Translations under genes and position numbers: made by a program
NCBI RefSeq assembly: GCF_000023285.1
Contig: NC_013162.1
Coordinates: forward strand, 124,001 to 188,000
Direction of reading: 5' to 3'
Length of the DNA: 64,000 bases
Source: Capnocytophaga ochracea DSM 7271
Lineage (GTDB): Bacteria > Bacteroidota > Bacteroidia > Flavobacteriales > Flavobacteriaceae
Notes under the pieces: generated by a model
The model's database searches: none
Seen by the model: the letters and a program-made list of their open reading frames with translations, nothing else
Told to the model about the DNA's origin: nothing
Shown here: piece by piece, positions 1 through 64,000 of the stretch
How positions within the stretch are numbered: the first letter of the stretch is position 1
Layout: the number at the start of each line of letters is the position of its first letter

Positions 1-78
1 TCATAGTTTGTTCAAAGGTAATAGAAAGCTACTATTACGAATTCAGAATGCAAAAGTAAAACTTTTTTATGTAAGAAC

Positions 79-109
79 GTTGTGAATATGAAAAAATTTA
101 TTACTTTTG
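79..109 (+). promoter_or_regulatory. Promoter of rpsP-rimM
   Basis: A Bacteroidetes-type -7 box TACTTTTG at 102-109 follows a GTTG -33 box at 79-82 with a 19-base spacer. It is correctly placed for the ribosomal protein gene that starts at 157. Confidence 0.7.
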
Positions 110-115
110 CGCCCG

Positions 116-147
116 AATTAATAACGAGGTCGTGAACCTCACTAATT
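116..147 (+). promoter_or_regulatory. Leader hairpin before rpsP
   Basis: The short 5' leader can fold: GAGGT (126-130) pairs with ACCTC (136-140) around the loop CGTGA, and flanking AATTA (116-120) can pair with TAATT (143-147). The stem ends 9 bases before the ATG, so it could affect ribosome access. Autoregulation is inference. Confidence 0.4.
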
Positions 148-156
148 AAATTTTTT

Positions 157-708
157 ATGCCAGTAAAAATTAGATTACAACGTCACGGAAAAAAAGGCAA
201 GCCTTTCTATTGGATTGTAGCTGCTAATTCACGTGCAAAAAGAGATGGTAAATTCCTTGAAAAATTAGGAACTTACAATCCTGTTAGCAATCCTGCTCAG
301 ATTGAAATAGATGTAGATGCAGCTGTAAAATGGTTGAAAAACGGAGCACAACCTAGCGACACAGCACGTCGTATTCTTTCTTACAAAGGGGTATTGCTTA
401 AATACCACTTGCTTGGTGGAGTTGCCAAAGGAGCTTTGACCGAAGAACAAGCAGAGGCTAAGTTCAATGCTTGGATAGAAGAGAAAGCTAACAAAGTATC
501 TACAAAAGAGCAAAAATTAGCTAAAGAGAAAGCAGAAGCAAAAGCAAAGGCTTTGGACGCTGAAAAAGAAGCTAATGAGAAACGCAAGAACGCCGCTGTA
601 GCCAAAGCTACCGAAGCAACAGTTGAAGCAACTGAAGAGGTTACAGAAGCTACGGAAGCCCCAGAAGCTGAAGCTCCTGCTGAAGAAAATAACGAAACTG
701 AGGCATAA
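157..708 (+). CDS. rpsP: 30S ribosomal protein S16
   Basis: Structural protein of the small ribosomal subunit. Residues 1-80 are a standard S16 domain, opening MPVKIRLQRHGKKGKPFYW and containing PSDTARRILSYKGV. S16 is normally 80-90 residues, but this one has 183: from about residue 105 it continues as a Lys/Glu-rich and then Ala/Glu-rich, probably disordered or helical tail. Such tails are common in Bacteroidetes S16. The ATG at 157 is the only start that gives the canonical N-terminus. rimM begins 4 bases after the stop, so the two are cotranscribed, a widespread pairing of S16 with the factor that matures the 30S head. Confidence 0.97.
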   Translation: MPVKIRLQRHGKKGKPFYWIVAANSRAKRDGKFLEKLGTYNPVSNPAQIEIDVDAAVKWLKNGAQPSDTARRILSYKGVLLKYHLLGGVAKGALTEEQAEAKFNAWIEEKANKVSTKEQKLAKEKAEAKAKALDAEKEANEKRKNAAVAKATEATVEATEEVTEATEAPEAEAPAEENNETEA

Positions 709-712
709 CCCT

Positions 713-1246
713 ATGACTTTAAAAGATTGTTTTTATATAGGAACAATTGTGTCGAAGTTTAGTTTTAAGGGCGAGGTGCTAATTAAGTTAGATTCCGACG
801 ACCCTGAAATGTATGAAGAAATGGAATCAGTATTTATTGCCTTAGGCAATAATCTGGTTCCTTTTTTTATTGAAAAGAGCACTTTACACAAGTCGGATTT
901 ATTGCGCGTGAAGTTTGAAGAGATAGAAACTGAGGCTGATGCAGAAGCTCTACTGAGACACAAAATATATTTACCTCTTGCGGTATTGCCTAAACTATCG
1001 GGGAATAAGTTTTATTACCACGAAGTGATAGGGTTTCAGGTGGAAGATGTGCACTACGGAGTAGTAGGGAAAATAGTTGGAATAAACGACAGTACTTCTC
1101 AAGCGTTATTTGAAATTGAGAATGAGAACGGAAATGAGATACTTATTCCTATGGCTGATGAGTTTATTGAGAAGATAGATAGAGCCCACAAGAAAATTAT
1201 TGTAAAAACCCCAGAAGGGCTTATTGATTTGTATTTAGAAAATTAA
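713..1246 (+). CDS. rimM: 16S rRNA processing protein RimM
   Basis: Ribosome maturation factor that binds S19 and the 30S head. The N-terminal RimM barrel (about residues 3-85, FYIGTIVSKFSFKGEVLIKL) is followed by a PRC-barrel domain (about 95-175, YYHEVIGFQVED and LIPMADEFI). I start it at ATG 713 and not at the open-frame start at 623, because the upstream part overlaps the rpsP tail in another frame and RimM proteins begin just before the FYIGTI strand. The product is 177 residues, a usual length. It ends at a strong hairpin terminator. Confidence 0.95.
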   Translation: MTLKDCFYIGTIVSKFSFKGEVLIKLDSDDPEMYEEMESVFIALGNNLVPFFIEKSTLHKSDLLRVKFEEIETEADAEALLRHKIYLPLAVLPKLSGNKFYYHEVIGFQVEDVHYGVVGKIVGINDSTSQALFEIENENGNEILIPMADEFIEKIDRAHKKIIVKTPEGLIDLYLEN

Positions 1247-1260
1247 GTACAAACATAAAA

Positions 1261-1308
1261 TAAAACAAGGTTATCAAAAGCTGTTTTGATAACCTTGTTT
1301 TATTTTTA
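1261..1308. terminator. Bidirectional terminator, rimM / flippase gene
   Basis: Perfect 18-bp stem AAAACAAGGTTATCAAAA (1262-1279), loop GCTG, and its complement 1284-1301, followed by a T-rich tract. A-rich sequence precedes the stem on the other side, so it can end transcription from both converging genes. Confidence 0.85.
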
Positions 1309-1325
1309 TCTTAATAAGAGAAAAA

Positions 1326-2279
1326 CTACGGATTATGCTTCTTCAACAAGGGAAGAAAGAAAAATGAAAGGCTACCCAATAAGAGCGTCATAGCAAATTG
1401 TGACGTCCATACAATCCAACCAAAGGCTGTACCCACAGGAGTAGCTACTCCAAACAAAAATAGTACTTCGGCAATAAAAAAGGGATAAGAACCAAAGCCT
1501 GCATTGGTAAAAGTCATTGCAAAACTACCCACCACAAAGGCTGTAAGCACATTAGGCAAACTGATACGTGCGGTTTCGGGGAGAGCAAAAAACGGAATAT
1601 AGAACATCAAAAAGTACATTGCCCAAATGAAAAGAGTATGAAAAAGAAATAGTGTTCTATGTTTTATTTTTACGACTGATAGGATTCCTTCCTTTATTCC
1701 GTTTAAAAAGACTTTTACCTTGATAAAAAAAGGTTTATCGGAAGCGTAAATGAAATACAAAAAAACTATAAACGAAAAACCTCCTATACCCATCAACCAC
1801 ACTAGTTTTTGAAAAGGGATTTTGGAAAGAAGAAAGTTGCTTATAACCTCGAATTGGAGAATGAAAGCGAGCATAGTGAATAGGAAAAGTAAAAGCAGGT
1901 CGATAATTCGTTCGGAGATGATAGTGCCTAATGATTTCTCGAAAGGGACTCCGTCGTAATTGCTTACTACTAAGGCACGAGAGACCTCGCCTGAACGCGG
2001 TATGGTTACATTCACCAAATAACCAATGAACACAGCCATTGCTCTATGTAAAAAAGCAGTGCGATAACCCAGAGGTTTTAGCAACAAATGCCAACGTATA
2101 GCCCGAGAAAGATCGCTTAAAAATCCTAAAAAAACAGCCAAAATGATATAGAAGTAATCGGCGTTTAGGAATGTGTGTTTTATTTGGACAAATTGCTCTT
2201 CGTTAAATTGGCGATAAGCATACCAACACAAGAAAACGCCTACAAATATCGGAAAGGCTATCTTTAAGAACTTTTTCAT
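1326..2279 (-). CDS. Flippase-like membrane protein (YbhN/UPF0104)
   Basis: Integral membrane protein of 317 residues with about eight hydrophobic segments. It belongs to the lysylphosphatidylglycerol synthase/UPF0104 (YbhN-like) family. Family features seen are the motif [20 protein letters not shown], with its Arg-Ser-Gly-Glu loop near residue 95, and a later [12 protein letters not shown] segment. Members are proposed to move lipids or lipid-linked sugars across the inner membrane, but the substrate here cannot be told. The ATG overlaps the end of panD by 4 bases, so the two are translationally coupled. The pairing looks like operon convenience and is not an obvious pathway link. Confidence 0.82.
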
Positions 2280-2626
2280 TCGATTAGGTTAGTTGTTTCA
2301 TTAGGGAAGATAATAGAAGGCTTAAAAGTTTTAGCTTCTTCAAAATCCATTAAAGCGTACGATATGATGATGATGATATCACCTTTTTGTACTTTACGAG
2401 CAGCAGGGCCATTCAGTACAATAGCACCTGATTTTCTTTTTCCTTTAATAATATAAGTTTCGAAGCGTTCGCCATTATTAACATCTACAATCGACACCTT
2501 TTCTCCCTCAATCATTTGAGCTGCTTCCAACAAATCTTCGTCAATGGTAATGCTTCCGATATAATCTAAATCGGCTCCTGTAACCTTAACGCGGTGAATT
2601 TTAGATTTTAATACTTCTATTTGCAT
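2276..2626 (-). CDS. panD: Aspartate 1-decarboxylase (pantothenate synthesis)
   Basis: Makes beta-alanine from L-aspartate for pantothenate and CoA synthesis. The 116-residue zymogen has the conserved self-cleavage site YIGSITID, where Gly-Ser near residues 24-25 is cut and Ser becomes the pyruvoyl cofactor. It also has the family blocks [24 protein letters not shown] and [12 protein letters not shown]. Length is typical (about 115-126). The maturation factor PanZ is not expected in this phylum. It is first in a two-gene operon with the flippase-like gene. A TACATTTG -7 box lies 32-39 bases upstream of the ATG. Confidence 0.95.
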
Positions 2627-2657
2627 ATTTATATTTGTATTGTTTTAAAAAACGGCG

Positions 2658-2665
2658 CAAATGTA
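2658..2665 (-). promoter_or_regulatory. -7 box of panD operon
   Basis: CAAATGTA on the plus strand reads TACATTTG on the minus strand, matching the TAnnTTTG consensus, 32 bases before panD. No convincing -33 box was seen. Confidence 0.5.
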
Positions 2666-2894
2666 CGTTAAAAAATTGAAAACAGTGTAAGAAAGAAAAA
2701 AATTATGCTTACCTCTGCCCTACCCTTAGCCTATACAAACCTTGGACGATTGTTATACAAAGAGTATTTATAAGTTTAATATTCAACATCTTAAAGAATA
2801 GTAATTTTATATAAATGAGGTTGTCATTCTCAGTTTTTAGTTAGAAAGATTTATTTTGCATAAATTACAATAGAAAAAAAATAGAAAGAAAGTG

Positions 2895-2924
2895 CTTGTT
2901 TACTAAAAAATATTCTTATCTTTG
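2895..2924 (+). promoter_or_regulatory. Promoter of TlpA-family lipoprotein gene
   Basis: -7 box TATCTTTG at 2917-2924 and a CTTG -33 box at 2895-2898, 18 bases apart. The -7 box overlaps the apparent TTG start at 2922, which argues for the downstream ATG. Confidence 0.75.
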
Positions 2925-2945
2925 CCACCTAATTATATTTTACAA

Positions 2946-4313
2946 ATGATGATGAAAAAACTATTTATTTTGTCGTTAGCCGCAATAGGCTTTGTAGCTT
3001 GTAGTAAACGAGCTGATTATATAGTGCTTTCAGGAAAAGTAGAAGGCACTAATGGGATTCCTTTGGAGCTGAAGATAATAGGTGGTGAAGTAGACCAGCC
3101 ATTGCATATCAAACCCGATGGTACTTTTCAAGACACGCTTCGCGTACCTTCTAATTACTATACTATTTTCAATCCTCAGGGAATAGAAATTCCGTTGTAT
3201 TTGGAGCAAGGAGACGAACTTGGGGTTAATATCGACCTCACTAAGATGCCTTTAGAAATAAAGTTCTCGGGCAAAGATACGCTTGCAAATGCTTATTTGC
3301 ACAAGAAAGCTGACCTTACAATGGAAATTCAGAAAAGTGGTGGTATGCAACAACTTTTAGTTAAAGCACCTGCAGAATTTAAAACAGCCGTAAATGAGTA
3401 TAGCAAAAAGTATACTGACCTTTTGAAAAACACTAAGAACCTCTCTAAAGACTTCGTCAAAAAAGAGGAAAAGGCTATTAACTACGAAATGCTTTACCTA
3501 AAATCTATTTACCAAAATGCGCACCAAAAACTTACTCAAGAAGAGGTAACACTTCCTAAAGAGTTTGCTGATGAGCTCGCTAAGATAGATTATGACATCG
3601 CTGAAGATTATAATACCTACAGAGCTTACAAAGAATTAGTTACTAATAAACTATTCGATAAGTTTCAAGATAACGAAAACGACGAAAACCCTTGGGGTAA
3701 ACTCATCGCACACGTAAAAGGTCTGAAATCTAAAAACATTAAAGCAGACCTTACTCGTTATTTTATCAGTGGAGTTTCAGTAGCTAACACTCCTGAAGAA
3801 AATGCTGAACTCATCAAAAGTATCAAAGAAAACGTGAAAGACACTGCCGCCTTAAAAGAGTTAGACAGACGTATAGCGGTACTTGAAAGGCTAAAACCTG
3901 GTACAGATTTTCCTCCTTTTACAGCTGAAGATTTGAATGGCAAACCAGTATCTTATGAAAGTCTTAAAGACAAATTACTTTACATCGACGTTTGGGCAAC
4001 TTGGTGTAAACCTTGTATAAAAGAAATACCAAGTATGAAAGCTTTGCAAGAAGCATACAAAGGCAAACCCGTTACTTTTGTAAGTATTTCAGTAGACCAA
4101 GACAAAGAGGCTTGGAAAGCTGCCGTACAACGTGAGAAGCTAAGTGGTATCCAACTATATACTAACCTAAGTATGAACCGCGATTTCATAGATAACTACG
4201 ATCTAAGCGGTATCCCTCGTTTTATGTTAGTAAAGAATGGTAAAATCATTAGCATTAGTGCACCTAAACCATCAGATGCTAAGGTAAAAGAACTTATCAA
4301 CGCGAATTTATAA
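2946..4313 (+). CDS. TlpA-family thiol-disulfide lipoprotein
   Basis: Probable membrane-attached periplasmic or outer-membrane thioredoxin-like protein of 455 residues. The N-terminus MMMKKLFILSLAAIGFVAC is a lipoprotein signal ending in a lipobox (FVAC). A DUF4369-like beta domain follows (about residues 22-120), then a charged helical middle, then a C-terminal thioredoxin fold (about 315-455). Its active site is WCKPC near residue 353, within VWATWCKPCIKEIPS. This layout is frequent in Bacteroidetes. The partner substrate is unknown. I start at the first of three tandem ATGs (2946), because the upstream TTG lies inside the promoter. A hairpin terminator follows, so it is probably monocistronic. 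Confidence 0.85.
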   Translation: MMMKKLFILSLAAIGFVACSKRADYIVLSGKVEGTNGIPLELKIIGGEVDQPLHIKPDGTFQDTLRVPSNYYTIFNPQGIEIPLYLEQGDELGVNIDLTKMPLEIKFSGKDTLANAYLHKKADLTMEIQKSGGMQQLLVKAPAEFKTAVNEYSKKYTDLLKNTKNLSKDFVKKEEKAINYEMLYLKSIYQNAHQKLTQEEVTLPKEFADELAKIDYDIAEDYNTYRAYKELVTNKLFDKFQDNENDENPWGKLIAHVKGLKSKNIKADLTRYFISGVSVANTPEENAELIKSIKENVKDTAALKELDRRIAVLERLKPGTDFPPFTAEDLNGKPVSYESLKDKLLYIDVWATWCKPCIKEIPSMKALQEAYKGKPVTFVSISVDQDKEAWKAAVQREKLSGIQLYTNLSMNRDFIDNYDLSGIPRFMLVKNGKIISISAPKPSDAKVKELINANL

Positions 4314-4336
4314 CAAATACTTTTTTCATATTGAAC

Positions 4337-4377
4337 AACTTTGCTAAAGCCATACAGACTTTAGCAAAGTTTTTTTG
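4337..4377 (+). terminator. Terminator after TlpA gene
   Basis: Stem AACTTTGCTAAAG (4337-4349), loop of 9, complement CTTTAGCAAAGTT (4359-4371), then a T run. The stem sequence recurs in other terminators of this window. Confidence 0.85.
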
Positions 4378-4411
4378 CTAATTATCTCATCGACAAATCG
4401 ACAAATTAACT

Positions 4412-5680
4412 ATGGCTCAATCTCTCATTTTTGAAGAATACGACCTCTCTAATGGACTACACGTGATTCTTCACCGAGATAACTCAGCTCCTGTGGTTAC
4501 CATAGGAGTAATGTATCACGTAGGTGCCAAAGACGAAGACCCTACCCGCACTGGCTTTTCCCACTTCTTTGAGCATCTCCTTTTTGAAGGCACTCAGCAT
4601 ATAGCACGTGGCAAATGGTTTGATATTGTATCGGCAAATGGCGGACATAACAATGCTTTCACTACGCAGGATAAAACTTATTATTATGAAGTCTTCCCGT
4701 CTAACAATTTGCAATTAGGCTTGTGGATGGAATCCGAACGTATGTTGCACCCTGTTATTAATGAGATTGGAGTAAGGACTCAAAATTCAGTGGTAAAAGA
4801 AGAGAAAAACCAACGTATAGACAATACACCTTACGGCAGGATAATGTACCGCTCGGCTATCAATCCGTACCTTTTTAAAAAACACCCTTATTCGGGAACA
4901 GTAATTGGAAAAGTGGAACATTTAGACGCTGCAAGCTTAGAGGAGTTTATCGCATTTAAGAAGAAGTTCTACAACCCTAACAACGCTGTACTGGTGGTGG
5001 CAGGCGATTTCGATACGGTACCGACCAAAGAATGGATAGAACAATACTTTGCGACCATTCCTAATACGGGTGATGCTATACAGCGTATCAAAATAGAAGA
5101 AGCTCCTATCACTGAAACTATTGAGGTAACCGAATACGACCCTAATATACAAATCCCACTGAAACTATATGCCTATCGCACTCCTGCAATGACGAACAAA
5201 GATTCGTTTACTATCGACTTGCTTTCTAACATTCTCACCGACGGAAAGAGTGCTCGCCTCTACAAAAAGATGATAGACGAGCATCAAACAGCTTTGCAGG
5301 TATTGGCTTTTTCGGACGCTCAAGAAGATTATGGCGTTTATATAATGGGAGCACTCCCTATGGACGGTGTGAGTTTGGAAACTTTGGCACAAGAAATGGA
5401 CGAAGAAATTACAAGACTACAAACCGAACTCATCAGTGAGCGAGAATATGAAAAGTTACAAAACCAGATAGAGGCTAACTTTGTGTCTCAAAATAGCCAT
5501 ATGGAAGGAATTGCCCTCTCTTTGGCAGACAACTATACTTTCTACAAAGACACTAACCTTATTAACAAGGCTATAGACCACTATCGCGCTATTACCCGAG
5601 AGGATATCAGAGAGGCTGCACGCAAGTATTTGGACAAAAACCAACGTTTAGACCTCAATTATTTACCTTCAAATCTATAA
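4412..5680 (+). CDS. M16 zinc protease, active subunit
   Basis: Pitrilysin-family metallopeptidase of 422 residues. The inverted zinc motif HFFEH is at residues 51-55, and a later Glu in VVKEEKNQR (about 128-132) can give the third ligand. The C-terminal half holds the substrate-binding M16 domain, with RLYKKMIDEH and an Arg/Tyr-type region. No signal peptide is visible, so it is probably cytoplasmic unless exported otherwise. The partner gene starts 10 bases downstream and lacks the zinc motif. This is the usual two-subunit arrangement (one catalytic and one degenerate half, as in mitochondrial processing peptidase-like M16B pairs). Substrate unknown. Confidence 0.9.
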   Translation: MAQSLIFEEYDLSNGLHVILHRDNSAPVVTIGVMYHVGAKDEDPTRTGFSHFFEHLLFEGTQHIARGKWFDIVSANGGHNNAFTTQDKTYYYEVFPSNNLQLGLWMESERMLHPVINEIGVRTQNSVVKEEKNQRIDNTPYGRIMYRSAINPYLFKKHPYSGTVIGKVEHLDAASLEEFIAFKKKFYNPNNAVLVVAGDFDTVPTKEWIEQYFATIPNTGDAIQRIKIEEAPITETIEVTEYDPNIQIPLKLYAYRTPAMTNKDSFTIDLLSNILTDGKSARLYKKMIDEHQTALQVLAFSDAQEDYGVYIMGALPMDGVSLETLAQEMDEEITRLQTELISEREYEKLQNQIEANFVSQNSHMEGIALSLADNYTFYKDTNLINKAIDHYRAITREDIREAARKYLDKNQRLDLNYLPSNL

Positions 5681-5690
5681 GTAAACAAAA

Positions 5691-7061
5691 ATGACACATA
5701 TAGACCGCTCTATACAACCCACCCCAGGAGCTGCTCCTATCATTAATTTAGGGACACCTGTTACTCATACCCTCCCGAACGGACTCACTCTCCTTATTGT
5801 GGAGAACCATAAACTTCCTCAAGTGGGAATTCGTCTTTCGTTAGACGAATGTCCGGAATTAGAAAAAGAAAAGAAAGGGATTTCTGACCTTATTTCGCTA
5901 ATGGCGGGCAATGGCTCTACCTCTATCAGTAAAGACGATTTTAATGAGGAAATAGACTATCTCGCGGCGACTCTCTCTATCGCTTCTAATGGCGTTTATG
6001 CCCAAGTACTCTCTAAGTATTTCCCGCGTGTGTTGGCTCTCATTGCCGATGCTGCCCTGCACCCTAACTTCACCGGAGAGGATATGGAAAAAGAAAAAGC
6101 ACGCATTATCCAAAGTATTCGTGCCAATGAGAGTAATGCCGAAGTGATTATGAAGCGCGTACAGCAAACCTTGCGCTACAGTACGGCTCACCCTTACGGC
6201 GAATACATTACCGAAGCTCACATCGCTGCTCTCACCTTAGACGATGTAACTAACTATTACCGCAAACGTTTTGTACCTAACAACGCCTATTTGGTTGTTA
6301 CAGGTGATGTAAACCCCGAAGAGGTAATTACTTTGGTAAACGAACATTTCGCTAATTGGCAACCTTTTTCAGAAGAAGCTCCTGCCTTATATATTCCTGA
6401 GAATGTAAGTGAAACACAAATCAACTTTATAGACTTACCCAGCGCGGTACAATCGGAAATAAGGGTTACGAACCTCATCGACCTAAAAATGTCGCACCCT
6501 GATTACTTCCCTCTATTGGTAGCTAACAGTATTTTAGGTGGAGATTTTGGCAGTTATATCAATATGAATTTGCGGGAAGAACACGGCTATACTTATGGAG
6601 CTTTTTCTACTTTCAAAACGGATAAATGGACAAAAGGCAATTTCAGCATCAAGACCAAAGTAGGGAATGCCGTAACAGCACCTGCTATTAGGGAGATACT
6701 CAAAGAAGTGAAGCGCATACAAACTAGTGTAGTGAGTGAAGAAAAGTTGGCACAAGCCAAAGCACAGTACTTGGGTCAGTTTGTACTGGCTACCGAGCGT
6801 CCGCAGACAATTGCGAATTACGCTATCAATATAAAAGTGCGCAACCTACCCGAAGATTTTTACAAGAACTATATTGCGAACATCAATGCAGTAACCAAAG
6901 AAGACGTACAGCGAGTTGCTAATAGCTATTTCCTATTAGAAAACTTCAGAATCATCATTGTAGGCAAAGGTAGTGAGATAGCAAGAGAGCTTGAAAATAT
7001 TAGCTTTGACGGGAAAAAAATCTCTGTGAAGTATTTTGATAAGTATGGGGAAGCAATTTAG
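5691..7061 (+). CDS. M16-family protein, non-catalytic partner
   Basis: 456-residue M16 homologue. Where the HxxEH motif should be, the sequence reads KGISDLISLMAGNGS, so the zinc-binding residues are absent. The rest keeps the fold: RKRFVPNNAYLVVTGDV at about residue 185 and LREEHGYTYGAFSTF near 290, the latter being the conserved Arg/Tyr segment used in substrate binding. It very probably forms a heterodimer with the active M16 protein encoded 10 bases upstream. No signal peptide is visible. The gene ends just before a repeat-rich intergenic island. Confidence 0.88.
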   Translation: MTHIDRSIQPTPGAAPIINLGTPVTHTLPNGLTLLIVENHKLPQVGIRLSLDECPELEKEKKGISDLISLMAGNGSTSISKDDFNEEIDYLAATLSIASNGVYAQVLSKYFPRVLALIADAALHPNFTGEDMEKEKARIIQSIRANESNAEVIMKRVQQTLRYSTAHPYGEYITEAHIAALTLDDVTNYYRKRFVPNNAYLVVTGDVNPEEVITLVNEHFANWQPFSEEAPALYIPENVSETQINFIDLPSAVQSEIRVTNLIDLKMSHPDYFPLLVANSILGGDFGSYINMNLREEHGYTYGAFSTFKTDKWTKGNFSIKTKVGNAVTAPAIREILKEVKRIQTSVVSEEKLAQAKAQYLGQFVLATERPQTIANYAINIKVRNLPEDFYKNYIANINAVTKEDVQRVANSYFLLENFRIIIVGKGSEIARELENISFDGKKISVKYFDKYGEAI

Positions 7062-7203
7062 TGAAAAATGAAGCGTTAAAGATACGAGTCGCACAGGCAG
7101 GTGCGAGCCGCACGGGCAGTCGTAGCACGACAGGCAAATAAAGAAAAGACAAAGGTAACCTCCCCCTACCCCCTCAAAGAGGGGGAACTGTAGCGACGCA
7201 AAG

Positions 7204-7357
7204 ACGAACAAATGACGGTGCGAGCCGCACGGGCAGATAGAGAAAAGACGAACAATGAACGAACAATGAACGAACAATGAACGAACAATGAACGAACAAT
7301 GAACGAACAATGAACGAACAAAAGACGAACAAAAGACGAACAATGAACGAAGAAAGG
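7204..7357 (+). repeat. 11-bp word array, island D (14 words)
   Basis: Fourteen consecutive 11-bp words in perfect register. In order they are ACGAACAAATG, ACGGTGCGAGC, CGCACGGGCAG, ATAGAGAAAAG, six copies of ACGAACAATGA (7248-7313), two of ACGAACAAAAG, one ACGAACAATGA and ACGAAGAAAGG. It lies between an M16 gene and fba, both on the plus strand. Function unknown. Confidence 0.88.
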
Positions 7358-7445
7358 GAACATTTAAACCAAATATAAGTCGAAGATAAGTAGTGAAAAA
7401 CACGAAGTAATTTTGGTTATTTGAACTAAAAAATATAAGTTTTAT

Positions 7446-7476
7446 TTTGAAGATATATGAGAAAATCGTATCTTTG
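7446..7476 (+). promoter_or_regulatory. Promoter of fba
   Basis: -7 box TATCTTTG at 7469-7476 with TTTG -33 box at 7446-7449 and a 19-base spacer; 56 bases upstream of the fba ATG. Confidence 0.8.
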
Positions 7477-7532
7477 CCGTCAATTATGACATAATGAGTA
7501 ATTCTGAAAACTAAAATTAATTATATTAAAGA

Positions 7533-8600
7533 ATGGCACATAACATTAAAAAAGGCGTAATTCTTGGAAAAGAAGTACAAGAAGTATTCAAATACGCTAA
7601 AGAAAAAGGCTTTGCTCTTCCTGCAGCCAACGTTATCAGTTCAAACTCTATCAACGCTGCATTAGAAACTTCAGTAGCTGTAAATGCCCCAATGATTATC
7701 CAATTTTCTAACGGTGGTGCTCAGTTTATGGCTGGTAAAGGATTGAATAACGACAACCAACGCGCTTCAGTTCTCGGAGCGGTAGCAGGTGCTAAACACG
7801 TTCACCAATTGGCAGAAGCCTATGGAGCATCTATCATTTTGCACACTGACCACTGCGCTAAAAAATTACTTCCTTGGCTTGACGGTATGCTTGAAGCATC
7901 AGAAAAACACTTCAAAGAAACAGGTAAACCATTGTTCAGTTCTCATATGATTGACCTATCGGAAGAGCCTATCAAAGAAAATATTGAAACTTGCAAACGT
8001 TATCTTGAACGTATGAGCAAAATGGATATGACTTTGGAAATAGAACTCGGTATGACCGGTGGTGAAGAAGACGGGGTAGACAACTCACACGTAGATAGTA
8101 GCAGGCTCTTCACACAACCAGAAGACGTAGCTTACGCTTACGAAGAACTTTCTAAAATTAGCTCACAATTCACCATTGCAGCTGCTTTTGGTAACGTTCA
8201 CGGGGTGTACAAACCTGGCAATGTGAAATTGACACCAAAAATTTTAAGAAATTCACAAGACTACGTTTCAAAGAAATACAATTTGCCTCACAACGCACTT
8301 GACCTCGTATTCCACGGAGGTTCAGGCTCTACCCTCGAAGAAATCCGCGAGGCTATTTCTTATGGTGTAATCAAAATGAATATTGATACTGACTTGCAAT
8401 ACGCTTTCACTGAAGGTGTTCGCGACTATATGAAAGCTAAATCAGCTTACTTGCAAGGACAAATAGGTAACCCAGAAGGTCCCGAAGCGCCTAACAAGAA
8501 ATACTACGACCCACGCGTATGGCTTCGTGAAGGCGAAAAGACATTTGTTACTCGTTTGAAAAAAGCGTTTGAAGACCTTAACAACGTAAATACTTTATAG
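7533..8600 (+). CDS. fbaA: Class II fructose-bisphosphate aldolase
   Basis: Zinc-dependent glycolytic and gluconeogenic enzyme that splits fructose 1,6-bisphosphate into DHAP and glyceraldehyde 3-phosphate in the cytoplasm. The 355-residue protein is the longer FbaA (class IIA) type. Visible signatures are the zinc-binding region LHTDHCAKK (about 108-116), the acidic stretch IELGMTGGEEDG (about 171-182), the His of VHGVYKPG and the glycine loop VFHGGSGS (about 260-267), followed by KMNIDTDLQYAFT, which binds substrate phosphate. It is preceded by a consensus promoter and followed by a terminator hairpin, so it is a single-gene unit. The N-terminus MAHNIKKGVILGKEV fits the family. Confidence 0.96.
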   Translation: MAHNIKKGVILGKEVQEVFKYAKEKGFALPAANVISSNSINAALETSVAVNAPMIIQFSNGGAQFMAGKGLNNDNQRASVLGAVAGAKHVHQLAEAYGASIILHTDHCAKKLLPWLDGMLEASEKHFKETGKPLFSSHMIDLSEEPIKENIETCKRYLERMSKMDMTLEIELGMTGGEEDGVDNSHVDSSRLFTQPEDVAYAYEELSKISSQFTIAAAFGNVHGVYKPGNVKLTPKILRNSQDYVSKKYNLPHNALDLVFHGGSGSTLEEIREAISYGVIKMNIDTDLQYAFTEGVRDYMKAKSAYLQGQIGNPEGPEAPNKKYYDPRVWLREGEKTFVTRLKKAFEDLNNVNTL

Positions 8601-8619
8601 TAGTATTTACCTACCTGAT

Positions 8620-8675
8620 AACTTTGCCAAGAAGCTACAGCAACCTCTGCCAATAGACTTTTTGGCAAAGTTTTT
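8620..8675 (+). terminator. Terminator after fba
   Basis: AACTTTGCCAA (8620-8630) pairs with TTGGCAAAGTT (8662-8672) across a 31-base loop, then TTT. The stem sequence is close to that after the TlpA gene. Confidence 0.7.
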
Positions 8676-8708
8676 GATATATGAACACAAACATTTTTAA
8701 TTAAACAT

Positions 8709-9437
8709 ATGGGATATAATTCAAATTACGACAGCTACAACACTAACTATCAATCACCTCAAATAGTAAGCTATGCTACTAATGAGGCACAAGCTACCTT
8801 TTACCGCAAAACTTACTCACACGTAGCAATGGCACTTTTAGCATTTATAGCTGTAGAAGCTATTTTGCTAAATGTAGTACCAGAAAGCCTTATCATCTCT
8901 ATGGTAAGTGGCAAATGGGTATGGCTATTGATTTTGGGAGGCTTTTGGTTAGGCTCAATCCTTGCCAGCAAATGGACGCAAGCACAAGATAAGAATACCC
9001 AATATATGGGCTTAGGGCTTTATGTGTTACTTGAAGCTGTTATCTTTATGCCAATAATCTTTTTGGCGATGTACTTTACTGATGGTACGGCTATCCTTTC
9101 GCAAGCCGGTATTATTACACTTGCTTTATTTGGCGGACTTACAGCGGTGGTATTCCTCACCCGTGTAGACTTTTCGTTCTTGCGTAGTATATTGGTAATA
9201 GGAGGTTTTGTAGCCTTAGGACTTATTGTGGCAGGAGCTATCTTTGGTTTCGATTTAGGACTTTGGTTCTCAGTAGCAATGGTTGCTTTGGCAGCAGGTG
9301 GTATACTATATGAAACTTACAACATCAAAAATGTATACAGCACAGACCAATACGTAGGGGCTGCTTTGCAGTTGTTCTCTTCTATTATGCTACTTTTCTG
9401 GTATATATTGAGAATACTTATGTCGAGAAGAGACTAA
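8709..9437 (+). CDS. Bax inhibitor-1/YccA family membrane protein
   Basis: 242-residue integral membrane protein with seven hydrophobic segments after a polar Asn/Tyr-rich N-terminus of about 35 residues. It belongs to the Bax inhibitor-1/YccA/YbhL family: NEAQATFYRKTYSHVAMALL begins the domain, and GGILYETYNIKN with a final Asp-containing tail (SSIMLLFWYILRILMSRRD) ends it. Bacterial members such as BsYetJ act as pH-sensitive calcium leak channels, and YccA modulates FtsH in E. coli. Which role applies here cannot be told. A long perfect hairpin follows. Confidence 0.9.
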   Translation: MGYNSNYDSYNTNYQSPQIVSYATNEAQATFYRKTYSHVAMALLAFIAVEAILLNVVPESLIISMVSGKWVWLLILGGFWLGSILASKWTQAQDKNTQYMGLGLYVLLEAVIFMPIIFLAMYFTDGTAILSQAGIITLALFGGLTAVVFLTRVDFSFLRSILVIGGFVALGLIVAGAIFGFDLGLWFSVAMVALAAGGILYETYNIKNVYSTDQYVGAALQLFSSIMLLFWYILRILMSRRD

Positions 9438-9465
9438 TCTGTTCTCCTAAAATATTAAAATAATA

Positions 9466-9518
9466 AGTTCCATCATTGAGTACAATGAGATTAGTACTCT
9501 TGATGGAACTCTTTTATT
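9466..9518 (+). terminator. Terminator after BI-1 gene
   Basis: AGTTCCATCATTGAGTAC (9466-9483) pairs with GTACTCTTGATGGAACT (9494-9510) with one unpaired base, followed by CTTTTATT. It also separates this gene from the convergent ABC transporter genes. Confidence 0.85.
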
Positions 9519-9543
9519 ATATGAGGTTATATGAGGGATTATG

Positions 9544-10662
9544 TTAGCTTGTCTTCTTATAATTCCAAATAGCCCAACTATTAAGTAGCACAGCAAATCC
9601 TACAAGATACAAAAACTCTATGTGTAACTGCTCAAAACTACTGCCTTTGAGCACAATTAAGCGGACAGCATTCACAAAATGGGTTACCGGAATAGCATTA
9701 CTCACCTGTTGACTCCAAGCAGGCATACTGTCTACACTGGTGAGGAAGCCGCTCATCAGTAGGAATATCATTATAAAGAAATAGGCGATGAACATAGCCT
9801 GCAACTGTGAATCGGCATAGGTGGAGACCAGCAATCCGAAGCCGAGAATCGCAATGAGATACATTGTAGCAAAGGCATACAAGGTGAGTAGATTTCCTGC
9901 GGGGAAGATACCATAGATTACATACATCACCGTAAGCCCCAAGGTGAAGAGGATTAACCCTACTACTAAAAAGGGTATAAGCTTTCCTAATATAAATTGC
10001 CACTTCTTGATAGGCGTTACATTTATCTGCTCGATAGTGCCTATTTCCTTTTCTTTGACTACATTGAGTGCTGAAAGAAACCCCCCGATAATGGTGAGCA
10101 ATATAGCTAAAATACCTGGAACAATGTAGCGCGTATATTGCATATAGGGGTTGTACCAATGGGTACTCTCCACCCCGATTTTGGCTACATTACCTATGCG
10201 CTGAGGGGCTTTTACATTTACATCGAGCTGAGTGTTGAAGTCGCGTATTACCGAAAGCAAATACGCCCCTCCTAAGGACGATTTGCTCCCATTAATCGCA
10301 TCGATAGAGAGACCGAGTGTCTGCTTTCCTTCGCGTACGAGGTTGCGCTCAAAACCTTCGGGTACTTCCAAAACTACATCAGCTTTACCGTCTTCTATCA
10401 GGGCGATGCCTTCTTTGTAAGAGAAAGGAGCCTCTACGAGTTTAAAGTAACCCGAGGCAGTAATCTTCTGTATCAGTTGGTGAGAATAGGTACTTTGGTC
10501 GTGATCGATATACACAAGGTTGATGTTCTTCACATCGAAATTGGCAACTAAGGGCAATATAATCAGCTGCATCATAGGCGCCACAAGCATCATTGCCAAG
10601 ATGGTCTTATCTCGGAATATCTGCTTAAATTCTTTTTGGAGTATAAAGCTTAATACTTTCAT
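9544..10662 (-). CDS. ABC-2 multidrug exporter permease (second)
   Basis: 372-residue ABC-2 type permease of the YhhJ/YbhR kind. One TM helix near residue 25 is followed by a large extracytoplasmic domain (about 45-170), and five C-terminal TM helices follow from about 175. The motif LNVVKEKEIGTIEQINVTP (about 198-216) is the conserved cytoplasmic coupling segment that contacts the ATPase. It is the last gene of a minus-strand run: ATPase, ATPase, permease, permease. The neighbouring permease ends 7 bases upstream, so the two probably heterodimerise. Substrate unknown; with the HlyD and TolC genes it would form a tripartite drug exporter. Confidence 0.88.
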   Translation of the reverse strand: MKVLSFILQKEFKQIFRDKTILAMMLVAPMMQLIILPLVANFDVKNINLVYIDHDQSTYSHQLIQKITASGYFKLVEAPFSYKEGIALIEDGKADVVLEVPEGFERNLVREGKQTLGLSIDAINGSKSSLGGAYLLSVIRDFNTQLDVNVKAPQRIGNVAKIGVESTHWYNPYMQYTRYIVPGILAILLTIIGGFLSALNVVKEKEIGTIEQINVTPIKKWQFILGKLIPFLVVGLILFTLGLTVMYVIYGIFPAGNLLTLYAFATMYLIAILGFGLLVSTYADSQLQAMFIAYFFIMIFLLMSGFLTSVDSMPAWSQQVSNAIPVTHFVNAVRLIVLKGSSFEQLHIEFLYLVGFAVLLNSWAIWNYKKTS

Positions 10663-10669
10663 TTCTTCT

Positions 10670-11776
10670 TTATTGTAATCTAATCTTAAACTTCTTCATT
10701 GCAAGGCTTAAGAAAATTACCGCCATTGCTATTAATATCAGCGTTTCTTTCCATACGTAAGTGAAATCCAATCCTTTGAGCATTACTTTCTTTACGATAG
10801 CGTAGTAGTAACTAGAGGGGAAGACTTTGGATATTCCTTGAAAAACAAGGGGCATATTCTCTATGGGGAACATAAAGCCGGTAAAGAAAGCCGTAGGGAG
10901 CATCATTCCCATCATAGCGATGAGCATAGCCGTTTGCTGTGAGGCGGTAACGGTGGATATGAGTAGCCCCAACGACAAACAGATGATGATAAACAAGGTG
11001 CTCTCGGCGTAAAGCAACAGCAAATTGCCACGTATCGGGACATCGAGCATATAGACCGATAGCAGGAGTATCACGGTGAAGTTGATGAGCGAGAGAATAA
11101 GGTAAGGAACGGCTTTAGCAATGAGTATCATTATAGGTTTGAAAGGCGATACCAAAAGGATTTCCATAGTACCCAACTCTTTTTCACGCACTACCGCTAC
11201 CGAGGTGAGGGCAGTGCTCACTATCATAAAGACGAGCGCAATCACCCCAGGGACGAAGTTCATAGAGCCATTTTGCTCCTCGTTGTACAGCATTCGGTTT
11301 TCAACGGTTATCTGGTAGGGTAGTTGCACAGCAGGGTTCAGCTCTTGCTGATAGCTCGCTACCATAGCCGAAAGGTAGTTCTGCACTGTTTTAGCCGTAT
11401 TGGGGTCGCTCCCATCGGTGATGAGTTGTAGCGAGGTACCACTGGAGGTGTAGAGATCTTTGCCGAAATCGGGAGGGAAGATGAGCGCCGCTTTTATGGT
11501 GCCACGCTTGAATTGGTCTTCTACTTGGTCGTAACGGAACAGAGGCTCTTTCAGCTTAAAATACGGACTTGCCTGCAAGCGGTGTGTGATTTCTTGGCTA
11601 TAAGTGTTGTTTGCCTCATCTAATACAGCGATACCAATATTCTTGACTTCGCTGCTGAGGGCTTGACCGAAAAGGATAATCTGCGCTATGGGGATACCGA
11701 AGAGTATCAGTAGCGTGCGACGGTCGCGGAATACGTGATAGAATTCCTTGCGTATAAAGGCGATGAGCTGTTTCAT
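10670..11776 (-). CDS. ABC-2 multidrug exporter permease (first)
   Basis: 368-residue ABC-2 permease, YbhS-like. It has one TM segment near residues 20-40, an extracytoplasmic domain (about 45-165) and five C-terminal TM helices. The coupling motif VAVVREKELGTMEILLVSP lies near residues 190-208. I start at ATG 11776 (MKQLIAFIRKEFYHVF). An upstream in-frame ATG at 11800 would add MAIRPPIN, encoded wholly by a REP-like repeat. It probably pairs with the permease encoded 7 bases downstream and is powered by the ATPases encoded just upstream. Confidence 0.88.
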   Translation of the reverse strand: MKQLIAFIRKEFYHVFRDRRTLLILFGIPIAQIILFGQALSSEVKNIGIAVLDEANNTYSQEITHRLQASPYFKLKEPLFRYDQVEDQFKRGTIKAALIFPPDFGKDLYTSSGTSLQLITDGSDPNTAKTVQNYLSAMVASYQQELNPAVQLPYQITVENRMLYNEEQNGSMNFVPGVIALVFMIVSTALTSVAVVREKELGTMEILLVSPFKPIMILIAKAVPYLILSLINFTVILLLSVYMLDVPIRGNLLLLYAESTLFIIICLSLGLLISTVTASQQTAMLIAMMGMMLPTAFFTGFMFPIENMPLVFQGISKVFPSSYYYAIVKKVMLKGLDFTYVWKETLILIAMAVIFLSLAMKKFKIRLQ

Positions 11777-11779
11777 ATT

Positions 11780-11837
11780 AATAGGTGGGCGAATTGCCAT
11801 TTAATAGGTAGGCGAATTGCCATTCGCCCCTACGGGG
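11780..11837. repeat. REP-like palindrome repeat
   Basis: The unit ATAGGTGGGCGAATTGCCAT occurs twice in tandem (second copy ATAGGTAGGCGAATTGCCAT). The second runs into ATTCGCCCCTACGGGG, forming the hairpin GGCGAAT-TGCC-ATTCGCC (11811-11828). It fills the gap between the ATPase stop and the permease start. It resembles REP elements mobilised by RAYT transposases, but no RAYT gene is in the window. Confidence 0.6.
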
Positions 11838-12650
11838 TTATTCATTACGTTTTGCTTTACGGGCGAGTTGGTAGAACACCTCGTCCATTGAATGAGTGTT
11901 AAACTGTGATTTAAGGTGGGTGGGCGTATCCATTGCTTCTACTTTGCCGTCTACCATTATGCTGATGCGGTGGCAGTATTCGGCTTCGTCCATATAGTGG
12001 GTGGTAACGAATACGGTGATGCCCTGTGCGGAGGCTTCGTATATCATATCCCAGAACTGTCGGCGCGTTATCGGGTCTACGCCACCGGTGGGCTCGTCTA
12101 AGAACACGATTTCGGGACGGTGAAAGATAGCCACCGAGAAGGCGAGCTTCTGTTTCCAGCCCAGTGGTAGCGAACCTACGAGTTTATTGGCTTCAGCCTC
12201 CAAGCCGAGCTTGGTGATAAGGTCGGTACTGCGGGTTTTGATTTCCTTGCGACTCAAGCCATAGACACCTCCGTAGAAGGTGATGTTTTCCTGCACGGTG
12301 AGGTTGTCATACAGCGAAAACTTCTGACTCATATAACCGATGTGTTTTTTTATCTGCTCTTGCTCTCGATAGACATCGAAGCCCGCTACGGTAGCCTCGC
12401 CTGAAGTAGGGTACGAAAGTCCGCAGAAGATGCGTATAGCGGTGGTTTTCCCCGCACCATTGGCACCGAGGAAGCCGAAGATTTCGCCTTTTTCAACGGT
12501 AAGGGAAATGTTGTTCACGGCTTTGAAATCGCCGAATTGCTTTGTTAGGTTGTTACATTGTATGGCTGTCCTCACCCCCGTTCCCCCTCTCCCAAGGAGA
12601 GGGAACAAGCCGTTATAGGGAGTGGAAGTGGTGTTAAGGTTCTTTTTCAT
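11838..12650 (-). CDS. ABC exporter ATPase (second)
   Basis: Nucleotide-binding subunit of the drug exporter. Walker A is GANGAGKTT (about residues 68-76), the signature region is degenerate (SLPLGWKQKLAFSVA in place of LSGGQ), Walker B is IVFLDEPTGG and the H-loop is FVTTHYMDE. Such a degenerate signature is familiar in one half of YbhF-type tandem ATPases. As written, the protein is 270 residues with an odd N-terminus: residues 1-28 are encoded through a dispersed C-rich hairpin repeat (12571-12611). The conserved domain begins only at about AIQCNNLTKQFGDF. A GTG start near residue 26 is possible, so the true start is uncertain. Confidence 0.85.
   Translation of the reverse strand: MKKNLNTTSTPYNGLFPLLGRGGTGVRTAIQCNNLTKQFGDFKAVNNISLTVEKGEIFGFLGANGAGKTTAIRIFCGLSYPTSGEATVAGFDVYREQEQIKKHIGYMSQKFSLYDNLTVQENITFYGGVYGLSRKEIKTRSTDLITKLGLEAEANKLVGSLPLGWKQKLAFSVAIFHRPEIVFLDEPTGGVDPITRRQFWDMIYEASAQGITVFVTTHYMDEAEYCHRISIMVDGKVEAMDTPTHLKSQFNTHSMDEVFYQLARKAKRNE
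12571..12611. repeat. C-rich hairpin repeat, copy 1
   Basis: 41-bp element starting CTCACCCCCGTTCCCCCTCT and containing the hairpin CCCTCTC-CCAAG-GAGAGGG. It matches the element at 20171-20211 at 37 of 41 positions. Here it lies inside the 5' end of an open frame for an ABC ATPase. Confidence 0.75.
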
Positions 12651-12720
12651 TAGTATTTCTTTTTTGAATTAGGCTTTGTTAAAATTTGATACTTCGACAA
12701 AGCGCATTCCGCATTAGTGG

Positions 12721-13626
12721 TTAGGCATTCTCCATTAGGCGTATAAAACTATCCTCGATGGTGGGGGTAATGGTTTTCCATTCGAGGTGGGGGAAGGTGT
12801 TTTTCAGCTGTTGCTCGAATATGGGAATGTTGGTATTTTCTTTAAGAGTAACGTGTAGGTACTCGCCAAAGGGGTAACAGCTATCAATGTTGGGGTGCTC
12901 GCGCAGGTGCTGGAGCAGTGCGTACAGGTCGGGAGCCTTGATAGCATAGAGTGCGGTGGGGTACTGAGCGATGATTTGCTCGGGGGTGCTGGTGGAAAGC
13001 ACCTTGCCTGATTGTATTAAGGCTATGCGGTCGCACAGGCTGGCTTCGTCCATATAAGGGGTGGAAACGAGTATGCTGATGCCTTGCTCCTTCAGTTTCT
13101 TCAGCATCTCCCAGAACTCTTTGCGTGAAACCACATCTACCCCTGTGGTGGGTTCGTCTAACAAGAGGACTTTGGGCTTGTGAATGAGGGCACAACAGAG
13201 GGCTAACTTCTGCTTCATTCCCCCTGAGAGCTTACCCGCGCGACGGTTGCTGAACGGCTTTATCTGCTCATAAATATCTTTGATAAGGTCGTAATTCTCG
13301 GCGATAGTCGTACCAAAGACGGTCGCGAAGAAGGAGAGGTTCTCTTCGACAGTGAGATCTTGGTACAGAGAGAAGCGCCCAGGCATATAGCCTACGTGCT
13401 TGCGGATTTCCTTATAATCCTTAACTATATCCCAACCCTCTATGGTTGCAGTGCCCTCATCAGGCAATAGGAGAGTAGTGAGTATACGAAAGACGGTGGT
13501 TTTGCCTGCCCCATCGGGACCTATGAGCCCGAAAAGCTCGCCTTTTTTAACTTCTAAGGAAAGGCGCTGCACGGCGTGGGTATCGCCGTAGGACTTGCTG
13601 AGGTTATGTATATTTATGCTTGTCAT
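12721..13626 (-). CDS. ABC exporter ATPase (first)
   Basis: 301-residue ABC ATPase, the canonical half of the pair. Walker A is GPDGAGKTT, the signature is KLSGGMKQKLALCCAL, Walker B is VLLLDEPTTGVD, and the H-loop position reads LVSTPYMDEA. That last motif has Pro where His is expected, so this site may hydrolyse poorly while its partner keeps THYMDEA. The two ATPases therefore look like complementary degenerate and intact halves, as in fused YbhF. A C-terminal extension (about 225-301) with FIRLMENA is typical of this subfamily. I start at ATG 13626 (MTSINIHNLSKSYGD). The longer frame from 13671 runs through an AT-rich GCAAATTA repeat. Confidence 0.88.
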   Translation of the reverse strand: MTSINIHNLSKSYGDTHAVQRLSLEVKKGELFGLIGPDGAGKTTVFRILTTLLLPDEGTATIEGWDIVKDYKEIRKHVGYMPGRFSLYQDLTVEENLSFFATVFGTTIAENYDLIKDIYEQIKPFSNRRAGKLSGGMKQKLALCCALIHKPKVLLLDEPTTGVDVVSRKEFWEMLKKLKEQGISILVSTPYMDEASLCDRIALIQSGKVLSTSTPEQIIAQYPTALYAIKAPDLYALLQHLREHPNIDSCYPFGEYLHVTLKENTNIPIFEQQLKNTFPHLEWKTITPTIEDSFIRLMENA

Positions 13627-13680
13627 TTTATTAATTAGCAAATTAGCAAATGTGAAAATTAGCAAATACAATAGAGATTG

Positions 13681-14436
13681 TTACTTGATACTTCTTGTAG
13701 CAATATAGCTTGCGACGTTGTGTTCGTGTAGGTTACCATAGCCATTGGTATCGTCATAAAGGCTTAAGAGCGTGAATCCCGCCTCTAACTGTCCGTTAAT
13801 TTGCTCTTCTAAGGTGTGTGAAAACTGTATACCACCATTGCTTTTCTGCATCTGGCGTAGGTGTTCTTCGTTATTTAATGGGTTGAAGGGAAGGGTATTT
13901 ATCAGTGTTTTTTCTTCCTCATCAAATAGATAATTAATACCTATGTCCAAACCTGAAAGCAGTACGCCTCCTTTTTTAAGCACACGGTAGCACTCTTTCC
14001 AGAGCGGTTTTACCTTTTCAATATAACAATTAGACACAGGGTGAAATATCATATCAAAGGTATCGTCGGAGAAAGGAAGGGGTTTGCTCATATCTTCTTG
14101 TAGAAGTGTAATGAGGTACCCCTCACGTTGGGCAACCATTCTCTCTTGTTCTATTTGCCTATCGGAATAGTCTAATACGGTACATTCTGCACCTAAAGCG
14201 GTGAAAATGGGCATTTGCTGACCGCCACCGCTGGCGAGCCCTAACACTTTTTTGCCACGCAAGTCGCCTATCCAATTCTTAGGTACACTTTTAGTTGGGG
14301 TGAGTTTGACGGCAAAATTACCGTTTTTAGCTTCCTCAAATTCGGTATGGGAGATAGGTTGCCCCCACTCCCAACCATTATCAATCCAGTTATTGATAGT
14401 CTGTTGGTTTATTTTCTGATAGTTTATAGGGTTCAT
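13681..14436 (-). CDS. Class I SAM-dependent methyltransferase
   Basis: 251-residue soluble enzyme. The SAM-binding motif I is VLGLASGGGQQ (about 64-74), motif II has the acidic CTVLDYSDRQIEQE, and motif IV-like FDMIFHPVSNCYIEKV is followed by WKECYRVLKKGGVLLSGLD. This is a small-molecule-type Methyltransf_11/25 protein. The target is unknown. It sits upstream of the exporter ATPase on the same strand with a short gap filled by GCAAATTA-type repeats, so it could be in the same transcript, but nothing ties it to drug export. Confidence 0.82.
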   Translation of the reverse strand: MNPINYQKINQQTINNWIDNGWEWGQPISHTEFEEAKNGNFAVKLTPTKSVPKNWIGDLRGKKVLGLASGGGQQMPIFTALGAECTVLDYSDRQIEQERMVAQREGYLITLLQEDMSKPLPFSDDTFDMIFHPVSNCYIEKVKPLWKECYRVLKKGGVLLSGLDIGINYLFDEEEKTLINTLPFNPLNNEEHLRQMQKSNGGIQFSHTLEEQINGQLEAGFTLLSLYDDTNGYGNLHEHNVASYIATRSIK

Positions 14437-14482
14437 TTTTAGTATTTTTAGTATTTTTAGTTTGTTATTATTTTAGATAAGT

Positions 14483-14539
14483 ACGAGCTACAAGCTTTAT
14501 TCTTAATAGGCACGAGCTACAGGCTCGCGCCAGCAGGGT
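14483..14539. repeat. REP-like element, copy 1
   Basis: About 57 bp with two small palindromes: GAGCTACAAGCTT, then CGAGCTACAGGCTCG, ending GCGCCAGCAGGG. A second copy in the same orientation lies at 16080-16138. Confidence 0.65.
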
Positions 14540-14559
14540 GATGCTGTTTACAGGTTAGT

Positions 14560-15087
14560 TTATGAGATTGCTATTAAGCAAAAGCAAAGGTCTTTGCCTT
14601 CGGGGTCTTTTTCTATGTAACAATCTTTTCGCAAGGGATAATCCCAATCGCCGTTAAGGGTTTTTACTTTCTGATAAGGGGGTACGTATACTGTGCCTTT
14701 GTCCCAAAGGATTTGAGCATATAGTACTCCGTTGCAATAGGCATAATGCCCAAAAGAGTTCATTTTCTTTGAGGAATAACACGTCTGAAAGTTCTTACGA
14801 CCGTCGTAATCGCGTAGAGCTTGCGACCCCATAAACTTCTGAGTAAAGCATTCGTTATCCTCACCGAGCTCGTTTTTGTACAATTCGTAGAATGCAGGAC
14901 GATCTTCTTCGAACGATGCGTAATCGTCGGCACTTATGTGGTAATAGCGTTCATAGCCTGCTACCCAACTTACAAGTACTTTCATCAAATGGGTTTCGAT
15001 TGCTTCGCAATAGCCCACAGAGAAAAAGTGTTCTCGGTCTACGAGCTCTTTGGTAAGCTTTATGTGTTCTATGAGTTTTAATTTCAT
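14560..15087 (-). CDS. Hypothetical protein, 175 aa
   Basis: I do not recognise this family. The product is a soluble, acidic protein rich in aromatic residues and Cys (several Cys spread through NECFTQ, FQTCYSSKK, HYAYCNG, KDCYIE and LCFCLIAIS), with no signal peptide or membrane segment. The coding frame is clean and ends in FCLIAIS. It is divergent from the small multidrug transporter gene at 15138 and is flanked downstream by a REP-like element. It may be a stand-alone accessory gene. Confidence 0.6.
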   Translation of the reverse strand: MKLKLIEHIKLTKELVDREHFFSVGYCEAIETHLMKVLVSWVAGYERYYHISADDYASFEEDRPAFYELYKNELGEDNECFTQKFMGSQALRDYDGRKNFQTCYSSKKMNSFGHYAYCNGVLYAQILWDKGTVYVPPYQKVKTLNGDWDYPLRKDCYIEKDPEGKDLCFCLIAIS

Positions 15088-15104
15088 TTTCAGTAAAATT
15101 GTTA

Positions 15105-15112
15105 TATTTTTG
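15105..15112 (+). promoter_or_regulatory. -7 box of SMR transporter gene
   Basis: TATTTTTG matches TAnnTTTG and lies 25 bases before the ATG at 15138. It lies inside an alternative longer reading frame from 15099, supporting the later start. Confidence 0.6.
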
Positions 15113-15137
15113 CCACGAATTTAGATACTATACTTAT

Positions 15138-15467
15138 ATGCATTACTTATATCTCACTTTAGCGATTGTTTTAGAGGTCTTAGCCACCGCTCTTTTAGGT
15201 AAATCGGAAGGGTTTACCAAGTGGTTATTTGCCGTAGGCTCGCTGTTGTCTTATGGTGTTTGTTTTTATTTTTTATCCTTAGCTCTCAAGAATATTCCAC
15301 TGGGGGTAGCCTACGCTATCTGGTCGGGGGTAGGGATTGTACTGACAGCCATTGTGAGTATTCTTGTTTTCAAAAACAAAATAGACCTGCCTTTTGTACT
15401 GGGTTCCCTGCTTATCATCGCTGGCGTAGTGGTGATTAACCTTTTTTCAAAGGCAAATGGACACTGA
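15138..15467 (+). CDS. Small multidrug resistance (SMR/EmrE-like) transporter
   Basis: 109-residue inner-membrane proton antiporter with four TM helices. The essential membrane-embedded Glu is present at residue 13 (LAIVLEVLATALL), and the family motif YAIWSGVGIVLTAIVS is at about residues 59-74. Length is right for EmrE/QacC-like proteins, which dimerise and export cationic drugs or guanidinium. I start at ATG 15138 because the upstream ATG at 15099 precedes the -7 box. It is the only plus-strand gene inside the accessory block between the two halves of the ABC exporter locus. Confidence 0.9.
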   Translation: MHYLYLTLAIVLEVLATALLGKSEGFTKWLFAVGSLLSYGVCFYFLSLALKNIPLGVAYAIWSGVGIVLTAIVSILVFKNKIDLPFVLGSLLIIAGVVVINLFSKANGH

Positions 15468-15476
15468 TTTTTCCCC

Positions 15477-16034
15477 TTATTTTTTATCTTTTCTTCTTGT
15501 TATCAAAATAAATACTACGCATATCACCAGTCCTACAAGAGCGGGTTTGGCTACTGACCAACCGCTTGCACCACTGCTCACCACGCTCCATAACAGTTTT
15601 AAAAGCGCTGCTAACACTACGGTGTAGAGCAATAAGCGCCATTTTCTCTTCCACGCTGAGACTATCAACAGATAGAAAAAGAGCGGTACACTTAGTGAGA
15701 AAAGTATCTTTTTTGTGTCCCACGTGCCTTTGAGATAGTCCATTTCGTAGGCTAAGAAGCCGAGTATCTTAGGGTCGGTTTGTTGTGGAACGGAGAACCA
15801 AAACATACTGGTAAATAGGCAAAAGATACTCAATGACACTCCTGCATACGATTTTCTCAAAGCAAAATACACCATAGGCACGATAAAGAGCGGGCGCACA
15901 TACCAGCTCAATATATTGTGATGTCGCGCAAAAGTCCACTCAAAAAAGGAGTCATTAGTGAGAAAGACTACTATAAAAACTATGGTAAGCAGGGCGAAAA
16001 CCGTTGCTATTACTTTGTCGTATTTCTTTAACAT
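15477..16034 (-). CDS. Hypothetical membrane protein, 185 aa
   Basis: Integral membrane protein with about six hydrophobic segments (for example VIATVFALLTIVFIVVFL near the N-terminus and PALVGLVICVVFILI near the C-terminus) and a basic tail, TRRKDKK. I recognise no functional motif. The gene converges on the SMR gene with a gap of 9 bases, leaving little room for a terminator, so antisense overlap of the transcripts is likely. A REP-like element lies just upstream. Confidence 0.65.
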   Translation of the reverse strand: MLKKYDKVIATVFALLTIVFIVVFLTNDSFFEWTFARHHNILSWYVRPLFIVPMVYFALRKSYAGVSLSIFCLFTSMFWFSVPQQTDPKILGFLAYEMDYLKGTWDTKKILFSLSVPLFFYLLIVSAWKRKWRLLLYTVVLAALLKLLWSVVSSGASGWSVAKPALVGLVICVVFILITRRKDKK

Positions 16035-16079
16035 AGGGTTGTATTTGTTAGTAAGCTACAAAAAATGTGCTAAGAGTAT

Positions 16080-16138
16080 GAGCTACAAGCTCTATTCTTG
16101 ATAGACACACGAGCCACAGGCTCGCGCCAGCGGGGGGG
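16080..16138. repeat. REP-like element, copy 2
   Basis: GAGCTACAAGCTC and CGAGCCACAGGCTCG hairpins followed by GCGCCAGCGGGG. It is clearly homologous to 14483-14539 and in the same orientation. The pair brackets the hypothetical, SMR and membrane-protein genes. Confidence 0.65.
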
Positions 16139-16157
16139 TTCATATATAAATCTCTTT

Positions 16158-16556
16158 TTATTGTTCTTTTTTTCTTGCACCTAACCACAATAGGAATATA
16201 AGTAGCCACATTATAACACTTTCAGGAAGTATTTTGGTAAGGTTACCTCCATCGCTTGTTAGGGTACTAAATGCAATACTTGCCCAACGTACTGCTAATA
16301 AAGCCATTACAAACTGAGCAATATACTTGCCTGCGTTGTCGTTTTTGCGCAGCGCTATAAGCACTAAAGCAACACCCATTACTATGTTTTCGGTAGCTAT
16401 GATATGCCAAAGATAATTGAATGTTACCTTGCTTTCAGCATCGATGTTGGTGTTTGACAAGGCAGGGAAAAGGGTTGTGAAGCCGTTCATTTCGTGAGTA
16501 ACGGCAGAGAGTAAGCAAAATACTCCCACTACAAGGTAAAAATAATTACGTATCAT
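16158..16556 (-). CDS. Hypothetical membrane protein, 132 aa
   Basis: Small four-helix membrane protein (YFYLVVGVFCLLSAVTH, LWHIIATENIVMGVALVLIA, YIAQFVMALLAVRWASIAF, SVIMWLLIFLLWLGARKK). The first two segments contain His residues, HEMNG and LWHIIATEN. I do not recognise the family with confidence; no enzymatic motif is seen. It sits among accessory genes with 101 bases to the preceding gene's repeat region. The function cannot be inferred from its neighbours. Confidence 0.62.
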   Translation of the reverse strand: MIRNYFYLVVGVFCLLSAVTHEMNGFTTLFPALSNTNIDAESKVTFNYLWHIIATENIVMGVALVLIALRKNDNAGKYIAQFVMALLAVRWASIAFSTLTSDGGNLTKILPESVIMWLLIFLLWLGARKKEQ

Positions 16557-16869
16557 ATTTTTTTTATAATTGTTACTAATTTAATTTCTAAAATCATTTG
16601 TTTTATTTTGGAACTTATATCGGGGTATAGAATTCCGACCAGAGTTGTTCAATCACTCCATACCTGTTCTCCCTTTAAATGAACTGGATAAAGAAAGCCC
16701 CAATAATCAGACTAAAAAAAGAAAGAGAAAAACGGACAAATATACATGAAAAACGAAGCATACCCCAATCCCTTAAAACCATCAGAAGAAAAAAGGGAAA
16801 ACAAGCAAAAGACCTGTTGATAACTTTTTGATATAGTCTATATAAAACTTTATCGGATAAGTAGATATA
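16557..16869. other. Gene-poor gap in accessory block
   Basis: 313 bases with no credible frame, promoter or strong repeat. The A-rich stretch 16690-16850 shows no protein similarity I can recognise. It may be decayed sequence. Confidence 0.5.
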
Positions 16870-17160
16870 TTATTTTATAGGTAATGTCTTTTTTATCTTG
16901 TTGTATTCTTCAATGATAGACCATGTTTTTTTGGTAATTAAGTTATCCCAAGGCCAAGAATCTATTGACCAGCGCATAATCTTATCTAAATCATTGGATA
17001 AATTATCACCAAATGATTTAGATGAAATATTATCACGTATGATAGAAAAGATATAAATTGCTTTCTCCAGTTGATGGGCAGGAAAGTAACTATCTTTCTT
17101 CTGAAGTTCTGCCTTCAACTCTGATATTAAACAAATTAAATTATTAGCAAAACTTTCCAT
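16870..17160 (-). CDS. Hypothetical protein, 96 aa
   Basis: Small helical cytoplasmic protein with no signal or TM segment. Trp-rich MRWSIDSWPWDNLITKKTW lies in the middle, and it ends KIKKTLPIK. It begins 5 bases after the stop of the gene at 17166-17765, so the two are an operon. Its local codon use is more AT-rich than the neighbour. Such short helical proteins next to unrelated accessory genes are sometimes immunity-like, but nothing here shows that. Function unknown. Confidence 0.6.
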   Translation of the reverse strand: MESFANNLICLISELKAELQKKDSYFPAHQLEKAIYIFSIIRDNISSKSFGDNLSNDLDKIMRWSIDSWPWDNLITKKTWSIIEEYNKIKKTLPIK

Positions 17161-17165
17161 ATGAA

Positions 17166-17765
17166 TTAAATTAAACTGGTTACAGGGTCATCTACCACAA
17201 ATTTTTGAATTTGCCCTCCGCTTAAGTTCCCTTGAGGAGCAGCAACGCCTTCAAAAAGTAATGTTCCTTTTTTTATTTGCCATTGTTTTATATCTGTCAT
17301 GTTATTCCATTCGGGCTTAATAGCAAGACTATTACGTGAAGCTGGAAAAGTTTCAAATAAATAACGCCCATTTGCCGTAGCTTTCAAACCCTTGTCATGG
17401 AATCTTATACCATATTCATTAGTGCGAGCTGTCAGACGGATAGCCTCGCCCCTGCAACCGTAGAAAATATCCCACGTCGAGCTTCGGGGGTTGAATATAC
17501 GTAGCGTGGTGCCGTACTCGGCATCGGGCTGTTTGTTTTGCAAACGCTCCGAGCGTGAGGGGACAATAAAAACATCTTGTATCGCCGTACCTTCCAACAC
17601 CCAAGAGAAAATCCATTCGCCTTTTACGCGTCTGAGTTCGTCGGCTTCCAGATGGTCTACCCATTCGATATTCCATTCGCCCACCAAAGCACCGAAAAAA
17701 TCATATTCTTCCGGTATGCGTGGGTCTTTTTTGTCATAATGCAATGCTTTGATAAATTCGTTCAT
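17166..17765 (-). CDS. DUF1579-like/lipocalin-like hypothetical protein
   Basis: 199-residue cytoplasmic beta-rich protein. The early block DFFGALVGEWNIEW resembles the start of DUF1579 or lipocalin-like domains (Gly-x-Trp), followed by alternating strands such as GEWIFSWVLEGTAIQDVF and YGTTLRIFNPRSSTWDIFY. No catalytic motif is visible. It is first in a two-gene unit with the 96-aa gene and is separated from the HlyD gene by about 170 bases. It may bind a hydrophobic ligand, which is an inference from fold only. Confidence 0.6.
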   Translation of the reverse strand: MNEFIKALHYDKKDPRIPEEYDFFGALVGEWNIEWVDHLEADELRRVKGEWIFSWVLEGTAIQDVFIVPSRSERLQNKQPDAEYGTTLRIFNPRSSTWDIFYGCRGEAIRLTARTNEYGIRFHDKGLKATANGRYLFETFPASRNSLAIKPEWNNMTDIKQWQIKKGTLLFEGVAAPQGNLSGGQIQKFVVDDPVTSLI

Positions 17766-17938
17766 AAATTATTAGATATTTTTGTTGCTATTATAATGAC
17801 AAAGATACGAATTTTTTGTTTTTCTCCCTATCCTCTCCTATACAATTTCTCTTTCCATACATATTTCATATGTGTAGGGGAATATACCTAAAACTAATAA
17901 GGAAAGATGTTGAAAATAGTCACTTTTCTTTGGTCAGT

Positions 17939-18871
17939 TTATTTTTTGAACACTACTTCTCCGTACATTCCTATCTTTAAAAAGCCGTCGTTTTTAACCT
18001 TTACTTTGATAGCATAGACGAGATTGGCGCGTTCAGATTTTGTTTGAATCGTTTTGGGAGTGAACTCGCTCTTTTGGGATATCCAGATAATTTCGCCTTG
18101 ATAGGTGCGGTATGCGCCTTTTCCGGCATCGGTGCGCACGGTAACTTGCTGTCCTAACTTGATTTGGGATAGTTGGTCGCCAGTGATGTAGGCTTTGAGG
18201 GTTAGTACATCGGTATTAGCGATTTTATAGAGAGGCTTTCCAAAGGTCTGCATTTCCCCTTTGAGGGCGTAGTTGACGAGTACTGTGCCCGCAATGGGGT
18301 TGATAATTTCACCCTGATTGATTTGCTCTTGAACAGCCTGAGCATTCTTTTGCAGAGGGGCTTCTTGGCTTAATACATTGCGGTTTTGCGTGTTGATGTT
18401 GGTGAGACTGACCTTGAGTTGGTTTTCGGTTACGGCTATCTGCTTGCGAAGCTGGTCGATGAGGGCGGAGAGGTCGTCCAATTGCTTTTGTGTGGCAGCC
18501 CCACCACGTACTAAGTTCTGCGTACGCGTAAGTTCACGTTCCTGTTGGGCGAGTTGTGCGCGCTGTACTTCGAGTTGGCTACGAATGAGTGCCACCTGGT
18601 CGGCAGGGTTTTGGGTTTTCTCTTTGAGTGAGGCAATAGTGGCTTCCACCTGCTCTTTCTGTATCTTGAGGAGGGTGACGTTTATCTGACCGACCTTTTG
18701 ACCTTCGGTAAGAGTTTTGCCTTCTTCTACATCGTAGTCGATGAGTTGCCCTGTCTGTTGGGCAGAAACAATGACTTCGTCGGCTTCGAAGTTGCCAGAA
18801 GCGTCGAATTTGTTCTTATTATTGCAAGCTATTAAAGCTATCAATGTGGTAATAAGTGCTATCTTTTTCAT
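17939..18871 (-). CDS. HlyD-family efflux adaptor lipoprotein
   Basis: 310-residue periplasmic adaptor (membrane fusion protein) linking an ABC exporter to TolC. The N-terminus MKKIALITTLIALIAC is a lipoprotein signal. After FEADEVIVSAQQTGQLIDYDVEEG (lipoyl half), a coiled-coil hairpin runs about residues 60-165, rich in Gln/Glu/Leu. The second lipoyl half and beta-barrel follow (GTVLVNYALKGEMQTFGKPL, then GQQVTVRTDAGKG). It is of the YbhG type. The ATG at 18871 overlaps the tolC stop as ATGA, so it is translationally coupled. The longer frame from 18955 lies inside tolC and is rejected. Confidence 0.92.
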   Translation of the reverse strand: MKKIALITTLIALIACNNKNKFDASGNFEADEVIVSAQQTGQLIDYDVEEGKTLTEGQKVGQINVTLLKIQKEQVEATIASLKEKTQNPADQVALIRSQLEVQRAQLAQQERELTRTQNLVRGGAATQKQLDDLSALIDQLRKQIAVTENQLKVSLTNINTQNRNVLSQEAPLQKNAQAVQEQINQGEIINPIAGTVLVNYALKGEMQTFGKPLYKIANTDVLTLKAYITGDQLSQIKLGQQVTVRTDAGKGAYRTYQGEIIWISQKSEFTPKTIQTKSERANLVYAIKVKVKNDGFLKIGMYGEVVFKK

Positions 18872-20160
18872 TTTCCTGTAATTAATTGATGGTTCTCTTG
18901 AGCTTGGAGGAGTTGTATTTGGTGCAGGATAAGGGTTTGCTGAGCGAGATGCCAAGCATTGACTTTCTGCAAGTATTCGTGAGTGGTGATAACCCCGTTG
19001 TCTAATTGTACTTCGGCTGCTTTAGCGACAGAGTGGCGCAAAGTTACCGATGCTTCATCTTGTTCTATGAGCTTTTGCAGCTTTTTGAGTTGCTCAGACT
19101 GTTGGGTGAGTTCGAGTTTTGTGTTGAGTAAAAAGGCTTGTCGGTCGGTTGTGAGACTCTCGCGGTTGAGGCGCAAAATATGTCTCTTGCTCGACAAGTT
19201 GTATAGCGGACTTAGATTCCACTGCAAACGGAGCCCCGTGATGTAATAGAAATCAGCTTGGTTGCTGAGCATATTGAGTGTGGGACGCCCGTAACCGCCT
19301 TGAAAAAACGCACTGAGCTTAGGTATATATTCGCTACTGAGCTGTTTTTCTTGCGCTTTAAGCAACGATTCCTGTAGCTGAAATCCTTTGAGTTCAGGAC
19401 GAAAAATTTCGGTACTTACGCTTTGAGACTGGGATTGAGGCGCAGGTTGTGCGAGCTGGGAAGCGTTGGTGAGCTCTTTGCCTATGAAAGTAGACAGCAT
19501 TTGCAAATAGGTAGCTTGGGTGGCTTCGTACTCGGTGGTTTGCATTGTCACGCGGAGGATTTCGGCTTTAAGCTCGTCTACATTGCTGGGAAGGGTCGTG
19601 CCGTTTTTTAGGGCTACTTCCGCCTTCTTAAGTTGCGACTCAAGCGTTTCGATATTGAGGCGGTTTTGCGATAACTGGGCATTGATGAGGAGTACCCCAA
19701 AATATAGGTTACTCACACGTTGTTTTAGGGTGTATAACTGCGTTTCGACCGCTTGTGCTTGCACGGCACTTTGAGCTTTGGCAATAGCCTTCTGACTGTG
19801 AATCGTACCACCTCCATAGAGAAGTTGGCTTACCTCGCCCACCACCTTGTATTGCTCCTTGTCGATGGTAGGCAAAGAGACGTTAGGAGGCAGTGGGAGT
19901 GCTCCTACAATGGTTTTAGAGAGGTCGGTTACTTCCGACTGGTAAGTGGCTTGCCCTAGGATAGAGACCTGTGGGAGGTAAGCACGGTTGGCATTGGCAA
20001 GGGTATAGTCTTCGGTTTTGGCTACCAAATCGAGCTTTTTGACGGCGGGGTAATTCTCACGAGTAAGACGATAGCAGTCCTCCAAAGAAAGGATAGCCTG
20101 CGCTTGCGCGGTGAGAGTGAGGGCTATAAATGCGGTAAGTGTTAAGATAAGGTGTTTCAT
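18868..20160 (-). CDS. TolC-family outer-membrane efflux protein
   Basis: 430-residue outer-membrane factor. The signal peptide MKHLILTLTAFIALTLTAQAQA precedes two structural repeats of long helices, each beginning with an outer-membrane-efflux block (SLEDCYRLTRENYPAVKKLDL near residue 27; the second half from about 215). It trimerises as the exit duct of a tripartite pump. I start at ATG 20160, because the longer frame from 20208 adds residues translated from a C-rich repeat. The HlyD ATG overlaps the stop codon. A 14-bp palindromic operator lies about 118 bases upstream, and the same palindrome lies before tetR. Confidence 0.92.
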   Translation of the reverse strand: MKHLILTLTAFIALTLTAQAQAILSLEDCYRLTRENYPAVKKLDLVAKTEDYTLANANRAYLPQVSILGQATYQSEVTDLSKTIVGALPLPPNVSLPTIDKEQYKVVGEVSQLLYGGGTIHSQKAIAKAQSAVQAQAVETQLYTLKQRVSNLYFGVLLINAQLSQNRLNIETLESQLKKAEVALKNGTTLPSNVDELKAEILRVTMQTTEYEATQATYLQMLSTFIGKELTNASQLAQPAPQSQSQSVSTEIFRPELKGFQLQESLLKAQEKQLSSEYIPKLSAFFQGGYGRPTLNMLSNQADFYYITGLRLQWNLSPLYNLSSKRHILRLNRESLTTDRQAFLLNTKLELTQQSEQLKKLQKLIEQDEASVTLRHSVAKAAEVQLDNGVITTHEYLQKVNAWHLAQQTLILHQIQLLQAQENHQLITGK

Positions 20161-20170
20161 AGTGGCAATC

Positions 20171-20211
20171 CTCACCCCCGTTCCCCCTCTCCGAAAGAGA
20201 GGGGGCAAGCC
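20171..20211. repeat. C-rich hairpin repeat, copy 2
   Basis: It matches 12571-12611 at 37 of 41 positions. The hairpin is CCCTCTC-CGAAA-GAGAGGG. Here it lies in the tolC leader, immediately upstream of the ATG, where it may act on the mRNA. Confidence 0.75.
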
Positions 20212-20277
20212 ATAAAACAGAGTAAAAGACTGATGAATTAAGGCTTTTAGGGGTATTATAGTGTTAATAAATTAATT

Positions 20278-20291
20278 TAACCATTTGGTTA
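20278..20291. promoter_or_regulatory. Palindromic operator upstream of tolC
   Basis: TAACCATTTGGTTA: half-sites TAACCA/TGGTTA with a 2-bp centre. It is exactly the reverse complement of the site at 21041-21054 upstream of tetR. It is the probable binding site of the TetR protein encoded alongside. Confidence 0.75.
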
Positions 20292-20327
20292 GGGTATAGA
20301 TAAAAAAAATGTTATTTAGCCTCCGTT

Positions 20328-20353
20328 CCCCCGAAGGGGGACAATCCGCAAAG
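20328..20353. repeat. C/G hairpin element shared with 37914-37939
   Basis: CCCCCGAAGGGGGACAATCC followed by GCAAAG. The reverse complement occurs at 37914-37939 with one difference in 26 bases. Each copy follows the stop of a regulator gene, so it may work as a terminator-like hairpin. Confidence 0.6.
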
Positions 20354-20379
20354 ACAATTGTTTAAGAGAAATCGTATTA

Positions 20380-20994
20380 TTATTTCCATAGCATCGCTTT
20401 AATCCATTGTGGGATAAGAGTTTTACGCTGGAGCATTAGGGCTTTGTACTGTTCTTCGGGTATGTTGACAATTAAGGTTAGGATAGGTTTTGCAATGAAA
20501 GGAAATATTACCAACCCGATGACGTTTAGGATAGCTTGCATTAGGTTAGGCTCTGTGATTTCGCCACGAGCTACAGCTTCGGCATATTGACGGGTGAGCA
20601 CAGAGTGAGTAAGTGCCTCTTTAATAGGGTTTTGCTCTACAAATGCTTGCGGGTTAGGACGCACCTCATTGAGTATAAAGGTAGGTAATTCGGGTTCTTT
20701 GAGGAGTAAATCGACGTAGTTAGAGACGATGAGGTCTATTTTCTCATCGAGAGAGGTATTTTCGTCGTTCAGCATAAGGTTTACTCCTTTAAAGAATTGC
20801 GCCATTGTTTCCATCATTACCATTTCAAAGAGTTTTTCTTTACTACGAAAATAATAGTTGAGCATTGCGTGGTTGATACCCGCTTCTTCGGCAATGTCGC
20901 GAGTGCGTGTACCTGCAAAACCTTTCTGATGAAAGACTTTGCGGGCAGCGGCTTTGATGCGTTCTTCGGTGCTTATATCTTTTGTCTTCTTCAT
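20380..20994 (-). CDS. TetR/AcrR-family repressor
   Basis: 204-residue transcriptional regulator. The N-terminal helix-turn-helix (ERIKAAARKVFHQKG, then TRDIAEEAGINHAMLNYYF, residues about 10-50) is classic TetR, and the C-terminal ligand domain has the CecR/YbiH-like look of regulators that control YbhGFSR-type ABC exporters. I start at ATG 20994, since the earlier start at 21027 overlaps the -7 box. The same palindrome TAACCA-NN-TGGTTA is present over its own -33 box and upstream of tolC, so it very likely represses itself and the exporter until a drug or other ligand binds. Confidence 0.92.
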   Translation of the reverse strand: MKKTKDISTEERIKAAARKVFHQKGFAGTRTRDIAEEAGINHAMLNYYFRSKEKLFEMVMMETMAQFFKGVNLMLNDENTSLDEKIDLIVSNYVDLLLKEPELPTFILNEVRPNPQAFVEQNPIKEALTHSVLTRQYAEAVARGEITEPNLMQAILNVIGLVIFPFIAKPILTLIVNIPEEQYKALMLQRKTLIPQWIKAMLWK

Positions 20995-21016
20995 CGTTAC
21001 TTCTGATTTTCGGGGG

Positions 21017-21054
21017 CAAAGGTACAACGAGTTTTTGAATTAACCAAATGGTTA
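21017..21054 (-). promoter_or_regulatory. tetR promoter with embedded operator
   Basis: -7 box TACCTTTG (minus strand, 21017-21024) and TTTG -33 box (21045-21048), 20 bases apart. The -33 box sits inside the palindrome TAACCAAATGGTTA (21041-21054), so a bound repressor would block the promoter. Confidence 0.8.
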
Positions 21055-21251
21055 GAACAAAAATTTAAATTACATAGTACGTAGGTAGTAGTAACAATCT
21101 AAAAGTCATATATTTACATATATAAATAAAAACCTATGGGTAGGTGAAAAATTAGAAAATTAGCAAATTAGGGAATTAGAAAATTAGGGAATTAGCAAAT
21201 GGGAAGTGTAGTTAATGGTTAATGGTAAATGGTAAATGGTGAATAGTGAAA

Positions 21252-21383
21252 TTGGGAGAGAGGTATACAAAGCTTATAGAATAATTAAAGAATGAGTGGC
21301 TCTACAGTGGCTCTACAGTGGCTCTACAGTGGCTCTACAGTGGCTCTACAGTGGCTCTACAGTGGCTCTACAGTGGCTCTACA
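21252..21383 (+). repeat. 11-bp word array, island A (12 words)
   Basis: In-register words TTGGGAGAGAG, GTATACAAAGC, TTATAGAATAA and TTAAAGAATGA, then eight identical copies of GTGGCTCTACA (21296-21383). Word order matches islands 53671-53824 (inverted) and 60724-60888. Confidence 0.88.
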
Positions 21384-21516
21384 ATGAAGACTAACCAAAG
21401 ATTAATTGAATACTAACTGAATAGCAATTGAATTTAGAATATTACTAATATCAATCAAGGGTTGAATTAATTGATGTGAGTTTGATGTGAGAAAGGGAAA
21501 TTAGCAGATTAGCAAA

Positions 21517-21548
21517 TTTGTGAATTTGCTAATTAGTTCGTACCTTTG
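21517..21548 (+). promoter_or_regulatory. Promoter of alaS
   Basis: TTTG at 21517-21520 and TACCTTTG at 21541-21548, 20-base spacer; 48 bases upstream of the alaS ATG. Confidence 0.8.
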
Positions 21549-21596
21549 CGCCCTGAAAATGTTAATTATTAACTGTCAATCGTTAGTTAAAAATAT

Positions 21597-24230
21597 ATGA
21601 CTTCGCAAGAAATAAGAGAACAATTCCTAAAATTCTTTGAAAGCAAAGGGCACACTATTGTTCCCTCGGCTCCTATGGTGGTTAAAAACGACCCTACCCT
21701 GATGTTTACCAACGCTGGTATGAACCAATTTAAAGAGTTCTTCCTTGGTAATGCTAAACCTAAATACAAACGCGTAGCCGATACTCAAAAGTGTTTGCGC
21801 GTATCGGGTAAGCACAACGATTTGGAAGAGGTAGGTCGGGACACGTATCACCACACGATGTTTGAGATGCTTGGCAACTGGTCGTTTGGCGATTACTTCA
21901 AAAAAGAAGCCATTAGCTGGGCGTGGGAATTGCTCACCGAAATATACAAAATTCCCAAAGAAAACCTCTATGTAACCGTTTTTGAAGGCAGTGAAGAAGA
22001 CGGCGTGCCTTTTGACCAAGAAGCCTATGATATATGGAAAGAACGGATTGCCGAAAACCATATACTTCTCGGAAATAAAAAAGATAACTTTTGGGAAATG
22101 GGTGACCAAGGTCCTTGTGGTCCTTGTACCGAAATTCACGTGGATATCCGTTCAGATGAAGAAAAAGCCAAAGTGCCAGGTCGCGACCTTGTGAATAACG
22201 ACTACCCTCAGGTAATTGAGATTTGGAACAATGTGTTTATGGAGTTCAACCGCAAAGCCGACGGTAGTCTCGAAAAACTACCTTCTCGCAACGTGGATAC
22301 AGGTATGGGTTTTGAACGCCTCTGTATGGTTTTGCAGAAGAAACAATCAAATTACGATACCGATGTGTTTACCCCACTGATTCACAAAGTGGAAGAGATT
22401 ACCCAAAGTAGATATACCTCAGGCGACCGTGTAACTGCTGAACAAGAACAAGTAAACATTGCCATTCGTGTGATTTCAGACCATATTAGGGCTGTGGCTT
22501 TTGCTATTACCGACGGTCAGTTGCCCTCTAACAATGGTGCTGGTTATGTGATACGCCGTATTTTGCGTCGTGCTATTCGCTATGGTTTTACTTTCTTAAA
22601 CCAAAAAGAGCCGTTTATCTACAAATTAGTAGAGACACTCTCTAACCAAATGGGAGGTACTTTCCCCGAATTGGAGAAACAGCAATTCCTGATTATGAGC
22701 GTCATAAAAGAAGAAGAAGCCTCTTTCTTGCGCACGCTTGAACAAGGTTTGCTAATGCTAGATGTGATGATACAAAACAGTCCTGGCAAGCAACTATCGG
22801 GCGGTAAAGCCTTTGAATTATACGATACTTACGGCTTCCCCAAAGATTTGACAGCGCTCATTCTTTCGGAGAAAGGGCTCACTATGGACGAAGCTAGTTT
22901 TGAAGAACAATTACAAAAACAAAAAGAGCGTTCACGTGCAGCAGCTCAAATAAAAGCTGACGACTGGGTAATACTCCGCGACGACGATGAAGAGGAGTTT
23001 ATAGGCTATGATACCTTAGAGGCTGTGGTGCGATTGGTGAAATACCGCAGAGTGGAAAGTCAGAAAGACGGTACTCATTTTCAGCTGGTATTCAACACTA
23101 CTCCTTTCTATCCGGAAGGAGGTGGACAAGTGGGTGATAAAGGTACTCTACAAAGTGCTAACGGTGAGCTTATCTATATTTTAGATACCAAAAAAGAAAA
23201 TAACCTTATCATTCACATTTCAGAACACCTGCCTACTAATTTAAACGACCCTTTCAAAGCAGAAGTACATTCAATATCACGTGAAATGGCAGAAGCTAAC
23301 CACAGTGCTACCCACCTATTACACCAAGCCCTACGCGAAGTATTGGGTACACACGTTGAACAGAAGGGCTCTCGTGTAGCTCCTGAAACTTTGCGCTTCG
23401 ACTTCTCTCACTTTGCTAAACTTACTGAGGAAGAGCTCAAAAAGGTAGAGCAATTGGTAAACAGACGTATTTTTGAAAAAATTCCTTTGCAAGAGCATCG
23501 TAATATTCCTATGCAACAAGCAGTGGAATCAGGAGCTATGGCACTCTTTGGTGAAAAGTACGGCGACCGTGTGCGTATGATTCAGTTTGGTGATAGCAAA
23601 GAGCTTTGTGGGGGAACTCACGTAAAGAACACAGGCGATATTTGGTATTTCAAAATCATCTCAGAAGGTGCAGTAGCAGCAGGTATTCGCCGTATTGAAG
23701 CGATTACCCGTGGAGGAGCTATGAAGTATTTTACAGAACAAGAACAGCTGGTAGAACAAATAAAAGAAACGCTGAAAAACGCGCAAGACCCTGTAAAAGC
23801 GATTAGGCACTTGCAAGAAGAAAATGCAGCTTTACACAAAGAGCTTGAACAGTTGAGAAAAGAACAAGCTAAACAACTTAAAACAAGCATCAAAGCTGAA
23901 TTTACAGAAGTAAATGGTGTTCAGTGTCTCGTAAAACAAGTAGATGCAGAAGTGGCAACTCTCAAAGACCTTGCTTTCGAGTTAGGTAATGAGGTGAAAA
24001 ATGCTTTTATATTCTTTGCATCAGCTCACGAAGAAGGCAAAGCACTCTTGTTATGCTATATCAATAAAGATTTGGCACAAGCCAAAGGATTAGATGCTGG
24101 TAAGATAGTACGAGAACTGGGCAAATACATTCACGGAGGAGGTGGCGGACAGCCATTCTTTGCAACCGCAGGAGGTAAAAACCCCGGTGGTATTACCGAA
24201 GCACTTTCTAAGGTTAAAGATTATTTATAA
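21597..24230 (+). CDS. alaS: Alanyl-tRNA synthetase
   Basis: Charges tRNA-Ala in the cytoplasm and edits mischarged Ser/Gly. The full-length protein is 877 residues. The class II catalytic core is at 1-250 ([51 protein letters not shown]). The editing domain has the zinc-binding [12 protein letters not shown] and the CGGTH motif in [15 protein letters not shown] coiled coil follows (about 710-765), then the C-Ala/DHHA1 domain ending with the glycine run [15 protein letters not shown]. The next gene starts on the last base of the stop (TAATG), so expression is coupled. Length and all motifs are intact. Confidence 0.98.
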
Positions 24231-24793
24231 TGAACTTTTTAGCTCATATTTACCTTTCGGGCGAAGGCGATGAACTGCTCACTATTGGCAACTTTATCGC
24301 CGATACCGTACGAGGCAAAGAATACTTACAATACCCCGAAGCAATGCAACGGGGTATTTTATTACATCGTAGAATAGACACTTTCACCGATGCACACACT
24401 ATTTTCCGGAAAAGTAAACACCGATTGGTGCCTACTTACAACCATTACGCAGGGGTGCTGGTAGATATTTTTTACGACTATTGTCTTGCTAAACATTGGA
24501 AAGAATATTCTGATAAATCCTTAGAACAATATGCTCAACACTTCTACGATGCCTTAGAACGCCATCAACACTTGCTCAACGATAAAGCTCAAACTTTGAG
24601 CAAATACATCATTGCCGAACGTTGGTTAGAAAGCTATCAAACCTTTGAAGGCATCTGCTCCATATTATACCGAATGGATAGGCGTACAGACTTTGTTTCG
24701 AAAATGCAATATGCCATAGAAGATTTAAAAAGAGATGAAAAATTATATGAAGAAGAATTTACTCAGTTCTTTAAAGAAATACAAATGATGTAA
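24230..24793 (+). CDS. Acyl-carrier-protein phosphodiesterase-like protein
   Basis: 187-residue member of the DUF479/AcpH family. AcpH of E. coli removes the 4'-phosphopantetheine group from ACP. The family N-terminus [22 protein letters not shown] is present, followed by the His/Asp-rich metal-site residues GILLHRRIDTFTDAH and VLVDIFYDYCLAKHW. It is coupled to alaS by a one-base stop/start overlap; that neighbourhood is probably operon convenience. Enzyme activity in Bacteroidetes members is assumed from the family. Confidence 0.85.
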   Translation: MNFLAHIYLSGEGDELLTIGNFIADTVRGKEYLQYPEAMQRGILLHRRIDTFTDAHTIFRKSKHRLVPTYNHYAGVLVDIFYDYCLAKHWKEYSDKSLEQYAQHFYDALERHQHLLNDKAQTLSKYIIAERWLESYQTFEGICSILYRMDRRTDFVSKMQYAIEDLKRDEKLYEEEFTQFFKEIQMM

Positions 24794-24927
24794 TTACAAA
24801 AACTTTTCAGTAGAATTGATTGTTTCTTAGTAACATTTCTACTTAACACAACATTCATATAATTATCTAATAAACAAATAGATATACATTTATAAATAAA
24901 AAAACATCTTCAAAAATCATAAAATTA

Positions 24928-24959
24928 TTTGGCTAATTCAAAGATTATTCGTAATTTTG
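24928..24959 (+). promoter_or_regulatory. Promoter of rpsA
   Basis: TTTG at 24928-24931 and TAATTTTG at 24952-24959 with a 20-base spacer. This gives a leader of about 115 bases containing the perfect palindrome TTCCTAATTAGGAA (25047-25060) shortly before the ATG. Confidence 0.75.
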
Positions 24960-25082
24960 CCATAATTTTTTAAGGGCATAGAGTATTAATTTATCATTAT
25001 TGTTTCATTCTTTCCTATTAGAAATAACCCTACTAAAATACTCTCGTTCCTAATTAGGAAATACAAATTTTATTATCAGCAA

Positions 25083-26843
25083 ATGGCTGAAAACACTCAA
25101 AATCCAGAAGAGTTCTTACAGAACTTTGATTGGGACAAATACCAAGAAGGTATTGACAGCGTACAAGAAGACCAATTGAAAAACTTCGAAGAATTGGTTA
25201 AAAACAATTTCGTTGACACTCAAGACAATGAAGTAGTAGAAGGAGTAGTAACTCGTATCACTGACAGAGAAGCGATTATCGACATCAACGCTAAATCAGA
25301 AGGCGTTATCTCTCTCAACGAGTTTCGCTACAACCCGAACCTCAAAGTAGGTGACAAAGTAGAAGTGCTTATCGATATCCGTGAGGATAAAAACGGTCAG
25401 TTAGTACTTTCACACCGCAAAGCACGTACGCTTAAAGCTTGGGATAGAATTAACTTGGCACACGAAAACGGCGAAATCGTAAACGGTTTTGTAAAAAGCC
25501 GTACCAAAGGCGGTATGATAGTAGATGTATTTGGCATCGAAGCATTCTTACCTGGTTCACAAATCGATGTGAAACCTATCCGCGATTACGAACAATTCGT
25601 AAACAAAACAATGGAATTCAAGATTGTGAAAGTAAATCACGAGTTCAAAAACGTAGTGGTTTCTCACAAAGCGCTCATCGAAGCAGATATCGAAGAACAG
25701 AAGAAAGAAATCATCAGTCAGCTCGAAAAAGGACAAGTACTCGAAGGAGTTGTGAAAAATATCACTTCTTACGGTGTATTTGTAGACCTTGGTGGCGTAG
25801 ACGGATTGATTCACATCACCGACCTTTCTTGGGCTCGTATCAATCACCCAAGCGAAGTGGTATCGGTAGACCAAAAACTCAATGTGGTAATCCTCGATTT
25901 CGACGACAACAAATCACGTATCCAATTAGGTTTAAAACAGCTTAGCAAACACCCTTGGGACGCTCTTGCTGACGACCTTAAAGTAGGCGATAAAGTAAAA
26001 GGTAAAGTAGTGGTGATTGCCGACTACGGTGCTTTTGTAGAAATTGCTGATGGTGTAGAAGGTCTTATCCACGTTTCTGAAATGTCTTGGAGTACTCACT
26101 TGCGTTCTGCTCAAGATTTCGTAAAACTCGGCGACGAAGTAGAAGCTGTTATCTTGACTCTCGACCGCAACGAGCGCAAAATGTCTTTGGGTATTAAACA
26201 ACTTACCCCAGACCCTTGGATTAACATTACTGAAAAATATCCAGTAGGTTCTAAACATACAGGTACTGTTCGCAATTTCACTAATTTCGGTGTATTCGTA
26301 GAACTCGAAGAAGGTATCGATGGTCTTATACACATCACCGACCTTTCTTGGACTAAGAAAATTAAACACCCATCAGAATTTGTAAACTCTGGTGATAAGA
26401 TTGAAGTAGTAGTACTTGAATTAGATGCCGAAGGACACAAATTGTCATTAGGGCACAAGCAAACCACTCCTAACCCTTGGGACAAATACGAAACTGAATT
26501 TGCCGTAGGTACAGTTCACAAAGGTACTATTTCTAAAATGGTAGATAAAGGTGCTACAGTTCCTCTCAACGACGATATCTTAGCGTTTGTTCCTTCACGT
26601 CACTTAGAAAAAGAAGACGGAAAGAAATTAGGTAAAGGAGACACTGCTGATTTCAAAGTAATTGAGTTCAATAAAGAATTTAAACGTGTAGTAGCTTCTC
26701 ACACTGCTATCTTCAAAGAAGAAGAAGAGAAAATAGCTAAAGAAGCTGCTGTAAATACCAGCTCATCTACAGTCGAAAAATCAACACTTGGTGACCTTGA
26801 AGCGTTACAAGAGTTGAAAGACAAGATGGAAAAAGAGAAGTAA
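25083..26843 (+). CDS. rpsA: 30S ribosomal protein S1
   Basis: 586-residue RNA-binding ribosomal protein that helps mRNA bind the 30S subunit. At least five and probably six S1 (OB-fold) repeats are visible, with the repeated signatures VEGVVTRITDREAIIDI, LEGVVKNITSYGVFVDLGG, VKGKVVVIADYGAFVEI, HTGTVRNFTNFGVFVEL and HKGTISKMVDKGATVPL; GLIHITDLSW and GLIHVSEMSW recur at domain ends. A Lys/Glu-rich tail ends the protein. The long leader with a palindrome may serve autogenous control, as for S1 elsewhere (inference). Two hairpins follow. Confidence 0.97.
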   Translation: MAENTQNPEEFLQNFDWDKYQEGIDSVQEDQLKNFEELVKNNFVDTQDNEVVEGVVTRITDREAIIDINAKSEGVISLNEFRYNPNLKVGDKVEVLIDIREDKNGQLVLSHRKARTLKAWDRINLAHENGEIVNGFVKSRTKGGMIVDVFGIEAFLPGSQIDVKPIRDYEQFVNKTMEFKIVKVNHEFKNVVVSHKALIEADIEEQKKEIISQLEKGQVLEGVVKNITSYGVFVDLGGVDGLIHITDLSWARINHPSEVVSVDQKLNVVILDFDDNKSRIQLGLKQLSKHPWDALADDLKVGDKVKGKVVVIADYGAFVEIADGVEGLIHVSEMSWSTHLRSAQDFVKLGDEVEAVILTLDRNERKMSLGIKQLTPDPWINITEKYPVGSKHTGTVRNFTNFGVFVELEEGIDGLIHITDLSWTKKIKHPSEFVNSGDKIEVVVLELDAEGHKLSLGHKQTTPNPWDKYETEFAVGTVHKGTISKMVDKGATVPLNDDILAFVPSRHLEKEDGKKLGKGDTADFKVIEFNKEFKRVVASHTAIFKEEEEKIAKEAAVNTSSSTVEKSTLGDLEALQELKDKMEKEK

Positions 26844-26876
26844 TTTAGTTTTTTTCATAATTTTTTGTTTTAATGA

Positions 26877-26912
26877 GGAAAAGTCGTTGCTGGGAAGTGA
26901 CGACTTTTTTTA
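26877..26912 (+). terminator. Terminator after rpsA
   Basis: AAAGTCGT pairs with ACGACTTT around a 12-base loop (TGCTGGGAAGTG), then a T run. Confidence 0.7.
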
Positions 26913-26939
26913 TTATTTATGATATATCTATTATTCATA

Positions 26940-26979
26940 AAAGAAAGCCTCAGTATATAAAAATACTGAGGCTTTCTTT
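26940..26979. terminator. Bidirectional terminator rpsA / typA
   Basis: AAGAAAGCCTCAGTAT pairs perfectly with ATACTGAGGCTTTCTT around a short A/T loop, flanked by T tracts. It serves the converging typA gene and acts as a second stop for rpsA. Confidence 0.88.
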
Positions 26980-26995
26980 TATTAAATATTAAAGA

Positions 26996-28801
26996 TTACT
27001 TAAACTCCTTTTCGTGGCGTTTGCGTTCATTCTCATCTAAGTAGATTTTGCGTAAACGCATATTTTTAGGAGTTACTTCTACATACTCATCTTTTTGGAT
27101 ATATTCCAAGGCTTCTTCTAAAGAAAACTTAATAGGCGGTGCTAATTTTACTTTTTCATCAGAGCCCGCAGCACGTACGTTAGTAAGTTTTTTAGTCTTC
27201 GTTACATTTACTACGATATCTCCACTACGAGAGTTTTCACCGATTACTTGTCCTGTATAAATATCTTCACCAGGAAAGATGAAGAATTTGCCTCGGTCTT
27301 GCAATTTGTCGAGAGAATAAGGTATAGCAGTACCTTGTTCCATAGAAATAAGCGAACCATTAATACGCCCTGCTATTTCACCTTTGAAAGGTTGGAACTC
27401 CAAAAAACGGTGGTGAATAATAGCTTCACCAGCAGTAGCCGTAAGCAATTGGTTACGCAAACCAATGATACCGCGAGAAGGAATGATAAACTTAATAATC
27501 ATACGTTCACCTTTAGGTTCCATACTTAGCATTTCGCCTTTGCGAAGGGTAACTAAATCGACTGCTTTACCACTTACATTCTCAGGTAAATCAATAGTAA
27601 GTTCTTCTATAGGTTCGCATTTTACGCCGTCAATCTCTTTGATGATAACTTGTGGCTGACCAATTTGCAATTCATAACCTTCACGACGCATTGTTTCAAT
27701 GAGTACTGAAAGGTGCAATACCCCACGACCATAAACGATAAACTTATCGGCACTATCAGTAGGTTCTACGCGTAAAGCAAGGTTTTTTTCTAATTCACGC
27801 TCTAAACGTTCTTTGATATGGCGAGAGGTTACAAACTTACCATCTTTACCAAAGAAAGGAGAATCATTAATAGTAAAAAGCATACTCATAGTAGGTTCAT
27901 CGATAGCAATAGTAGGAAGTGCTTCGGGGTTTTCGTAATCGGCGATAGTATCACCAATTTCAAAGCCTTCTAAACCTGCAATCGCACAAATGTCGCCTGC
28001 TTGTACTTCTTCTACTTTCTTACGACCTAAACCATCAAAGAGGTGTAGCTCTTTAATTTTAGATTTTACAATAGTTCCGTCGCGTTTTACTAATGAAATA
28101 TTCATACCCGATTTTAGGATACCACGGTGCAAACGACCAATAGCAATACGTCCAGTAAAACTAGAATAATCCAATGAAGTAATAAGCATTTGCAAGCTAC
28201 CTTCTTCTATTTGAGGAGCTGGAATATACTTTACCACCATATCGAGTAGGGGTGCAATACTATCAGTTTTCTTATGCCAATCTTCTGACATCCAATTTTG
28301 TTTAGCTGAACCATATACCGTAGGAAAATCGAGTTGCCAATCTTCAGCACCGAGCTCAAACATCAGGTCGAATACAGCTTCGTGTACCTCATCAGGAGTA
28401 CAGTTTTCTTTATCAACTTTGTTGATTACCACAATGGGTTTCAACTTCATTTCTATAGCCTTTTGGAGTACAAAACGTGTTTGAGGCATAGGACCTTCAA
28501 AAGCATCAACAAGCAAGAGCACGCCATCAGCCATATTGAGTACACGCTCAACCTCCCCACCAAAGTCGGCGTGGCCAGGTGTATCGATAATGTTTATTTT
28601 GATGTCTTTATAAACTACTGAAACGTTTTTAGAGAGGATAGTAATTCCTCGTTCGCGTTCGAGGTCGTTATTATCTAATATCAGTTCGCCTGAATCTTGA
28701 TTTTCGCGGAAGAGAGCGCAGTGGTGTAAAATCTTGTCTACTAAGGTAGTTTTGCCGTGGTCTACGTGGGCAATAATAGCTATATTTCTAATAGCGGTCA
28801 T
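26996..28801 (-). CDS. typA: GTP-binding protein TypA/BipA
   Basis: Ribosome-associated translational GTPase, 601 residues, involved in 50S assembly and stress or cold adaptation. G motifs are AHVDHGKTT (G1), RGITI (G2), [14 protein letters not shown] (G3) and NKVDK (G4). EF-Tu-like domain II, EF-G-like domains III and V and the BipA-specific C-terminal domain follow, ending in a Lys-rich tail. I start at ATG 28801 ([10 protein letters not shown]); the longer frame from 28858 would begin upstream of the -7 box. It is a single gene with its own promoter and terminator. Confidence 0.96.
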
Positions 28802-28835
28802 AGATATAATTTGTGTTTTAAAAAATTTGAGGGTG

Positions 28836-28867
28836 CAAAAGTACGAAGTAATTAGCAATTTAGCAAA
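28836..28867 (-). promoter_or_regulatory. Promoter of typA
   Basis: Minus-strand TACTTTTG (28836-28843) with TTTG (28864-28867), 20 bases apart. The -33 box falls in an AT-rich GCAAATTA-type simple repeat. Confidence 0.75.
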
Positions 28868-28928
28868 TCCGTAAATTGACAGTTATTGCCTTTTCTAATA
28901 TTATTGGAATCATTTGGTATTTATTTAC

Positions 28929-28936
28929 TATCTTTG
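28929..28936 (+). promoter_or_regulatory. -7 box of ABC-2 permease gene
   Basis: TATCTTTG 18 bases before the ATG at 28955. A possible ATTG -33 box at 28903-28906 has a long 22-base spacer. Confidence 0.6.
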
Positions 28937-28954
28937 CCCCCTATTCAAACCATT

Positions 28955-30211
28955 ATGTTTCAATCTATAAAAAAAGAAGCCATATTGCTGTTGCGCGATG
29001 TGGGGGCACTTATCATTCTCTTTGCAATGCCATTGCTATTGGTGGTAACCATTACGCTATTGCAGGACGGGGCTTTTAAGAATATCAGTGAGCAGAAAAC
29101 AGCCGTTCTGTTAGTGGATAACGATGGCGGTAAAATTGCCGAAAATATCAGTAAGAGTTTAGAAAGAAGTGCTTTCGAAATGGTAAAAACGCTGGACGGA
29201 AAACCTATTGGTGAAGCTATGGCGCGTGAGCAGGTACTGAAAGGCAACTACCTACTGGCTATTGTAATCCCTGCTGAACTCTCCTCTAGCTTGCAAACTA
29301 AAGTGCAAGAGAATGTAGAGACGATTATCAGCACTTTTGCAGGCGAGACCGTAACGCCTACTGAAACGGCTTATACTACCAAAGAAATACGCCTCTATTT
29401 TGACCCTACTTTACAGACTTCGTTTAAAGAAAGTGTGAAGAGTGGCATTGACAAATTGCTATACCAAATAGAAAATCAGTTTATTTATAAAGCCTTTGAA
29501 AATCAGTTAGAGGAAGGGGTGCGCTTACCTAAAACTGAGGCATTAGTGAGTTTTAGAGAAATCAACCCTAACACGGCTACTGTAGCTATCCCCAACGCTA
29601 CCCAACACAACGTACCGGCGTGGGCTCTCTTTGCTATCTTCTTCATTACCATACCGCTATCGGCGAGTATTGTAAAGGAAAAAACACAAGGCACAGGACT
29701 CCGACTCTTCACGAGTCCCCTACCCTACTGGGCATTACTCACCGCTAAAATCATTGTTTTTCTGATGATTAGTCTGTTGCAGTTTGCTTTGATGGTAGTA
29801 ATAGGCGTATTTGTATTTCCTTACTTAGGCTTACCAATGTTAGAAGTGAGCGGTAAACTTTTACCATTGTTGTTAGTCGCCATAGCCTCAGGGCTTTCGG
29901 CGATAGGTTTGGGGGTACTCTTAGGTACTTTAGCAAAAACACAAGAACAATCAGCGCCTTTGGGAGCTACCCTCACGGTGCTTTTTGCAGCCATTGGGGG
30001 CGTGTGGATACCTACCTTTGCAATGCCTCATATTATGCAATTGCTTTCTAATATTTCGCCTATGAACTGGGGCTTACAAGCCTTCTACGAGGTATTACTA
30101 AGAAGGGGCTCTGTGAGTAGTTTGTTGCCTAAAATAGGTGCTTTATTATTATTTTTTATCAGTTGTATTCTTATCTCTATTTATTATGACAAAGCCAAAA
30201 GAAACGTATAA
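28955..30211 (+). CDS. ABC-2 type transporter permease
   Basis: 418-residue permease: one TM segment near residues 20-40 (LIILFAMPLLLVVTITLL), a long extracytoplasmic domain (about 45-215), then five or six TM segments. The coupling motif SASIVKEKTQGTGLRLFTSP lies at about 232-251. No ATPase gene adjoins it, so it must use one encoded elsewhere. I start at ATG 28955 (MFQSIKKEAILLLRDVG), since the longer frame from 28886 runs through the promoter. It overlaps the thioesterase gene by 26 bases. ABC-2 permease plus thioesterase is a combination I associate with flexirubin/dialkylresorcinol-type loci, but that assignment is an inference. Confidence 0.82.
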   Translation: MFQSIKKEAILLLRDVGALIILFAMPLLLVVTITLLQDGAFKNISEQKTAVLLVDNDGGKIAENISKSLERSAFEMVKTLDGKPIGEAMAREQVLKGNYLLAIVIPAELSSSLQTKVQENVETIISTFAGETVTPTETAYTTKEIRLYFDPTLQTSFKESVKSGIDKLLYQIENQFIYKAFENQLEEGVRLPKTEALVSFREINPNTATVAIPNATQHNVPAWALFAIFFITIPLSASIVKEKTQGTGLRLFTSPLPYWALLTAKIIVFLMISLLQFALMVVIGVFVFPYLGLPMLEVSGKLLPLLLVAIASGLSAIGLGVLLGTLAKTQEQSAPLGATLTVLFAAIGGVWIPTFAMPHIMQLLSNISPMNWGLQAFYEVLLRRGSVSSLLPKIGALLLFFISCILISIYYDKAKRNV

Positions 30212-30635
30212 ACCAATTGATTTATCTGAGAGTCTTATTATTACGGTACGCTTTAGCGAAACCGACCCGCTTGGTATTGTGTGGCACGGCAACTACATCA
30301 AATATTTTGAAGACGGACGTGAGGCGTTTGGGAGAAAGTACGGTATTTCTTACCTTGATGTAGAGCGCGAAGGCTATGCGACCCCTATTGTGAAGAGCGT
30401 ATGCGAACACAAGAAAATGGTGCGCTATGGCGAACGCTTACGTATTGAAACTCACTATATCCCTACAACAGTCGCTAAACTCATCTTTCAGTATTTTATC
30501 TACAACGAAGCTAATGAGTTAGTTTGTACGGGAGAAACTGTACAAGTGTTTACTTCTCTAAAAGATAATAGCTTATCGCTGTATAAACCAGCGTTTTTTG
30601 AAGAATGGGAGAAACAAATAACAAGTAACAGGTAA
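30186..30635 (+). CDS. Acyl-CoA thioesterase (4-hydroxybenzoyl-CoA type)
   Basis: 149-residue hotdog-fold thioesterase. The signature VRFSETDPLGIVWHGNYIKYFEDGREAFG contains the catalytic Asp of the 4-hydroxybenzoyl-CoA thioesterase/YbgC family, here in TDPLGIVWHGNY. It would hydrolyse a small aromatic or acyl-CoA/ACP thioester in the cytoplasm. I start at ATG 30186, inside the end of the permease gene (26-base overlap), which implies translational coupling. The upstream in-frame start at 30138 would put a hydrophobic stretch before the domain, and that stretch is only the permease's last helix read in another frame. Confidence 0.88.
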   Translation: MTKPKETYKPIDLSESLIITVRFSETDPLGIVWHGNYIKYFEDGREAFGRKYGISYLDVEREGYATPIVKSVCEHKKMVRYGERLRIETHYIPTTVAKLIFQYFIYNEANELVCTGETVQVFTSLKDNSLSLYKPAFFEEWEKQITSNR

Positions 30636-30676
30636 CAATACACTACTGTTAATAGATTTTTTGTCTTCATATATAA

Positions 30677-31987
30677 TTAATTTAATGGTTTGCGTTTATC
30701 TACAAATTTCATCGGTTTGCGACTGCCCAACGGATAAAGCTGTTGCTCAATCAGGGCTATATCGCAGAACTCAATCTTAGGTACTACCCTGAGTTTAGCG
30801 CGGAAATGATGACTTATTTGCTCGCGAAGGGCTTCGGTAGGGTTTTTTGTCCCTATTTTGATAAGAATTTCATCAGTGAGGATATCATTGGTATTGATTT
30901 CTATAATGTAATTCTCTATAGCTTCAAACCCCGTAAGCAAATCCATTAGGGCTGGCGGGTAGAGAGTAGTTCCTTTGTATTTGATCATCTGCTGTTTGCG
31001 ACCGAGTACAGGGCTCACTCGTGCCGTATGTCGCCCGCACTTACAAGGGGTATTGTGCATCGCCACTATATCACCTGTGCGAAAACGCAATAGTGGCATA
31101 CCTTCCACTCCCAAAGTGGTAATCGTGAGCTCTCCACTCTCGCCATCGGGTACGGGGTGACCATCGTCATCTAATACCTCGGTGATGATGAGCTCAGGGT
31201 GGTGATGCCCTCCGTGTTGGTACTCACATTCGGTGAAAGTAGTGCTCATCTCGGTAGAAGCATAAGTGGAGTAAAGTTGCAATCCCTGCCATTTTTCGGT
31301 AATCTTTTTCGCTAAGAGTGTAGGGCTAAAATCCTGATTACGCAACGCCTCGCCTATACACACTACTCCCTTTACGGAAGAAGCGCGATAGTCGATATCA
31401 TTCTTTTCGGCATATTCTATCATTTTTAGCACAAAAGAAGGCACTGCAATAAGGTATTTAGGTTCGTACAATCGGATAGAATCCCATTGCAATTCGGGTA
31501 TTCCTGCCCCTACCCTAATAATGCTTGCCCCCATTTTGCGTATGCCTAAGAAATAAGCCAATCCTGCCATAAAACGGCGGTCGATAGTAGTCATAAGTTG
31601 GACTACATCGCCTTTTTGAATGCCTGCACAAGCTAATGAGATAGCTTCGTTGTACGCCAAACGTTCTAAATCCCTGTCAGTGAGACCGAAAGTAACAGGC
31701 GTTCCCATAGTGCCTGAGGTTGAAGCATAGTCTACAATAGCAGTTTTAGGCACGCAGAGAAAAGCGTCGTTCTCGCGTTGCAAATCGTCTTTATGGGTAG
31801 TGGGTATCTTTTGTAAATCGGCAAGGGTGCGGATATCCTCTATACGGATATGGTGCTTGCGGAAGAGATTTTGATAAAAAACCGATTTTTCATTGAGGTA
31901 TTGCAATAGCTCTCGCAGTTTTTCTTCTTGAAAAGCGATAATCTCGGCTTCCGATTGGGTTTCTATGGTTGGAATAAGTGTACTCAT
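30677..31987 (-). CDS. Phenylacetate-CoA ligase-like adenylating enzyme
   Basis: 436-residue ANL-superfamily enzyme of the PaaK type. The ATP-binding P-loop reads YASTSGTMGTPVTFGLTDRD (about 88-107). Further motifs are YSTYASTEMSTTFTEC, GESGELTITTLGVEGMPLLRFRTGDI and CKCGR, with the C-terminal domain ending GSRKPMKFVDKRKP, where the catalytic Lys is expected. It would activate an aryl or fatty acid as adenylate and then thioester. It faces the thioesterase gene tail to tail, and on its own strand lies downstream of a transglutaminase-like gene, an FAD enzyme and a ferredoxin. The context suggests aromatic-lipid or pigment chemistry. Confidence 0.85.
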   Translation of the reverse strand: MSTLIPTIETQSEAEIIAFQEEKLRELLQYLNEKSVFYQNLFRKHHIRIEDIRTLADLQKIPTTHKDDLQRENDAFLCVPKTAIVDYASTSGTMGTPVTFGLTDRDLERLAYNEAISLACAGIQKGDVVQLMTTIDRRFMAGLAYFLGIRKMGASIIRVGAGIPELQWDSIRLYEPKYLIAVPSFVLKMIEYAEKNDIDYRASSVKGVVCIGEALRNQDFSPTLLAKKITEKWQGLQLYSTYASTEMSTTFTECEYQHGGHHHPELIITEVLDDDGHPVPDGESGELTITTLGVEGMPLLRFRTGDIVAMHNTPCKCGRHTARVSPVLGRKQQMIKYKGTTLYPPALMDLLTGFEAIENYIIEINTNDILTDEILIKIGTKNPTEALREQISHHFRAKLRVVPKIEFCDIALIEQQLYPLGSRKPMKFVDKRKPLN

Positions 31988-32005
31988 TATTTTTGTTAAT
32001 AAAAT

Positions 32006-32050
32006 TTTGCCAAAGGTTCTAATGCCCGTGTGGCTCGCTCCTTTGGCAAA
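32006..32050 (-). terminator. Terminator after transglutaminase-like gene
   Basis: TTTGCCAAAGG (32006-32016) pairs with CCTTTGGCAAA (32040-32050). On the minus strand it is followed by ATTTTATT. Same stem family as the terminators at 4337 and 8620. Confidence 0.7.
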
Positions 32051-32067
32051 GTTGTATGTAAATTTCC

Positions 32068-34071
32068 TTATTTAAAAAATCGTTTTAAGGAATTTAAGAA
32101 TCCTTTTTCTACCACATCGATACCGATACCGAAGTTGCTATCAGCCATAGTGTGATAATCTTCGCGAATAGGTTCCAATTTATCTAATGGCAATTCGATA
32201 TTCGTGAGCGGATTGTACTCCACAATTACCTTACCAGAGTTCTTAGTGATAAACTTTTGGGTTTTATGAGTAAAATACTCGTTTTCGATATCACACTCTT
32301 GTACGGTGTATTTTTCCTTAGTATCGATATTTTCATCAGTTTTGAGCTCTATTTCGTAACGCTCGCTATCGAAGTTATGCCAAAAGCTCGCATCGCTGTG
32401 CTGGTGTTCACGAATGCTGTTTTTCAACACACTACCATCGTAGTACATCAAAAAACGACGACCTTCATTGTCTATAAAATAAGGCTGTTCAATAGTTGCT
32501 TCGTACTTCACTACAAATTCATTTTCCACCTTATCGTCCTTCACTATTTGCAAAGTAGCATCTTTGAATATCTCGCGGAAATCTTTGCCTTTACGGTCGT
32601 TCACATAGTTGAGCGCATAAAACAAGGAGTTGTTCCAGCTGTCCAAACGTTCATTTTTGTTGCTCGACTTAAAGTAAGCTCGCATAGAGTTTGCACGATT
32701 GTAACGATAAGTAGTAAGCAGTTGTATTTTGCCCGTATTGCCTTTGGCTTCTAAGGTGATGTGCTCATCTATACAAAAATTGTCGAAATAGGTAGGTTTG
32801 CGCACTTGTAACTCTTGGTTAGGCAATATCTCCATAAAGTGACAAAAAGAAATCACTGCGCGTTTCTCCAATTTACCAAACTCATTACGAGCAGTTGCAT
32901 CTACAAAGTATTCTTTACCTTCGTAATTGATTTTCACCACTACGTGATTGAACGAAAGCAACGAAGGGAGATAGAATTGCAAGTAATAATCAGAATTGTA
33001 GTTCACCAATATCACTGAAGCCTCTACACCGAGATAGTTGAGGATTGATTTCAACAATACGCATTTCGCTTTACAATCACCTTGCTTATTTTGGTAAGTA
33101 AGTGCAGGCGCTTGAGGTTTGTGTCCGTTCATCTCATCGGCGTTGTACACGTAGTAGATGTTGTTTTGCACGAACTCTATGGCGTATTGCAATTTCTCGT
33201 CGAGGGTAGCCATACCGTTGAGTTTCTCCACCAAATCGGGGGCGAAATCAGCGGGCTGTGCTTTGAACACTTCTTCGTAAAGCGGATAGATATAGTTAGA
33301 AAGTTCTTTCCAAGTACTATCAGTAGCGAAGTCTATAAAAGGGAAGATTTCGCGGTTAGGGTCTACTGGGTTGATGTAGTTTTCTTGTACTATCTCAAAT
33401 GCCTCTCCTTGCGCTAAGTATTTCACCTGACTTGGGATTACGTTACCCTGCTCGTCGCGGAAAAACACATCTTTATAAGCCACGCGTTTGTCGCGATTGT
33501 TGATGAGCTTGAAGTGATATTTACCGTACGCCCAGTAAGTATCAGGGGTTACATATACGTATTTCATAAAGTCCCGACGCAAGAACTCTTTCTCAGTAAA
33601 TACCTTTTCTTTGGTGTCTTCCAAAATGAGGATATCATCTAAGTGAAGGTCTTTGATGGAGAAGTTCAGTTTTTTAGAACTGCTGATAATACCACGACCG
33701 CTTTGCCCTTCGTTGTCCAATACTTTTATAGTGGTATCGGCAGTTTTATCAATTAGCTGACCGTTGCGATACACACTGATGCGGTGTATACTGAAATACT
33801 CATTTTCTTCGAGTATCATATCATACATCGAAGCGCGTTCCAAGTTTTCGGGTTGGGTAAGGGTATAAGCCATCAACGTATAGTCAGAGGCACTATTATC
33901 GTCTATTTTGCTGTATTTATGTAAGAAATAGCAGTAGTCACGTCCCTCGTCGGTTTGCTCTCGAGAGAAGTCAGTCTCTACTAAAAGTTTTTCCATTTCA
34001 TTATCTGAAAGGGAATTTGTCCAATCTCCCGCTTCTACAAAGCGGTACAATTCTTTTTCTTCTGTTTGCAC
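32068..34071 (-). CDS. DUF3857/transglutaminase-like protein, no signal peptide
   Basis: 667-residue protein. An N-terminal DUF3857-like beta domain (about 55-240) precedes a transglutaminase/protease core with its triad in order: Cys in NKQGDCKAKCVLL (about 335), His in FNHVVVKIN (about 377) and Asp in YFVDATARNEFG (about 393). A beta-rich C-terminal domain follows. Bacteroidetes members usually carry a signal peptide, but this one starts MQTEEKELYRFVEAGDW, with no hydrophobic segment, so it looks cytoplasmic. It has its own promoter (34124-34155) just after the FAD gene. Function unknown; a role in handling an enzyme-bound intermediate or a modified protein is only conjecture. Confidence 0.8.
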   Translation of the reverse strand: MQTEEKELYRFVEAGDWTNSLSDNEMEKLLVETDFSREQTDEGRDYCYFLHKYSKIDDNSASDYTLMAYTLTQPENLERASMYDMILEENEYFSIHRISVYRNGQLIDKTADTTIKVLDNEGQSGRGIISSSKKLNFSIKDLHLDDILILEDTKEKVFTEKEFLRRDFMKYVYVTPDTYWAYGKYHFKLINNRDKRVAYKDVFFRDEQGNVIPSQVKYLAQGEAFEIVQENYINPVDPNREIFPFIDFATDSTWKELSNYIYPLYEEVFKAQPADFAPDLVEKLNGMATLDEKLQYAIEFVQNNIYYVYNADEMNGHKPQAPALTYQNKQGDCKAKCVLLKSILNYLGVEASVILVNYNSDYYLQFYLPSLLSFNHVVVKINYEGKEYFVDATARNEFGKLEKRAVISFCHFMEILPNQELQVRKPTYFDNFCIDEHITLEAKGNTGKIQLLTTYRYNRANSMRAYFKSSNKNERLDSWNNSLFYALNYVNDRKGKDFREIFKDATLQIVKDDKVENEFVVKYEATIEQPYFIDNEGRRFLMYYDGSVLKNSIREHQHSDASFWHNFDSERYEIELKTDENIDTKEKYTVQECDIENEYFTHKTQKFITKNSGKVIVEYNPLTNIELPLDKLEPIREDYHTMADSNFGIGIDVVEKGFLNSLKRFFK

Positions 34072-34123
34072 TTTTTTAGTTTAGAGTTTAAAATTAAGAG
34101 TTATGAGAGTATTTTAGTGGGCA

Positions 34124-34155
34124 CAAAGGTACTACTTTTTTACCGTTCAGCCAAA
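34124..34155 (-). promoter_or_regulatory. Promoter of transglutaminase-like gene
   Basis: Minus-strand TACCTTTG (34124-34131) and TTTG (34152-34155), 20-base spacer, just downstream of the FAD gene's stop. Confidence 0.75.
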
Positions 34156-34160
34156 AAAGT

Positions 34161-35414
34161 TTATGCCTCCTTCATTCCCAAACCGTTATCAATGGCATAC
34201 GCCATATTTTCAATGATATGCTTGTGTTTGGTTACAAACGGATTGGTAGTATCCCACACGTAACCCGCGAGTACCGAACATATCTTCTTCTTCACCTCCT
34301 CATTTCCTGGCTGATGAAAGAAAAGCGTTTGTAGATTGCCGGTATACCATTCTCTTACATAAGAAGTAAACACCTCTATACCACGTTGCATATACTCGGC
34401 GTATTCCTTTTGCCAATCTACTTTTTCACCCGCAAGTTCGCGTTTTACCAATTTAGCCGCCAACATCCCCGATTCGGTAGCAAAAGCCACTCCTGAGGAG
34501 AACACAGGATCTAAGAACTCGGTACTGTTGCCCGTCAGCACAAACCCTTCGCCAAAGAGTTTTTTCACCGAGCAAGAATAACTTTGTATCTTATTGGGCT
34601 TGAACAGAAAATCCGAATGTTCAAAGCGTGGTCGGTAGAAGTCAGAACGTTTGATTGCTTTGCGAAGCGCCTCTTCGGTATCTCCCGAAGCCGACAAAGC
34701 GTTGATATAGTGCGTAGGTCCTACAATGCCCACGCTGGTATTGCCGTTAGAGAACGGAATTACCCATAGCCATACTTCACGCTCCAATACATCAAATGAA
34801 ATAAGCGTACCTTCTTCACCCGCAGGACGTACCTTCCCCTCTTTGATATGAGTAAAAATAGACGAGTGGTCGTCTAACTTCGAAGGAGAATTGAGGTCTA
34901 ACAAGCGAGGCAACACACGTCCATAACCACTGGCATCAATTACAAATTTAGAGGTAATTTCGCTCACCTCGCCATTAGCGTCTTTCACCGTAGTGACCTG
35001 ATGGTCGGGGAAGAATTGCACATCGGTAACTTCGGTTTCAAAAGTGAGATTTACCCCTTTTCGAATGACCTCTTGTGCCAAAACATTATCGAAATCGGCA
35101 CGAGGCACTTGCCACGTCCAATCCCAACCTTTGCCGTATTTTTTACCAAAATCAAACTGACACACTTGTTCGCCACGAATAAAACGGGCACCCCATTTTA
35201 CTTCGTATTTTTGCGCTTCTAAGGCTGGCATAAAACCCGCTTCCTCAAAATGATCCATCACGCGCGGAATAAGGCTCTCACCTACTACCAAACGCGGGAA
35301 TTTAGTTTTCTCTACCACGCGCACCTTCACACCGTTGTTGTGCAAATAGGCTGCTGATACACAACCCGAAGGACCTGCGCCAATTACCAATACATCTGTT
35401 ACTTCTTTTTTCAT
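34161..35414 (-). CDS. FAD-dependent oxidoreductase, tryptophan-halogenase-like
   Basis: 417-residue flavoprotein. An N-terminal dinucleotide fold VLVIGAGPSGCVSAAYL (about residues 9-25) is followed by VVEKTKFPRLVVGESLIPR, the pattern of the geranylgeranyl reductase/tryptophan 7-halogenase family. The second FAD motif is GEGFVLTGNSTEFLDPVFSSG (about 288-308). The halogenase WxWxIP-like motif reads EVWLWVIPFSNG (about 211-222), and the active-site Lys expected of true halogenases is not obvious. It could hydroxylate, reduce or halogenate an aromatic. The ferredoxin encoded just upstream is a plausible electron donor. Flexirubin-type pigment loci carry comparable enzymes. Confidence 0.82.
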   Translation of the reverse strand: MKKEVTDVLVIGAGPSGCVSAAYLHNNGVKVRVVEKTKFPRLVVGESLIPRVMDHFEEAGFMPALEAQKYEVKWGARFIRGEQVCQFDFGKKYGKGWDWTWQVPRADFDNVLAQEVIRKGVNLTFETEVTDVQFFPDHQVTTVKDANGEVSEITSKFVIDASGYGRVLPRLLDLNSPSKLDDHSSIFTHIKEGKVRPAGEEGTLISFDVLEREVWLWVIPFSNGNTSVGIVGPTHYINALSASGDTEEALRKAIKRSDFYRPRFEHSDFLFKPNKIQSYSCSVKKLFGEGFVLTGNSTEFLDPVFSSGVAFATESGMLAAKLVKRELAGEKVDWQKEYAEYMQRGIEVFTSYVREWYTGNLQTLFFHQPGNEEVKKKICSVLAGYVWDTTNPFVTKHKHIIENMAYAIDNGLGMKEA

Positions 35415-35441
35415 AGATACTCTTTTTTAAAAGTATGGGGA

Positions 35442-35449
35442 CAAATATA
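35442..35449 (-). promoter_or_regulatory. -7 box of FAD oxidoreductase gene
   Basis: Minus-strand TATATTTG, 27 bases upstream of the ATG. The -33 region would lie in the end of the ferredoxin gene and is not clear. Confidence 0.5.
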
Positions 35450-35466
35450 CTACTTTTTTTGTAAAA

Positions 35467-35823
35467 CTACGCTTCTTCGTCGTGAATAAAGCGTTTTTTA
35501 GCCAAAAGTTCTTCTTCTGTTTCTTTGTAGGCATCATCGGGCACACAGCAATCCACAGGACATACAGCAGCGCATTGGGGCTCATCGTGAAAACCAATGC
35601 ATTCAGTACACTTGTCCGCCACGATAAAGTAAATATCATCACTGATAGCTTGCTGAGGCTCGTCCGCGTCCACTTCCAATCCGCTGGGTAATACCACACG
35701 TCCCTTTAAGGTCGTACCATCGCTATAACGCCAATCGTCAGCACCTTCATAAATAGCATTGTTAGGACATTCGGGTTCGCAAGCCCCGCAATTGATACAG
35801 TCGTCAGTTATTATTATAGCCAC
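35467..35823 (-). CDS. 4Fe-4S dicluster ferredoxin
   Basis: 118-residue ferredoxin of the Bacteroidetes long type. The first cluster motif is [14 protein letters not shown] (residues 9-22). A roughly 50-residue insertion follows, then the second motif [22 protein letters not shown] (about 72-93), which has a longer loop between its second and third Cys than the classic CxxCxxC. It ends with an acidic tail. It carries low-potential electrons in the cytoplasm. Only 52 bases separate it from the FAD oxidoreductase, suggesting it supplies that enzyme or pyruvate:ferredoxin-type metabolism. A TATCTTTG box lies 46-53 bases upstream. Confidence 0.93.
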
Positions 35824-35987
35824 TTGAGTTTTATGTTTTTAGTTATGAATTATCAGTTAAAAAGGGTGCAAAGATAATACTTTTATTTCTATTATTCAAC
35901 AACTACCCATAATCACCTTCTACAAACTCCACTTTTTCTACTATTTTGCAAGCCTTATCCTTTATCATTTCTCCACCTTTTCTTCGT

Positions 35988-36196
35988 TCATTGTTCGTCT
36001 TTTCTTCGTTCATTGTTCGTCTTTTGTTCGTCTTTTGTTTATCTGCCTGTGCGGCTCGCACCGTCTTTTGTTTGTCTTTTGTTTATCTGCCTGCGCGGCT
36101 CGCACCGTCTTTTGTTTGTCTTTTGTTTATCTGCCTGCGCGGCTCGCATCGTCTTTTATTTGTCTTTTCTTCATCATTCGTTCATCACTCTTTCAT
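35988..36196 (-). repeat. 11-bp word array, island E (19 words)
   Basis: Nineteen 11-bp words in unbroken register. On the plus strand they include TCATTGTTCGT, CTTTTGTTCGT and three rounds of the 44-bp phrase CTTTTGTTTAT-CTGCCTGYGCG-GCTCGCAYCGT-CTTTTRTTTGT. They end in diverged CTTTTCTTCAT, CATTCGTTCAT and CACTCTTTCAT. The reverse complements are the words of island 7204-7357. Confidence 0.88.
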
Positions 36197-36375
36197 TTTT
36201 GTGTCGCTACATTCCCCCTCTTTGAGGAAGCCAGCGAAAGCTGGGTATGTGTAAGGGAGAGGTTTTCTTCGTCTTTTGTTTATTTGTCTGTGTGGCTCAC
36301 ACCGTCTTTTATTTGGTTACTCTTTGTTTAGTTGCCTATCGTGCTACGACCTCATATCGTCATCGATTTAGTATT

Positions 36376-36411
36376 ATTGGAATTATTGGCATTTTTGGCA
36401 TTATTGGTATT
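36376..36411. repeat. 9-bp repeat, four units
   Basis: ATTGGAATT, ATTGGCATT, TTTGGCATT and ATTGGTATT in direct succession. The reverse-complement units recur at 60610-60654. Confidence 0.7.
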
Positions 36412-36471
36412 AAAAAAGACTGCCAGATATTCTCTAACAGTCCTTTTTACCTTTTATCTTTTACTTTTTAC

Positions 36472-37821
36472 CTATTTACCTGAATCCGACCATTCTACTT
36501 TCCGCGACACATACATCACAATAGCCAAAATGGTAAATAAACCTATACTTCCCACTAATAAAGCATAACTTTCCAGCTGAATAATTACGTAAATAAAACC
36601 GTAGAGTGCTGCTAATGAAAGTCCTATAAAAGTAGGGAACTTCTTGTTTTTCAGTATAGAAACCGAATACAAACTGATAAGTCCTACCGTCATTACCGAT
36701 GATATAAAGTAAGCAAACGAGAAGCTACTGTGTTCTGTAATCGATATGAGCAAAGTATAGAACAACACTAATGCCAAGCCTATCATTGAGTATTGGAAGA
36801 TGTGAATCTTTATCTTGCTAATGCTTTGTATCAAGAAGAATATCAAGAAAGTGAGGAATATCACCAAATAACCGTATTTAGTAGCGCGTTCATTCTGCTG
36901 ATATTGGTCTACGGGAATGATAAAATCTACATCGTAAGTGTATTGCGAAATGTTCGGCAAACTCCCAAACGATTGTTGTGCAAACGGACGGTTGATGTGC
37001 AATACCTTCCACGAAGCGTTAAACCCATTGCCGTTTATCTGTTTGGTGTAAGGCAAAAAGCTACCTGTAAAGCTGGGGTTAGCCCAGTTAGAGGTAAGGG
37101 TACTCTCGGTAGTCTTCCCTATGGGCACAATGGCTATTTTCTTACTACCGTCGTACTGCACTGTAAAACTAAACGAAGGGTTAGCCAAAAACTCTTGATA
37201 GTTGATAAAGCCTGTTTCGAGCGATGCCACCTCATTAGCCTTACTATCATTCTCATAGTAATAATCCTCGTCGTCTTTTTGCTCATAGATAGGTTCAAAA
37301 GCATAATTCTTGCCACCTAATTGAATGCTTACCCCATTCTTAATACTCGCGAGGTTAGTAGTGCGAATGAGAATCGTAGCCTTATCCCAACTGATATCTT
37401 CGTTAGGAATTCCTTTAGTCGCAAAATTAGGAGCTACATAACTACCTGTAAAGTCCATAGACGCATTAAACACCACCGATTCGTAGTTGTTGCGCTTCTT
37501 CACCTCAGTCTTTACATTCGAAATATTTTTCAGTTCCTCGGGGAAGAAATAAGCGTACTGTGTCTCAAAAGCGTTTTTGTTCTTGTCGCTGTACACTTTG
37601 TAAGGAATTTTGAGGATAGGTCCATAGAAAAAGACCTCGCGCCCCCACTTGCTATCAATCTCATTGATAACCTCCTGCTGACGTTCTTTGCGCTCTCTCA
37701 CTAAGTTTTGCACTAATAAGAGCGGAATGAGCAATACCAAAGTAAGTGCCCCAATAAGCACCAAACGAAAAGTGTTTGATTGCCATACATTAGATGTTGT
37801 TGATGGTTTTTCTGGATACAT
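36472..37821 (-). CDS. creD: CreD-family inner-membrane protein
   Basis: 449-residue membrane protein of the CreD family. An N-terminal TM helix (LVLIGALTLVLLIPLLLV) is followed by the family block ERKERQQEVINEIDSKWG, a large periplasmic domain (about 55-300), and five or six TM helices in the C-terminal third. CreD in gammaproteobacteria belongs to the CreBC envelope-stress regulon; its biochemical role is not established. Here no CreBC is present. Instead a winged-helix regulator gene lies upstream, and a palindrome identical in design to one upstream of that operon lies 41-59 bases before the ATG. Coordinated control is likely. Confidence 0.88.
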   Translation of the reverse strand: MYPEKPSTTSNVWQSNTFRLVLIGALTLVLLIPLLLVQNLVRERKERQQEVINEIDSKWGREVFFYGPILKIPYKVYSDKNKNAFETQYAYFFPEELKNISNVKTEVKKRNNYESVVFNASMDFTGSYVAPNFATKGIPNEDISWDKATILIRTTNLASIKNGVSIQLGGKNYAFEPIYEQKDDEDYYYENDSKANEVASLETGFINYQEFLANPSFSFTVQYDGSKKIAIVPIGKTTESTLTSNWANPSFTGSFLPYTKQINGNGFNASWKVLHINRPFAQQSFGSLPNISQYTYDVDFIIPVDQYQQNERATKYGYLVIFLTFLIFFLIQSISKIKIHIFQYSMIGLALVLFYTLLISITEHSSFSFAYFISSVMTVGLISLYSVSILKNKKFPTFIGLSLAALYGFIYVIIQLESYALLVGSIGLFTILAIVMYVSRKVEWSDSGK

Positions 37822-37861
37822 AATATTTGAATTTACAATTAATAATTAACAATAATAAAAG

Positions 37862-37880
37862 TACTTTGCATTTCAAAGTA
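37862..37880. promoter_or_regulatory. Palindromic operator before creD
   Basis: TACTTTG-CATTT-CAAAGTA: 7-bp half-sites, 5-bp spacer. The same half-sites and spacing occur at 38935-38953. Confidence 0.7.
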
Positions 37881-37913
37881 TCTCTATAAAAAAGAAAGGA
37901 GTTGATGTTTCTC

Positions 37914-37939
37914 CTTTACGGATTGTCCCCCTTCGGGGG
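37914..37939. repeat. C/G hairpin element, second copy
   Basis: CTTTACGGATTGTCCCCCTT then CGGGGG. It is the inverted partner of 20328-20353 and lies downstream of the winged-helix regulator gene. Confidence 0.6.
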
Positions 37940-37963
37940 TTCGGGGGCAAATCGACAAATCTG

Positions 37964-38266
37964 CTAATTTCCTAATTTCCCAATAATCTTCTCGAGTGCA
38001 TTCAAATGTTCTTGAAACGCCTCTTTTCCTTTTTTAGTTACCTTATAACTCGTATTCGTCTTCCTTCCCACAAACGATTTTTCAATAGTGATATACTCCT
38101 CAGCTTCCAAGGCACGGGTATGGCTTGCCAGATTGCCATCGGTTACCCCTAAGAGTTCTTTCAGGGTATTAAAGTCGGCACTGTCATTCACCATCAACAC
38201 CGACATTATGGCTAAGCGAATGCGATGGTCAAAAGCCTTATTGATATGTGCTAAAAAAGTCTTCAA
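37964..38266 (-). CDS. Winged-helix transcriptional regulator
   Basis: 100-residue DNA-binding protein of the small ArsR/MarR-like winged-helix type (HTH_27-like). The recognition region is FNTLKELLGVTDGNLASHTRALEAEEYI (about 32-59), and the wing is EKSFVGRKTNTSYKVTKKGKEAF. No metal-binding Cys pair is present, so this is not a metal sensor of the SmtB kind. The last residues, IIGKLGN, are encoded by an AAATTAGG-type simple repeat, so the original stop may have been elsewhere. It is cotranscribed with the membrane protein gene (28-base gap). Its likely operator is TACTTTG-N5-CAAAGTA. Confidence 0.85.
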   Translation of the reverse strand: MKTFLAHINKAFDHRIRLAIMSVLMVNDSADFNTLKELLGVTDGNLASHTRALEAEEYITIEKSFVGRKTNTSYKVTKKGKEAFQEHLNALEKIIGKLGN

Positions 38267-38294
38267 TTTTCTTCTTTATTCGCCCCAACTTATG

Positions 38295-38927
38295 TCACTG
38301 TTGGTCTTTTCCTTTATTGCGTTCGTATTTAAAGTGCATAATGCCTCCATAGAGAACGTGGCATACACCAAAGCCCAAAGTCCAGAACAAGAGTCCGTAA
38401 CCAGGGAAATATACCGCTAACAAGCCTAAAACAATCTCAGTAATTCCCAAATAATGTACATCTCCAAAGGTGTATTTGCTCACATTCACACACGCCAATC
38501 CGTAAAAAATAAGAGTCATTGGTGCAAGCAGTCCGTAGTACCCATTTTTGATGAGCAATACACTGAGTAGCCCACCCGTAAGTAGCGGAATAGCAAAGTT
38601 GTAAAGAGCCCTTTTGGCAGTAGCATTCACAAGGCTTTCTCCATTGCGCTTTGCCTTACGCGCCGAAAACAAGTAAGCCGTCACCAATGAGGCTACAAGC
38701 ACCGCTAATGCAATTGTCATAATAGCTTTAAAGGTACGACTTTCTATAAGCACATAAGGATAATAGATGTAATGATGTTCCAACAACATATATACTCCTG
38801 CTGCACCTATTAGGGCATACACACCTGCCAATAGCCCCGAAAGTCCGCTAAGCGAAAGAAAAAGGGTAGACTTACGCATCATCTGGCGTATCTCGTGTAG
38901 GTCATTTAAGTATTTATTCTCTTCCAT
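38295..38927 (-). CDS. Hypothetical membrane protein, 210 aa
   Basis: Six-helix integral membrane protein with a short cytoplasmic N-terminus, MEENKYLNDLHEIRQMMRKS. The segments are clear (LSGLSGLLAGVYALIGAAGVYML and so on), and there is a His-rich end, CHVLYGGIMHFKYERNKGKDQQ. I recognise no enzymatic motif. In Flavobacteria such a gene often sits with a small winged-helix regulator, as here, and may sense or transduce an envelope signal (inference). I start at ATG 38927, because the longer frame from 38990 crosses the operator at 38935-38953. Confidence 0.72.
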   Translation of the reverse strand: MEENKYLNDLHEIRQMMRKSTLFLSLSGLSGLLAGVYALIGAAGVYMLLEHHYIYYPYVLIESRTFKAIMTIALAVLVASLVTAYLFSARKAKRNGESLVNATAKRALYNFAIPLLTGGLLSVLLIKNGYYGLLAPMTLIFYGLACVNVSKYTFGDVHYLGITEIVLGLLAVYFPGYGLLFWTLGFGVCHVLYGGIMHFKYERNKGKDQQ

Positions 38928-38934
38928 AATGAAG

Positions 38935-38953
38935 TACTTTGTGGTGCAAAGTA
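38935..38953. promoter_or_regulatory. Palindromic operator before membrane protein-regulator operon
   Basis: TACTTTG-TGGTG-CAAAGTA, 8-26 bases upstream of the ATG. Identical half-sites and spacing to 37862-37880. Confidence 0.72.
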
Positions 38954-39042
38954 ACGGATAATAATAATAACTACCAAATATTTTTATCACAAATCTTTAA
39001 TATATTTTAACTGAGTATTGTAAATGAGTGTATTATATATAA

Positions 39043-39082
39043 ATAATCAGTGTTAAAGTCTCACGACTTTAACACTGATTAT
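39043..39082 (-). terminator. Terminator after large M16 gene
   Basis: Perfect 18-bp stem ATAATCAGTGTTAAAGTC (39043-39060), loop TCAC, and complement to 39082. On the minus strand it is followed by TTATATATAAT. Confidence 0.75.
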
Positions 39083-39107
39083 GAGAAATAAAAAATAATT
39101 TCTTATT

Positions 39108-42035
39108 CTAATATCCGAAGAGTTCTTCTAATGAGAGCTTCTTAAAGTCTCCTATTTTTTGGAGATCATCTTTTGAGAGTTTCTTTTCAGAAGCTAAAAT
39201 TACATAAGTATAAGGTTTTTTAGAGAGGTATTTGTCGTGGAAAGCTTTGATGTCTTTCATTGTAATACCATCTACATTTTGATATACTTGCTTGCGTATA
39301 TCGTCTTTAAGACCCAATTCTTGTGCGGCTAAATAGCTATAAATAATACCGTCTTGTGTAATGCGCTCGGTTTCTATTTCTTGCTTGATTTGTAGTTTAG
39401 CTAATTGGAGATTAGCAGGCAATTCAGGCATTGTATTGAGCAGTTCATTCATTGCTTCAACGGCTTCTTTAAACTTATCAGCTTGTGAACCTACATAGGC
39501 AAGCATATAGTATTTATCAGCTTTCTTTCTTGGGGAAGCGTAGAAACCATAAGTGCTATATGCCAAAGCTTTACTTTCGCGAATGGTTTGGAATACCAAA
39601 GAGCCCATACCCCCACCGAAGTAGTTGTTGAACGCACTAATTACAGTGCTTTCAGCTGGATTGAAAGGAACGGTATTGCGTATCCAACGGGTTTCAGCTT
39701 GTACCATTTCATAATCGGCAAAGAGTACTTGGTTCTTAGCTTGCTCTACTTGTTTAAACTCTTTTTTAGGAGCTACCTTGGCAAACTTAACAGGCACTTT
39801 ATGCAAAGTTTTTAGTTTATTAGTAAGTTCTGAAAGGGTAGCAGGTCCATAATAAATAACTGTTTGCTCTACATTGTTTAGGTTTTTGAGTTTATCTACC
39901 AACTCTTTCCCTGTAATAGCCTCAATTTCGGCATCAGAGAAGGTGTAGTTATATTTGTTTTTAGCCCCATACATTGCATAATTTGTTAAAGCTTGCATAA
40001 TAGCATTTCTATTAGCTTTGGCATCTATACGCGATTTAACTACACGAGCTTTCAAGGCTTTAAGGGCTTCTTCATCTACTTTAATATTGGCAATAAAGTC
40101 TTCGTAAAGTTTCACTGCTGCTTCAAAGTTTTCTTGTAAACCTTCTATATTTACAGTAGTATACTCGTCACTGTTTGAAATTCTAAAGCTTGAAGCTATT
40201 TTATAGAATTCTTTGGTAAGCTGTTCAGCTGATTTTTTATCAGTACCCAAAAACTGACTATAATTAGCAGCTATTGCTAATTTCAAATCATTAAGAGTAC
40301 CTACTTTATAACGGAAAGTAAGACGATACAATTCATTGTCTTTGTTTTGCACGTAAAGTATTTCTGCTTTGCCTAATTTTCCTTTTTGCAAGTCTTTATT
40401 ATAATCTAAGAAAACAGGCTTTACAGGAGTACTTGGCATCTCGTTTACCATTTTCACAAAAGCTGATTGTTTATCGGCATTGGTCTCAACAGGAGTAATA
40501 GCCGGTTTTTCAATCTTCTCTACATTAGGGCGAGTTCCTTTCTCTTTATACACAGCTACGTAGTTATTGCCGAGGTATTTATTGGCAAAAGCTACGATAT
40601 CAGCTTTGGTGAGTTTAGAAAGGTTGTTCACATACGCTACTTGGTCTTTCCAGTCGAGATTATCAGTAAAAGCTGACATTAGCATATTAGCGCGGTTGCC
40701 ATAAGACTCAGTCGCTTGAATAGTTTGCTTTTTCAAGTTGTTGATGATAGAAGGAATAAGGTCATCATCAAAGTTACCTTTTTTGAGGTTTTCTATTTCC
40801 CCCAACATAAGGTCTTTTACTTGTTCTAACGACTGCCCTTGTAGAGGTTTTCCAGAAAGGTATAATACGCCATAGTCTATAAGCGTATAAGCAAAGGCAC
40901 TTGCCCCAAGGAGTTTTTGTTTTTTTACAAGGTTCAAGTCGATAAGACCTGCTTTACCATTAGTAAGAATTTCCCCTACTAAATCGGCTAAGAGGGCGTC
41001 CTTATCTTGGTTACCAGGCAAGCGGAATGCCATCGAAACGCTTTCGGCATCGGGTCCTACTACCTTCTTAATAATAGGTGCTGTAATAGGAGCTTCTTTC
41101 TCAAAAGTATATTGAGGCACTGCTTTGGGTTGCATATAGCTAAATGCCTTATCAATTTGAGCGATAACAGTATCAGGATTAAAATCTCCTGCCAATATTA
41201 CTGCCATATTGTTGGGCACGTAATAGGTATGGAAGTATTTGCGAATTTCTTTCAGTGAAGGATTTTTCAAATGCTCTACTGTACCGATAGTGGTTTGCAA
41301 GCCATAATTGTGCTTTTTGAATAGCTCAGAGAAGAGAGTTTCAAACACCTCGCTATTATCGCTATCCAAAGAGCGGTTTTTCTCTTCGTATACAGCTTCC
41401 AATTCAGTATGGAAGATACGCAGTACAGGGTTGCGGAAGCGTTCAGCTTGTACAGTAATGTACTTATTGATAGCATTAGTAGGCACATCGTCAGTATACA
41501 CTGTTTTTTCAAACGAAGTAAAAGCATTGGTACCTTGTGCACCCATAGCAGTCATCATCTTATCGTACTCATTGGCGATAGCATACTTACTAGCTACTCC
41601 TGAAACCGAATCTATCAGTTTATAGATAGCTTTGCGTTTAGCAGGGTCTTTGGTGTGATTGTACTCTTCGTAGAGGGCGTCGATTTTGTCGAGTTCTACT
41701 TTTTCCTTAGCCCAATCAAGTGAACCGTATTTATCAGTTCCCTTAAAAAGCAAATGCTCTAAATAATGTGCAAGCCCTGTATTAGTAGCAGGGTCGGTTT
41801 TACTACCTGCTTTCACAGCTACATAGCACTGAATGCGAGGTTCTTTATTCGTAGGACTCAAAATAACTGTAAGTCCGTTTTTCAAGGTGTAAAACCTTGC
41901 ATTGGTGGGGTCGTGTGTTACATATTTATAAGTGTAACCGCCTCCTTGAGCTTCTTTCCACTCATAGTTTTGAGCGGAAGCACCGAATGTTATAGCTACT
42001 GTGAAGAGCCATAAGAATAGATTCCTTTTTAACAT
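39108..42035 (-). CDS. Large secreted M16 zinc protease
   Basis: 975-residue pitrilysin-type protease holding both M16 halves in one chain. A signal peptide, MLKRNLFLWLFTVAITFGASA, sends it to the periplasm. The active half carries HYLEH at residues 90-94 and a Glu-rich third-ligand region ELEAVYEEKNRSLDSDN. The second, non-catalytic half spans about residues 540-975, with RESKALAYSTYGFYASPR supplying the Arg/Tyr substrate segment. It probably degrades peptides in the periplasm. I start at ATG 42035; the longer frame from 42092 crosses the -7 box. It is the third M16 protein in the window and differs from the split pair at 4.4-7 kb. Confidence 0.92.
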   Translation of the reverse strand: MLKRNLFLWLFTVAITFGASAQNYEWKEAQGGGYTYKYVTHDPTNARFYTLKNGLTVILSPTNKEPRIQCYVAVKAGSKTDPATNTGLAHYLEHLLFKGTDKYGSLDWAKEKVELDKIDALYEEYNHTKDPAKRKAIYKLIDSVSGVASKYAIANEYDKMMTAMGAQGTNAFTSFEKTVYTDDVPTNAINKYITVQAERFRNPVLRIFHTELEAVYEEKNRSLDSDNSEVFETLFSELFKKHNYGLQTTIGTVEHLKNPSLKEIRKYFHTYYVPNNMAVILAGDFNPDTVIAQIDKAFSYMQPKAVPQYTFEKEAPITAPIIKKVVGPDAESVSMAFRLPGNQDKDALLADLVGEILTNGKAGLIDLNLVKKQKLLGASAFAYTLIDYGVLYLSGKPLQGQSLEQVKDLMLGEIENLKKGNFDDDLIPSIINNLKKQTIQATESYGNRANMLMSAFTDNLDWKDQVAYVNNLSKLTKADIVAFANKYLGNNYVAVYKEKGTRPNVEKIEKPAITPVETNADKQSAFVKMVNEMPSTPVKPVFLDYNKDLQKGKLGKAEILYVQNKDNELYRLTFRYKVGTLNDLKLAIAANYSQFLGTDKKSAEQLTKEFYKIASSFRISNSDEYTTVNIEGLQENFEAAVKLYEDFIANIKVDEEALKALKARVVKSRIDAKANRNAIMQALTNYAMYGAKNKYNYTFSDAEIEAITGKELVDKLKNLNNVEQTVIYYGPATLSELTNKLKTLHKVPVKFAKVAPKKEFKQVEQAKNQVLFADYEMVQAETRWIRNTVPFNPAESTVISAFNNYFGGGMGSLVFQTIRESKALAYSTYGFYASPRKKADKYYMLAYVGSQADKFKEAVEAMNELLNTMPELPANLQLAKLQIKQEIETERITQDGIIYSYLAAQELGLKDDIRKQVYQNVDGITMKDIKAFHDKYLSKKPYTYVILASEKKLSKDDLQKIGDFKKLSLEELFGY

Positions 42036-42062
42036 ATTTGGCGAATTAATATTTAAACTGTG

Positions 42063-42070
42063 CAAAAGTA
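42063..42070 (-). promoter_or_regulatory. -7 box of large M16 gene
   Basis: Minus-strand TACTTTTG, 28 bases before the ATG. Confidence 0.65.
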
Positions 42071-42119
42071 GTAATTTAATGCTCAACTCCAAAATACTTC
42101 TCGATATTTTTTATCTTTT

Positions 42120-42455
42120 TTATGCAAATGGTGCTAATACCACTTCCAAACCATCTATTTCAGGTGTAATCGGAATTTGGCAACCTAATCTACTATTAGG
42201 TTTCACGTAAAAAGCCTCCGAAAGCATTGCTTCTTCTTCTGCTGACATCTCAGGAAGCGACACCTCTTCCGCATTCTGAATATAACACTGGCAAGAGGCG
42301 CACATTGCCATACCACCACAGATGCCTATCTCGCCATCTTGGGCAATTTCATAAGCACGCATTACCTCCATAAGGTTCATATTCATATCAGTAGGGGCTT
42401 CTATTTCGTATAGAAGCCCCTCGCGATCGGTTATTTTAAGATGTATCTCGTTCAT
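42120..42455 (-). CDS. [2Fe-2S] ferredoxin (adrenodoxin type)
   Basis: 111-residue plant/adrenodoxin-type ferredoxin. The cluster ligands are seen as ICGGMAMCASCQCYI (Cys-x5-Cys-x2-Cys, about residues 47-58) and the distal Cys in SRLGCQIPI (about 91). The acidic stretch SLPEMSAEEEAML matches the partner-binding region of this class. The start codon follows directly on the stop of the secreted-protein gene, and the ferredoxin reductase gene is first in the same run. The enzyme pair would move electrons from NAD(P)H through FAD to this ferredoxin and on to an unidentified acceptor. Confidence 0.92.
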   Translation of the reverse strand: MNEIHLKITDREGLLYEIEAPTDMNMNLMEVMRAYEIAQDGEIGICGGMAMCASCQCYIQNAEEVSLPEMSAEEEAMLSEAFYVKPNSRLGCQIPITPEIDGLEVVLAPFA

Positions 42456-43568
42456 TTATTTTGCGGGGAAGTACTCTATTCTGCGAACGCGAGCACAAAC
42501 GGGCTTGTCGTTCTCAAACATTATAATCTGTGTCCAGTTACCCATCTTATCAAAAGTATAACGGTATCTATAATTGAAATCAGGAGTAGTATAAGCAGTA
42601 AGCAAGTTGTGCTCATCATACACTTTGGTCGAGGCTACCCCTTTCCGTGTTTTAATAATCTGCGTCTCTCCAAATTTGTTAAACATATAATTCGTCTCTA
42701 CGTAAAAGTTAGGGTCATCATTAGCCGTACAAATGGTCTGTATGAGTTGCCCTGCTTTGTTGTATTTGTGCTGGCATACGGTCTCTTGTCCTGCTTGGTT
42801 AATATACGTCGCTTTGGTTAAATTCTTATCCTTGTCGTATTCGTTCTCTGTTTTTAAAAACACATTCTTGTTGAGCACTTTTTCTTCTGTCTCGCTCACC
42901 TTGTTCATATTGTTGTATTTATACGACTTCTCTTTGGTGTACTCCGGACGTATTTTCTGTTCCAATACAAGGTTCTTCTGCTCATATCGCTGAATATCTT
43001 TCTCCAATGCCGATACACTAGCTACCTTATTCTTCTCAATGCAGTTACCTAAATCGTCGTATTTATACGTGATAGTGATAAGCCACTCATTGGTCACCCC
43101 ATCATTCTCATCAATCTTTACCAACTGATTCTTCTCATTGTAAAAATACTGTCGGTTCACCGTCAGTTCTCCGTCTCCCAAGGTAAACACCGACTGACTT
43201 TTATTAATTTTTCCCTTCTTGTCATAAAAGAAGCGCATTCCTCCAAAAGGTCGATTTTCAGCATTATAGGTTTTAATTTCAAGATTGCGCCCTCCGTTGT
43301 CAAACAGATAAGATATATTAGTTTTAGAATACTTCTTTTCGTCTTTTTCCACCTTCCATTCTTCCGAATAAGGAAAAACATTATAAGTGTTCCCGTCAAA
43401 GGTTTTAGTACCTTTCGGACTCGCTTCCAGAAGAAATGAATAATCCTCTACTTTCTTTACTTTCCCTTTCAGTTGTAGGAATTTACTACCCAAAGTATCT
43501 ATTTGGGCGTGTAGCGAAACACCACCTGCCAATAAGACACTTGCTAATAGTACATTTATGCTCTTCAT
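42456..43568 (-). CDS. Secreted RHS/YD-repeat-like protein
   Basis: 370-residue protein with signal peptide MKSINVLLASVLLAGGVSLHA. The mature part is a chain of beta-hairpin units resembling YD/RHS repeats: ISYLFDNGGRNLEIKTYNAE, YNEKNQLVKIDENDGV, YKYDDLGNCIEKNKV, EYDKDKNLTKATYINQAG, KYNKAGQLIQTICTANDD and YTFDKMGNWTQIIMFEND. This pattern is typical of Bacteroidetes surface or periplasmic proteins of unknown role. It sits, unexpectedly, between a cytoplasmic ferredoxin reductase and a ferredoxin gene, with zero bases to the latter. No toxin domain is visible. Confidence 0.75.
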   Translation of the reverse strand: MKSINVLLASVLLAGGVSLHAQIDTLGSKFLQLKGKVKKVEDYSFLLEASPKGTKTFDGNTYNVFPYSEEWKVEKDEKKYSKTNISYLFDNGGRNLEIKTYNAENRPFGGMRFFYDKKGKINKSQSVFTLGDGELTVNRQYFYNEKNQLVKIDENDGVTNEWLITITYKYDDLGNCIEKNKVASVSALEKDIQRYEQKNLVLEQKIRPEYTKEKSYKYNNMNKVSETEEKVLNKNVFLKTENEYDKDKNLTKATYINQAGQETVCQHKYNKAGQLIQTICTANDDPNFYVETNYMFNKFGETQIIKTRKGVASTKVYDEHNLLTAYTTPDFNYRYRYTFDKMGNWTQIIMFENDKPVCARVRRIEYFPAK

Positions 43569-43610
43569 TTTATATTTAGTTATTAGTATTTTTTATCTCT
43601 CTTACCTCAT

Positions 43611-44669
43611 CTAAATCGCTTTCACCACTGCCTTTTCAGCCTCTTTGCGAGACCCATCAAAACCGTCTATACCCACTACCGTAGTATATTTTAACACATA
43701 TTTCTTATTAGGGTAAATGCGGTTGTACACACTTTGGCACATTAAGGTCGCTTCGTGAAAGCCACAAAGTATTAGTTTCAGTTTTCCTGGGTAAGTATTC
43801 ACGTCGCCTATGGCGTATACTCCCTCTATACAAGTTTGATAGTCTAAGGCATTGTTCACCTTCACAGCATTTCTTTCAATCTCCACACCCCACGTAGCAA
43901 TAGGTCCTAATTTAGGAGTAAGTCCAAACAAAGGTATAAAAGCATCAGCTACAAGAGTTTCTCTTTCGCCCCCTTCCTGCTCCAATACTACCGACTCCAA
44001 ATGCTTTTCTCCACCTAGTCCCACTACCTCATAAGGCGTTTTTAAGTTGATTTTCCCCGCCTCTTTGAGGGCTCTCACTTTTTCAACCGAATCCAATGCC
44101 CCGCGAAACTCATTACGTCGGTGCACTAAGGTAACCGAAGCCGTTGCTACTTTCTCGGCTAAGTAAATACTCCAATCGAGTGCAGAGTCGCCTCCTCCGG
44201 CTATCACCACGTGTTTGCCTGCGTAACTCTCGGGGTGTTTCACAAAGTAAGCCACTCCCCTATCTTCGTATTGTTCAAGGTTCGGCAGTTCAGGCTTGCG
44301 AGGTTCAAAAGTACCTAATCCTCCTGCAATAGCTACAGCTTTCCCTTTTATTTGGGTGCCTTTATCAGTAGTAACCACAAAAGTATCATCATCATTTTTA
44401 GTAAGAGTCATCGCTGTTTCACCAAGCGTAAATTCAGGCTGAAACTGCTTGATTTGCTCCATTAAATTATCCACTAATTCCGAAGCCCCTACACTCGGGT
44501 ATCCTGGTATATCAAAAATAGGCTTCTTGGGATACAACTCAGTAAGCTGACCGCCCACCTGAGGGAGCGTATCTATCAAATGACATTTTAACCTAAGCAA
44601 TCCTGCCTCAAACACAGCAAACAATCCCGTAGGTCCCGCCCCTATAATGATGATATCCGTTTCTTTCAT
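43611..44669 (-). CDS. Thioredoxin-reductase-like ferredoxin-NAD(P)+ reductase
   Basis: 352-residue flavoprotein of the ferredoxin-NADP reductase type 2 family (YumC-like). FAD motif: DIIIIGAGPTGLFAVFEAGLL (about 4-24). NAD(P) motif: HVVIAGGGDSALDWSIYLAEK (about 154-174), with the conserved HRRNEFRG block. Second FAD motif: CIEGVYAIGDVNTYPGKLKLI (about 286-306). The redox-active CxxC of true thioredoxin reductases is absent, as expected for this family. It heads an operon ending in a [2Fe-2S] ferredoxin, its natural partner. Promoter at 44688-44718. Confidence 0.9.
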   Translation of the reverse strand: MKETDIIIIGAGPTGLFAVFEAGLLRLKCHLIDTLPQVGGQLTELYPKKPIFDIPGYPSVGASELVDNLMEQIKQFQPEFTLGETAMTLTKNDDDTFVVTTDKGTQIKGKAVAIAGGLGTFEPRKPELPNLEQYEDRGVAYFVKHPESYAGKHVVIAGGGDSALDWSIYLAEKVATASVTLVHRRNEFRGALDSVEKVRALKEAGKINLKTPYEVVGLGGEKHLESVVLEQEGGERETLVADAFIPLFGLTPKLGPIATWGVEIERNAVKVNNALDYQTCIEGVYAIGDVNTYPGKLKLILCGFHEATLMCQSVYNRIYPNKKYVLKYTTVVGIDGFDGSRKEAEKAVVKAI

Positions 44670-44687
44670 TCATTGTTATTTTGGGTG

Positions 44688-44718
44688 CAAAATTACGAAT
44701 AAAAAGCAAAACTACAAA
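44688..44718 (-). promoter_or_regulatory. Promoter of ferredoxin reductase operon
   Basis: Minus-strand TAATTTTG (44688-44695) with TTTG (44715-44718), 19-base spacer. The extended sequence GTAATTTTGC also fits the core GTANNTTTGC used by IntDOT-type integrases. Confidence 0.72.
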
Positions 44719-44841
44719 AAATAATGTAATTAGCTCATACAAAGAGGATTAATTTTTTGACAGGAAGATAAGAGAAGACAGAGTCTTAGATGTTTTAGAT
44801 AGGTTTTTTCAAAATTAGGTTTCTAAATCGTTACCTACCAT

Positions 44842-44879
44842 ACTGAAAAATATTTTTTATTAATAGGTTATATTTCAGT
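44842..44879. promoter_or_regulatory. Inverted repeat upstream of integrase
   Basis: ACTGAAAAATA (44842-44852) and TATATTTCAGT (44869-44879) are inverted repeats with one mismatch, separated by 16 bases, about 70 bases before the integrase gene. It could be an integrase or accessory-factor binding site. Confidence 0.4.
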
Positions 44880-44898
44880 GTTTTACACCTTTTTTCAT

Positions 44899-44930
44899 AT
44901 TGTACAGTAACTTGATAAAAAGTACTTTCG
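44899..44930 (+). promoter_or_regulatory. Putative integrase promoter
   Basis: TATTG at 44899-44903 and TACTTTCG (one mismatch to TAnnTTTG) at 44923-44930, 19-base spacer. Confidence 0.5.
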
Positions 44931-44949
44931 CAAATTAAAAAATTAGAGT

Positions 44950-46185
44950 ATGAAAAAAGTAAAACGCTCAACCTTTAAGGTATTGTTTTACCTTAAAAAG
45001 AATGCCCCAAAGAAGAACGGTAAGGTTGCTATTATGGGGCGTATTACCATTGACAATCAGGTAGCTCAGTTTAGTACCAAACTTGAAATCCTTCCACAGA
45101 AATGGGATTTGAAGTACGGAAGGGTAACAGGTAAAACAGAAGAAGCTACCCAACTTAATCGCAAGCTGGAAGAGATTCGCTCACGTATCATTACTCATTA
45201 TGAGGAGTTGATGAAGTACGAGGGAGTGGTTACTGCTCAGAAGCTAAAAGCTACTTTTCTAGGCATAGGAGTAATGGAAGATTCCTTGCTAAAAGTCTAT
45301 GAGAATTTCAAAGAAGGCTTTGCCTTGATGGTAGAAAAAGGTGTTAGAAGTTACAGCACTCTTAACAAATATGAGAATGTATATACTCATTTGAGCGAGT
45401 TTATCCAGTATAAATACCGCAGAAGTGATATTTCTTTCAAAGAGCTTACAGAAGACTTTATCAACGATTTTGATTTCTATCTTAGAGTTAATAAAAGTCT
45501 TACTCACAACACAATATGGGTTTATATGATGCCCCTTTGTAAAATGGTAGAAATAGCCATAGACAAAGGAATTATCTATCGCAATCCTTTTAAGAATTAT
45601 ATAAGTTCTATGGAGGAGAAAGATAGAGGCTATTTGCTTAGAGAGGAAGTAGAAACTCTTTTACAATATCACCCTAAGAGTGCTTCTGCTGAATTAGTAC
45701 GAGACCTATTTGTTTTTAGTTGCTTTACAGGCTTCTCTTATATTGATATCAAACAACTTAAAAGAAGCCACTTACAATCGTTCTTTGACGGCAACAAATG
45801 GCTTATCAAACGCCGTCAGAAATCCGATGTGCCCTGTAATGTACGTCTGTTAGATATAGCCGAGAAAATTATTGAAAAATATGAGGGTACGACTCGTACA
45901 GAGGCACTATTTCCTACACCCTCCAATGCTAATTGCAACCTCCTGATTAAAAAGATGATGAAAGATTGCAACATCATTCGTGAAAAACCTATCTCCTTTC
46001 ACTGGGCACGCCATACCTTTGGTACTCTGTTCTTAACAGAAGGGGTTCCCTTGGAAAGTGTTAGTAAGATGATGGGACATAAGAATATCAAAACTACCCA
46101 GATTTATGCTAAAATCACCAATGAGAAAATCAGCAAGGATATGGAAATTGCTGCCGAACGATTAAAGAATTTAAAGATAGGATAG
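44950..46185 (+). CDS. Tyrosine recombinase / integrase (IntDOT-like)
   Basis: 411-residue site-specific recombinase of the kind found on Bacteroidetes conjugative and mobilisable elements. An Arm-type N-terminal domain (about 1-110) and a SAM-like core-binding domain (about 115-225) precede the catalytic domain. HWARHTFGT (about 350) supplies His and the second Arg, and GHKNIKTTQIYAKI supplies His and the nucleophile Tyr near residue 382. The first catalytic Arg is missing: the usual TGLRYSD block reads TGFSYIDIKQL, with Ser, as reported for IntDOT. No transfer or cargo genes adjoin it on the same strand. A terminator follows. Confidence 0.92.
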   Translation: MKKVKRSTFKVLFYLKKNAPKKNGKVAIMGRITIDNQVAQFSTKLEILPQKWDLKYGRVTGKTEEATQLNRKLEEIRSRIITHYEELMKYEGVVTAQKLKATFLGIGVMEDSLLKVYENFKEGFALMVEKGVRSYSTLNKYENVYTHLSEFIQYKYRRSDISFKELTEDFINDFDFYLRVNKSLTHNTIWVYMMPLCKMVEIAIDKGIIYRNPFKNYISSMEEKDRGYLLREEVETLLQYHPKSASAELVRDLFVFSCFTGFSYIDIKQLKRSHLQSFFDGNKWLIKRRQKSDVPCNVRLLDIAEKIIEKYEGTTRTEALFPTPSNANCNLLIKKMMKDCNIIREKPISFHWARHTFGTLFLTEGVPLESVSKMMGHKNIKTTQIYAKITNEKISKDMEIAAERLKNLKIG

Positions 46186-46210
46186 CTTCTCAGTGTCTTT
46201 TAAAAATTAG

Positions 46211-46258
46211 AAATCCATTGATAATATTTCAAAAAGAGATGTGTCAATGGATTTTTTT
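46211..46258 (+). terminator. Terminator after integrase
   Basis: AAATCCATTGA (46211-46221) pairs with TCAATGGATTT (46244-46254), then T's. Confidence 0.75.
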
Positions 46259-46349
46259 GTTGCCTTACAAAAAGCTATCTCACAAAGATAAGAGTGTTAT
46301 TAAGACTTACCTATTTTCCCTGTTTTAAACACTTAAGGCACGTAATGGC

Positions 46350-46523
46350 GGTTCGTTGTTCGAGTGCAAAGGTATTTCTGTGTTCTTAACGCTTCTTGCA
46401 AGGTCAAGCCCGATGGGTTTTCAAAAAATCTCCAGCCCTTGTCCGTTGTCCTGCGGGTAGTATTTTTTTGAAAAACCTTGCAGAAGCTAAACACAGACCT
46501 TTTATGGCACTCGAAACGAAACC
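46350..46523. repeat. Long imperfect inverted repeat (174 bp)
   Basis: Nested complementary blocks, outside to inside: GGTTCGTTGTTCGAGTGC with GCACTCGAAACGAAACC; CTGTGTT with ACACAG; TGCAAGG with CCTTGCA; GGTTTTCAAAAAAT with ATTTTTTTGAAAAACC. The loop is about 33 bases (46430-46461). Nature unknown. Confidence 0.65.
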
Positions 46524-46872
46524 AGCTCATTCCGACCTTTAAGCGAATAAAAAAAATGTCAAATATGAGAAAAATGCCGCTTCTTACAGATTGTTTTTTG
46601 AAACGAATACCGCTTTTCCTCCCATTGTCGAATAAAAATTTCAAACTATGTAGCTACCTAATTACGTTTTTACCTTCGTACATACTTGCTTGCTTTGATG
46701 CGTGAATGCAAAGTAATGTACAAATATACATATAGCTTTACATAGAATTGTAAATAACTCTGTAAGTAAGTGATTAAATATATTGCTAATATGCCCTAAA
46801 TCACTTTATGAGCTTGTAGTATTTATCTTCTTTTCTTATGGTTAATTAAAATTTGACCTTTAGGGAGAATTT

Positions 46873-46955
46873 TCTGTTCACCGGAACAGAGCAAGTTGTG
46901 TTTTGAGGCACGCATTAGGCGTGTAGGCACCTCAAAACCACTTGCCCTTGCAGGG
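46873..46955. other. Three-hairpin cluster, oriT/recombination-site-like
   Basis: TCTGTTC-ACCG-GAACAGA (46873-46890) is followed by GCAAGTTGTGTTTTGAGG (46891-46908) pairing with CCTCAAAACCACTTGC (46930-46945), with an inner CACGC-ATTAG-GCGTG hairpin. CCCT-TGC-AGGG (46945-46955) comes last. The layout resembles sites on Bacteroidetes mobile elements, but I cannot name it. Confidence 0.5.
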
Positions 46956-47054
46956 ATTAAAACACACTCCGAAGTCGTGGTTTTTTACTTTTATATTTTT
47001 ATTGTATTTCTAATGTAATAAAATTTTAATAATATATCCGATACATTACCAATT

Positions 47055-48239
47055 CTAATCACTATCTTTTCCAGCATTTACTAAGGTTGCGTTGATAAAG
47101 AATGCTCCTTTGGTGGCAATAGTCTGTTCGGGGGCTATAGGTTTTACAGGGGCAATGGCAGTATACCCACTTTCGGAAGCTCCTTTTACTACCTCCACTT
47201 TCTCAAAAGAGGTTTCTTTATCCGAAGTTTGGGTTACCAGAAAAATGTAGGATTTACCAGCATCCTCTACGATAGCCTCGTTAGGTACAGCAGGGGTCGT
47301 TTGTTTGTCAAGACTGATAACCCCTGTTACATTCATTCCATTGATGAGCCCTTGTTTGTCACCCTCTACGTGGCAATGTACAATGATGCTTTTGCTTTCG
47401 TTTTCAAACGAAGCCGCAATGTTATACACTTGGGCATCATATTCGCGAGAGGTGTTATTGGTAGGGTTGAAGTGCACTTGTTGTCCTACCTTAATGTAAG
47501 GCAAGTCACGCTCATACACTTGCAAGTGCAGGTGTAGCGAACTGTTGTCGATGATTTCCACAATAGGGGTGGAGGCATCTATATAAGCCCCTTTGTTAGT
47601 ATATACCGCACTGATATTCCCACTAATAGGAGCCACTATCGCCAAAGTAGATTGCATTCCCTTATCGGTGAGTGTTTGAGGGTTTAAGCCCATTAGGCGT
47701 ATTTGTTCTTCAAGCGAAGCTTTTTCGGTACGGAGAGTGCGTAGCTGAGTAGTAGCGGCTTGTAGGTTCTTACCAGTACCAGCATTCCCTTCATAGAGGG
47801 TTTGCTGACGGTCAAGTTCTTGTTTAGCAAGTTCTATCTGACCATTAACGGTGAGCAAGCGCTGTTGTTGTTGCAAGAATTCTGGGTTAGAAACAGTAGC
47901 GATTACTTGCCCTTTTTGCACATAACTGCCTATCTCTACCTTTACGCTCTTGATAATCCCCGCATATACAGTCGATACCTTCGCCTGATGGTCGGCAGGC
48001 ACGCTCAGTATTCCATTGGCTTTGAGGGTAGCGGCAAGAGCTTTTTCTTCTATATGTCCCAAACGAATATCTACAGTTTGGATTTGAGCTTGGGTAAGGG
48101 TGGTGAGGTTGCCTCCTTCTTCGTGGTGTTCTTCGCGCTCTTCGAGCTTTTGATTATTGGTAGTTGTAGGAGTGCCATTGCAGGCTGATAGACTAATTCC
48201 TATAAGGATAAAAGCGATTTTTATACCATATTTTTTCAT
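47055..48239 (-). CDS. RND efflux adaptor lipoprotein (CusB/CzcB-like)
   Basis: 394-residue periplasmic adaptor of a heavy-metal-type RND pump. Lipoprotein signal: MKKYGIKIAFILIGISLSAC. A His/Glu-rich stretch, EEREEHHEEGG (about 34-44), could bind metal. The lipoyl motif is AGIIKSVKVEIGSYVQKGQVIA, followed by an alpha hairpin (about 125-185), the second lipoyl half (VAPISGNISAVYTNKGAYIDAS), a beta-barrel and a membrane-proximal domain. It is encoded 5 bases after the RND-TolC fusion gene on the same strand. Together they make a complete tripartite exporter; which metal cannot be read from sequence. Confidence 0.9.
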   Translation of the reverse strand: MKKYGIKIAFILIGISLSACNGTPTTTNNQKLEEREEHHEEGGNLTTLTQAQIQTVDIRLGHIEEKALAATLKANGILSVPADHQAKVSTVYAGIIKSVKVEIGSYVQKGQVIATVSNPEFLQQQQRLLTVNGQIELAKQELDRQQTLYEGNAGTGKNLQAATTQLRTLRTEKASLEEQIRLMGLNPQTLTDKGMQSTLAIVAPISGNISAVYTNKGAYIDASTPIVEIIDNSSLHLHLQVYERDLPYIKVGQQVHFNPTNNTSREYDAQVYNIAASFENESKSIIVHCHVEGDKQGLINGMNVTGVISLDKQTTPAVPNEAIVEDAGKSYIFLVTQTSDKETSFEKVEVVKGASESGYTAIAPVKPIAPEQTIATKGAFFINATLVNAGKDSD

Positions 48240-48244
48240 TTGTT

Positions 48245-51200
48245 TTACTGGTTTAAAAGGGATTGTATTTCTATTACTTTTTGATTAAGCGCCTCGATAC
48301 TCTCAAGGTATGCCAAGCGGGTATCTACGGCTGTCTGTAGGGTGTAAAGGTACTCCACATAGCTTATTTCACCTGCGCTATACCCTAACTGATTGGCTCG
48401 GATAATGCGCTCGGCTTCAGGTAGCGCTTCTTGTTTGTAAAACTGATATTTTTGCAAATTCAGTTGGTATTCCTCTTGCAGATTTATCCATTGAGTTTTA
48501 AGCTGTTTTTCTGTTTGTTGAGCTGCTTCTATAGCTGCTTCTTTCTGATATTTATAAGCTTTCACCTTGGCACGGGTAGCGGTAAAAATAGGAACTGAAA
48601 GCCCTATGGTGGCAAAGTGAAAACGTTTACTTCTATCAGTATAGGTCTCTACCCCTCCAATGGTTTGCATTCCTATAAGAGACTGATTGGTATAGCCCAA
48701 TGTAAGGTCGGGCAGGGCTTGGGCACGCTCTAGACGTTTGTTGTGCTCAGCTATGTTTGCTTCTTGATAGCTGAGTTGTACCAAAGGGTGCTGAGAGAGT
48801 TGTACATCCGAAGGCTCACTGAGTAACAAAGGCTCATACACGGGCGACTTGGTAATGGTAAATGCTTCTTCTGTTTGCATTAACGTACGCAAGTTGCGAT
48901 AGGTAGCTTGTTGTATAGTTTTGTTCTGTTGAAGTAACAAACTTATTTCTCCTTTCTTCACTTGGGCAGTGTTAATATCTATCTTCTTGGTATCCCCTGC
49001 TTTATAGCGTACTTCAGCAATGCGAATAAAATTATTGTAGAGACTATCAAGCTGCAAGAGCTGTTCCTCTTTAAAAGTCAAATATTGCAATTGCTGATAT
49101 GCGTTGCGCACTTGCCGCTTCAGTTCATTCTGCTGAAGGGCTAATTGCCCTTGTTGTAATTGTGTCTCTGCTTGATAGAGCTTTTTGCGAGCAGCAAATA
49201 CTGTAGGCAAAGGAATAGATTGTGATACACCTACTGAAAGGTCTTTTTCAGCACTGCTGTACTGCCCGTATTGCCCTGTAAAGTCTGTTTTAGCCAATTC
49301 AAAAGAGGTTCGCTCTTTAGAACTTGCTCCTTGTAGCTTGAGTTGTGCTGCCTTAATCACTCCATTGTTCTTAAGGGCTATTTGCTCTATTTCTTGTAGC
49401 GAGTAAGACTGCTGAGCGTGTAGCGCTATAGGACTGATAAGCAATAGGGCTATCGTGAGTACTTTAGCTGAAGGACGGCGCCAAGAAAAGGTACTATTGA
49501 AAGCGATGTAAAGCAACGGAAGCACGAAGAGGGTGAGGAAGGTAGCCGATACTAACCCTCCGATGACCACAGTGGCTAAGGGACGTTGTACTTCTGCTCC
49601 TGCTCCTTGACTGAGCGCCATAGGGAGGAAACCTAAGCTCGCCACCATAGCCGTCATTAGCACAGGGCGTAAACGCATTTCGGTACCCGTAATCACGCGA
49701 TGCAAAAGGTTGGTCATTCCTTCTTTTTTCAGCTGGTTGAAAGTGCCAATAAGCACTATACCGTTGAGCACTGCTACCCCAAAGAGCGCGATAAAACCAA
49801 TACCCGCACTAATACTAAAAGGCATTCCCCGAAGAAGCAAGGCAAATACGCCCCCAATGGCACTCATCGGGATAGCGCTAAAGATGAGCAATGATTGTTT
49901 TATAGAATGGAAAGCAAGGTATAACAAGAAAAAAATCAAGAGCAGGGCTACCGGTACGGCAATAAGGAGCCTATCGGTGGCTTTTTGTAGGTTCTCAAAC
50001 TGACCGCCATAGGTAAAGTAATAGCCCGTAGGGAGCTTTACGCCCTTTAATTTTTGTTCTATATCACTCACCACACTCTGCACATCGCGCCCTTGCACGT
50101 TGAAGCCAATGACGATACGGCGCTTGCCTGCTTCACGGCTCACCTGTGCGGGGCCTAATTCATATTTGATAGTGGCCAATTGGCTCATCGGCACCTGCCC
50201 ATTTTCGGTAGCTACCATCATATGCTGTACATCGTCAATTCCGGTACGATGGAGGCTATCGAGGCGTACCACAAGGTCGAACCTTCGTTCGTTCTCGAAG
50301 ACAACCCCAGCCTTCTTACCAGCAAAGGCGGTACTGAGTACCTCATTGACCTCTTGCACCGAAAGTCCGTAGTTGGCCAAGCGTACCCGATCGTAAGTAA
50401 CATTGATTTGCGGAAGTCCGCTTACTTTTTCGACCTGTGGGGCGGTAGCACCTTCTGTTTTCTGGATAAGTTGGCTTACTCTTTGGGCGTAGTGGGCGAG
50501 GGTATCCATGTTTTCTCCAAAGATTTTTATCGTTACATCCTGTCTGACACCTGTCATCAATTCGTTGAAATGCATTTGTATAGGCTGGCTTTTCTCAAAG
50601 AAGACCCCAGGAATATCCTTGAGCCGCTCAATGATGGCATCTCCTAATTCCTCATAGGAGCGACCACTTTTCCATTGGTCTTGGCTCTTGAGTACGATCA
50701 CAATATCGGAGGCTTCCAGCGGCATAGGGTCGGTAGGTATTTCGGCAGAACCTGTTTTGCCTATCACCATTTTCACCTCGTCGAACTCACGAATCAGGCG
50801 AGAGGCCTGCATGGAAGTCTCCAAGCTCTGCTTCAGGGAAGTGCCCGGTGGCAGAATACATTCAAAAACAAAATCGCCTTCTTGTAGTTGTGGAATAAAC
50901 TCACCTCCCATACGGCTGAAAATGCCTACCGCAAGAACGAACAGTACCACGGTACTGCCTATTATCCATCCCCTAAGGCGGATAGAACGGACAAAGAGCG
51001 GTTGGTAGTGACGGTAGAGCCAGCTTATCATTCGCTCGGCAAAACTGCGCTTGTCACTTACTGTTTTAGGTAGGAGCAAAGCGCTCATGGCAGGGATATA
51101 AGTCAGGGAAAGGATCAGGGCACCCAAAATAGCAAAGACGACGGTTTGTGCCATAGGGCGGAACATCTTGCCCTCTACTCCTACCAACGTAAGAATGGGA

Positions 51201-52576
51201 ATATACACCATCAGGATGATAATCTCTCCGAAGGCGGCACTACTGCGTATTTTGGAAGCGGAATGGAATACCTCCTCATCCATTTGTGCTTGGGTAAGTC
51301 GTTGGTGGTTCTTTCGGATCGCCAAGTGGTGCATCACTGCTTCTACCACGATAACCGATCCATCTACGATAATTCCGAAATCTATCGCTCCCAAGCTCAT
51401 CAGGTTGGCACTTACTCCAAAGAGGTTCATCATTCCTAAGGCAAAGAGCAAGGAGAGCGGAATGGCCGTGGCAACAATCAGTCCGGCACGCAGGTTCCCT
51501 AAGAAAAGTACTAAGATGAAGATGACAATCAGCGCCCCCTCTAAGAGGTTTTTCTCTACTGTATGGATGGCGCGTTGTACCAAGTCCGTGCGGTCTAAGA
51601 ATGGCTCTATCACTACATCTTCAGGTAGGGATTGCTGTATGGTGGGCAGTTTTTCTTTGATACGACTGACTACCTCGTGGCTGTTTTCGCCCTTGAGCAT
51701 CATCACTACCCCACCTACGGCATCCACCTCGCCATTATAGCTAAGGGCACCATAGCGGATGGCACTGCCCAAGCGTACCTCGGCTACATGCTTGATAAAG
51801 AGGGGAGGGGTGTGCTTGCCTACGGCTATATTGCCTATGTCTTCAAGGGAGCGAGCCATGCCTATTCCTCGGATAAAGTAGGCATTGGGGCGCTTGTCGA
51901 TATAGGCACCTCCTGTATTTTGGTTGTTCTGCTCCAAAGCAGTGAAAATATCACTGACACTCACCCCCATGGCACGGAGGCGATCGGGGTCTATAACCAC
52001 CTCATACTGCTTGAGTTCGCCTCCAAAGCTGTTGATTTCGGCTATTCCTTTGGTACCATAGAGTTGGCGAGCCACGATCCAGTCCTGCATGGTGCGGAGG
52101 TCTTTGGCGGAATATTTGTTTTTGCTCTGTTCCGTAGGGCGAATGATATACTGATATACCTCCCCCAGTCCGGTACTCACGGGTGAGAGTTCGGGCGAGC
52201 CTATGCCTTGAGGGATTTGCTCCTGTGCCTCCTTGAGCTTTTCATTGACTAGCTGGCGGGCAAAGTAGATGTCCATATCCTCGCTAAAGACGGCTGTGAT
52301 GACCGAGAGTCCAAAGCGGGAAATACTGCGTGTTTCCTCCAGCCCAGGAATATTGGCGATGGCTTGCTCAATAGGAAAAGTAACCAGTTGCTCTACCTCT
52401 TGTGAGGCCAAAGTAGGGGTAGAGGTGATGATTTGTACTTGGTTGTTAGTAATATCTGGAACGGCATCAATGGGGAGCCTTGTAGCACTCCATACGCCCC
52501 AAAAAATAAGCATAAGGGTCATGAATCCTACAAATAGCTTATTTTTGATGCTAAATAGTATGATTTTGTCTAACAT
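48245..52576 (-). CDS. CusA/CzcA-type RND transporter fused to TolC-like protein
   Basis: 1443-residue fusion. Residues 1 to about 1030 are a heavy-metal efflux RND pump with 12 TM helices. TM4 carries the proton-relay pattern FGIIVDGSVIVVEAV, and the start LFVGFMTLMLIFWGVWSATRLPIDAVPDITNNQ is typical. After the last RND helix comes VLTIALLLISPIALHAQ, a signal-peptide-like segment (about 1036-1052, near 49,420-49,470). A TolC-family outer-membrane factor follows (about 1053-1443). Such fusions occur in Bacteroidetes. The embedded signal suggests processing into two proteins. Base composition around 50-52.5 kb is visibly GC-richer than the rest of the window, hinting at transfer. Confidence 0.92.
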   Translation of the reverse strand: MLDKIILFSIKNKLFVGFMTLMLIFWGVWSATRLPIDAVPDITNNQVQIITSTPTLASQEVEQLVTFPIEQAIANIPGLEETRSISRFGLSVITAVFSEDMDIYFARQLVNEKLKEAQEQIPQGIGSPELSPVSTGLGEVYQYIIRPTEQSKNKYSAKDLRTMQDWIVARQLYGTKGIAEINSFGGELKQYEVVIDPDRLRAMGVSVSDIFTALEQNNQNTGGAYIDKRPNAYFIRGIGMARSLEDIGNIAVGKHTPPLFIKHVAEVRLGSAIRYGALSYNGEVDAVGGVVMMLKGENSHEVVSRIKEKLPTIQQSLPEDVVIEPFLDRTDLVQRAIHTVEKNLLEGALIVIFILVLFLGNLRAGLIVATAIPLSLLFALGMMNLFGVSANLMSLGAIDFGIIVDGSVIVVEAVMHHLAIRKNHQRLTQAQMDEEVFHSASKIRSSAAFGEIIILMVYIPILTLVGVEGKMFRPMAQTVVFAILGALILSLTYIPAMSALLLPKTVSDKRSFAERMISWLYRHYQPLFVRSIRLRGWIIGSTVVLFVLAVGIFSRMGGEFIPQLQEGDFVFECILPPGTSLKQSLETSMQASRLIREFDEVKMVIGKTGSAEIPTDPMPLEASDIVIVLKSQDQWKSGRSYEELGDAIIERLKDIPGVFFEKSQPIQMHFNELMTGVRQDVTIKIFGENMDTLAHYAQRVSQLIQKTEGATAPQVEKVSGLPQINVTYDRVRLANYGLSVQEVNEVLSTAFAGKKAGVVFENERRFDLVVRLDSLHRTGIDDVQHMMVATENGQVPMSQLATIKYELGPAQVSREAGKRRIVIGFNVQGRDVQSVVSDIEQKLKGVKLPTGYYFTYGGQFENLQKATDRLLIAVPVALLLIFFLLYLAFHSIKQSLLIFSAIPMSAIGGVFALLLRGMPFSISAGIGFIALFGVAVLNGIVLIGTFNQLKKEGMTNLLHRVITGTEMRLRPVLMTAMVASLGFLPMALSQGAGAEVQRPLATVVIGGLVSATFLTLFVLPLLYIAFNSTFSWRRPSAKVLTIALLLISPIALHAQQSYSLQEIEQIALKNNGVIKAAQLKLQGASSKERTSFELAKTDFTGQYGQYSSAEKDLSVGVSQSIPLPTVFAARKKLYQAETQLQQGQLALQQNELKRQVRNAYQQLQYLTFKEEQLLQLDSLYNNFIRIAEVRYKAGDTKKIDINTAQVKKGEISLLLQQNKTIQQATYRNLRTLMQTEEAFTITKSPVYEPLLLSEPSDVQLSQHPLVQLSYQEANIAEHNKRLERAQALPDLTLGYTNQSLIGMQTIGGVETYTDRSKRFHFATIGLSVPIFTATRAKVKAYKYQKEAAIEAAQQTEKQLKTQWINLQEEYQLNLQKYQFYKQEALPEAERIIRANQLGYSAGEISYVEYLYTLQTAVDTRLAYLESIEALNQKVIEIQSLLNQ

Positions 52577-52661
52577 TTCTAATAAGAATTAATGATTAGT
52601 TAATGACTAATGATGGGTGAGATGACTAATGAACAATCACTTGAGATGAAGAAAGAAAAGA

Positions 52662-52982
52662 CTATATCTTGGGAGGAGTCCAGATATTCCCATAGTAGTT
52701 CGAAGACCATACGGTCAGGGGATAGCTATAGGAGGGAATGGTTGCGGTGGCTTGAGCAATGGTTAAGGCCTCATAAGTAGTGGGCGTGCTGATTACCATT
52801 TGGCAGCAAGTGCAAATGCAGAAAGGTGAACAGCTATCCAAATGAAAATGAGAGTGTTCCCCAGTTGGGGCTGTTACAAATTCATAAGAAGCTGAAGACT
52901 CCTCACCTTCAAGCATATCCGTACAAGGCAGCCCAGTGAGTGCCAACAGATATAAGCTAAGTATGAAGGTGAAAAATCTCAT
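52662..52982 (-). CDS. Small secreted Cys/His-rich protein (DUF6660-like)
   Basis: 106-residue exported protein. The signal peptide is MRFFTFILSLYLLALTGLPC. The mature part carries EHSHFHLD (His 43, 45, 47), followed by CSPFCICTCC (Cys 51, 55, 57, 59, 60), and then a Thr/Tyr-rich tail. Small proteins of this kind sit at the head of RND metal-efflux operons in Bacteroidetes (I recall DUF6660). The His/Cys patch suggests metal binding in the periplasm, as a chaperone or sensor, which is inference. It precedes the RND gene by 85 bases on the same strand, with the operon promoter just upstream. Confidence 0.75.
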   Translation of the reverse strand: MRFFTFILSLYLLALTGLPCTDMLEGEESSASYEFVTAPTGEHSHFHLDSCSPFCICTCCQMVISTPTTYEALTIAQATATIPSYSYPLTVWSSNYYGNIWTPPKI

Positions 52983-52990
52983 ATTGGGAG

Positions 52991-53036
52991 CAAAGATACA
53001 TTTTTTTTCAATCTGACAAAATTTTTTGATTTTGTC
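52991..53036 (-). promoter_or_regulatory. Efflux operon promoter with palindrome over -33
   Basis: Minus-strand TATCTTTG (52991-52998) and TTTG (53017-53020), 18-base spacer. The palindrome GACAAAAT-N6-ATTTTGTC (53015-53036) covers the -33 box, as an operator would. Confidence 0.7.
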
Positions 53037-53087
53037 GCATTCTACTACATAATTAAAAATAACACATCTGACACATTACCAGCTCCA

Positions 53088-53115
53088 CGCAGACGTGCGT
53101 TGCTGCACGTCTGCG
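53088..53115. repeat. Strong hairpin CGCAGACGTGC
   Basis: CGCAGACGTGC (53088-53098), loop GTTGCT, and GCACGTCTGCG (53105-53115) form an 11-bp perfect GC-rich stem in AT-rich DNA. There is no T run, so it does not look like a terminator. The origin is unclear. Confidence 0.65.
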
Positions 53116-53133
53116 GGTGCAAAGGTAAATTTT

Positions 53134-53165
53134 TTTGGTTATATTGTCAAGATGTTGTACCTTTG
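53134..53165 (+). promoter_or_regulatory. Orphan promoter
   Basis: A near-perfect promoter (TTTG 53134-53137, 20-base spacer, TACCTTTG 53158-53165) with no reading frame downstream. It is part of the 12-bp inverted repeat GGTGCAAAGGTA (53116-53127) / TACCTTTGCACC (53158-53169). Confidence 0.5.
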
Positions 53166-53670
53166 CACCTAGAAGTTACTGAGAAAATAGGTATAATCAA
53201 ATGAAATAAGAGCTATTACTAAATCATTACCTAATCTTCTTGTAATTCCTGTATCTTCTTTATTTAAAATAGATTATAAAAGTAGTTTCAATTTTGGGGC
53301 AAAATTACTAAAAAAAACTGAAAAGCAAAAAGCAAAACAGCAAAATAAGTATATTTCCCGTATTTCTATTCACCAAAATACCTATTGATTACCAGCATCT
53401 TCTTAATACACCTTTTGCATACTATCCCATAAGGTTCATCTTTTGTCTCTCTGTCCGTACATTGTTTGTCTTTTCATTATATGCCTGTCGTGCTACGACT
53501 GCCCGTATAGCTCGCACCTACCTGTGTGCTCACACTGTCTTACCTTTGTTTTTGGGTCGCTACACCCCCTTTTCACAGTATGGACTTTCCCAAAATTTGA
53601 AACTTTGGCAAAGCTGAAAGCTCCCAATAGTCTCTTTCTTACCTCCATTATATCCTTAATTTAAATTTGT

Positions 53671-53824
53671 CTTTTGTTCGTCTTTTGTTCGTTCATTGTT
53701 CGTCTTTTGTTCGTTGTAGACCCACTGTAGACCCACTGTAGACCCACTGTAGAGCCACTGTAGACCCACTCATCGTTCGTTTATCCTATAAGCTTCTTAT
53801 AAGCTTTATATAATCCTCTCCCAA
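53671..53824 (-). repeat. 11-bp word array, island B (14 words, inverted)
   Basis: Read on the minus strand: TTGGGAGAGGA, TTATATAAAGC, TTATAAGAAGC, TTATAGGATAA, ACGAACGATGA, then five GTGGGTCTACA-type words (one GTGGCTCTACA), then four ACGAACAAAAG or ACGAACAATGA words. Every word is 11 bp and in register. The order is the same as in islands A and C. Confidence 0.88.
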
Positions 53825-53916
53825 TTTCTCCATTAACCATTAACCACTAACCATTAATCATCAACCATTAACCTTGCTTCCAAAGTGGATAACAAAGATT
53901 TTTAAACATCTATCTT

Positions 53917-53948
53917 TTTGGTCAATGAATATTATTTTATTACTTTTG
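53917..53948 (+). promoter_or_regulatory. Promoter of DUF368-MFS operon
   Basis: TTTG (53917-53920), 20-base spacer, TACTTTTG (53941-53948). It lies inside the longer frame that starts at 53874, supporting ATG 53988. Confidence 0.8.
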
Positions 53949-53987
53949 CACCCGTTAAGTTCAATATTGAAACAGAAACCGTTTTTT

Positions 53988-54923
53988 ATGAAACGCACAT
54001 TTTTAGATTACTTTTTTATCACCCTCAAAGGGCTCGCTATGGGTGCTGCCGATGTAGTACCAGGAGTCTCAGGGGGAACTATTGCCTTCATTTCGGGCAT
54101 CTATGAGGAGTTAGTCGATTCTATCAGCAAAGTAAACTTACAAGCCTTCAAACTCCTTTTTACAAAAGGTATAGTTGCTTTCTGGAAACACATCAATGGG
54201 AACTTTTTTGTAGCTCTCTTTGCAGGGATAGGTATCAGTATCCTCTCACTTGCCAAAGGTATGAAATGGCTGTTAGAAAATCACCCCATAATGGTATGGT
54301 CTTTCTTCTTCGGACTAATGATTGCAAGTGTCTTTTTCCTAACAAAAGAAATAAAACGTTGGAATCTCGCCGCTGTCTTAACTATGGTAGTTGGAGGGAT
54401 TGTTGCTTATATTATCACTGTTATTCCTCCCTTGGTAAATGGCAGTAACCAAAGTATTATCTTTATCTTTTTCTGTGGTGCCTTAGCCATTTGCGCTATG
54501 ATACTCCCAGGTATATCAGGAGCTTTTGTATTGGTACTTCTGGGGGCTTACCACACTGTTTTAGATGCGCTTAGTTCTTGGAATTTTAAAGTGATTGGCG
54601 TTTTTGCTATTGGGGCTATCACAGGTATTCTTAGCTTTTCAAAAGCCTTAAAATGGTTATTTGCTAAATTCCGAAACCTTACCTTTGCAGGACTCACAGG
54701 CTTTATTATTGGGTCACTAAACAAAGTATGGCCTTGGAAAGAAACTCTCGAAACAGACCCTACTAATGGCAGTGTGATATGGGAAAAAAGCATATCGCCT
54801 TGGGCTTTCAAAACAATCACCAATACCAATCCGCAAATCCTAACTGCTATCTTATTGGCTATTATAGGTTTCTGTGTGATTTACTCTATTGAAAAGTTAG
54901 GCGCAAAACGCACTCAAAATTAA
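53988..54923 (+). CDS. DUF368 membrane protein (polyprenyl-phosphate flippase family)
   Basis: 311-residue integral membrane protein with about nine TM helices. The DUF368 hallmark MGAADVVPGVSGGTIAFISG (about residues 18-37) and the second, inverted-repeat copy MILPGISGAFVLVLLGAYH (about 171-189) are both clear. Members of this family (PopT) have been linked to undecaprenyl-phosphate recycling across the membrane. I start at ATG 53988 (MKRTFLDYFF), because the longer frame overlaps the promoter. The MFS gene begins one base after the stop. Confidence 0.9.
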   Translation: MKRTFLDYFFITLKGLAMGAADVVPGVSGGTIAFISGIYEELVDSISKVNLQAFKLLFTKGIVAFWKHINGNFFVALFAGIGISILSLAKGMKWLLENHPIMVWSFFFGLMIASVFFLTKEIKRWNLAAVLTMVVGGIVAYIITVIPPLVNGSNQSIIFIFFCGALAICAMILPGISGAFVLVLLGAYHTVLDALSSWNFKVIGVFAIGAITGILSFSKALKWLFAKFRNLTFAGLTGFIIGSLNKVWPWKETLETDPTNGSVIWEKSISPWAFKTITNTNPQILTAILLAIIGFCVIYSIEKLGAKRTQN

Positions 54924-54924
54924 T

Positions 54925-56256
54925 ATGAAACCATTAGAACGAGGACATAAAAAACTACTCAATGCGTGGGCTTTTTACGATTGGGCTAACTCTGTCTATT
55001 CTCTCACCATTGTCTCTACTATCTTCCCTATTTTCTACGGATTGTTATTTCGCATTGCAAAGCTCACCCATATTGAGCTCTTTGGAATGGTGATTAAAAG
55101 CACTTCTGTGATTGCTTTTGTAACCGCTTTAGCTTTTGCAGTAGTGGTAGTACTCTCCCCTATTCTCAGTGGTATCGCCGATTACTTAGGGAATAAAAAG
55201 AGCTTTATGCGCTTTTTCTGCTATTTAGGAGCTATCTCTTGTGTAGGGTTATATTGGTTTTCCTTAGAACATATTTACTTCGGACTCTTGTGCTATTTTT
55301 GTGGCGTAGTAGGCTTTTGGGGGAGTATCGTATTCTATAATTCTTATTTACCCGATATCGCTCTCCCTGAACAGTACGACGCTGTAAGTGCCAAAGGATA
55401 CAGCTTAGGGTATACAGGTAGTGTATTACTGCTTATTTTTAACCTCATAATGGTAATGAAACCACAATGGGTAGGCTTTGCTACTGCTGATGCTGAAACT
55501 ACTCTCACCACTATGCGCATCTCGTTTATTACAGTAGGAATATGGTGGATAGGGTTTAGTAGTATCCCCTTCTATTATCTTCCTTCGTATAAAAAAGGTA
55601 GGGGGGAGTTCAGCAAAAGCATTCTTTTCAACGGTTTTAAAGAACTGCGCAAAGTATGGCAATCTCTCTCAGCTTCTCCTCGTTTGAAGTGGTATCTTAT
55701 TGCTTTCTTTGTGTACAGTATGGGTGTACAAACCGTTATGCTGATAGCCACTTATTTTGGAGAGCAAGAAATACAATGGGCAAACTCCGAAGAAAGCACT
55801 ATGGGGCTCATTATAAGTGTACTCATTATTCAATTAGTAGCTATTTTAGGAGCACACCTTACGGTTTTAACAGTGCGCAAATGGGGTAATATTGCAGTGC
55901 TTATTGGGCTTAATGTTATATGGGTAGGCATCTGTTTGCTTTCATATTGCGTATATAAACCTACTGAGTTTTATGCAATAGCTATTTTAGTAGGGCTTGT
56001 AATGGGGGGCATACAAACGCTATCACGTTCCACCTATTCTGCTTACTTACCCGAAACTAAAGATACTACCTCTTTTTTCAGTTTTTACGATGTAACTGAG
56101 AAATTGGGTATTGTAATAGGAATGGGGGTTTATGGTATGATAGACCAATTTACCAATAATATGCGCAATGCTACTATTTCACTAATAGTTTTCTTTGTTT
56201 TAGGAATGTTACTGCTTTTTAAAGTGCGAAAAGTAAGTCGTGTAGCTAATGAATAA
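54925..56256 (+). CDS. MFS transporter, UMF1/Atg22-like
   Basis: 443-residue transporter with 12 TM helices. The start LLNAWAFYDWANSVYSLTIV (about 9-28) is the hallmark of the UMF1/Vps22-Atg22-like MFS family, and GGIQTLSRSTYSAYLPET near residue 355 is the conserved second-half loop. Atg22 of yeast exports amino acids from the vacuole; bacterial substrates are not established. It is in an operon with the DUF368 gene (one base apart) and the small PspC-like gene (2 bases downstream). Confidence 0.88.
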   Translation: MKPLERGHKKLLNAWAFYDWANSVYSLTIVSTIFPIFYGLLFRIAKLTHIELFGMVIKSTSVIAFVTALAFAVVVVLSPILSGIADYLGNKKSFMRFFCYLGAISCVGLYWFSLEHIYFGLLCYFCGVVGFWGSIVFYNSYLPDIALPEQYDAVSAKGYSLGYTGSVLLLIFNLIMVMKPQWVGFATADAETTLTTMRISFITVGIWWIGFSSIPFYYLPSYKKGRGEFSKSILFNGFKELRKVWQSLSASPRLKWYLIAFFVYSMGVQTVMLIATYFGEQEIQWANSEESTMGLIISVLIIQLVAILGAHLTVLTVRKWGNIAVLIGLNVIWVGICLLSYCVYKPTEFYAIAILVGLVMGGIQTLSRSTYSAYLPETKDTTSFFSFYDVTEKLGIVIGMGVYGMIDQFTNNMRNATISLIVFFVLGMLLLFKVRKVSRVANE

Positions 56257-56258
56257 TT

Positions 56259-56486
56259 ATGAAAATATTTTCTGAATTTAGGTTTTTTCTTGAGAAATAC
56301 GGTTTTGCAGTATCATCGCGTTTAGCCGAGAAGTTGGGAATGCGTGCCAAAGACGTCCGTATTGTTTTTATTTACGGCACCTTTGCCACCTTAGGAGCTT
56401 GGTTTGGTGTATATTTGCTTTTAGCATCTCTTTTAAGAATTAAAGATTTGTTCTTTGCTAAACGCACCTCTGTATTTGATTTGTAA
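56259..56486 (+). CDS. PspC-like small membrane protein
   Basis: 75-residue protein. AVSSRLAEKLGMRAKDVRIVFIYGTF resembles the PspC domain pattern (Gly-Leu-Ala-x-x-Leu-Gly ... VR-hydrophobic). One or two hydrophobic segments follow (LGAWFGVYLLLASLLRI). PspC proteins belong to envelope-stress responses, but this shortened, Gly-poor version may be only structurally related. It is last in the DUF368-MFS operon. Confidence 0.65.
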   Translation: MKIFSEFRFFLEKYGFAVSSRLAEKLGMRAKDVRIVFIYGTFATLGAWFGVYLLLASLLRIKDLFFAKRTSVFDL

Positions 56487-56503
56487 TTATTTTTTTCTTT
56501 AAA

Positions 56504-56535
56504 TTTGCACCTTTCAAAAATACTTCGTATATTTG
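56504..56535 (+). promoter_or_regulatory. Promoter of YtxH operon
   Basis: TTTG (56504-56507), 20-base spacer, TATATTTG (56528-56535). Confidence 0.78.
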
Positions 56536-56599
56536 TGCGTTTATTAGAGTGTAACAACTAATAACTCTAATCGTAAGTAAAACTAAAATTTATTATATT

Positions 56600-56926
56600 A
56601 TGGCAAAAACAGGAAACATATTATTAGGATTGGCAGCAGGAGCTGCTATTGGAGTGGGCTTAGGTATTCTCTTTGCCCCTGATAAGGGTAAAGTCACCCG
56701 CGAAAAGATTAAAGATAGTGTGAGTGACAAGGCTGAAAAGCTAAAAGAACAACTTGACCGTTTAACTGAAAATGTAAAAGAAAAATCAGCAGAACTAAAA
56801 GGTTCTTTAGAGGAAAAAGTAGACACCTTACTTTCCAAATCAAGCTATAAAGCCGAAGATGTGATTACTTTCTTAGAAAAGAAATTAGCCGCCTTAAAAG
56901 CAGCTAACGCTAAATTGCAGAAATAA
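56600..56926 (+). CDS. YtxH domain protein
   Basis: 108-residue general-stress-type protein. An N-terminal Gly-rich TM helix with ILLGLAAGAAIGVGLGILFAPDKG (about 7-30) is the YtxH signature. A long amphipathic, Lys/Glu-rich helix follows to the end. It is probably anchored in the inner membrane with a coiled-coil domain on one face. It heads a three-gene operon with the holin-like and 80-aa genes. Its role is unknown beyond family association with stress. Confidence 0.85.
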   Translation: MAKTGNILLGLAAGAAIGVGLGILFAPDKGKVTREKIKDSVSDKAEKLKEQLDRLTENVKEKSAELKGSLEEKVDTLLSKSSYKAEDVITFLEKKLAALKAANAKLQK

Positions 56927-56932
56927 GCACAT

Positions 56933-57301
56933 ATGTCTATCCACTCTATCAAAGAAACTTTTGAGGAAGTTCCTACAAAAGCAAGTACCGCTCTCAATTC
57001 GCAAATAGCTTACTATAAACTATTCCTTTTTAGGTTTATAGGTAAATCGTCTTACGGACTTATAACCTTTTTTATAGTATCCTTTGCGAGTTTGTTGGTA
57101 TTGTTCTTTTTGTCTTTCGCCGGAGCGTATGCTATTGGTGAAGCACTTGGTAGCAATGCCTTAGGTTTTGCTATTGTAGGAGCTTTCTATGTGTTGATTG
57201 CGGTAATAATATTGGCTTTCCGCAAAAAACTTATTGAGAAGCCTCTATTAGAAAAACTCTCTGAAATCTATTTTAAAGCTGAACCCGATGACGAAGAATA
57301 A
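56933..57301 (+). CDS. Phage-holin-like (Phage_holin_3_6) membrane protein
   Basis: 122-residue protein with two strong TM helices (LITFFIVSFASLLVLFFLSFAGAYAIG and ALGFAIVGAFYVLIAVIILAF), a short polar N-terminal domain and an acidic tail. It matches the putative actinobacterial holin-X/Phage_holin_3_6 family found in many non-phage contexts. Nothing phage-like adjoins it. It lies in the conserved YtxH operon, so a structural envelope role is more likely than lysis. It overlaps the next gene by 14 bases. Confidence 0.8.
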   Translation: MSIHSIKETFEEVPTKASTALNSQIAYYKLFLFRFIGKSSYGLITFFIVSFASLLVLFFLSFAGAYAIGEALGSNALGFAIVGAFYVLIAVIILAFRKKLIEKPLLEKLSEIYFKAEPDDEE

Positions 57302-57530
57302 AATCTATAGCTCTTTTGAAGAAATTGATAACGACCTTAAAATACTGCGCTTAGAAAAGGAAATAGACCGACTATCTCTTACCAATCAAGTATCGGCAGT
57401 GGCAGAGAGTTTAACACCTAAAAACTTACTCGCTCATACGTGGCTTTCTTTTTTGTTTAACGAAAGAAGATGGCTAAACTTAGCTATTGAATACGCTATG
57501 TTTTTCCTTTTCAGAAGAAAACGCAAATAA
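57288..57530 (+). CDS. Small hypothetical protein of YtxH operon
   Basis: 80-residue protein. The N-terminal half is charged and helical (IDNDLKILRLEKEIDRLSLT), and the C-terminal half holds a hydrophobic segment near FNERRWLNLAIEYAMFFLF followed by a basic tail, RRKRK. It begins 14 bases before the stop of the holin-like gene and is thus coupled. I do not recognise a named family. The three-gene order YtxH, holin-like and this gene suggests a shared membrane function. Confidence 0.68.
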   Translation: MTKNKIYSSFEEIDNDLKILRLEKEIDRLSLTNQVSAVAESLTPKNLLAHTWLSFLFNERRWLNLAIEYAMFFLFRRKRK

Positions 57531-57547
57531 CCCACTTATAACTTACA

Positions 57548-58837
57548 ATGAGACATAGCCTTGTAAAGAACCTCGATTGGACTTCAGTAATACTATACTT
57601 ACTATTGGTAATGTGTGGTTGGATAGCTATCTTTTCCACTACTTACAGCGACTTAAACGTTACTTCTATCTTCGACCTCAATCAGTTTTACGGAAAGCAG
57701 TTGCTTTTTATTGGGCTTAGTTTCTTGCTTATTATCTTTATCTTAGCCATAGATAGCAGGTTTTATATCAACTTTTCAGTAATATTCTACATCATTTCGA
57801 TTATACTATTAGCCGGACTGTTTATTTTTGGTAAAGAGACAAATGGAGCTAAAGCTTGGTATGCCTTTGGATCAGTTACGGTACAACCCAGTGAGTTTGC
57901 TAAAGTAGCTACAGCTCTTGCCTTTTCGCGTTATGTGAGCGATATCCACACCGATATTCGCCGTACTCCTGACCTCTTACGGGCTATTGCAATTATTTGT
58001 ATTCCTGCCGTACTCATCTTATTACAACCCGACGTAGGGAGCTTATTAGTGTTTTTTTCATTAGCTTTTGTGCTTTTCCGCGAAGGTATGCCCTCTGCCC
58101 TACTCTTCTATCTATTTCTTTCAGGAGTAGTATTTGTTTCCTCACTAAAGTTTGGAACAACTTTCACTCTGTTTGCTTGTGCAGCTTGTATTGGATTTTA
58201 CGGCTTTTGGCATAAGAGAAAAACAAAACGCATTCCGTTTCAAAATATATTTATCTTATCGGTTATATGCTTGCTTACGGCGTTTGTTACGCACCCAGTA
58301 TACGATAACGTACTCAAACAACACCACCGCAATCGTTTGAACTTATGGCTACGTCTTGAAACTGACCCTCAGAAGATAGCTGCAATGAAGCGCGACTTTG
58401 CCTATAATACTAATATGGCTGAATCGGCGATAACCTCAGGAGGTACTTTTGGGAAAGGTTTCTTGGAAGGTACTCGTACCAAAGGTAGCTTTATCCCTGA
58501 ACAACATACCGACTATATCTTCACAACCGTAGGTGAAGAATGGGGCTTTATGGGTACTGCCTTAGTGGTCATACTCTTCTCATTTTTACTATTGCGACTT
58601 ACAGTACTTGCCGAGCGACAGAAATCTAAGTTTAACAGGGTGTATGGGTATTGTGTGGTATCAATACTGTTTGTGCATTTCTGTATCAATGTCGGTATGG
58701 TAATTAGCTTAATTCCTACCATCGGGATTCCGTTGCCTTTCTTCAGCTACGGAGGTTCTGGGCTTTGGGCGTTTACTATTCTGCTGTTTATCTTTTTACG
58801 ATTAGATGCTAACAGACTGAACGATTGGATTCGATAA
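57548..58837 (+). CDS. rodA: Rod-shape SEDS glycosyltransferase RodA
   Basis: 429-residue SEDS-family peptidoglycan polymerase with about ten TM helices. Key blocks are FYGKQLLFIGLSFLLI, KAWYAFGSVTVQPSEFAKVA (the conserved QPSE), PDVGSLLVFFSLAFVLFREG, then FIPEQHTDYIFTTVGEEWGF (about 318-337), and IGIPLPFFSYGGSGL (about 398-412). The catalytic Asp expected in the large loop lies within the region before FIPEQHTD. I call it RodA and not FtsW from its elongation-type motifs and lack of a dcw cluster around it. It overlaps no gene but is 23 bases from the MutS-like ORF. Confidence 0.9.
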   Translation: MRHSLVKNLDWTSVILYLLLVMCGWIAIFSTTYSDLNVTSIFDLNQFYGKQLLFIGLSFLLIIFILAIDSRFYINFSVIFYIISIILLAGLFIFGKETNGAKAWYAFGSVTVQPSEFAKVATALAFSRYVSDIHTDIRRTPDLLRAIAIICIPAVLILLQPDVGSLLVFFSLAFVLFREGMPSALLFYLFLSGVVFVSSLKFGTTFTLFACAACIGFYGFWHKRKTKRIPFQNIFILSVICLLTAFVTHPVYDNVLKQHHRNRLNLWLRLETDPQKIAAMKRDFAYNTNMAESAITSGGTFGKGFLEGTRTKGSFIPEQHTDYIFTTVGEEWGFMGTALVVILFSFLLLRLTVLAERQKSKFNRVYGYCVVSILFVHFCINVGMVISLIPTIGIPLPFFSYGGSGLWAFTILLFIFLRLDANRLNDWIR

Positions 58838-58860
58838 TAATGATGAATGACAAATTACGA

Positions 58861-60600
58861 ATGACAACAAATTCATATAAAGAAAAACTTTCAGAGGCAA
58901 CACAGCAATACCTAAAACTTACTAAACAATACAACCAAATTAGCTTCCTCCGATTAGCTGAAATGCTACTTATCATTTGGTCAGTATACAAACTTATAAA
59001 AGCTCCATCAGTAGTAATGGGGCTATTTTGTATGCTTACTATTGTGGTTTTCCTTCTTTTGATAGTAAAACACAAGAAAATAAGTGCGTTGCGCAGTATC
59101 GCTCAAACTAAAATACGCCTCAATGAGCAGGAAATTGCATTTTTAGAACAACATACTTTCTTCACCGATAACGGCAAAGATTTTCAAGAAGAAAACCACC
59201 CTTATGCTTACGATTTGGATATTTTAGGTGAACATTCACTCTATCATTATCTTAACCGTACGCATACTTTCTTAGGCAGAAAACTTTTAGCCGAGCGACT
59301 TCTCTCTCCTTCTTCTGAGGACATTATCAACACACAAGAACAGATAAAAGCACTTACTCCCGACCTAAGCTGGCGACAAACCTTTACTGCTTATGCTCAA
59401 CAAATAGATGACAGCAAAGATTTTTACATTAAACTACGCACTTGGGCAGGTAGCACTGTGAAACTATTAAGCAAAACAATGCAATATACTCTCATTGTTC
59501 TACCTATATTCCTCATCATAAGTCTTTTGATAGGATATGGAAACGACAACGAACTACTAAAAAGCGTTGGAAAGTTCTTAATCACTCTAAACTTGCTACT
59601 GTTTTTCTCTTTTATTGGTAAAATGACGAAAGAAAAACTCGGTTTTGAGCGTACTTATACAATGTTATATGCTTTTAAGGAGTGTATTGCACAAGTAGAA
59701 GCGCGTTTCCCTGAGAAAAACAAACAAGCAAGCGCTAAAATAGCTCAACTTTCCCGATTGTTAGACGATTTGGACAACGTGAGTAATATATTAGTCTCTA
59801 TACCCCTAAACCTTTTCTCTTTTTATCACGTACATCGTTATCAGCAACTTTTGCAATGGAAGGCGCAATATGCAAGCTGTATTGAAGAATGGTTAGAGTC
59901 GGTGGGGGAAACGGAAGTGTTGTGCAGTTTTGCTAACTTTAGTTATAACAACCCTGAATTCGTTTATCCTACCCTCAATAATGATTATAAAATAGCTTTT
60001 GAAGCCGTAGGACACCCACTTATCCCTTCTGAACATCGGATTACCAATGATATTACACTGGGAGAGCACGCTTTTGTATTGCTTACGGGCTCTAATATGT
60101 CGGGTAAGAGTACTTTCTTGCGCACTTTGGGAGTTAATATGTTGCTTACCCTTGTTGGGTTACCTGTTTGTGCGCGCAAAGCCAATATACACCCTTTGCG
60201 TTTACGCGTCTCTATGCGTCTTGCTGATTCGCTTAACGACGGCAAATCGTATTTCTTTGCTGAAATCAATCGTATACAGCAGATAATGGAAACCTTAGAG
60301 GACGAACGTTGCTTTGTGCTCTTAGACGAAGTACTACGGGGTACTAATTCAGAAGACAAACAGTACGGCACTATTAAGATTATCGAACGATTGCTTTCCT
60401 TACAAGCTTTGGGCGTGCTGGCTACTCACGATATAGAAGTGTGTAAACTTACTGAACAATATCCTCATCAACTTCAAAATAAATGCTTTGAGTCTGACAT
60501 CACCAATGGAGAACTCACTTTCGACTATAAGTTAAGAGAGGGCGTTTGCCAAAACAAAAATGCTACTTTCTTGATGAAAAAATTGGGAATCATTAGGTAA
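58861..60600 (+). CDS. Membrane-anchored MutS-like ATPase
   Basis: 579-residue protein with a MutS-type C-terminal ATPase: Walker A LLTGSNMSGKSTFLRTLG (about 401-418), Walker B CFVLLDEVLRGTNSEDKQYG (about 486-505) and the signature GVLATHDIEV. It lacks the mismatch-binding domain. The N-terminal half holds TM-like segments (LAEMLLIIWSVYKLI, VVMGLFCMLTIVVFLLLIV, TLIVLPIFLIISLLIGYG and FLITLNLLLFFSFIG). Soluble MutS does not have these; a membrane-associated MutS-related family is common in Bacteroidetes. Start uncertain: ATG 58861 or 58840, within an AATGACAAATTACGAATGAC-type low-complexity stretch. Confidence 0.82.
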   Translation: MTTNSYKEKLSEATQQYLKLTKQYNQISFLRLAEMLLIIWSVYKLIKAPSVVMGLFCMLTIVVFLLLIVKHKKISALRSIAQTKIRLNEQEIAFLEQHTFFTDNGKDFQEENHPYAYDLDILGEHSLYHYLNRTHTFLGRKLLAERLLSPSSEDIINTQEQIKALTPDLSWRQTFTAYAQQIDDSKDFYIKLRTWAGSTVKLLSKTMQYTLIVLPIFLIISLLIGYGNDNELLKSVGKFLITLNLLLFFSFIGKMTKEKLGFERTYTMLYAFKECIAQVEARFPEKNKQASAKIAQLSRLLDDLDNVSNILVSIPLNLFSFYHVHRYQQLLQWKAQYASCIEEWLESVGETEVLCSFANFSYNNPEFVYPTLNNDYKIAFEAVGHPLIPSEHRITNDITLGEHAFVLLTGSNMSGKSTFLRTLGVNMLLTLVGLPVCARKANIHPLRLRVSMRLADSLNDGKSYFFAEINRIQQIMETLEDERCFVLLDEVLRGTNSEDKQYGTIKIIERLLSLQALGVLATHDIEVCKLTEQYPHQLQNKCFESDITNGELTFDYKLREGVCQNKNATFLMKKLGIIR

Positions 60601-60609
60601 TACCGAATT

Positions 60610-60654
60610 AATACCAATAATACCAATAATGCCAATAATGCCAGAAATGCCAAA
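60610..60654 (+). repeat. 9-bp repeat, five units
   Basis: AATACCAAT twice, AATGCCAAT, AATGCCAGA, AATGCCAAA. These are the reverse-complement relatives of 36376-36411. Confidence 0.75.
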
Positions 60655-60723
60655 TAAAGATTAGCAAATTAGCAGATTTGAAAATTAGCAAATAGGAAGT
60701 GTTGTTAATGGTGAATGGTGAAA

Positions 60724-60888
60724 TTGGGAGAGGATTATAGGAAGCTTATAGGATAAACGAACAAAGAGTGGCTCTACAGTGGCTCTACAGTGGCTCTACA
60801 ACGAACAAAAGACGAAGGAAGAACGAACAAAAGACGAACAAAAGACGAAGGAAGAACGAACAAAAGACGAACAATGAACGAAGGAAGA
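60724..60888 (+). repeat. 11-bp word array, island C (15 words)
   Basis: In register: TTGGGAGAGGA, TTATAGGAAGC, TTATAGGATAA, ACGAACAAAGA, three GTGGCTCTACA, ACGAACAAAAG, ACGAAGGAAGA, two ACGAACAAAAG, ACGAAGGAAGA, ACGAACAAAAG, ACGAACAATGA, ACGAAGGAAGA. Unlike a simple tandem repeat, the words alternate while the 11-bp phase never slips. Confidence 0.9.
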
Positions 60889-60986
60889 GTGTAGCTAAGT
60901 TAGTACTAAGTAGAAGAATACTTGAACGTGTAAGGCAAGTTTCTTCTTTTTTTTATGCCTTTAAACTAACATTTTAGGCTTTAAAT

Positions 60987-61017
60987 ATTGTTAGTTGGTA
61001 ATTATTCACTACCTTTG
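60987..61017 (+). promoter_or_regulatory. Promoter of pyrG-yidC
   Basis: ATTG (60987-60990), 19-base spacer, TACCTTTG (61010-61017), only 17 bases before the ATG, giving a very short leader. Confidence 0.72.
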
Positions 61018-61028
61018 CACCAAATTAA

Positions 61029-62654
<1,626 letters not shown>

Positions 62655-62675
62655 AACACGGATAAAAACACTTAT

Positions 62676-64000
62676 ATGGAAGAAAAAAAATTCGATTTAA
62701 AGAGTATTATAGGTTTTACCTTGATTTTTATACTTTTGATGTGGTTTATGAATAACAATAAACCAAGTGAAGAAGAATTAGCTAAACGCAAAGCACAACA
62801 AGAACAACAAGCAAATCAAGCTACTAACACCCAAAAAGACACCCATACCGCTACCTTCCAAGGTATCCCTACTGATTCGGTAGCCTTAGAAAAGTACAAA
62901 GCCAGCTTAGGAGCTTTTGCCTATTCGGCTACTCTACCGTCGGCTAAAGACGGGGTGACTGTATTGGAAAACAAAGATATCAAGCTCACTATCAGCAACC
63001 GGGGCGGACAACCCAAGGAGGTTTTGCTCAAAGAATTTAAAACTTATGATTCTTTACCTGTTTACTTAATTAAAGATTGGAATGCTACTTTTAACCTCAG
63101 TTTTACTACTGCTCAGAACCAAACCCTAAGTTCTAAAGACTTGTACTTTGAGCCTACGCTAAACGAAAACAACGGCAACAAAGTGCTTTCGATGAAGCTC
63201 AAAACTTCAGAAAACGCTTATTTAGAATATGTGTACACCCTACCAAAAGAAGGTTATATGTTGGACGTGGCAGTGCGCTCACAAGGTTTATCGGGTGTTG
63301 TGAATACTTCTAAGCCTATGAACATCGACTGGAAGTTACAGGCACGCCGTATGGAGAAGAGCGTCACCTATGAAAACCGTTATACGCAAGCGACGGTGCA
63401 GTACGACGGCGACCGCATTAGCCGCTTGAGTCAAGGAGGTAATGACGAGCAAAAAGAAGAGAAAGTGAACTGGGTGGCTTACAAACAACACTTGTTTACA
63501 TCGGTGCTCATTTCTGACAACCCGTTTGCCAAAGGCGATTTTGTTTCTCACAATATCGCTATGAGCGAAGGAAAAGATGTAAAATATACCAAGAACTTCC
63601 TTACTTCTTTGCCTATACAAGCGAAAAGCGGAGAGCTAAGCGAGTCGTTACACTTCTATTTTGGACCTAGCGATTACAACGTGCTCAAACAGTACAACGA
63701 CAAGTATGAACTTACTGAGCTCATTCCGTTAGGCTGGGGTATTTTTGGTTGGCTCAACAAATGGTTGTTCATTCCGCTTTACAACTTCCTCACTAATTAT
63801 TTCTCGGTAGGATTGGTGATTATTTTGATGACCATTATCGTGCGTTTATTATTGTCTCCTATCGTTTACAAATCGTACGTATCGCAGGCTAAGATGAAGG
63901 TATTGCGCCCTGAGATTGAGGAAATCAACAAGAAATATGAAGAACCTATGAAACGCCAACAAGAAACTATGGCACTCTACAACAAAGCAGGTGTGAACCC
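62676..64000 (+). CDS. yidC: Membrane protein insertase YidC (partial)
   Basis: The first 441 codons of YidC, cut by the window end. YidC inserts proteins into the inner membrane, alone or with SecYEG. The N-terminal TM helix GFTLIFILLMWFM (about 13-25) is followed by a Gln/Lys-rich linker, the large periplasmic beta domain (about 70-355), and the start of the conserved 60KD_IMP domain. That domain includes SVGLVIILMTIIVRLLLSPI and the cytoplasmic coiled coil, with SQAKMKVLRPEIEEINKKY. The ATG at 62676 is 21 bases after the pyrG stop. About 170-200 further residues are expected beyond 64000. Confidence 0.95.
   Translation, partial: MEEKKFDLKSIIGFTLIFILLMWFMNNNKPSEEELAKRKAQQEQQANQATNTQKDTHTATFQGIPTDSVALEKYKASLGAFAYSATLPSAKDGVTVLENKDIKLTISNRGGQPKEVLLKEFKTYDSLPVYLIKDWNATFNLSFTTAQNQTLSSKDLYFEPTLNENNGNKVLSMKLKTSENAYLEYVYTLPKEGYMLDVAVRSQGLSGVVNTSKPMNIDWKLQARRMEKSVTYENRYTQATVQYDGDRISRLSQGGNDEQKEEKVNWVAYKQHLFTSVLISDNPFAKGDFVSHNIAMSEGKDVKYTKNFLTSLPIQAKSGELSESLHFYFGPSDYNVLKQYNDKYELTELIPLGWGIFGWLNKWLFIPLYNFLTNYFSVGLVIILMTIIVRLLLSPIVYKSYVSQAKMKVLRPEIEEINKKYEEPMKRQQETMALYNKAGVN

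Follow-up and report, generated by a model that had tools for sequence, protein, structure and literature searches.

The five intergenic islands of 11-bp words in the window, which is the whole stretch of 64,000 nucleotides of the Capnocytophaga ochracea chromosome (contig NC_013162.1) analysed here, are probably mosaic, period-locked minisatellites of one Capnocytophaga clade, a reading to which we assign a probability of about 0.6. Such arrays are intergenic, occur throughout the C. ochracea genome (2,612,925 bp in a single contig), draw on a common vocabulary and keep an 11-bp register, as the original prediction had proposed. Bacterial tandem repeats are usually described as one copied unit; what is constant here is the unit length, which is kept clade-wide while the words turn over. 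The GC content of the window is 40.4%, and that of the C. ochracea VPI 2845T genome is given as 39.6% in the portion of PMC3035226 used here.

All five islands were found at the predicted coordinates with the predicted 14, 12, 19, 14 and 15 words, except that the main one, island 3, begins one word earlier. It spans 35977..36196 and is read on the minus strand as 20 in-register words, comprising the 19 originally noted and an extra one at 35977-35987 that is visible when the region is printed in 11-mers. Its 44-bp phrase of four words, passing through three rounds, is real: TRF reports it at 36018-36175 with period 44, 3.6 copies and 94% matches, and gives period 11 for all five islands. On the plus strand lie island 1 (7204..7357), with 14 words, seven of which are ACGAACAATGA, and one 22-bp hairpin module, ACGGTGCGAGCCGCACGGGCAG; island 2 (21252..21383), upstream of alaS, with 12 words, eight of which are GTGGCTCTACA; and island 5 (60724..60888), upstream of pyrG, with 15 words. 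Island 4 (53671..53824, minus strand) occupies a gap between divergent ORFs, the shorter of just 106 aa, and its 14 words include, on that strand, TTGGGAGAGGA, TTATA words, ACGAACGATGA, GTGGGTCTACA and ACGAACAAAAG. The window contains seven segments of 11-bp self-similarity, compared with none in total over 40 shuffles in 50-bp blocks.

A coding role for the arrays was considered and rejected, as a period of 11 shifts the reading frame at each word. Because the main word ACGAACAAAAG, read by hand, is open in all six frames, the ORFs that lie over arrays, including a 102-aa ORF across island 3, reveal little in this respect.

The vocabulary had been put at about ten word types, which is too low, since 50 runs of three or more words each contain 461 words of 43 types. 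Successive in-array words, counted with two-word runs included, are separated by 433 steps of 11 bp and three other steps, with 69 ends, and of the 22 interruptions between adjacent runs, 20 are a multiple of 11 bp long. The register, described at first as unbroken, is thus nearly so, but those 20 interruptions are not independent of one another, because several copy one 22-bp module and others are words that the search expression missed. Identical word pairs are more frequent within one array than across arrays, both for the ACGAA type (67% vs 28%) and for the GTGG type (75% vs 43%), and identical neighbouring words number 259, compared with 216 ± 5.5 when words are shuffled within each run. 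This likeness within arrays, together with the excess of identical neighbours, supports the earlier suggestion of a slippage or recombination product. Near-uniform runs of a single word reach 30-34 words at single loci, and the order of GTGG words, ACGAA words, GTGAAGGTAAG, TTAAAGCTAAG and ATAGAGATAA, or of close variants or parts of these, recurs at five loci. The words are locally homogenised, and the steps and interruptions are consistent with whole-unit duplication; most of the seemingly unbroken register arises because expansions are local and proceed by whole units.

The arrays are not confined to the window, as ACGAACAAWRRACGAA occurs 323 times genome-wide and the AGTGGCTCTAC doublet (GTGGCTCTAC doublet), with at most two mismatches, 279 times, and the patterns read backwards occur 0 times in each case. 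In five array or dispersed-element stretches (100 kb, window excluded), the only Rfam families at gathering score were two tRNAs, which agrees with the view that the arrays match no known repeat family. The excess of 11-bp phase likewise extends beyond the window, both in self-match and in segment counts over the sampled species. In 864 kb of C. ochracea, made up of the window and 40 stretches (14 of the first 20 of which contained hits already listed), intergenic self-match is 0.327 at offset 11 vs 0.289 at 10 and 0.290 at 12, and is raised at shorter offsets too (0.308 at 7 and 0.311 at 8). The first 464 kb of this sample hold 56 segments at period 11, six of them mostly in ORFs, and 0, 2 and 0 at periods 10, 12 and 13. 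Across 65 stretches (about 1.28 Mb) that were not selected for an array hit, although some were selected for pyrG and several from C. ochracea contain dispersed-element copies already listed, intergenic tandem segments at periods 7 to 13 number 46, 32, 5, 0, 69, 2 and 0, respectively, and 27, 7, 0, 0, 30, 1 and 0 when C. ochracea is left out. Exact tandem repeats of at least two copies, counted over 1.79 Mb of the clade with genes and hit-chosen stretches included, show the same peak, with 117 at period 11 against 2 at 10, 8 at 12 and 0 at 13 (a shuffle control gave 3 at period 10), and 449 kb of four Capnocytophaga species outside the clade contain one at period 11. Duplication alone does not set the period, because 69 segments at 11 stand against 0, 2 and 0 at 10, 12 and 13; this sharp preference for 11 within the range 10-13 is unexpected.

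The period count over relatives covers 11 Capnocytophaga species and 2.24 Mb. Period-11 intergenic segments are present in C. ochracea (G000), G008, G013, G010, G009, G001 and G018, the last with one segment, which lies in a stretch selected because of a hit already known, and none in its other stretches, and were not found in the sampled stretches of G011, G002, G019 and G005. The count omits G003, G014, G016 and G017, which provided no stretches, and also G004, G006, G007, G012 and G015, several of which are short or masked; the sole period-11 segments in the first four of these are runs of N, and G015 (33 kb) has none. In a PyrG tree, a branch supported at 98/97 unites the seven array-bearing species, with no unlabelled row among them, and the four sampled array-free species fall outside it. 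The vocabulary is species-specific and the period constant: G013 uses ACGAACTATAA and ACGAAGGATAA, G001 uses AGCGAAGGATA, G009 adds TATATTGTTCC-type words, and G008 has several seemingly unrelated words.

A phylum-wide ACGAA family was rejected, as four ACGAA words at period 11 occur in 3 of 394 other Bacteroidota genomes, with 2 for the backward control. Scattered 11-bp mosaics are seen in Chitinophaga, Pedobacter and rumen lineages. When the matching parts are set aside, 282 kb from 38 Bacteroidota loci, which had been selected by one 11-bp match, contain six segments at period 11 and none at 10, 12 or 13, and 66 kb from nine non-Bacteroidota loci contain none at 10, 11 or 13 and one at 12. 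Mosaics with other 11-bp words occur in Pedobacter frigiditerrae (L107, about 6720) and Chitinophaga filiformis (L129, 2442-2670), and in the rumen Bacteroidetes genome RUG14564 (L081, L084 and L088) ACGAACAACAA words form inverted pairs at several places which, judged by eye, could make long hairpins.

Gene context was scored for the 36 arrays whose two neighbours could both be read, other arrays being left out and any ORF that overlaps an array being disregarded. Of these, 15 lie in divergent, 19 in tandem and 2 in convergent gaps, compared with 54, 124 and 20, respectively, of 198 general gaps longer than 150 bp. The idea that the arrays mark boundaries between transcription units gains no support from these numbers for convergent gaps. 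Within tandem gaps, 12 arrays are co-oriented and 7 opposed. The sequence TTG-N17-23-TANNTTTG, which we take to be the promoter motif of Bacteroidota, is found between the array and the co-oriented downstream gene for 20 of 27 arrays and in no case inside the array, at distances from the array of 43 to 932 bp; as background, intergenic DNA holds 0.67 such motifs per kb and strand, and since gaps before genes should contain a promoter, the 20 cases show where the arrays lie and not an enrichment. In the window, promoter-like sites (ends approximate) are located on the plus strand at 7447..7480 between island 1 and the fructose-bisphosphate aldolase gene, at 21518..21552 between island 2 and alaS, and at 60988..61020 between island 5 and pyrG, and one on the minus strand lies between island 3 and a ferredoxin gene.

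Upstream of pyrG, by eye, other Capnocytophaga species have a similar promoter-like site. The start motif was located at 15 of 20 loci, G003 being readable for 219 bp only, and an array like island 5 was not seen in the 14 other species readable there. By eye, this place holds a 9-bp mosaic in G009 and a short series of other 11-bp words in G013, and the region of the closest species (G010 and G018; L214 and L215) looks unlike that of C. ochracea (window 60600-61035). Island 5 may lie at a synteny break, judging by eye.

In the minisatellite reading, the 11-bp unit would duplicate in tandem by whole units, through slipped-strand or unequal recombination, with single words and multi-word phrases being copied locally and words changing by substitution, and composite pieces would also spread among intergenic regions. 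The register would be kept because gains and losses come as whole units, and the arrays would persist mainly where they are least harmful, upstream of core promoters. Such a process takes in the local homogenisation, the whole-unit steps, the recurring composite order, the restriction to a clade with species-specific words and the usual position upstream of promoter-like sites, all described above; its motor is presumably slippage or unequal recombination, and the arrays themselves are probably near-neutral. The model requires copy-number variation between strains, and the arrays would be candidate strain-typing loci if variable. Most of what was surprising about the islands at the outset stems from whole-unit duplication in a long-lived intergenic repeat kit that includes the 7-, 8- and 9-bp mosaics as well. 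The preference for 11 among 10-13 and a chromosomal split, by contrast, do not follow from whole-unit duplication. Two observations stand against the minisatellite model in particular: the restriction of ACGAA arrays to one part of the chromosome, which it does not predict, and the uniform core of a dispersed element, which looks like constraint or recent spread.

The shorter mosaics lie directly beside the islands. An 8-bp mosaic (AAATTAGC-type) followed by a 7-bp one (AATGGTA-type) occupies 21148..21250 on the plus strand just before island 2; mosaics of 9 bp (TAATACCAA/AATGCCAAA), 8 bp (ATTAGCAA) and 7 bp (AATGGTG) occupy 60598..60722 on the plus strand just before island 5; and a 7-bp mosaic lies at 53830..53873 on the minus strand beside island 4. 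TRF reports 0% indels for periods 7 and 8 and 0-5% for period 9. Keeping a register therefore does not need the helix, since the period-7 and period-8 mosaics beside the islands keep theirs too.

This last point bears on a different and, in our view, improbable reading, namely that the arrays are a helically phased platform, in which period 11 fits the supercoiled turn and a putative protein, for which gyrase, HU or a Bacteroidota nucleoid protein would be candidates, wraps or polymerises along one face. The helix repeat is 10.5 bp per turn, and in negatively supercoiled DNA the turn is near 11 bp (10.5/(1-0.05), or about 11.05 bp). The original claim that each word presents the same face of the DNA fails at 10.5 bp per turn, at which 19 words drift by about 0.9 turn, and holds only with DNA underwound to about 11 bp per turn. 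The preference for 11 over 10, 12 and 13 in several word types and species favours a platform, as does the E. coli gyrase motif, for which the part of PMC6379681 used here gives a 10.75-bp GC periodicity in two 47-bp arms; sections of PMC12393610 discuss this gyrase-site periodicity, and sections of PMC3940949 treat 10-11-bp DNA periodicity. However, the 7-, 8- and 9-bp mosaics are common too, which weakens a reading from the helix only, and convergent gaps, where gyrase demand would be expected, hold arrays at a frequency not clearly different from that of gaps in general (2/36 and 20/198). Furthermore, a platform role is not general, because arrays are absent from four sampled Capnocytophaga species.

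The dispersed element provides evidence on both sides of this reading. It is about 217 bp long with an 11-phased core and has 130 copies in C. ochracea (for example, at about 490,490 in L065 and about 776,184 in L067), none of them in the window; an 84-base query found three copies in G008 and none in 18 other Capnocytophaga. Its consensus can be read in 11-mers, about a dozen in a row, and 12 of 13 begin with TA, TG or TT; among ten periods tried, its TA-step signal is highest at 11. Both features are in line with a platform, but the maxima of its WW and GC signals lie at 9.5-10 bp, which is not. In 38 aligned copies, identity is at or above about 90% at most positions between -26 and +38, and the outer parts of the element have diverged. 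The way the search was built makes positions 0 to 27 alike, but not the remaining ones.

The element and the arrays are distributed differently along the chromosome. Among the matches listed (to 2.16 Mb), ACGAACAAWRRACGAA has no plus-strand occurrence at 355,347-1,620,310, and the longer ACGAACAA triple on the other strand has none at 343,562-2,001,855 among the matches listed (to 2.54 Mb). The 34 ACGAA clusters among the matches listed have a mean position of 2.38 Mb (Rayleigh p 7e-7), and the dispersed element has one of 1.15 Mb (Rayleigh p 4e-6), with 86 of its 130 copies in 48% of the chromosome. A looser expression recovers five short ACGAA runs (2-3 words) inside 0.36-1.62 Mb, and ACGAA runs there are shorter (p 0.014). 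GTGG arrays have no clear split, and array length has no significant rank correlation with distance from the origin (p 0.88 and 0.13). Fisher values for the split are descriptive only, because the limits of the two halves were set from the data themselves and hits guided the choice of many stretches. The split itself, in which ACGAA arrays avoid 0.36-1.62 Mb, where the dispersed element is densest, is unexpected.

From gene-strand bias in 28 stretches, including the window and L061, the origin maps to 1.04 Mb (p 0.029 by permutation); GC skew agrees (p 0.21), and third-position skew gives 0.86-0.90 Mb. The two 16S loci detected, at 722 kb (minus) and 1698 kb (plus), one of them fragmented, are directed away from a site somewhere between 0.72 and 1.70 Mb, in agreement with an origin at 1.04 Mb; four rRNA operons are reported for C. 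ochracea in the section of PMC3035226 consulted. The dnaA gene, at 2,323,532, lies near the inferred terminus and roughly half a chromosome away from the origin placed here, and parB is at 1.867 Mb. The position of dnaA speaks against an origin at 1.04 Mb, but dnaA was rejected as an origin marker, being contradicted by the 16S directions and the gene-strand bias. In a matS-like manner, the ACGAA arrays would be confined to the terminus half, with the terminus placed by a weak strand bias and two 16S loci. One might go further and propose a period code, in which words of one supercoiled helical turn drift freely between oral Capnocytophaga species, ACGAA arrays mark the terminus half and the dispersed element the origin half, and both are platforms for a putative wrapping or polymerising nucleoid protein, although we consider this extended scheme quite improbable.

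Equally doubtful is a role as regulatory variable-number repeats, whose copy number upstream of promoters would tune the neighbouring gene, 11-bp steps nearly keeping the helical face. The 20 of 27 co-oriented arrays with a promoter-like site between array and gene would fit such a role, as would the placement of 15 of 36 arrays in divergent and 2 in convergent gaps, compared with 54 and 20 of 198. On the other hand, the neighbours in the window (aldolase, alaS, pyrG and ferredoxin genes) are mixed housekeeping genes and no contingency set, orientation in tandem gaps is not clearly biased, the distance to promoter-like sites is variable, and island 5 is not seen ahead of pyrG in the other species read.

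The least probable of these readings, and one that we regard as very unlikely, is staggered-cut duplication, in which an enzyme cutting with an 11-nt stagger, followed by fill-in and rejoining, would turn any word into an exact 11-bp doublet, the 7- and 8-bp families coming from other enzymes. The peak of exact repeats at 11 (117, against 2 at 10 and 0 at 13), with several word types sharing one period, would be expected from it, and 20 of the 117 are two-copy doublets that fall outside the three main word families by the filter used. However, the number of independent word families behind period 11 depends on the linkage cut-off, being 16 when words are linked at two mismatches and 2 at three, where chance chaining is to be expected. 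Moreover, at least some of those 20 doublets are variants of the main families, and ordinary slippage explains the long uniform runs. Phage cargo was rejected, as the exact GTGG doublet and the exact dispersed-element core have no match in viral contigs; three viral contigs have the ACGAACAAAAG pattern, by eye within apparent coding sequence.

Preferring the minisatellite reading, we can compare the arrays with known repeat systems. A search of the open-licence literature, with subscription papers outside its scope, gave no description of these arrays among the matches listed. The 11-mers are contiguous and without spacers, unlike the repeats of CRISPR. Minisatellites with variant repeats and MIRU-VNTR loci have variant units, local homogenisation and higher-order phrases, and the arrays resemble them in all three respects but differ in that their vocabulary is common to many loci and that one unit length holds across a clade. 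BIMEs are intergenic, dispersed mosaics assembled from module kits. The arrays are likewise intergenic, dispersed and mosaic with a common module kit, as far as the description of BIME/REP in parts of PMC6379681 goes, but BIMEs are built of palindromes, whereas the 11-bp words are for the most part non-palindromic, despite the hairpin module in islands 1 and 3; folds of islands 1, 3, 4 and 5 do not reveal palindromic units in general, those of islands 1 and 3 leaning somewhat the opposite way. LSSRs (units of 5-11 nt; Mrazek and co-workers) are, in the passages used of PMC4679880 and PMC4060949, likewise tandem, longer than chance, scattered and, in some genomes, intergenic. The arrays are in keeping with a definition of LSSRs as units of 1-11 nt in runs longer than expected, with runs of up to 34 units and 0 segments in 40 shuffles, but they are not copies of one unit, since several words are combined in one register in every one of the five islands, and they prefer 11 over 10, 12 and 13 clade-wide. 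TAACTGA heptamers of Beggiatoaceae, Cyanobacteria and five Bacteroidetes also form many intergenic direct-repeat sets per genome, but consist, according to the relevant part of PMC4679880, of one fixed 7-bp word which, in the main genome described, in most cases precedes a start codon by no more than several nucleotides. The Capnocytophaga arrays, in contrast, are of mixed 11-bp words usually upstream of promoter-like sites, and their period of 11 differs from the 7-bp unit of TAACTGA and STRR sequences; the 7-bp mosaics nearby are separate from them.

The constant unit length raises the question of whether an 11-bp duplication length is mutational in these cells or one helical turn is selected. 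The former would point to an unusual duplication mechanism, the latter to a novel chromosome-organising system in Bacteroidota, and a binding or chromosome-domain role for the arrays is possible.

Finally, some of the islands are associated with hairpins. When pieces of 150 nt were folded as DNA, 199 of 200 shuffles folded at least as well as island 5, and island 4 had a z of 0.31, compared with -4.71 for island 1 and -2.58 for island 3; the latter two contain the hairpin module, and the ACGAACAATGA words of island 1 also pair mutually. Hairpin modules of the form N5-AGC-N5' followed by NGGCDG occur at 7215-7236 and 36043-36064 in the window and elsewhere in the genome, with stems that co-vary (GTGCG/CGCAC, GTGTG/CACAC and GTCGT/ACGAC). 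Pairing with at most one mismatch is found at 49 of 122 sites, two of which are likely due to chance, and at 0 with a control loop CGA, for which the total was not counted. In addition, a palindromic module with a CCCCCTCAAAGAGGGGG-type core, judged by eye, adjoins two islands (7160-7192 and 36208-36225), and pieces similar to it are seen by eye near copies of the dispersed element.
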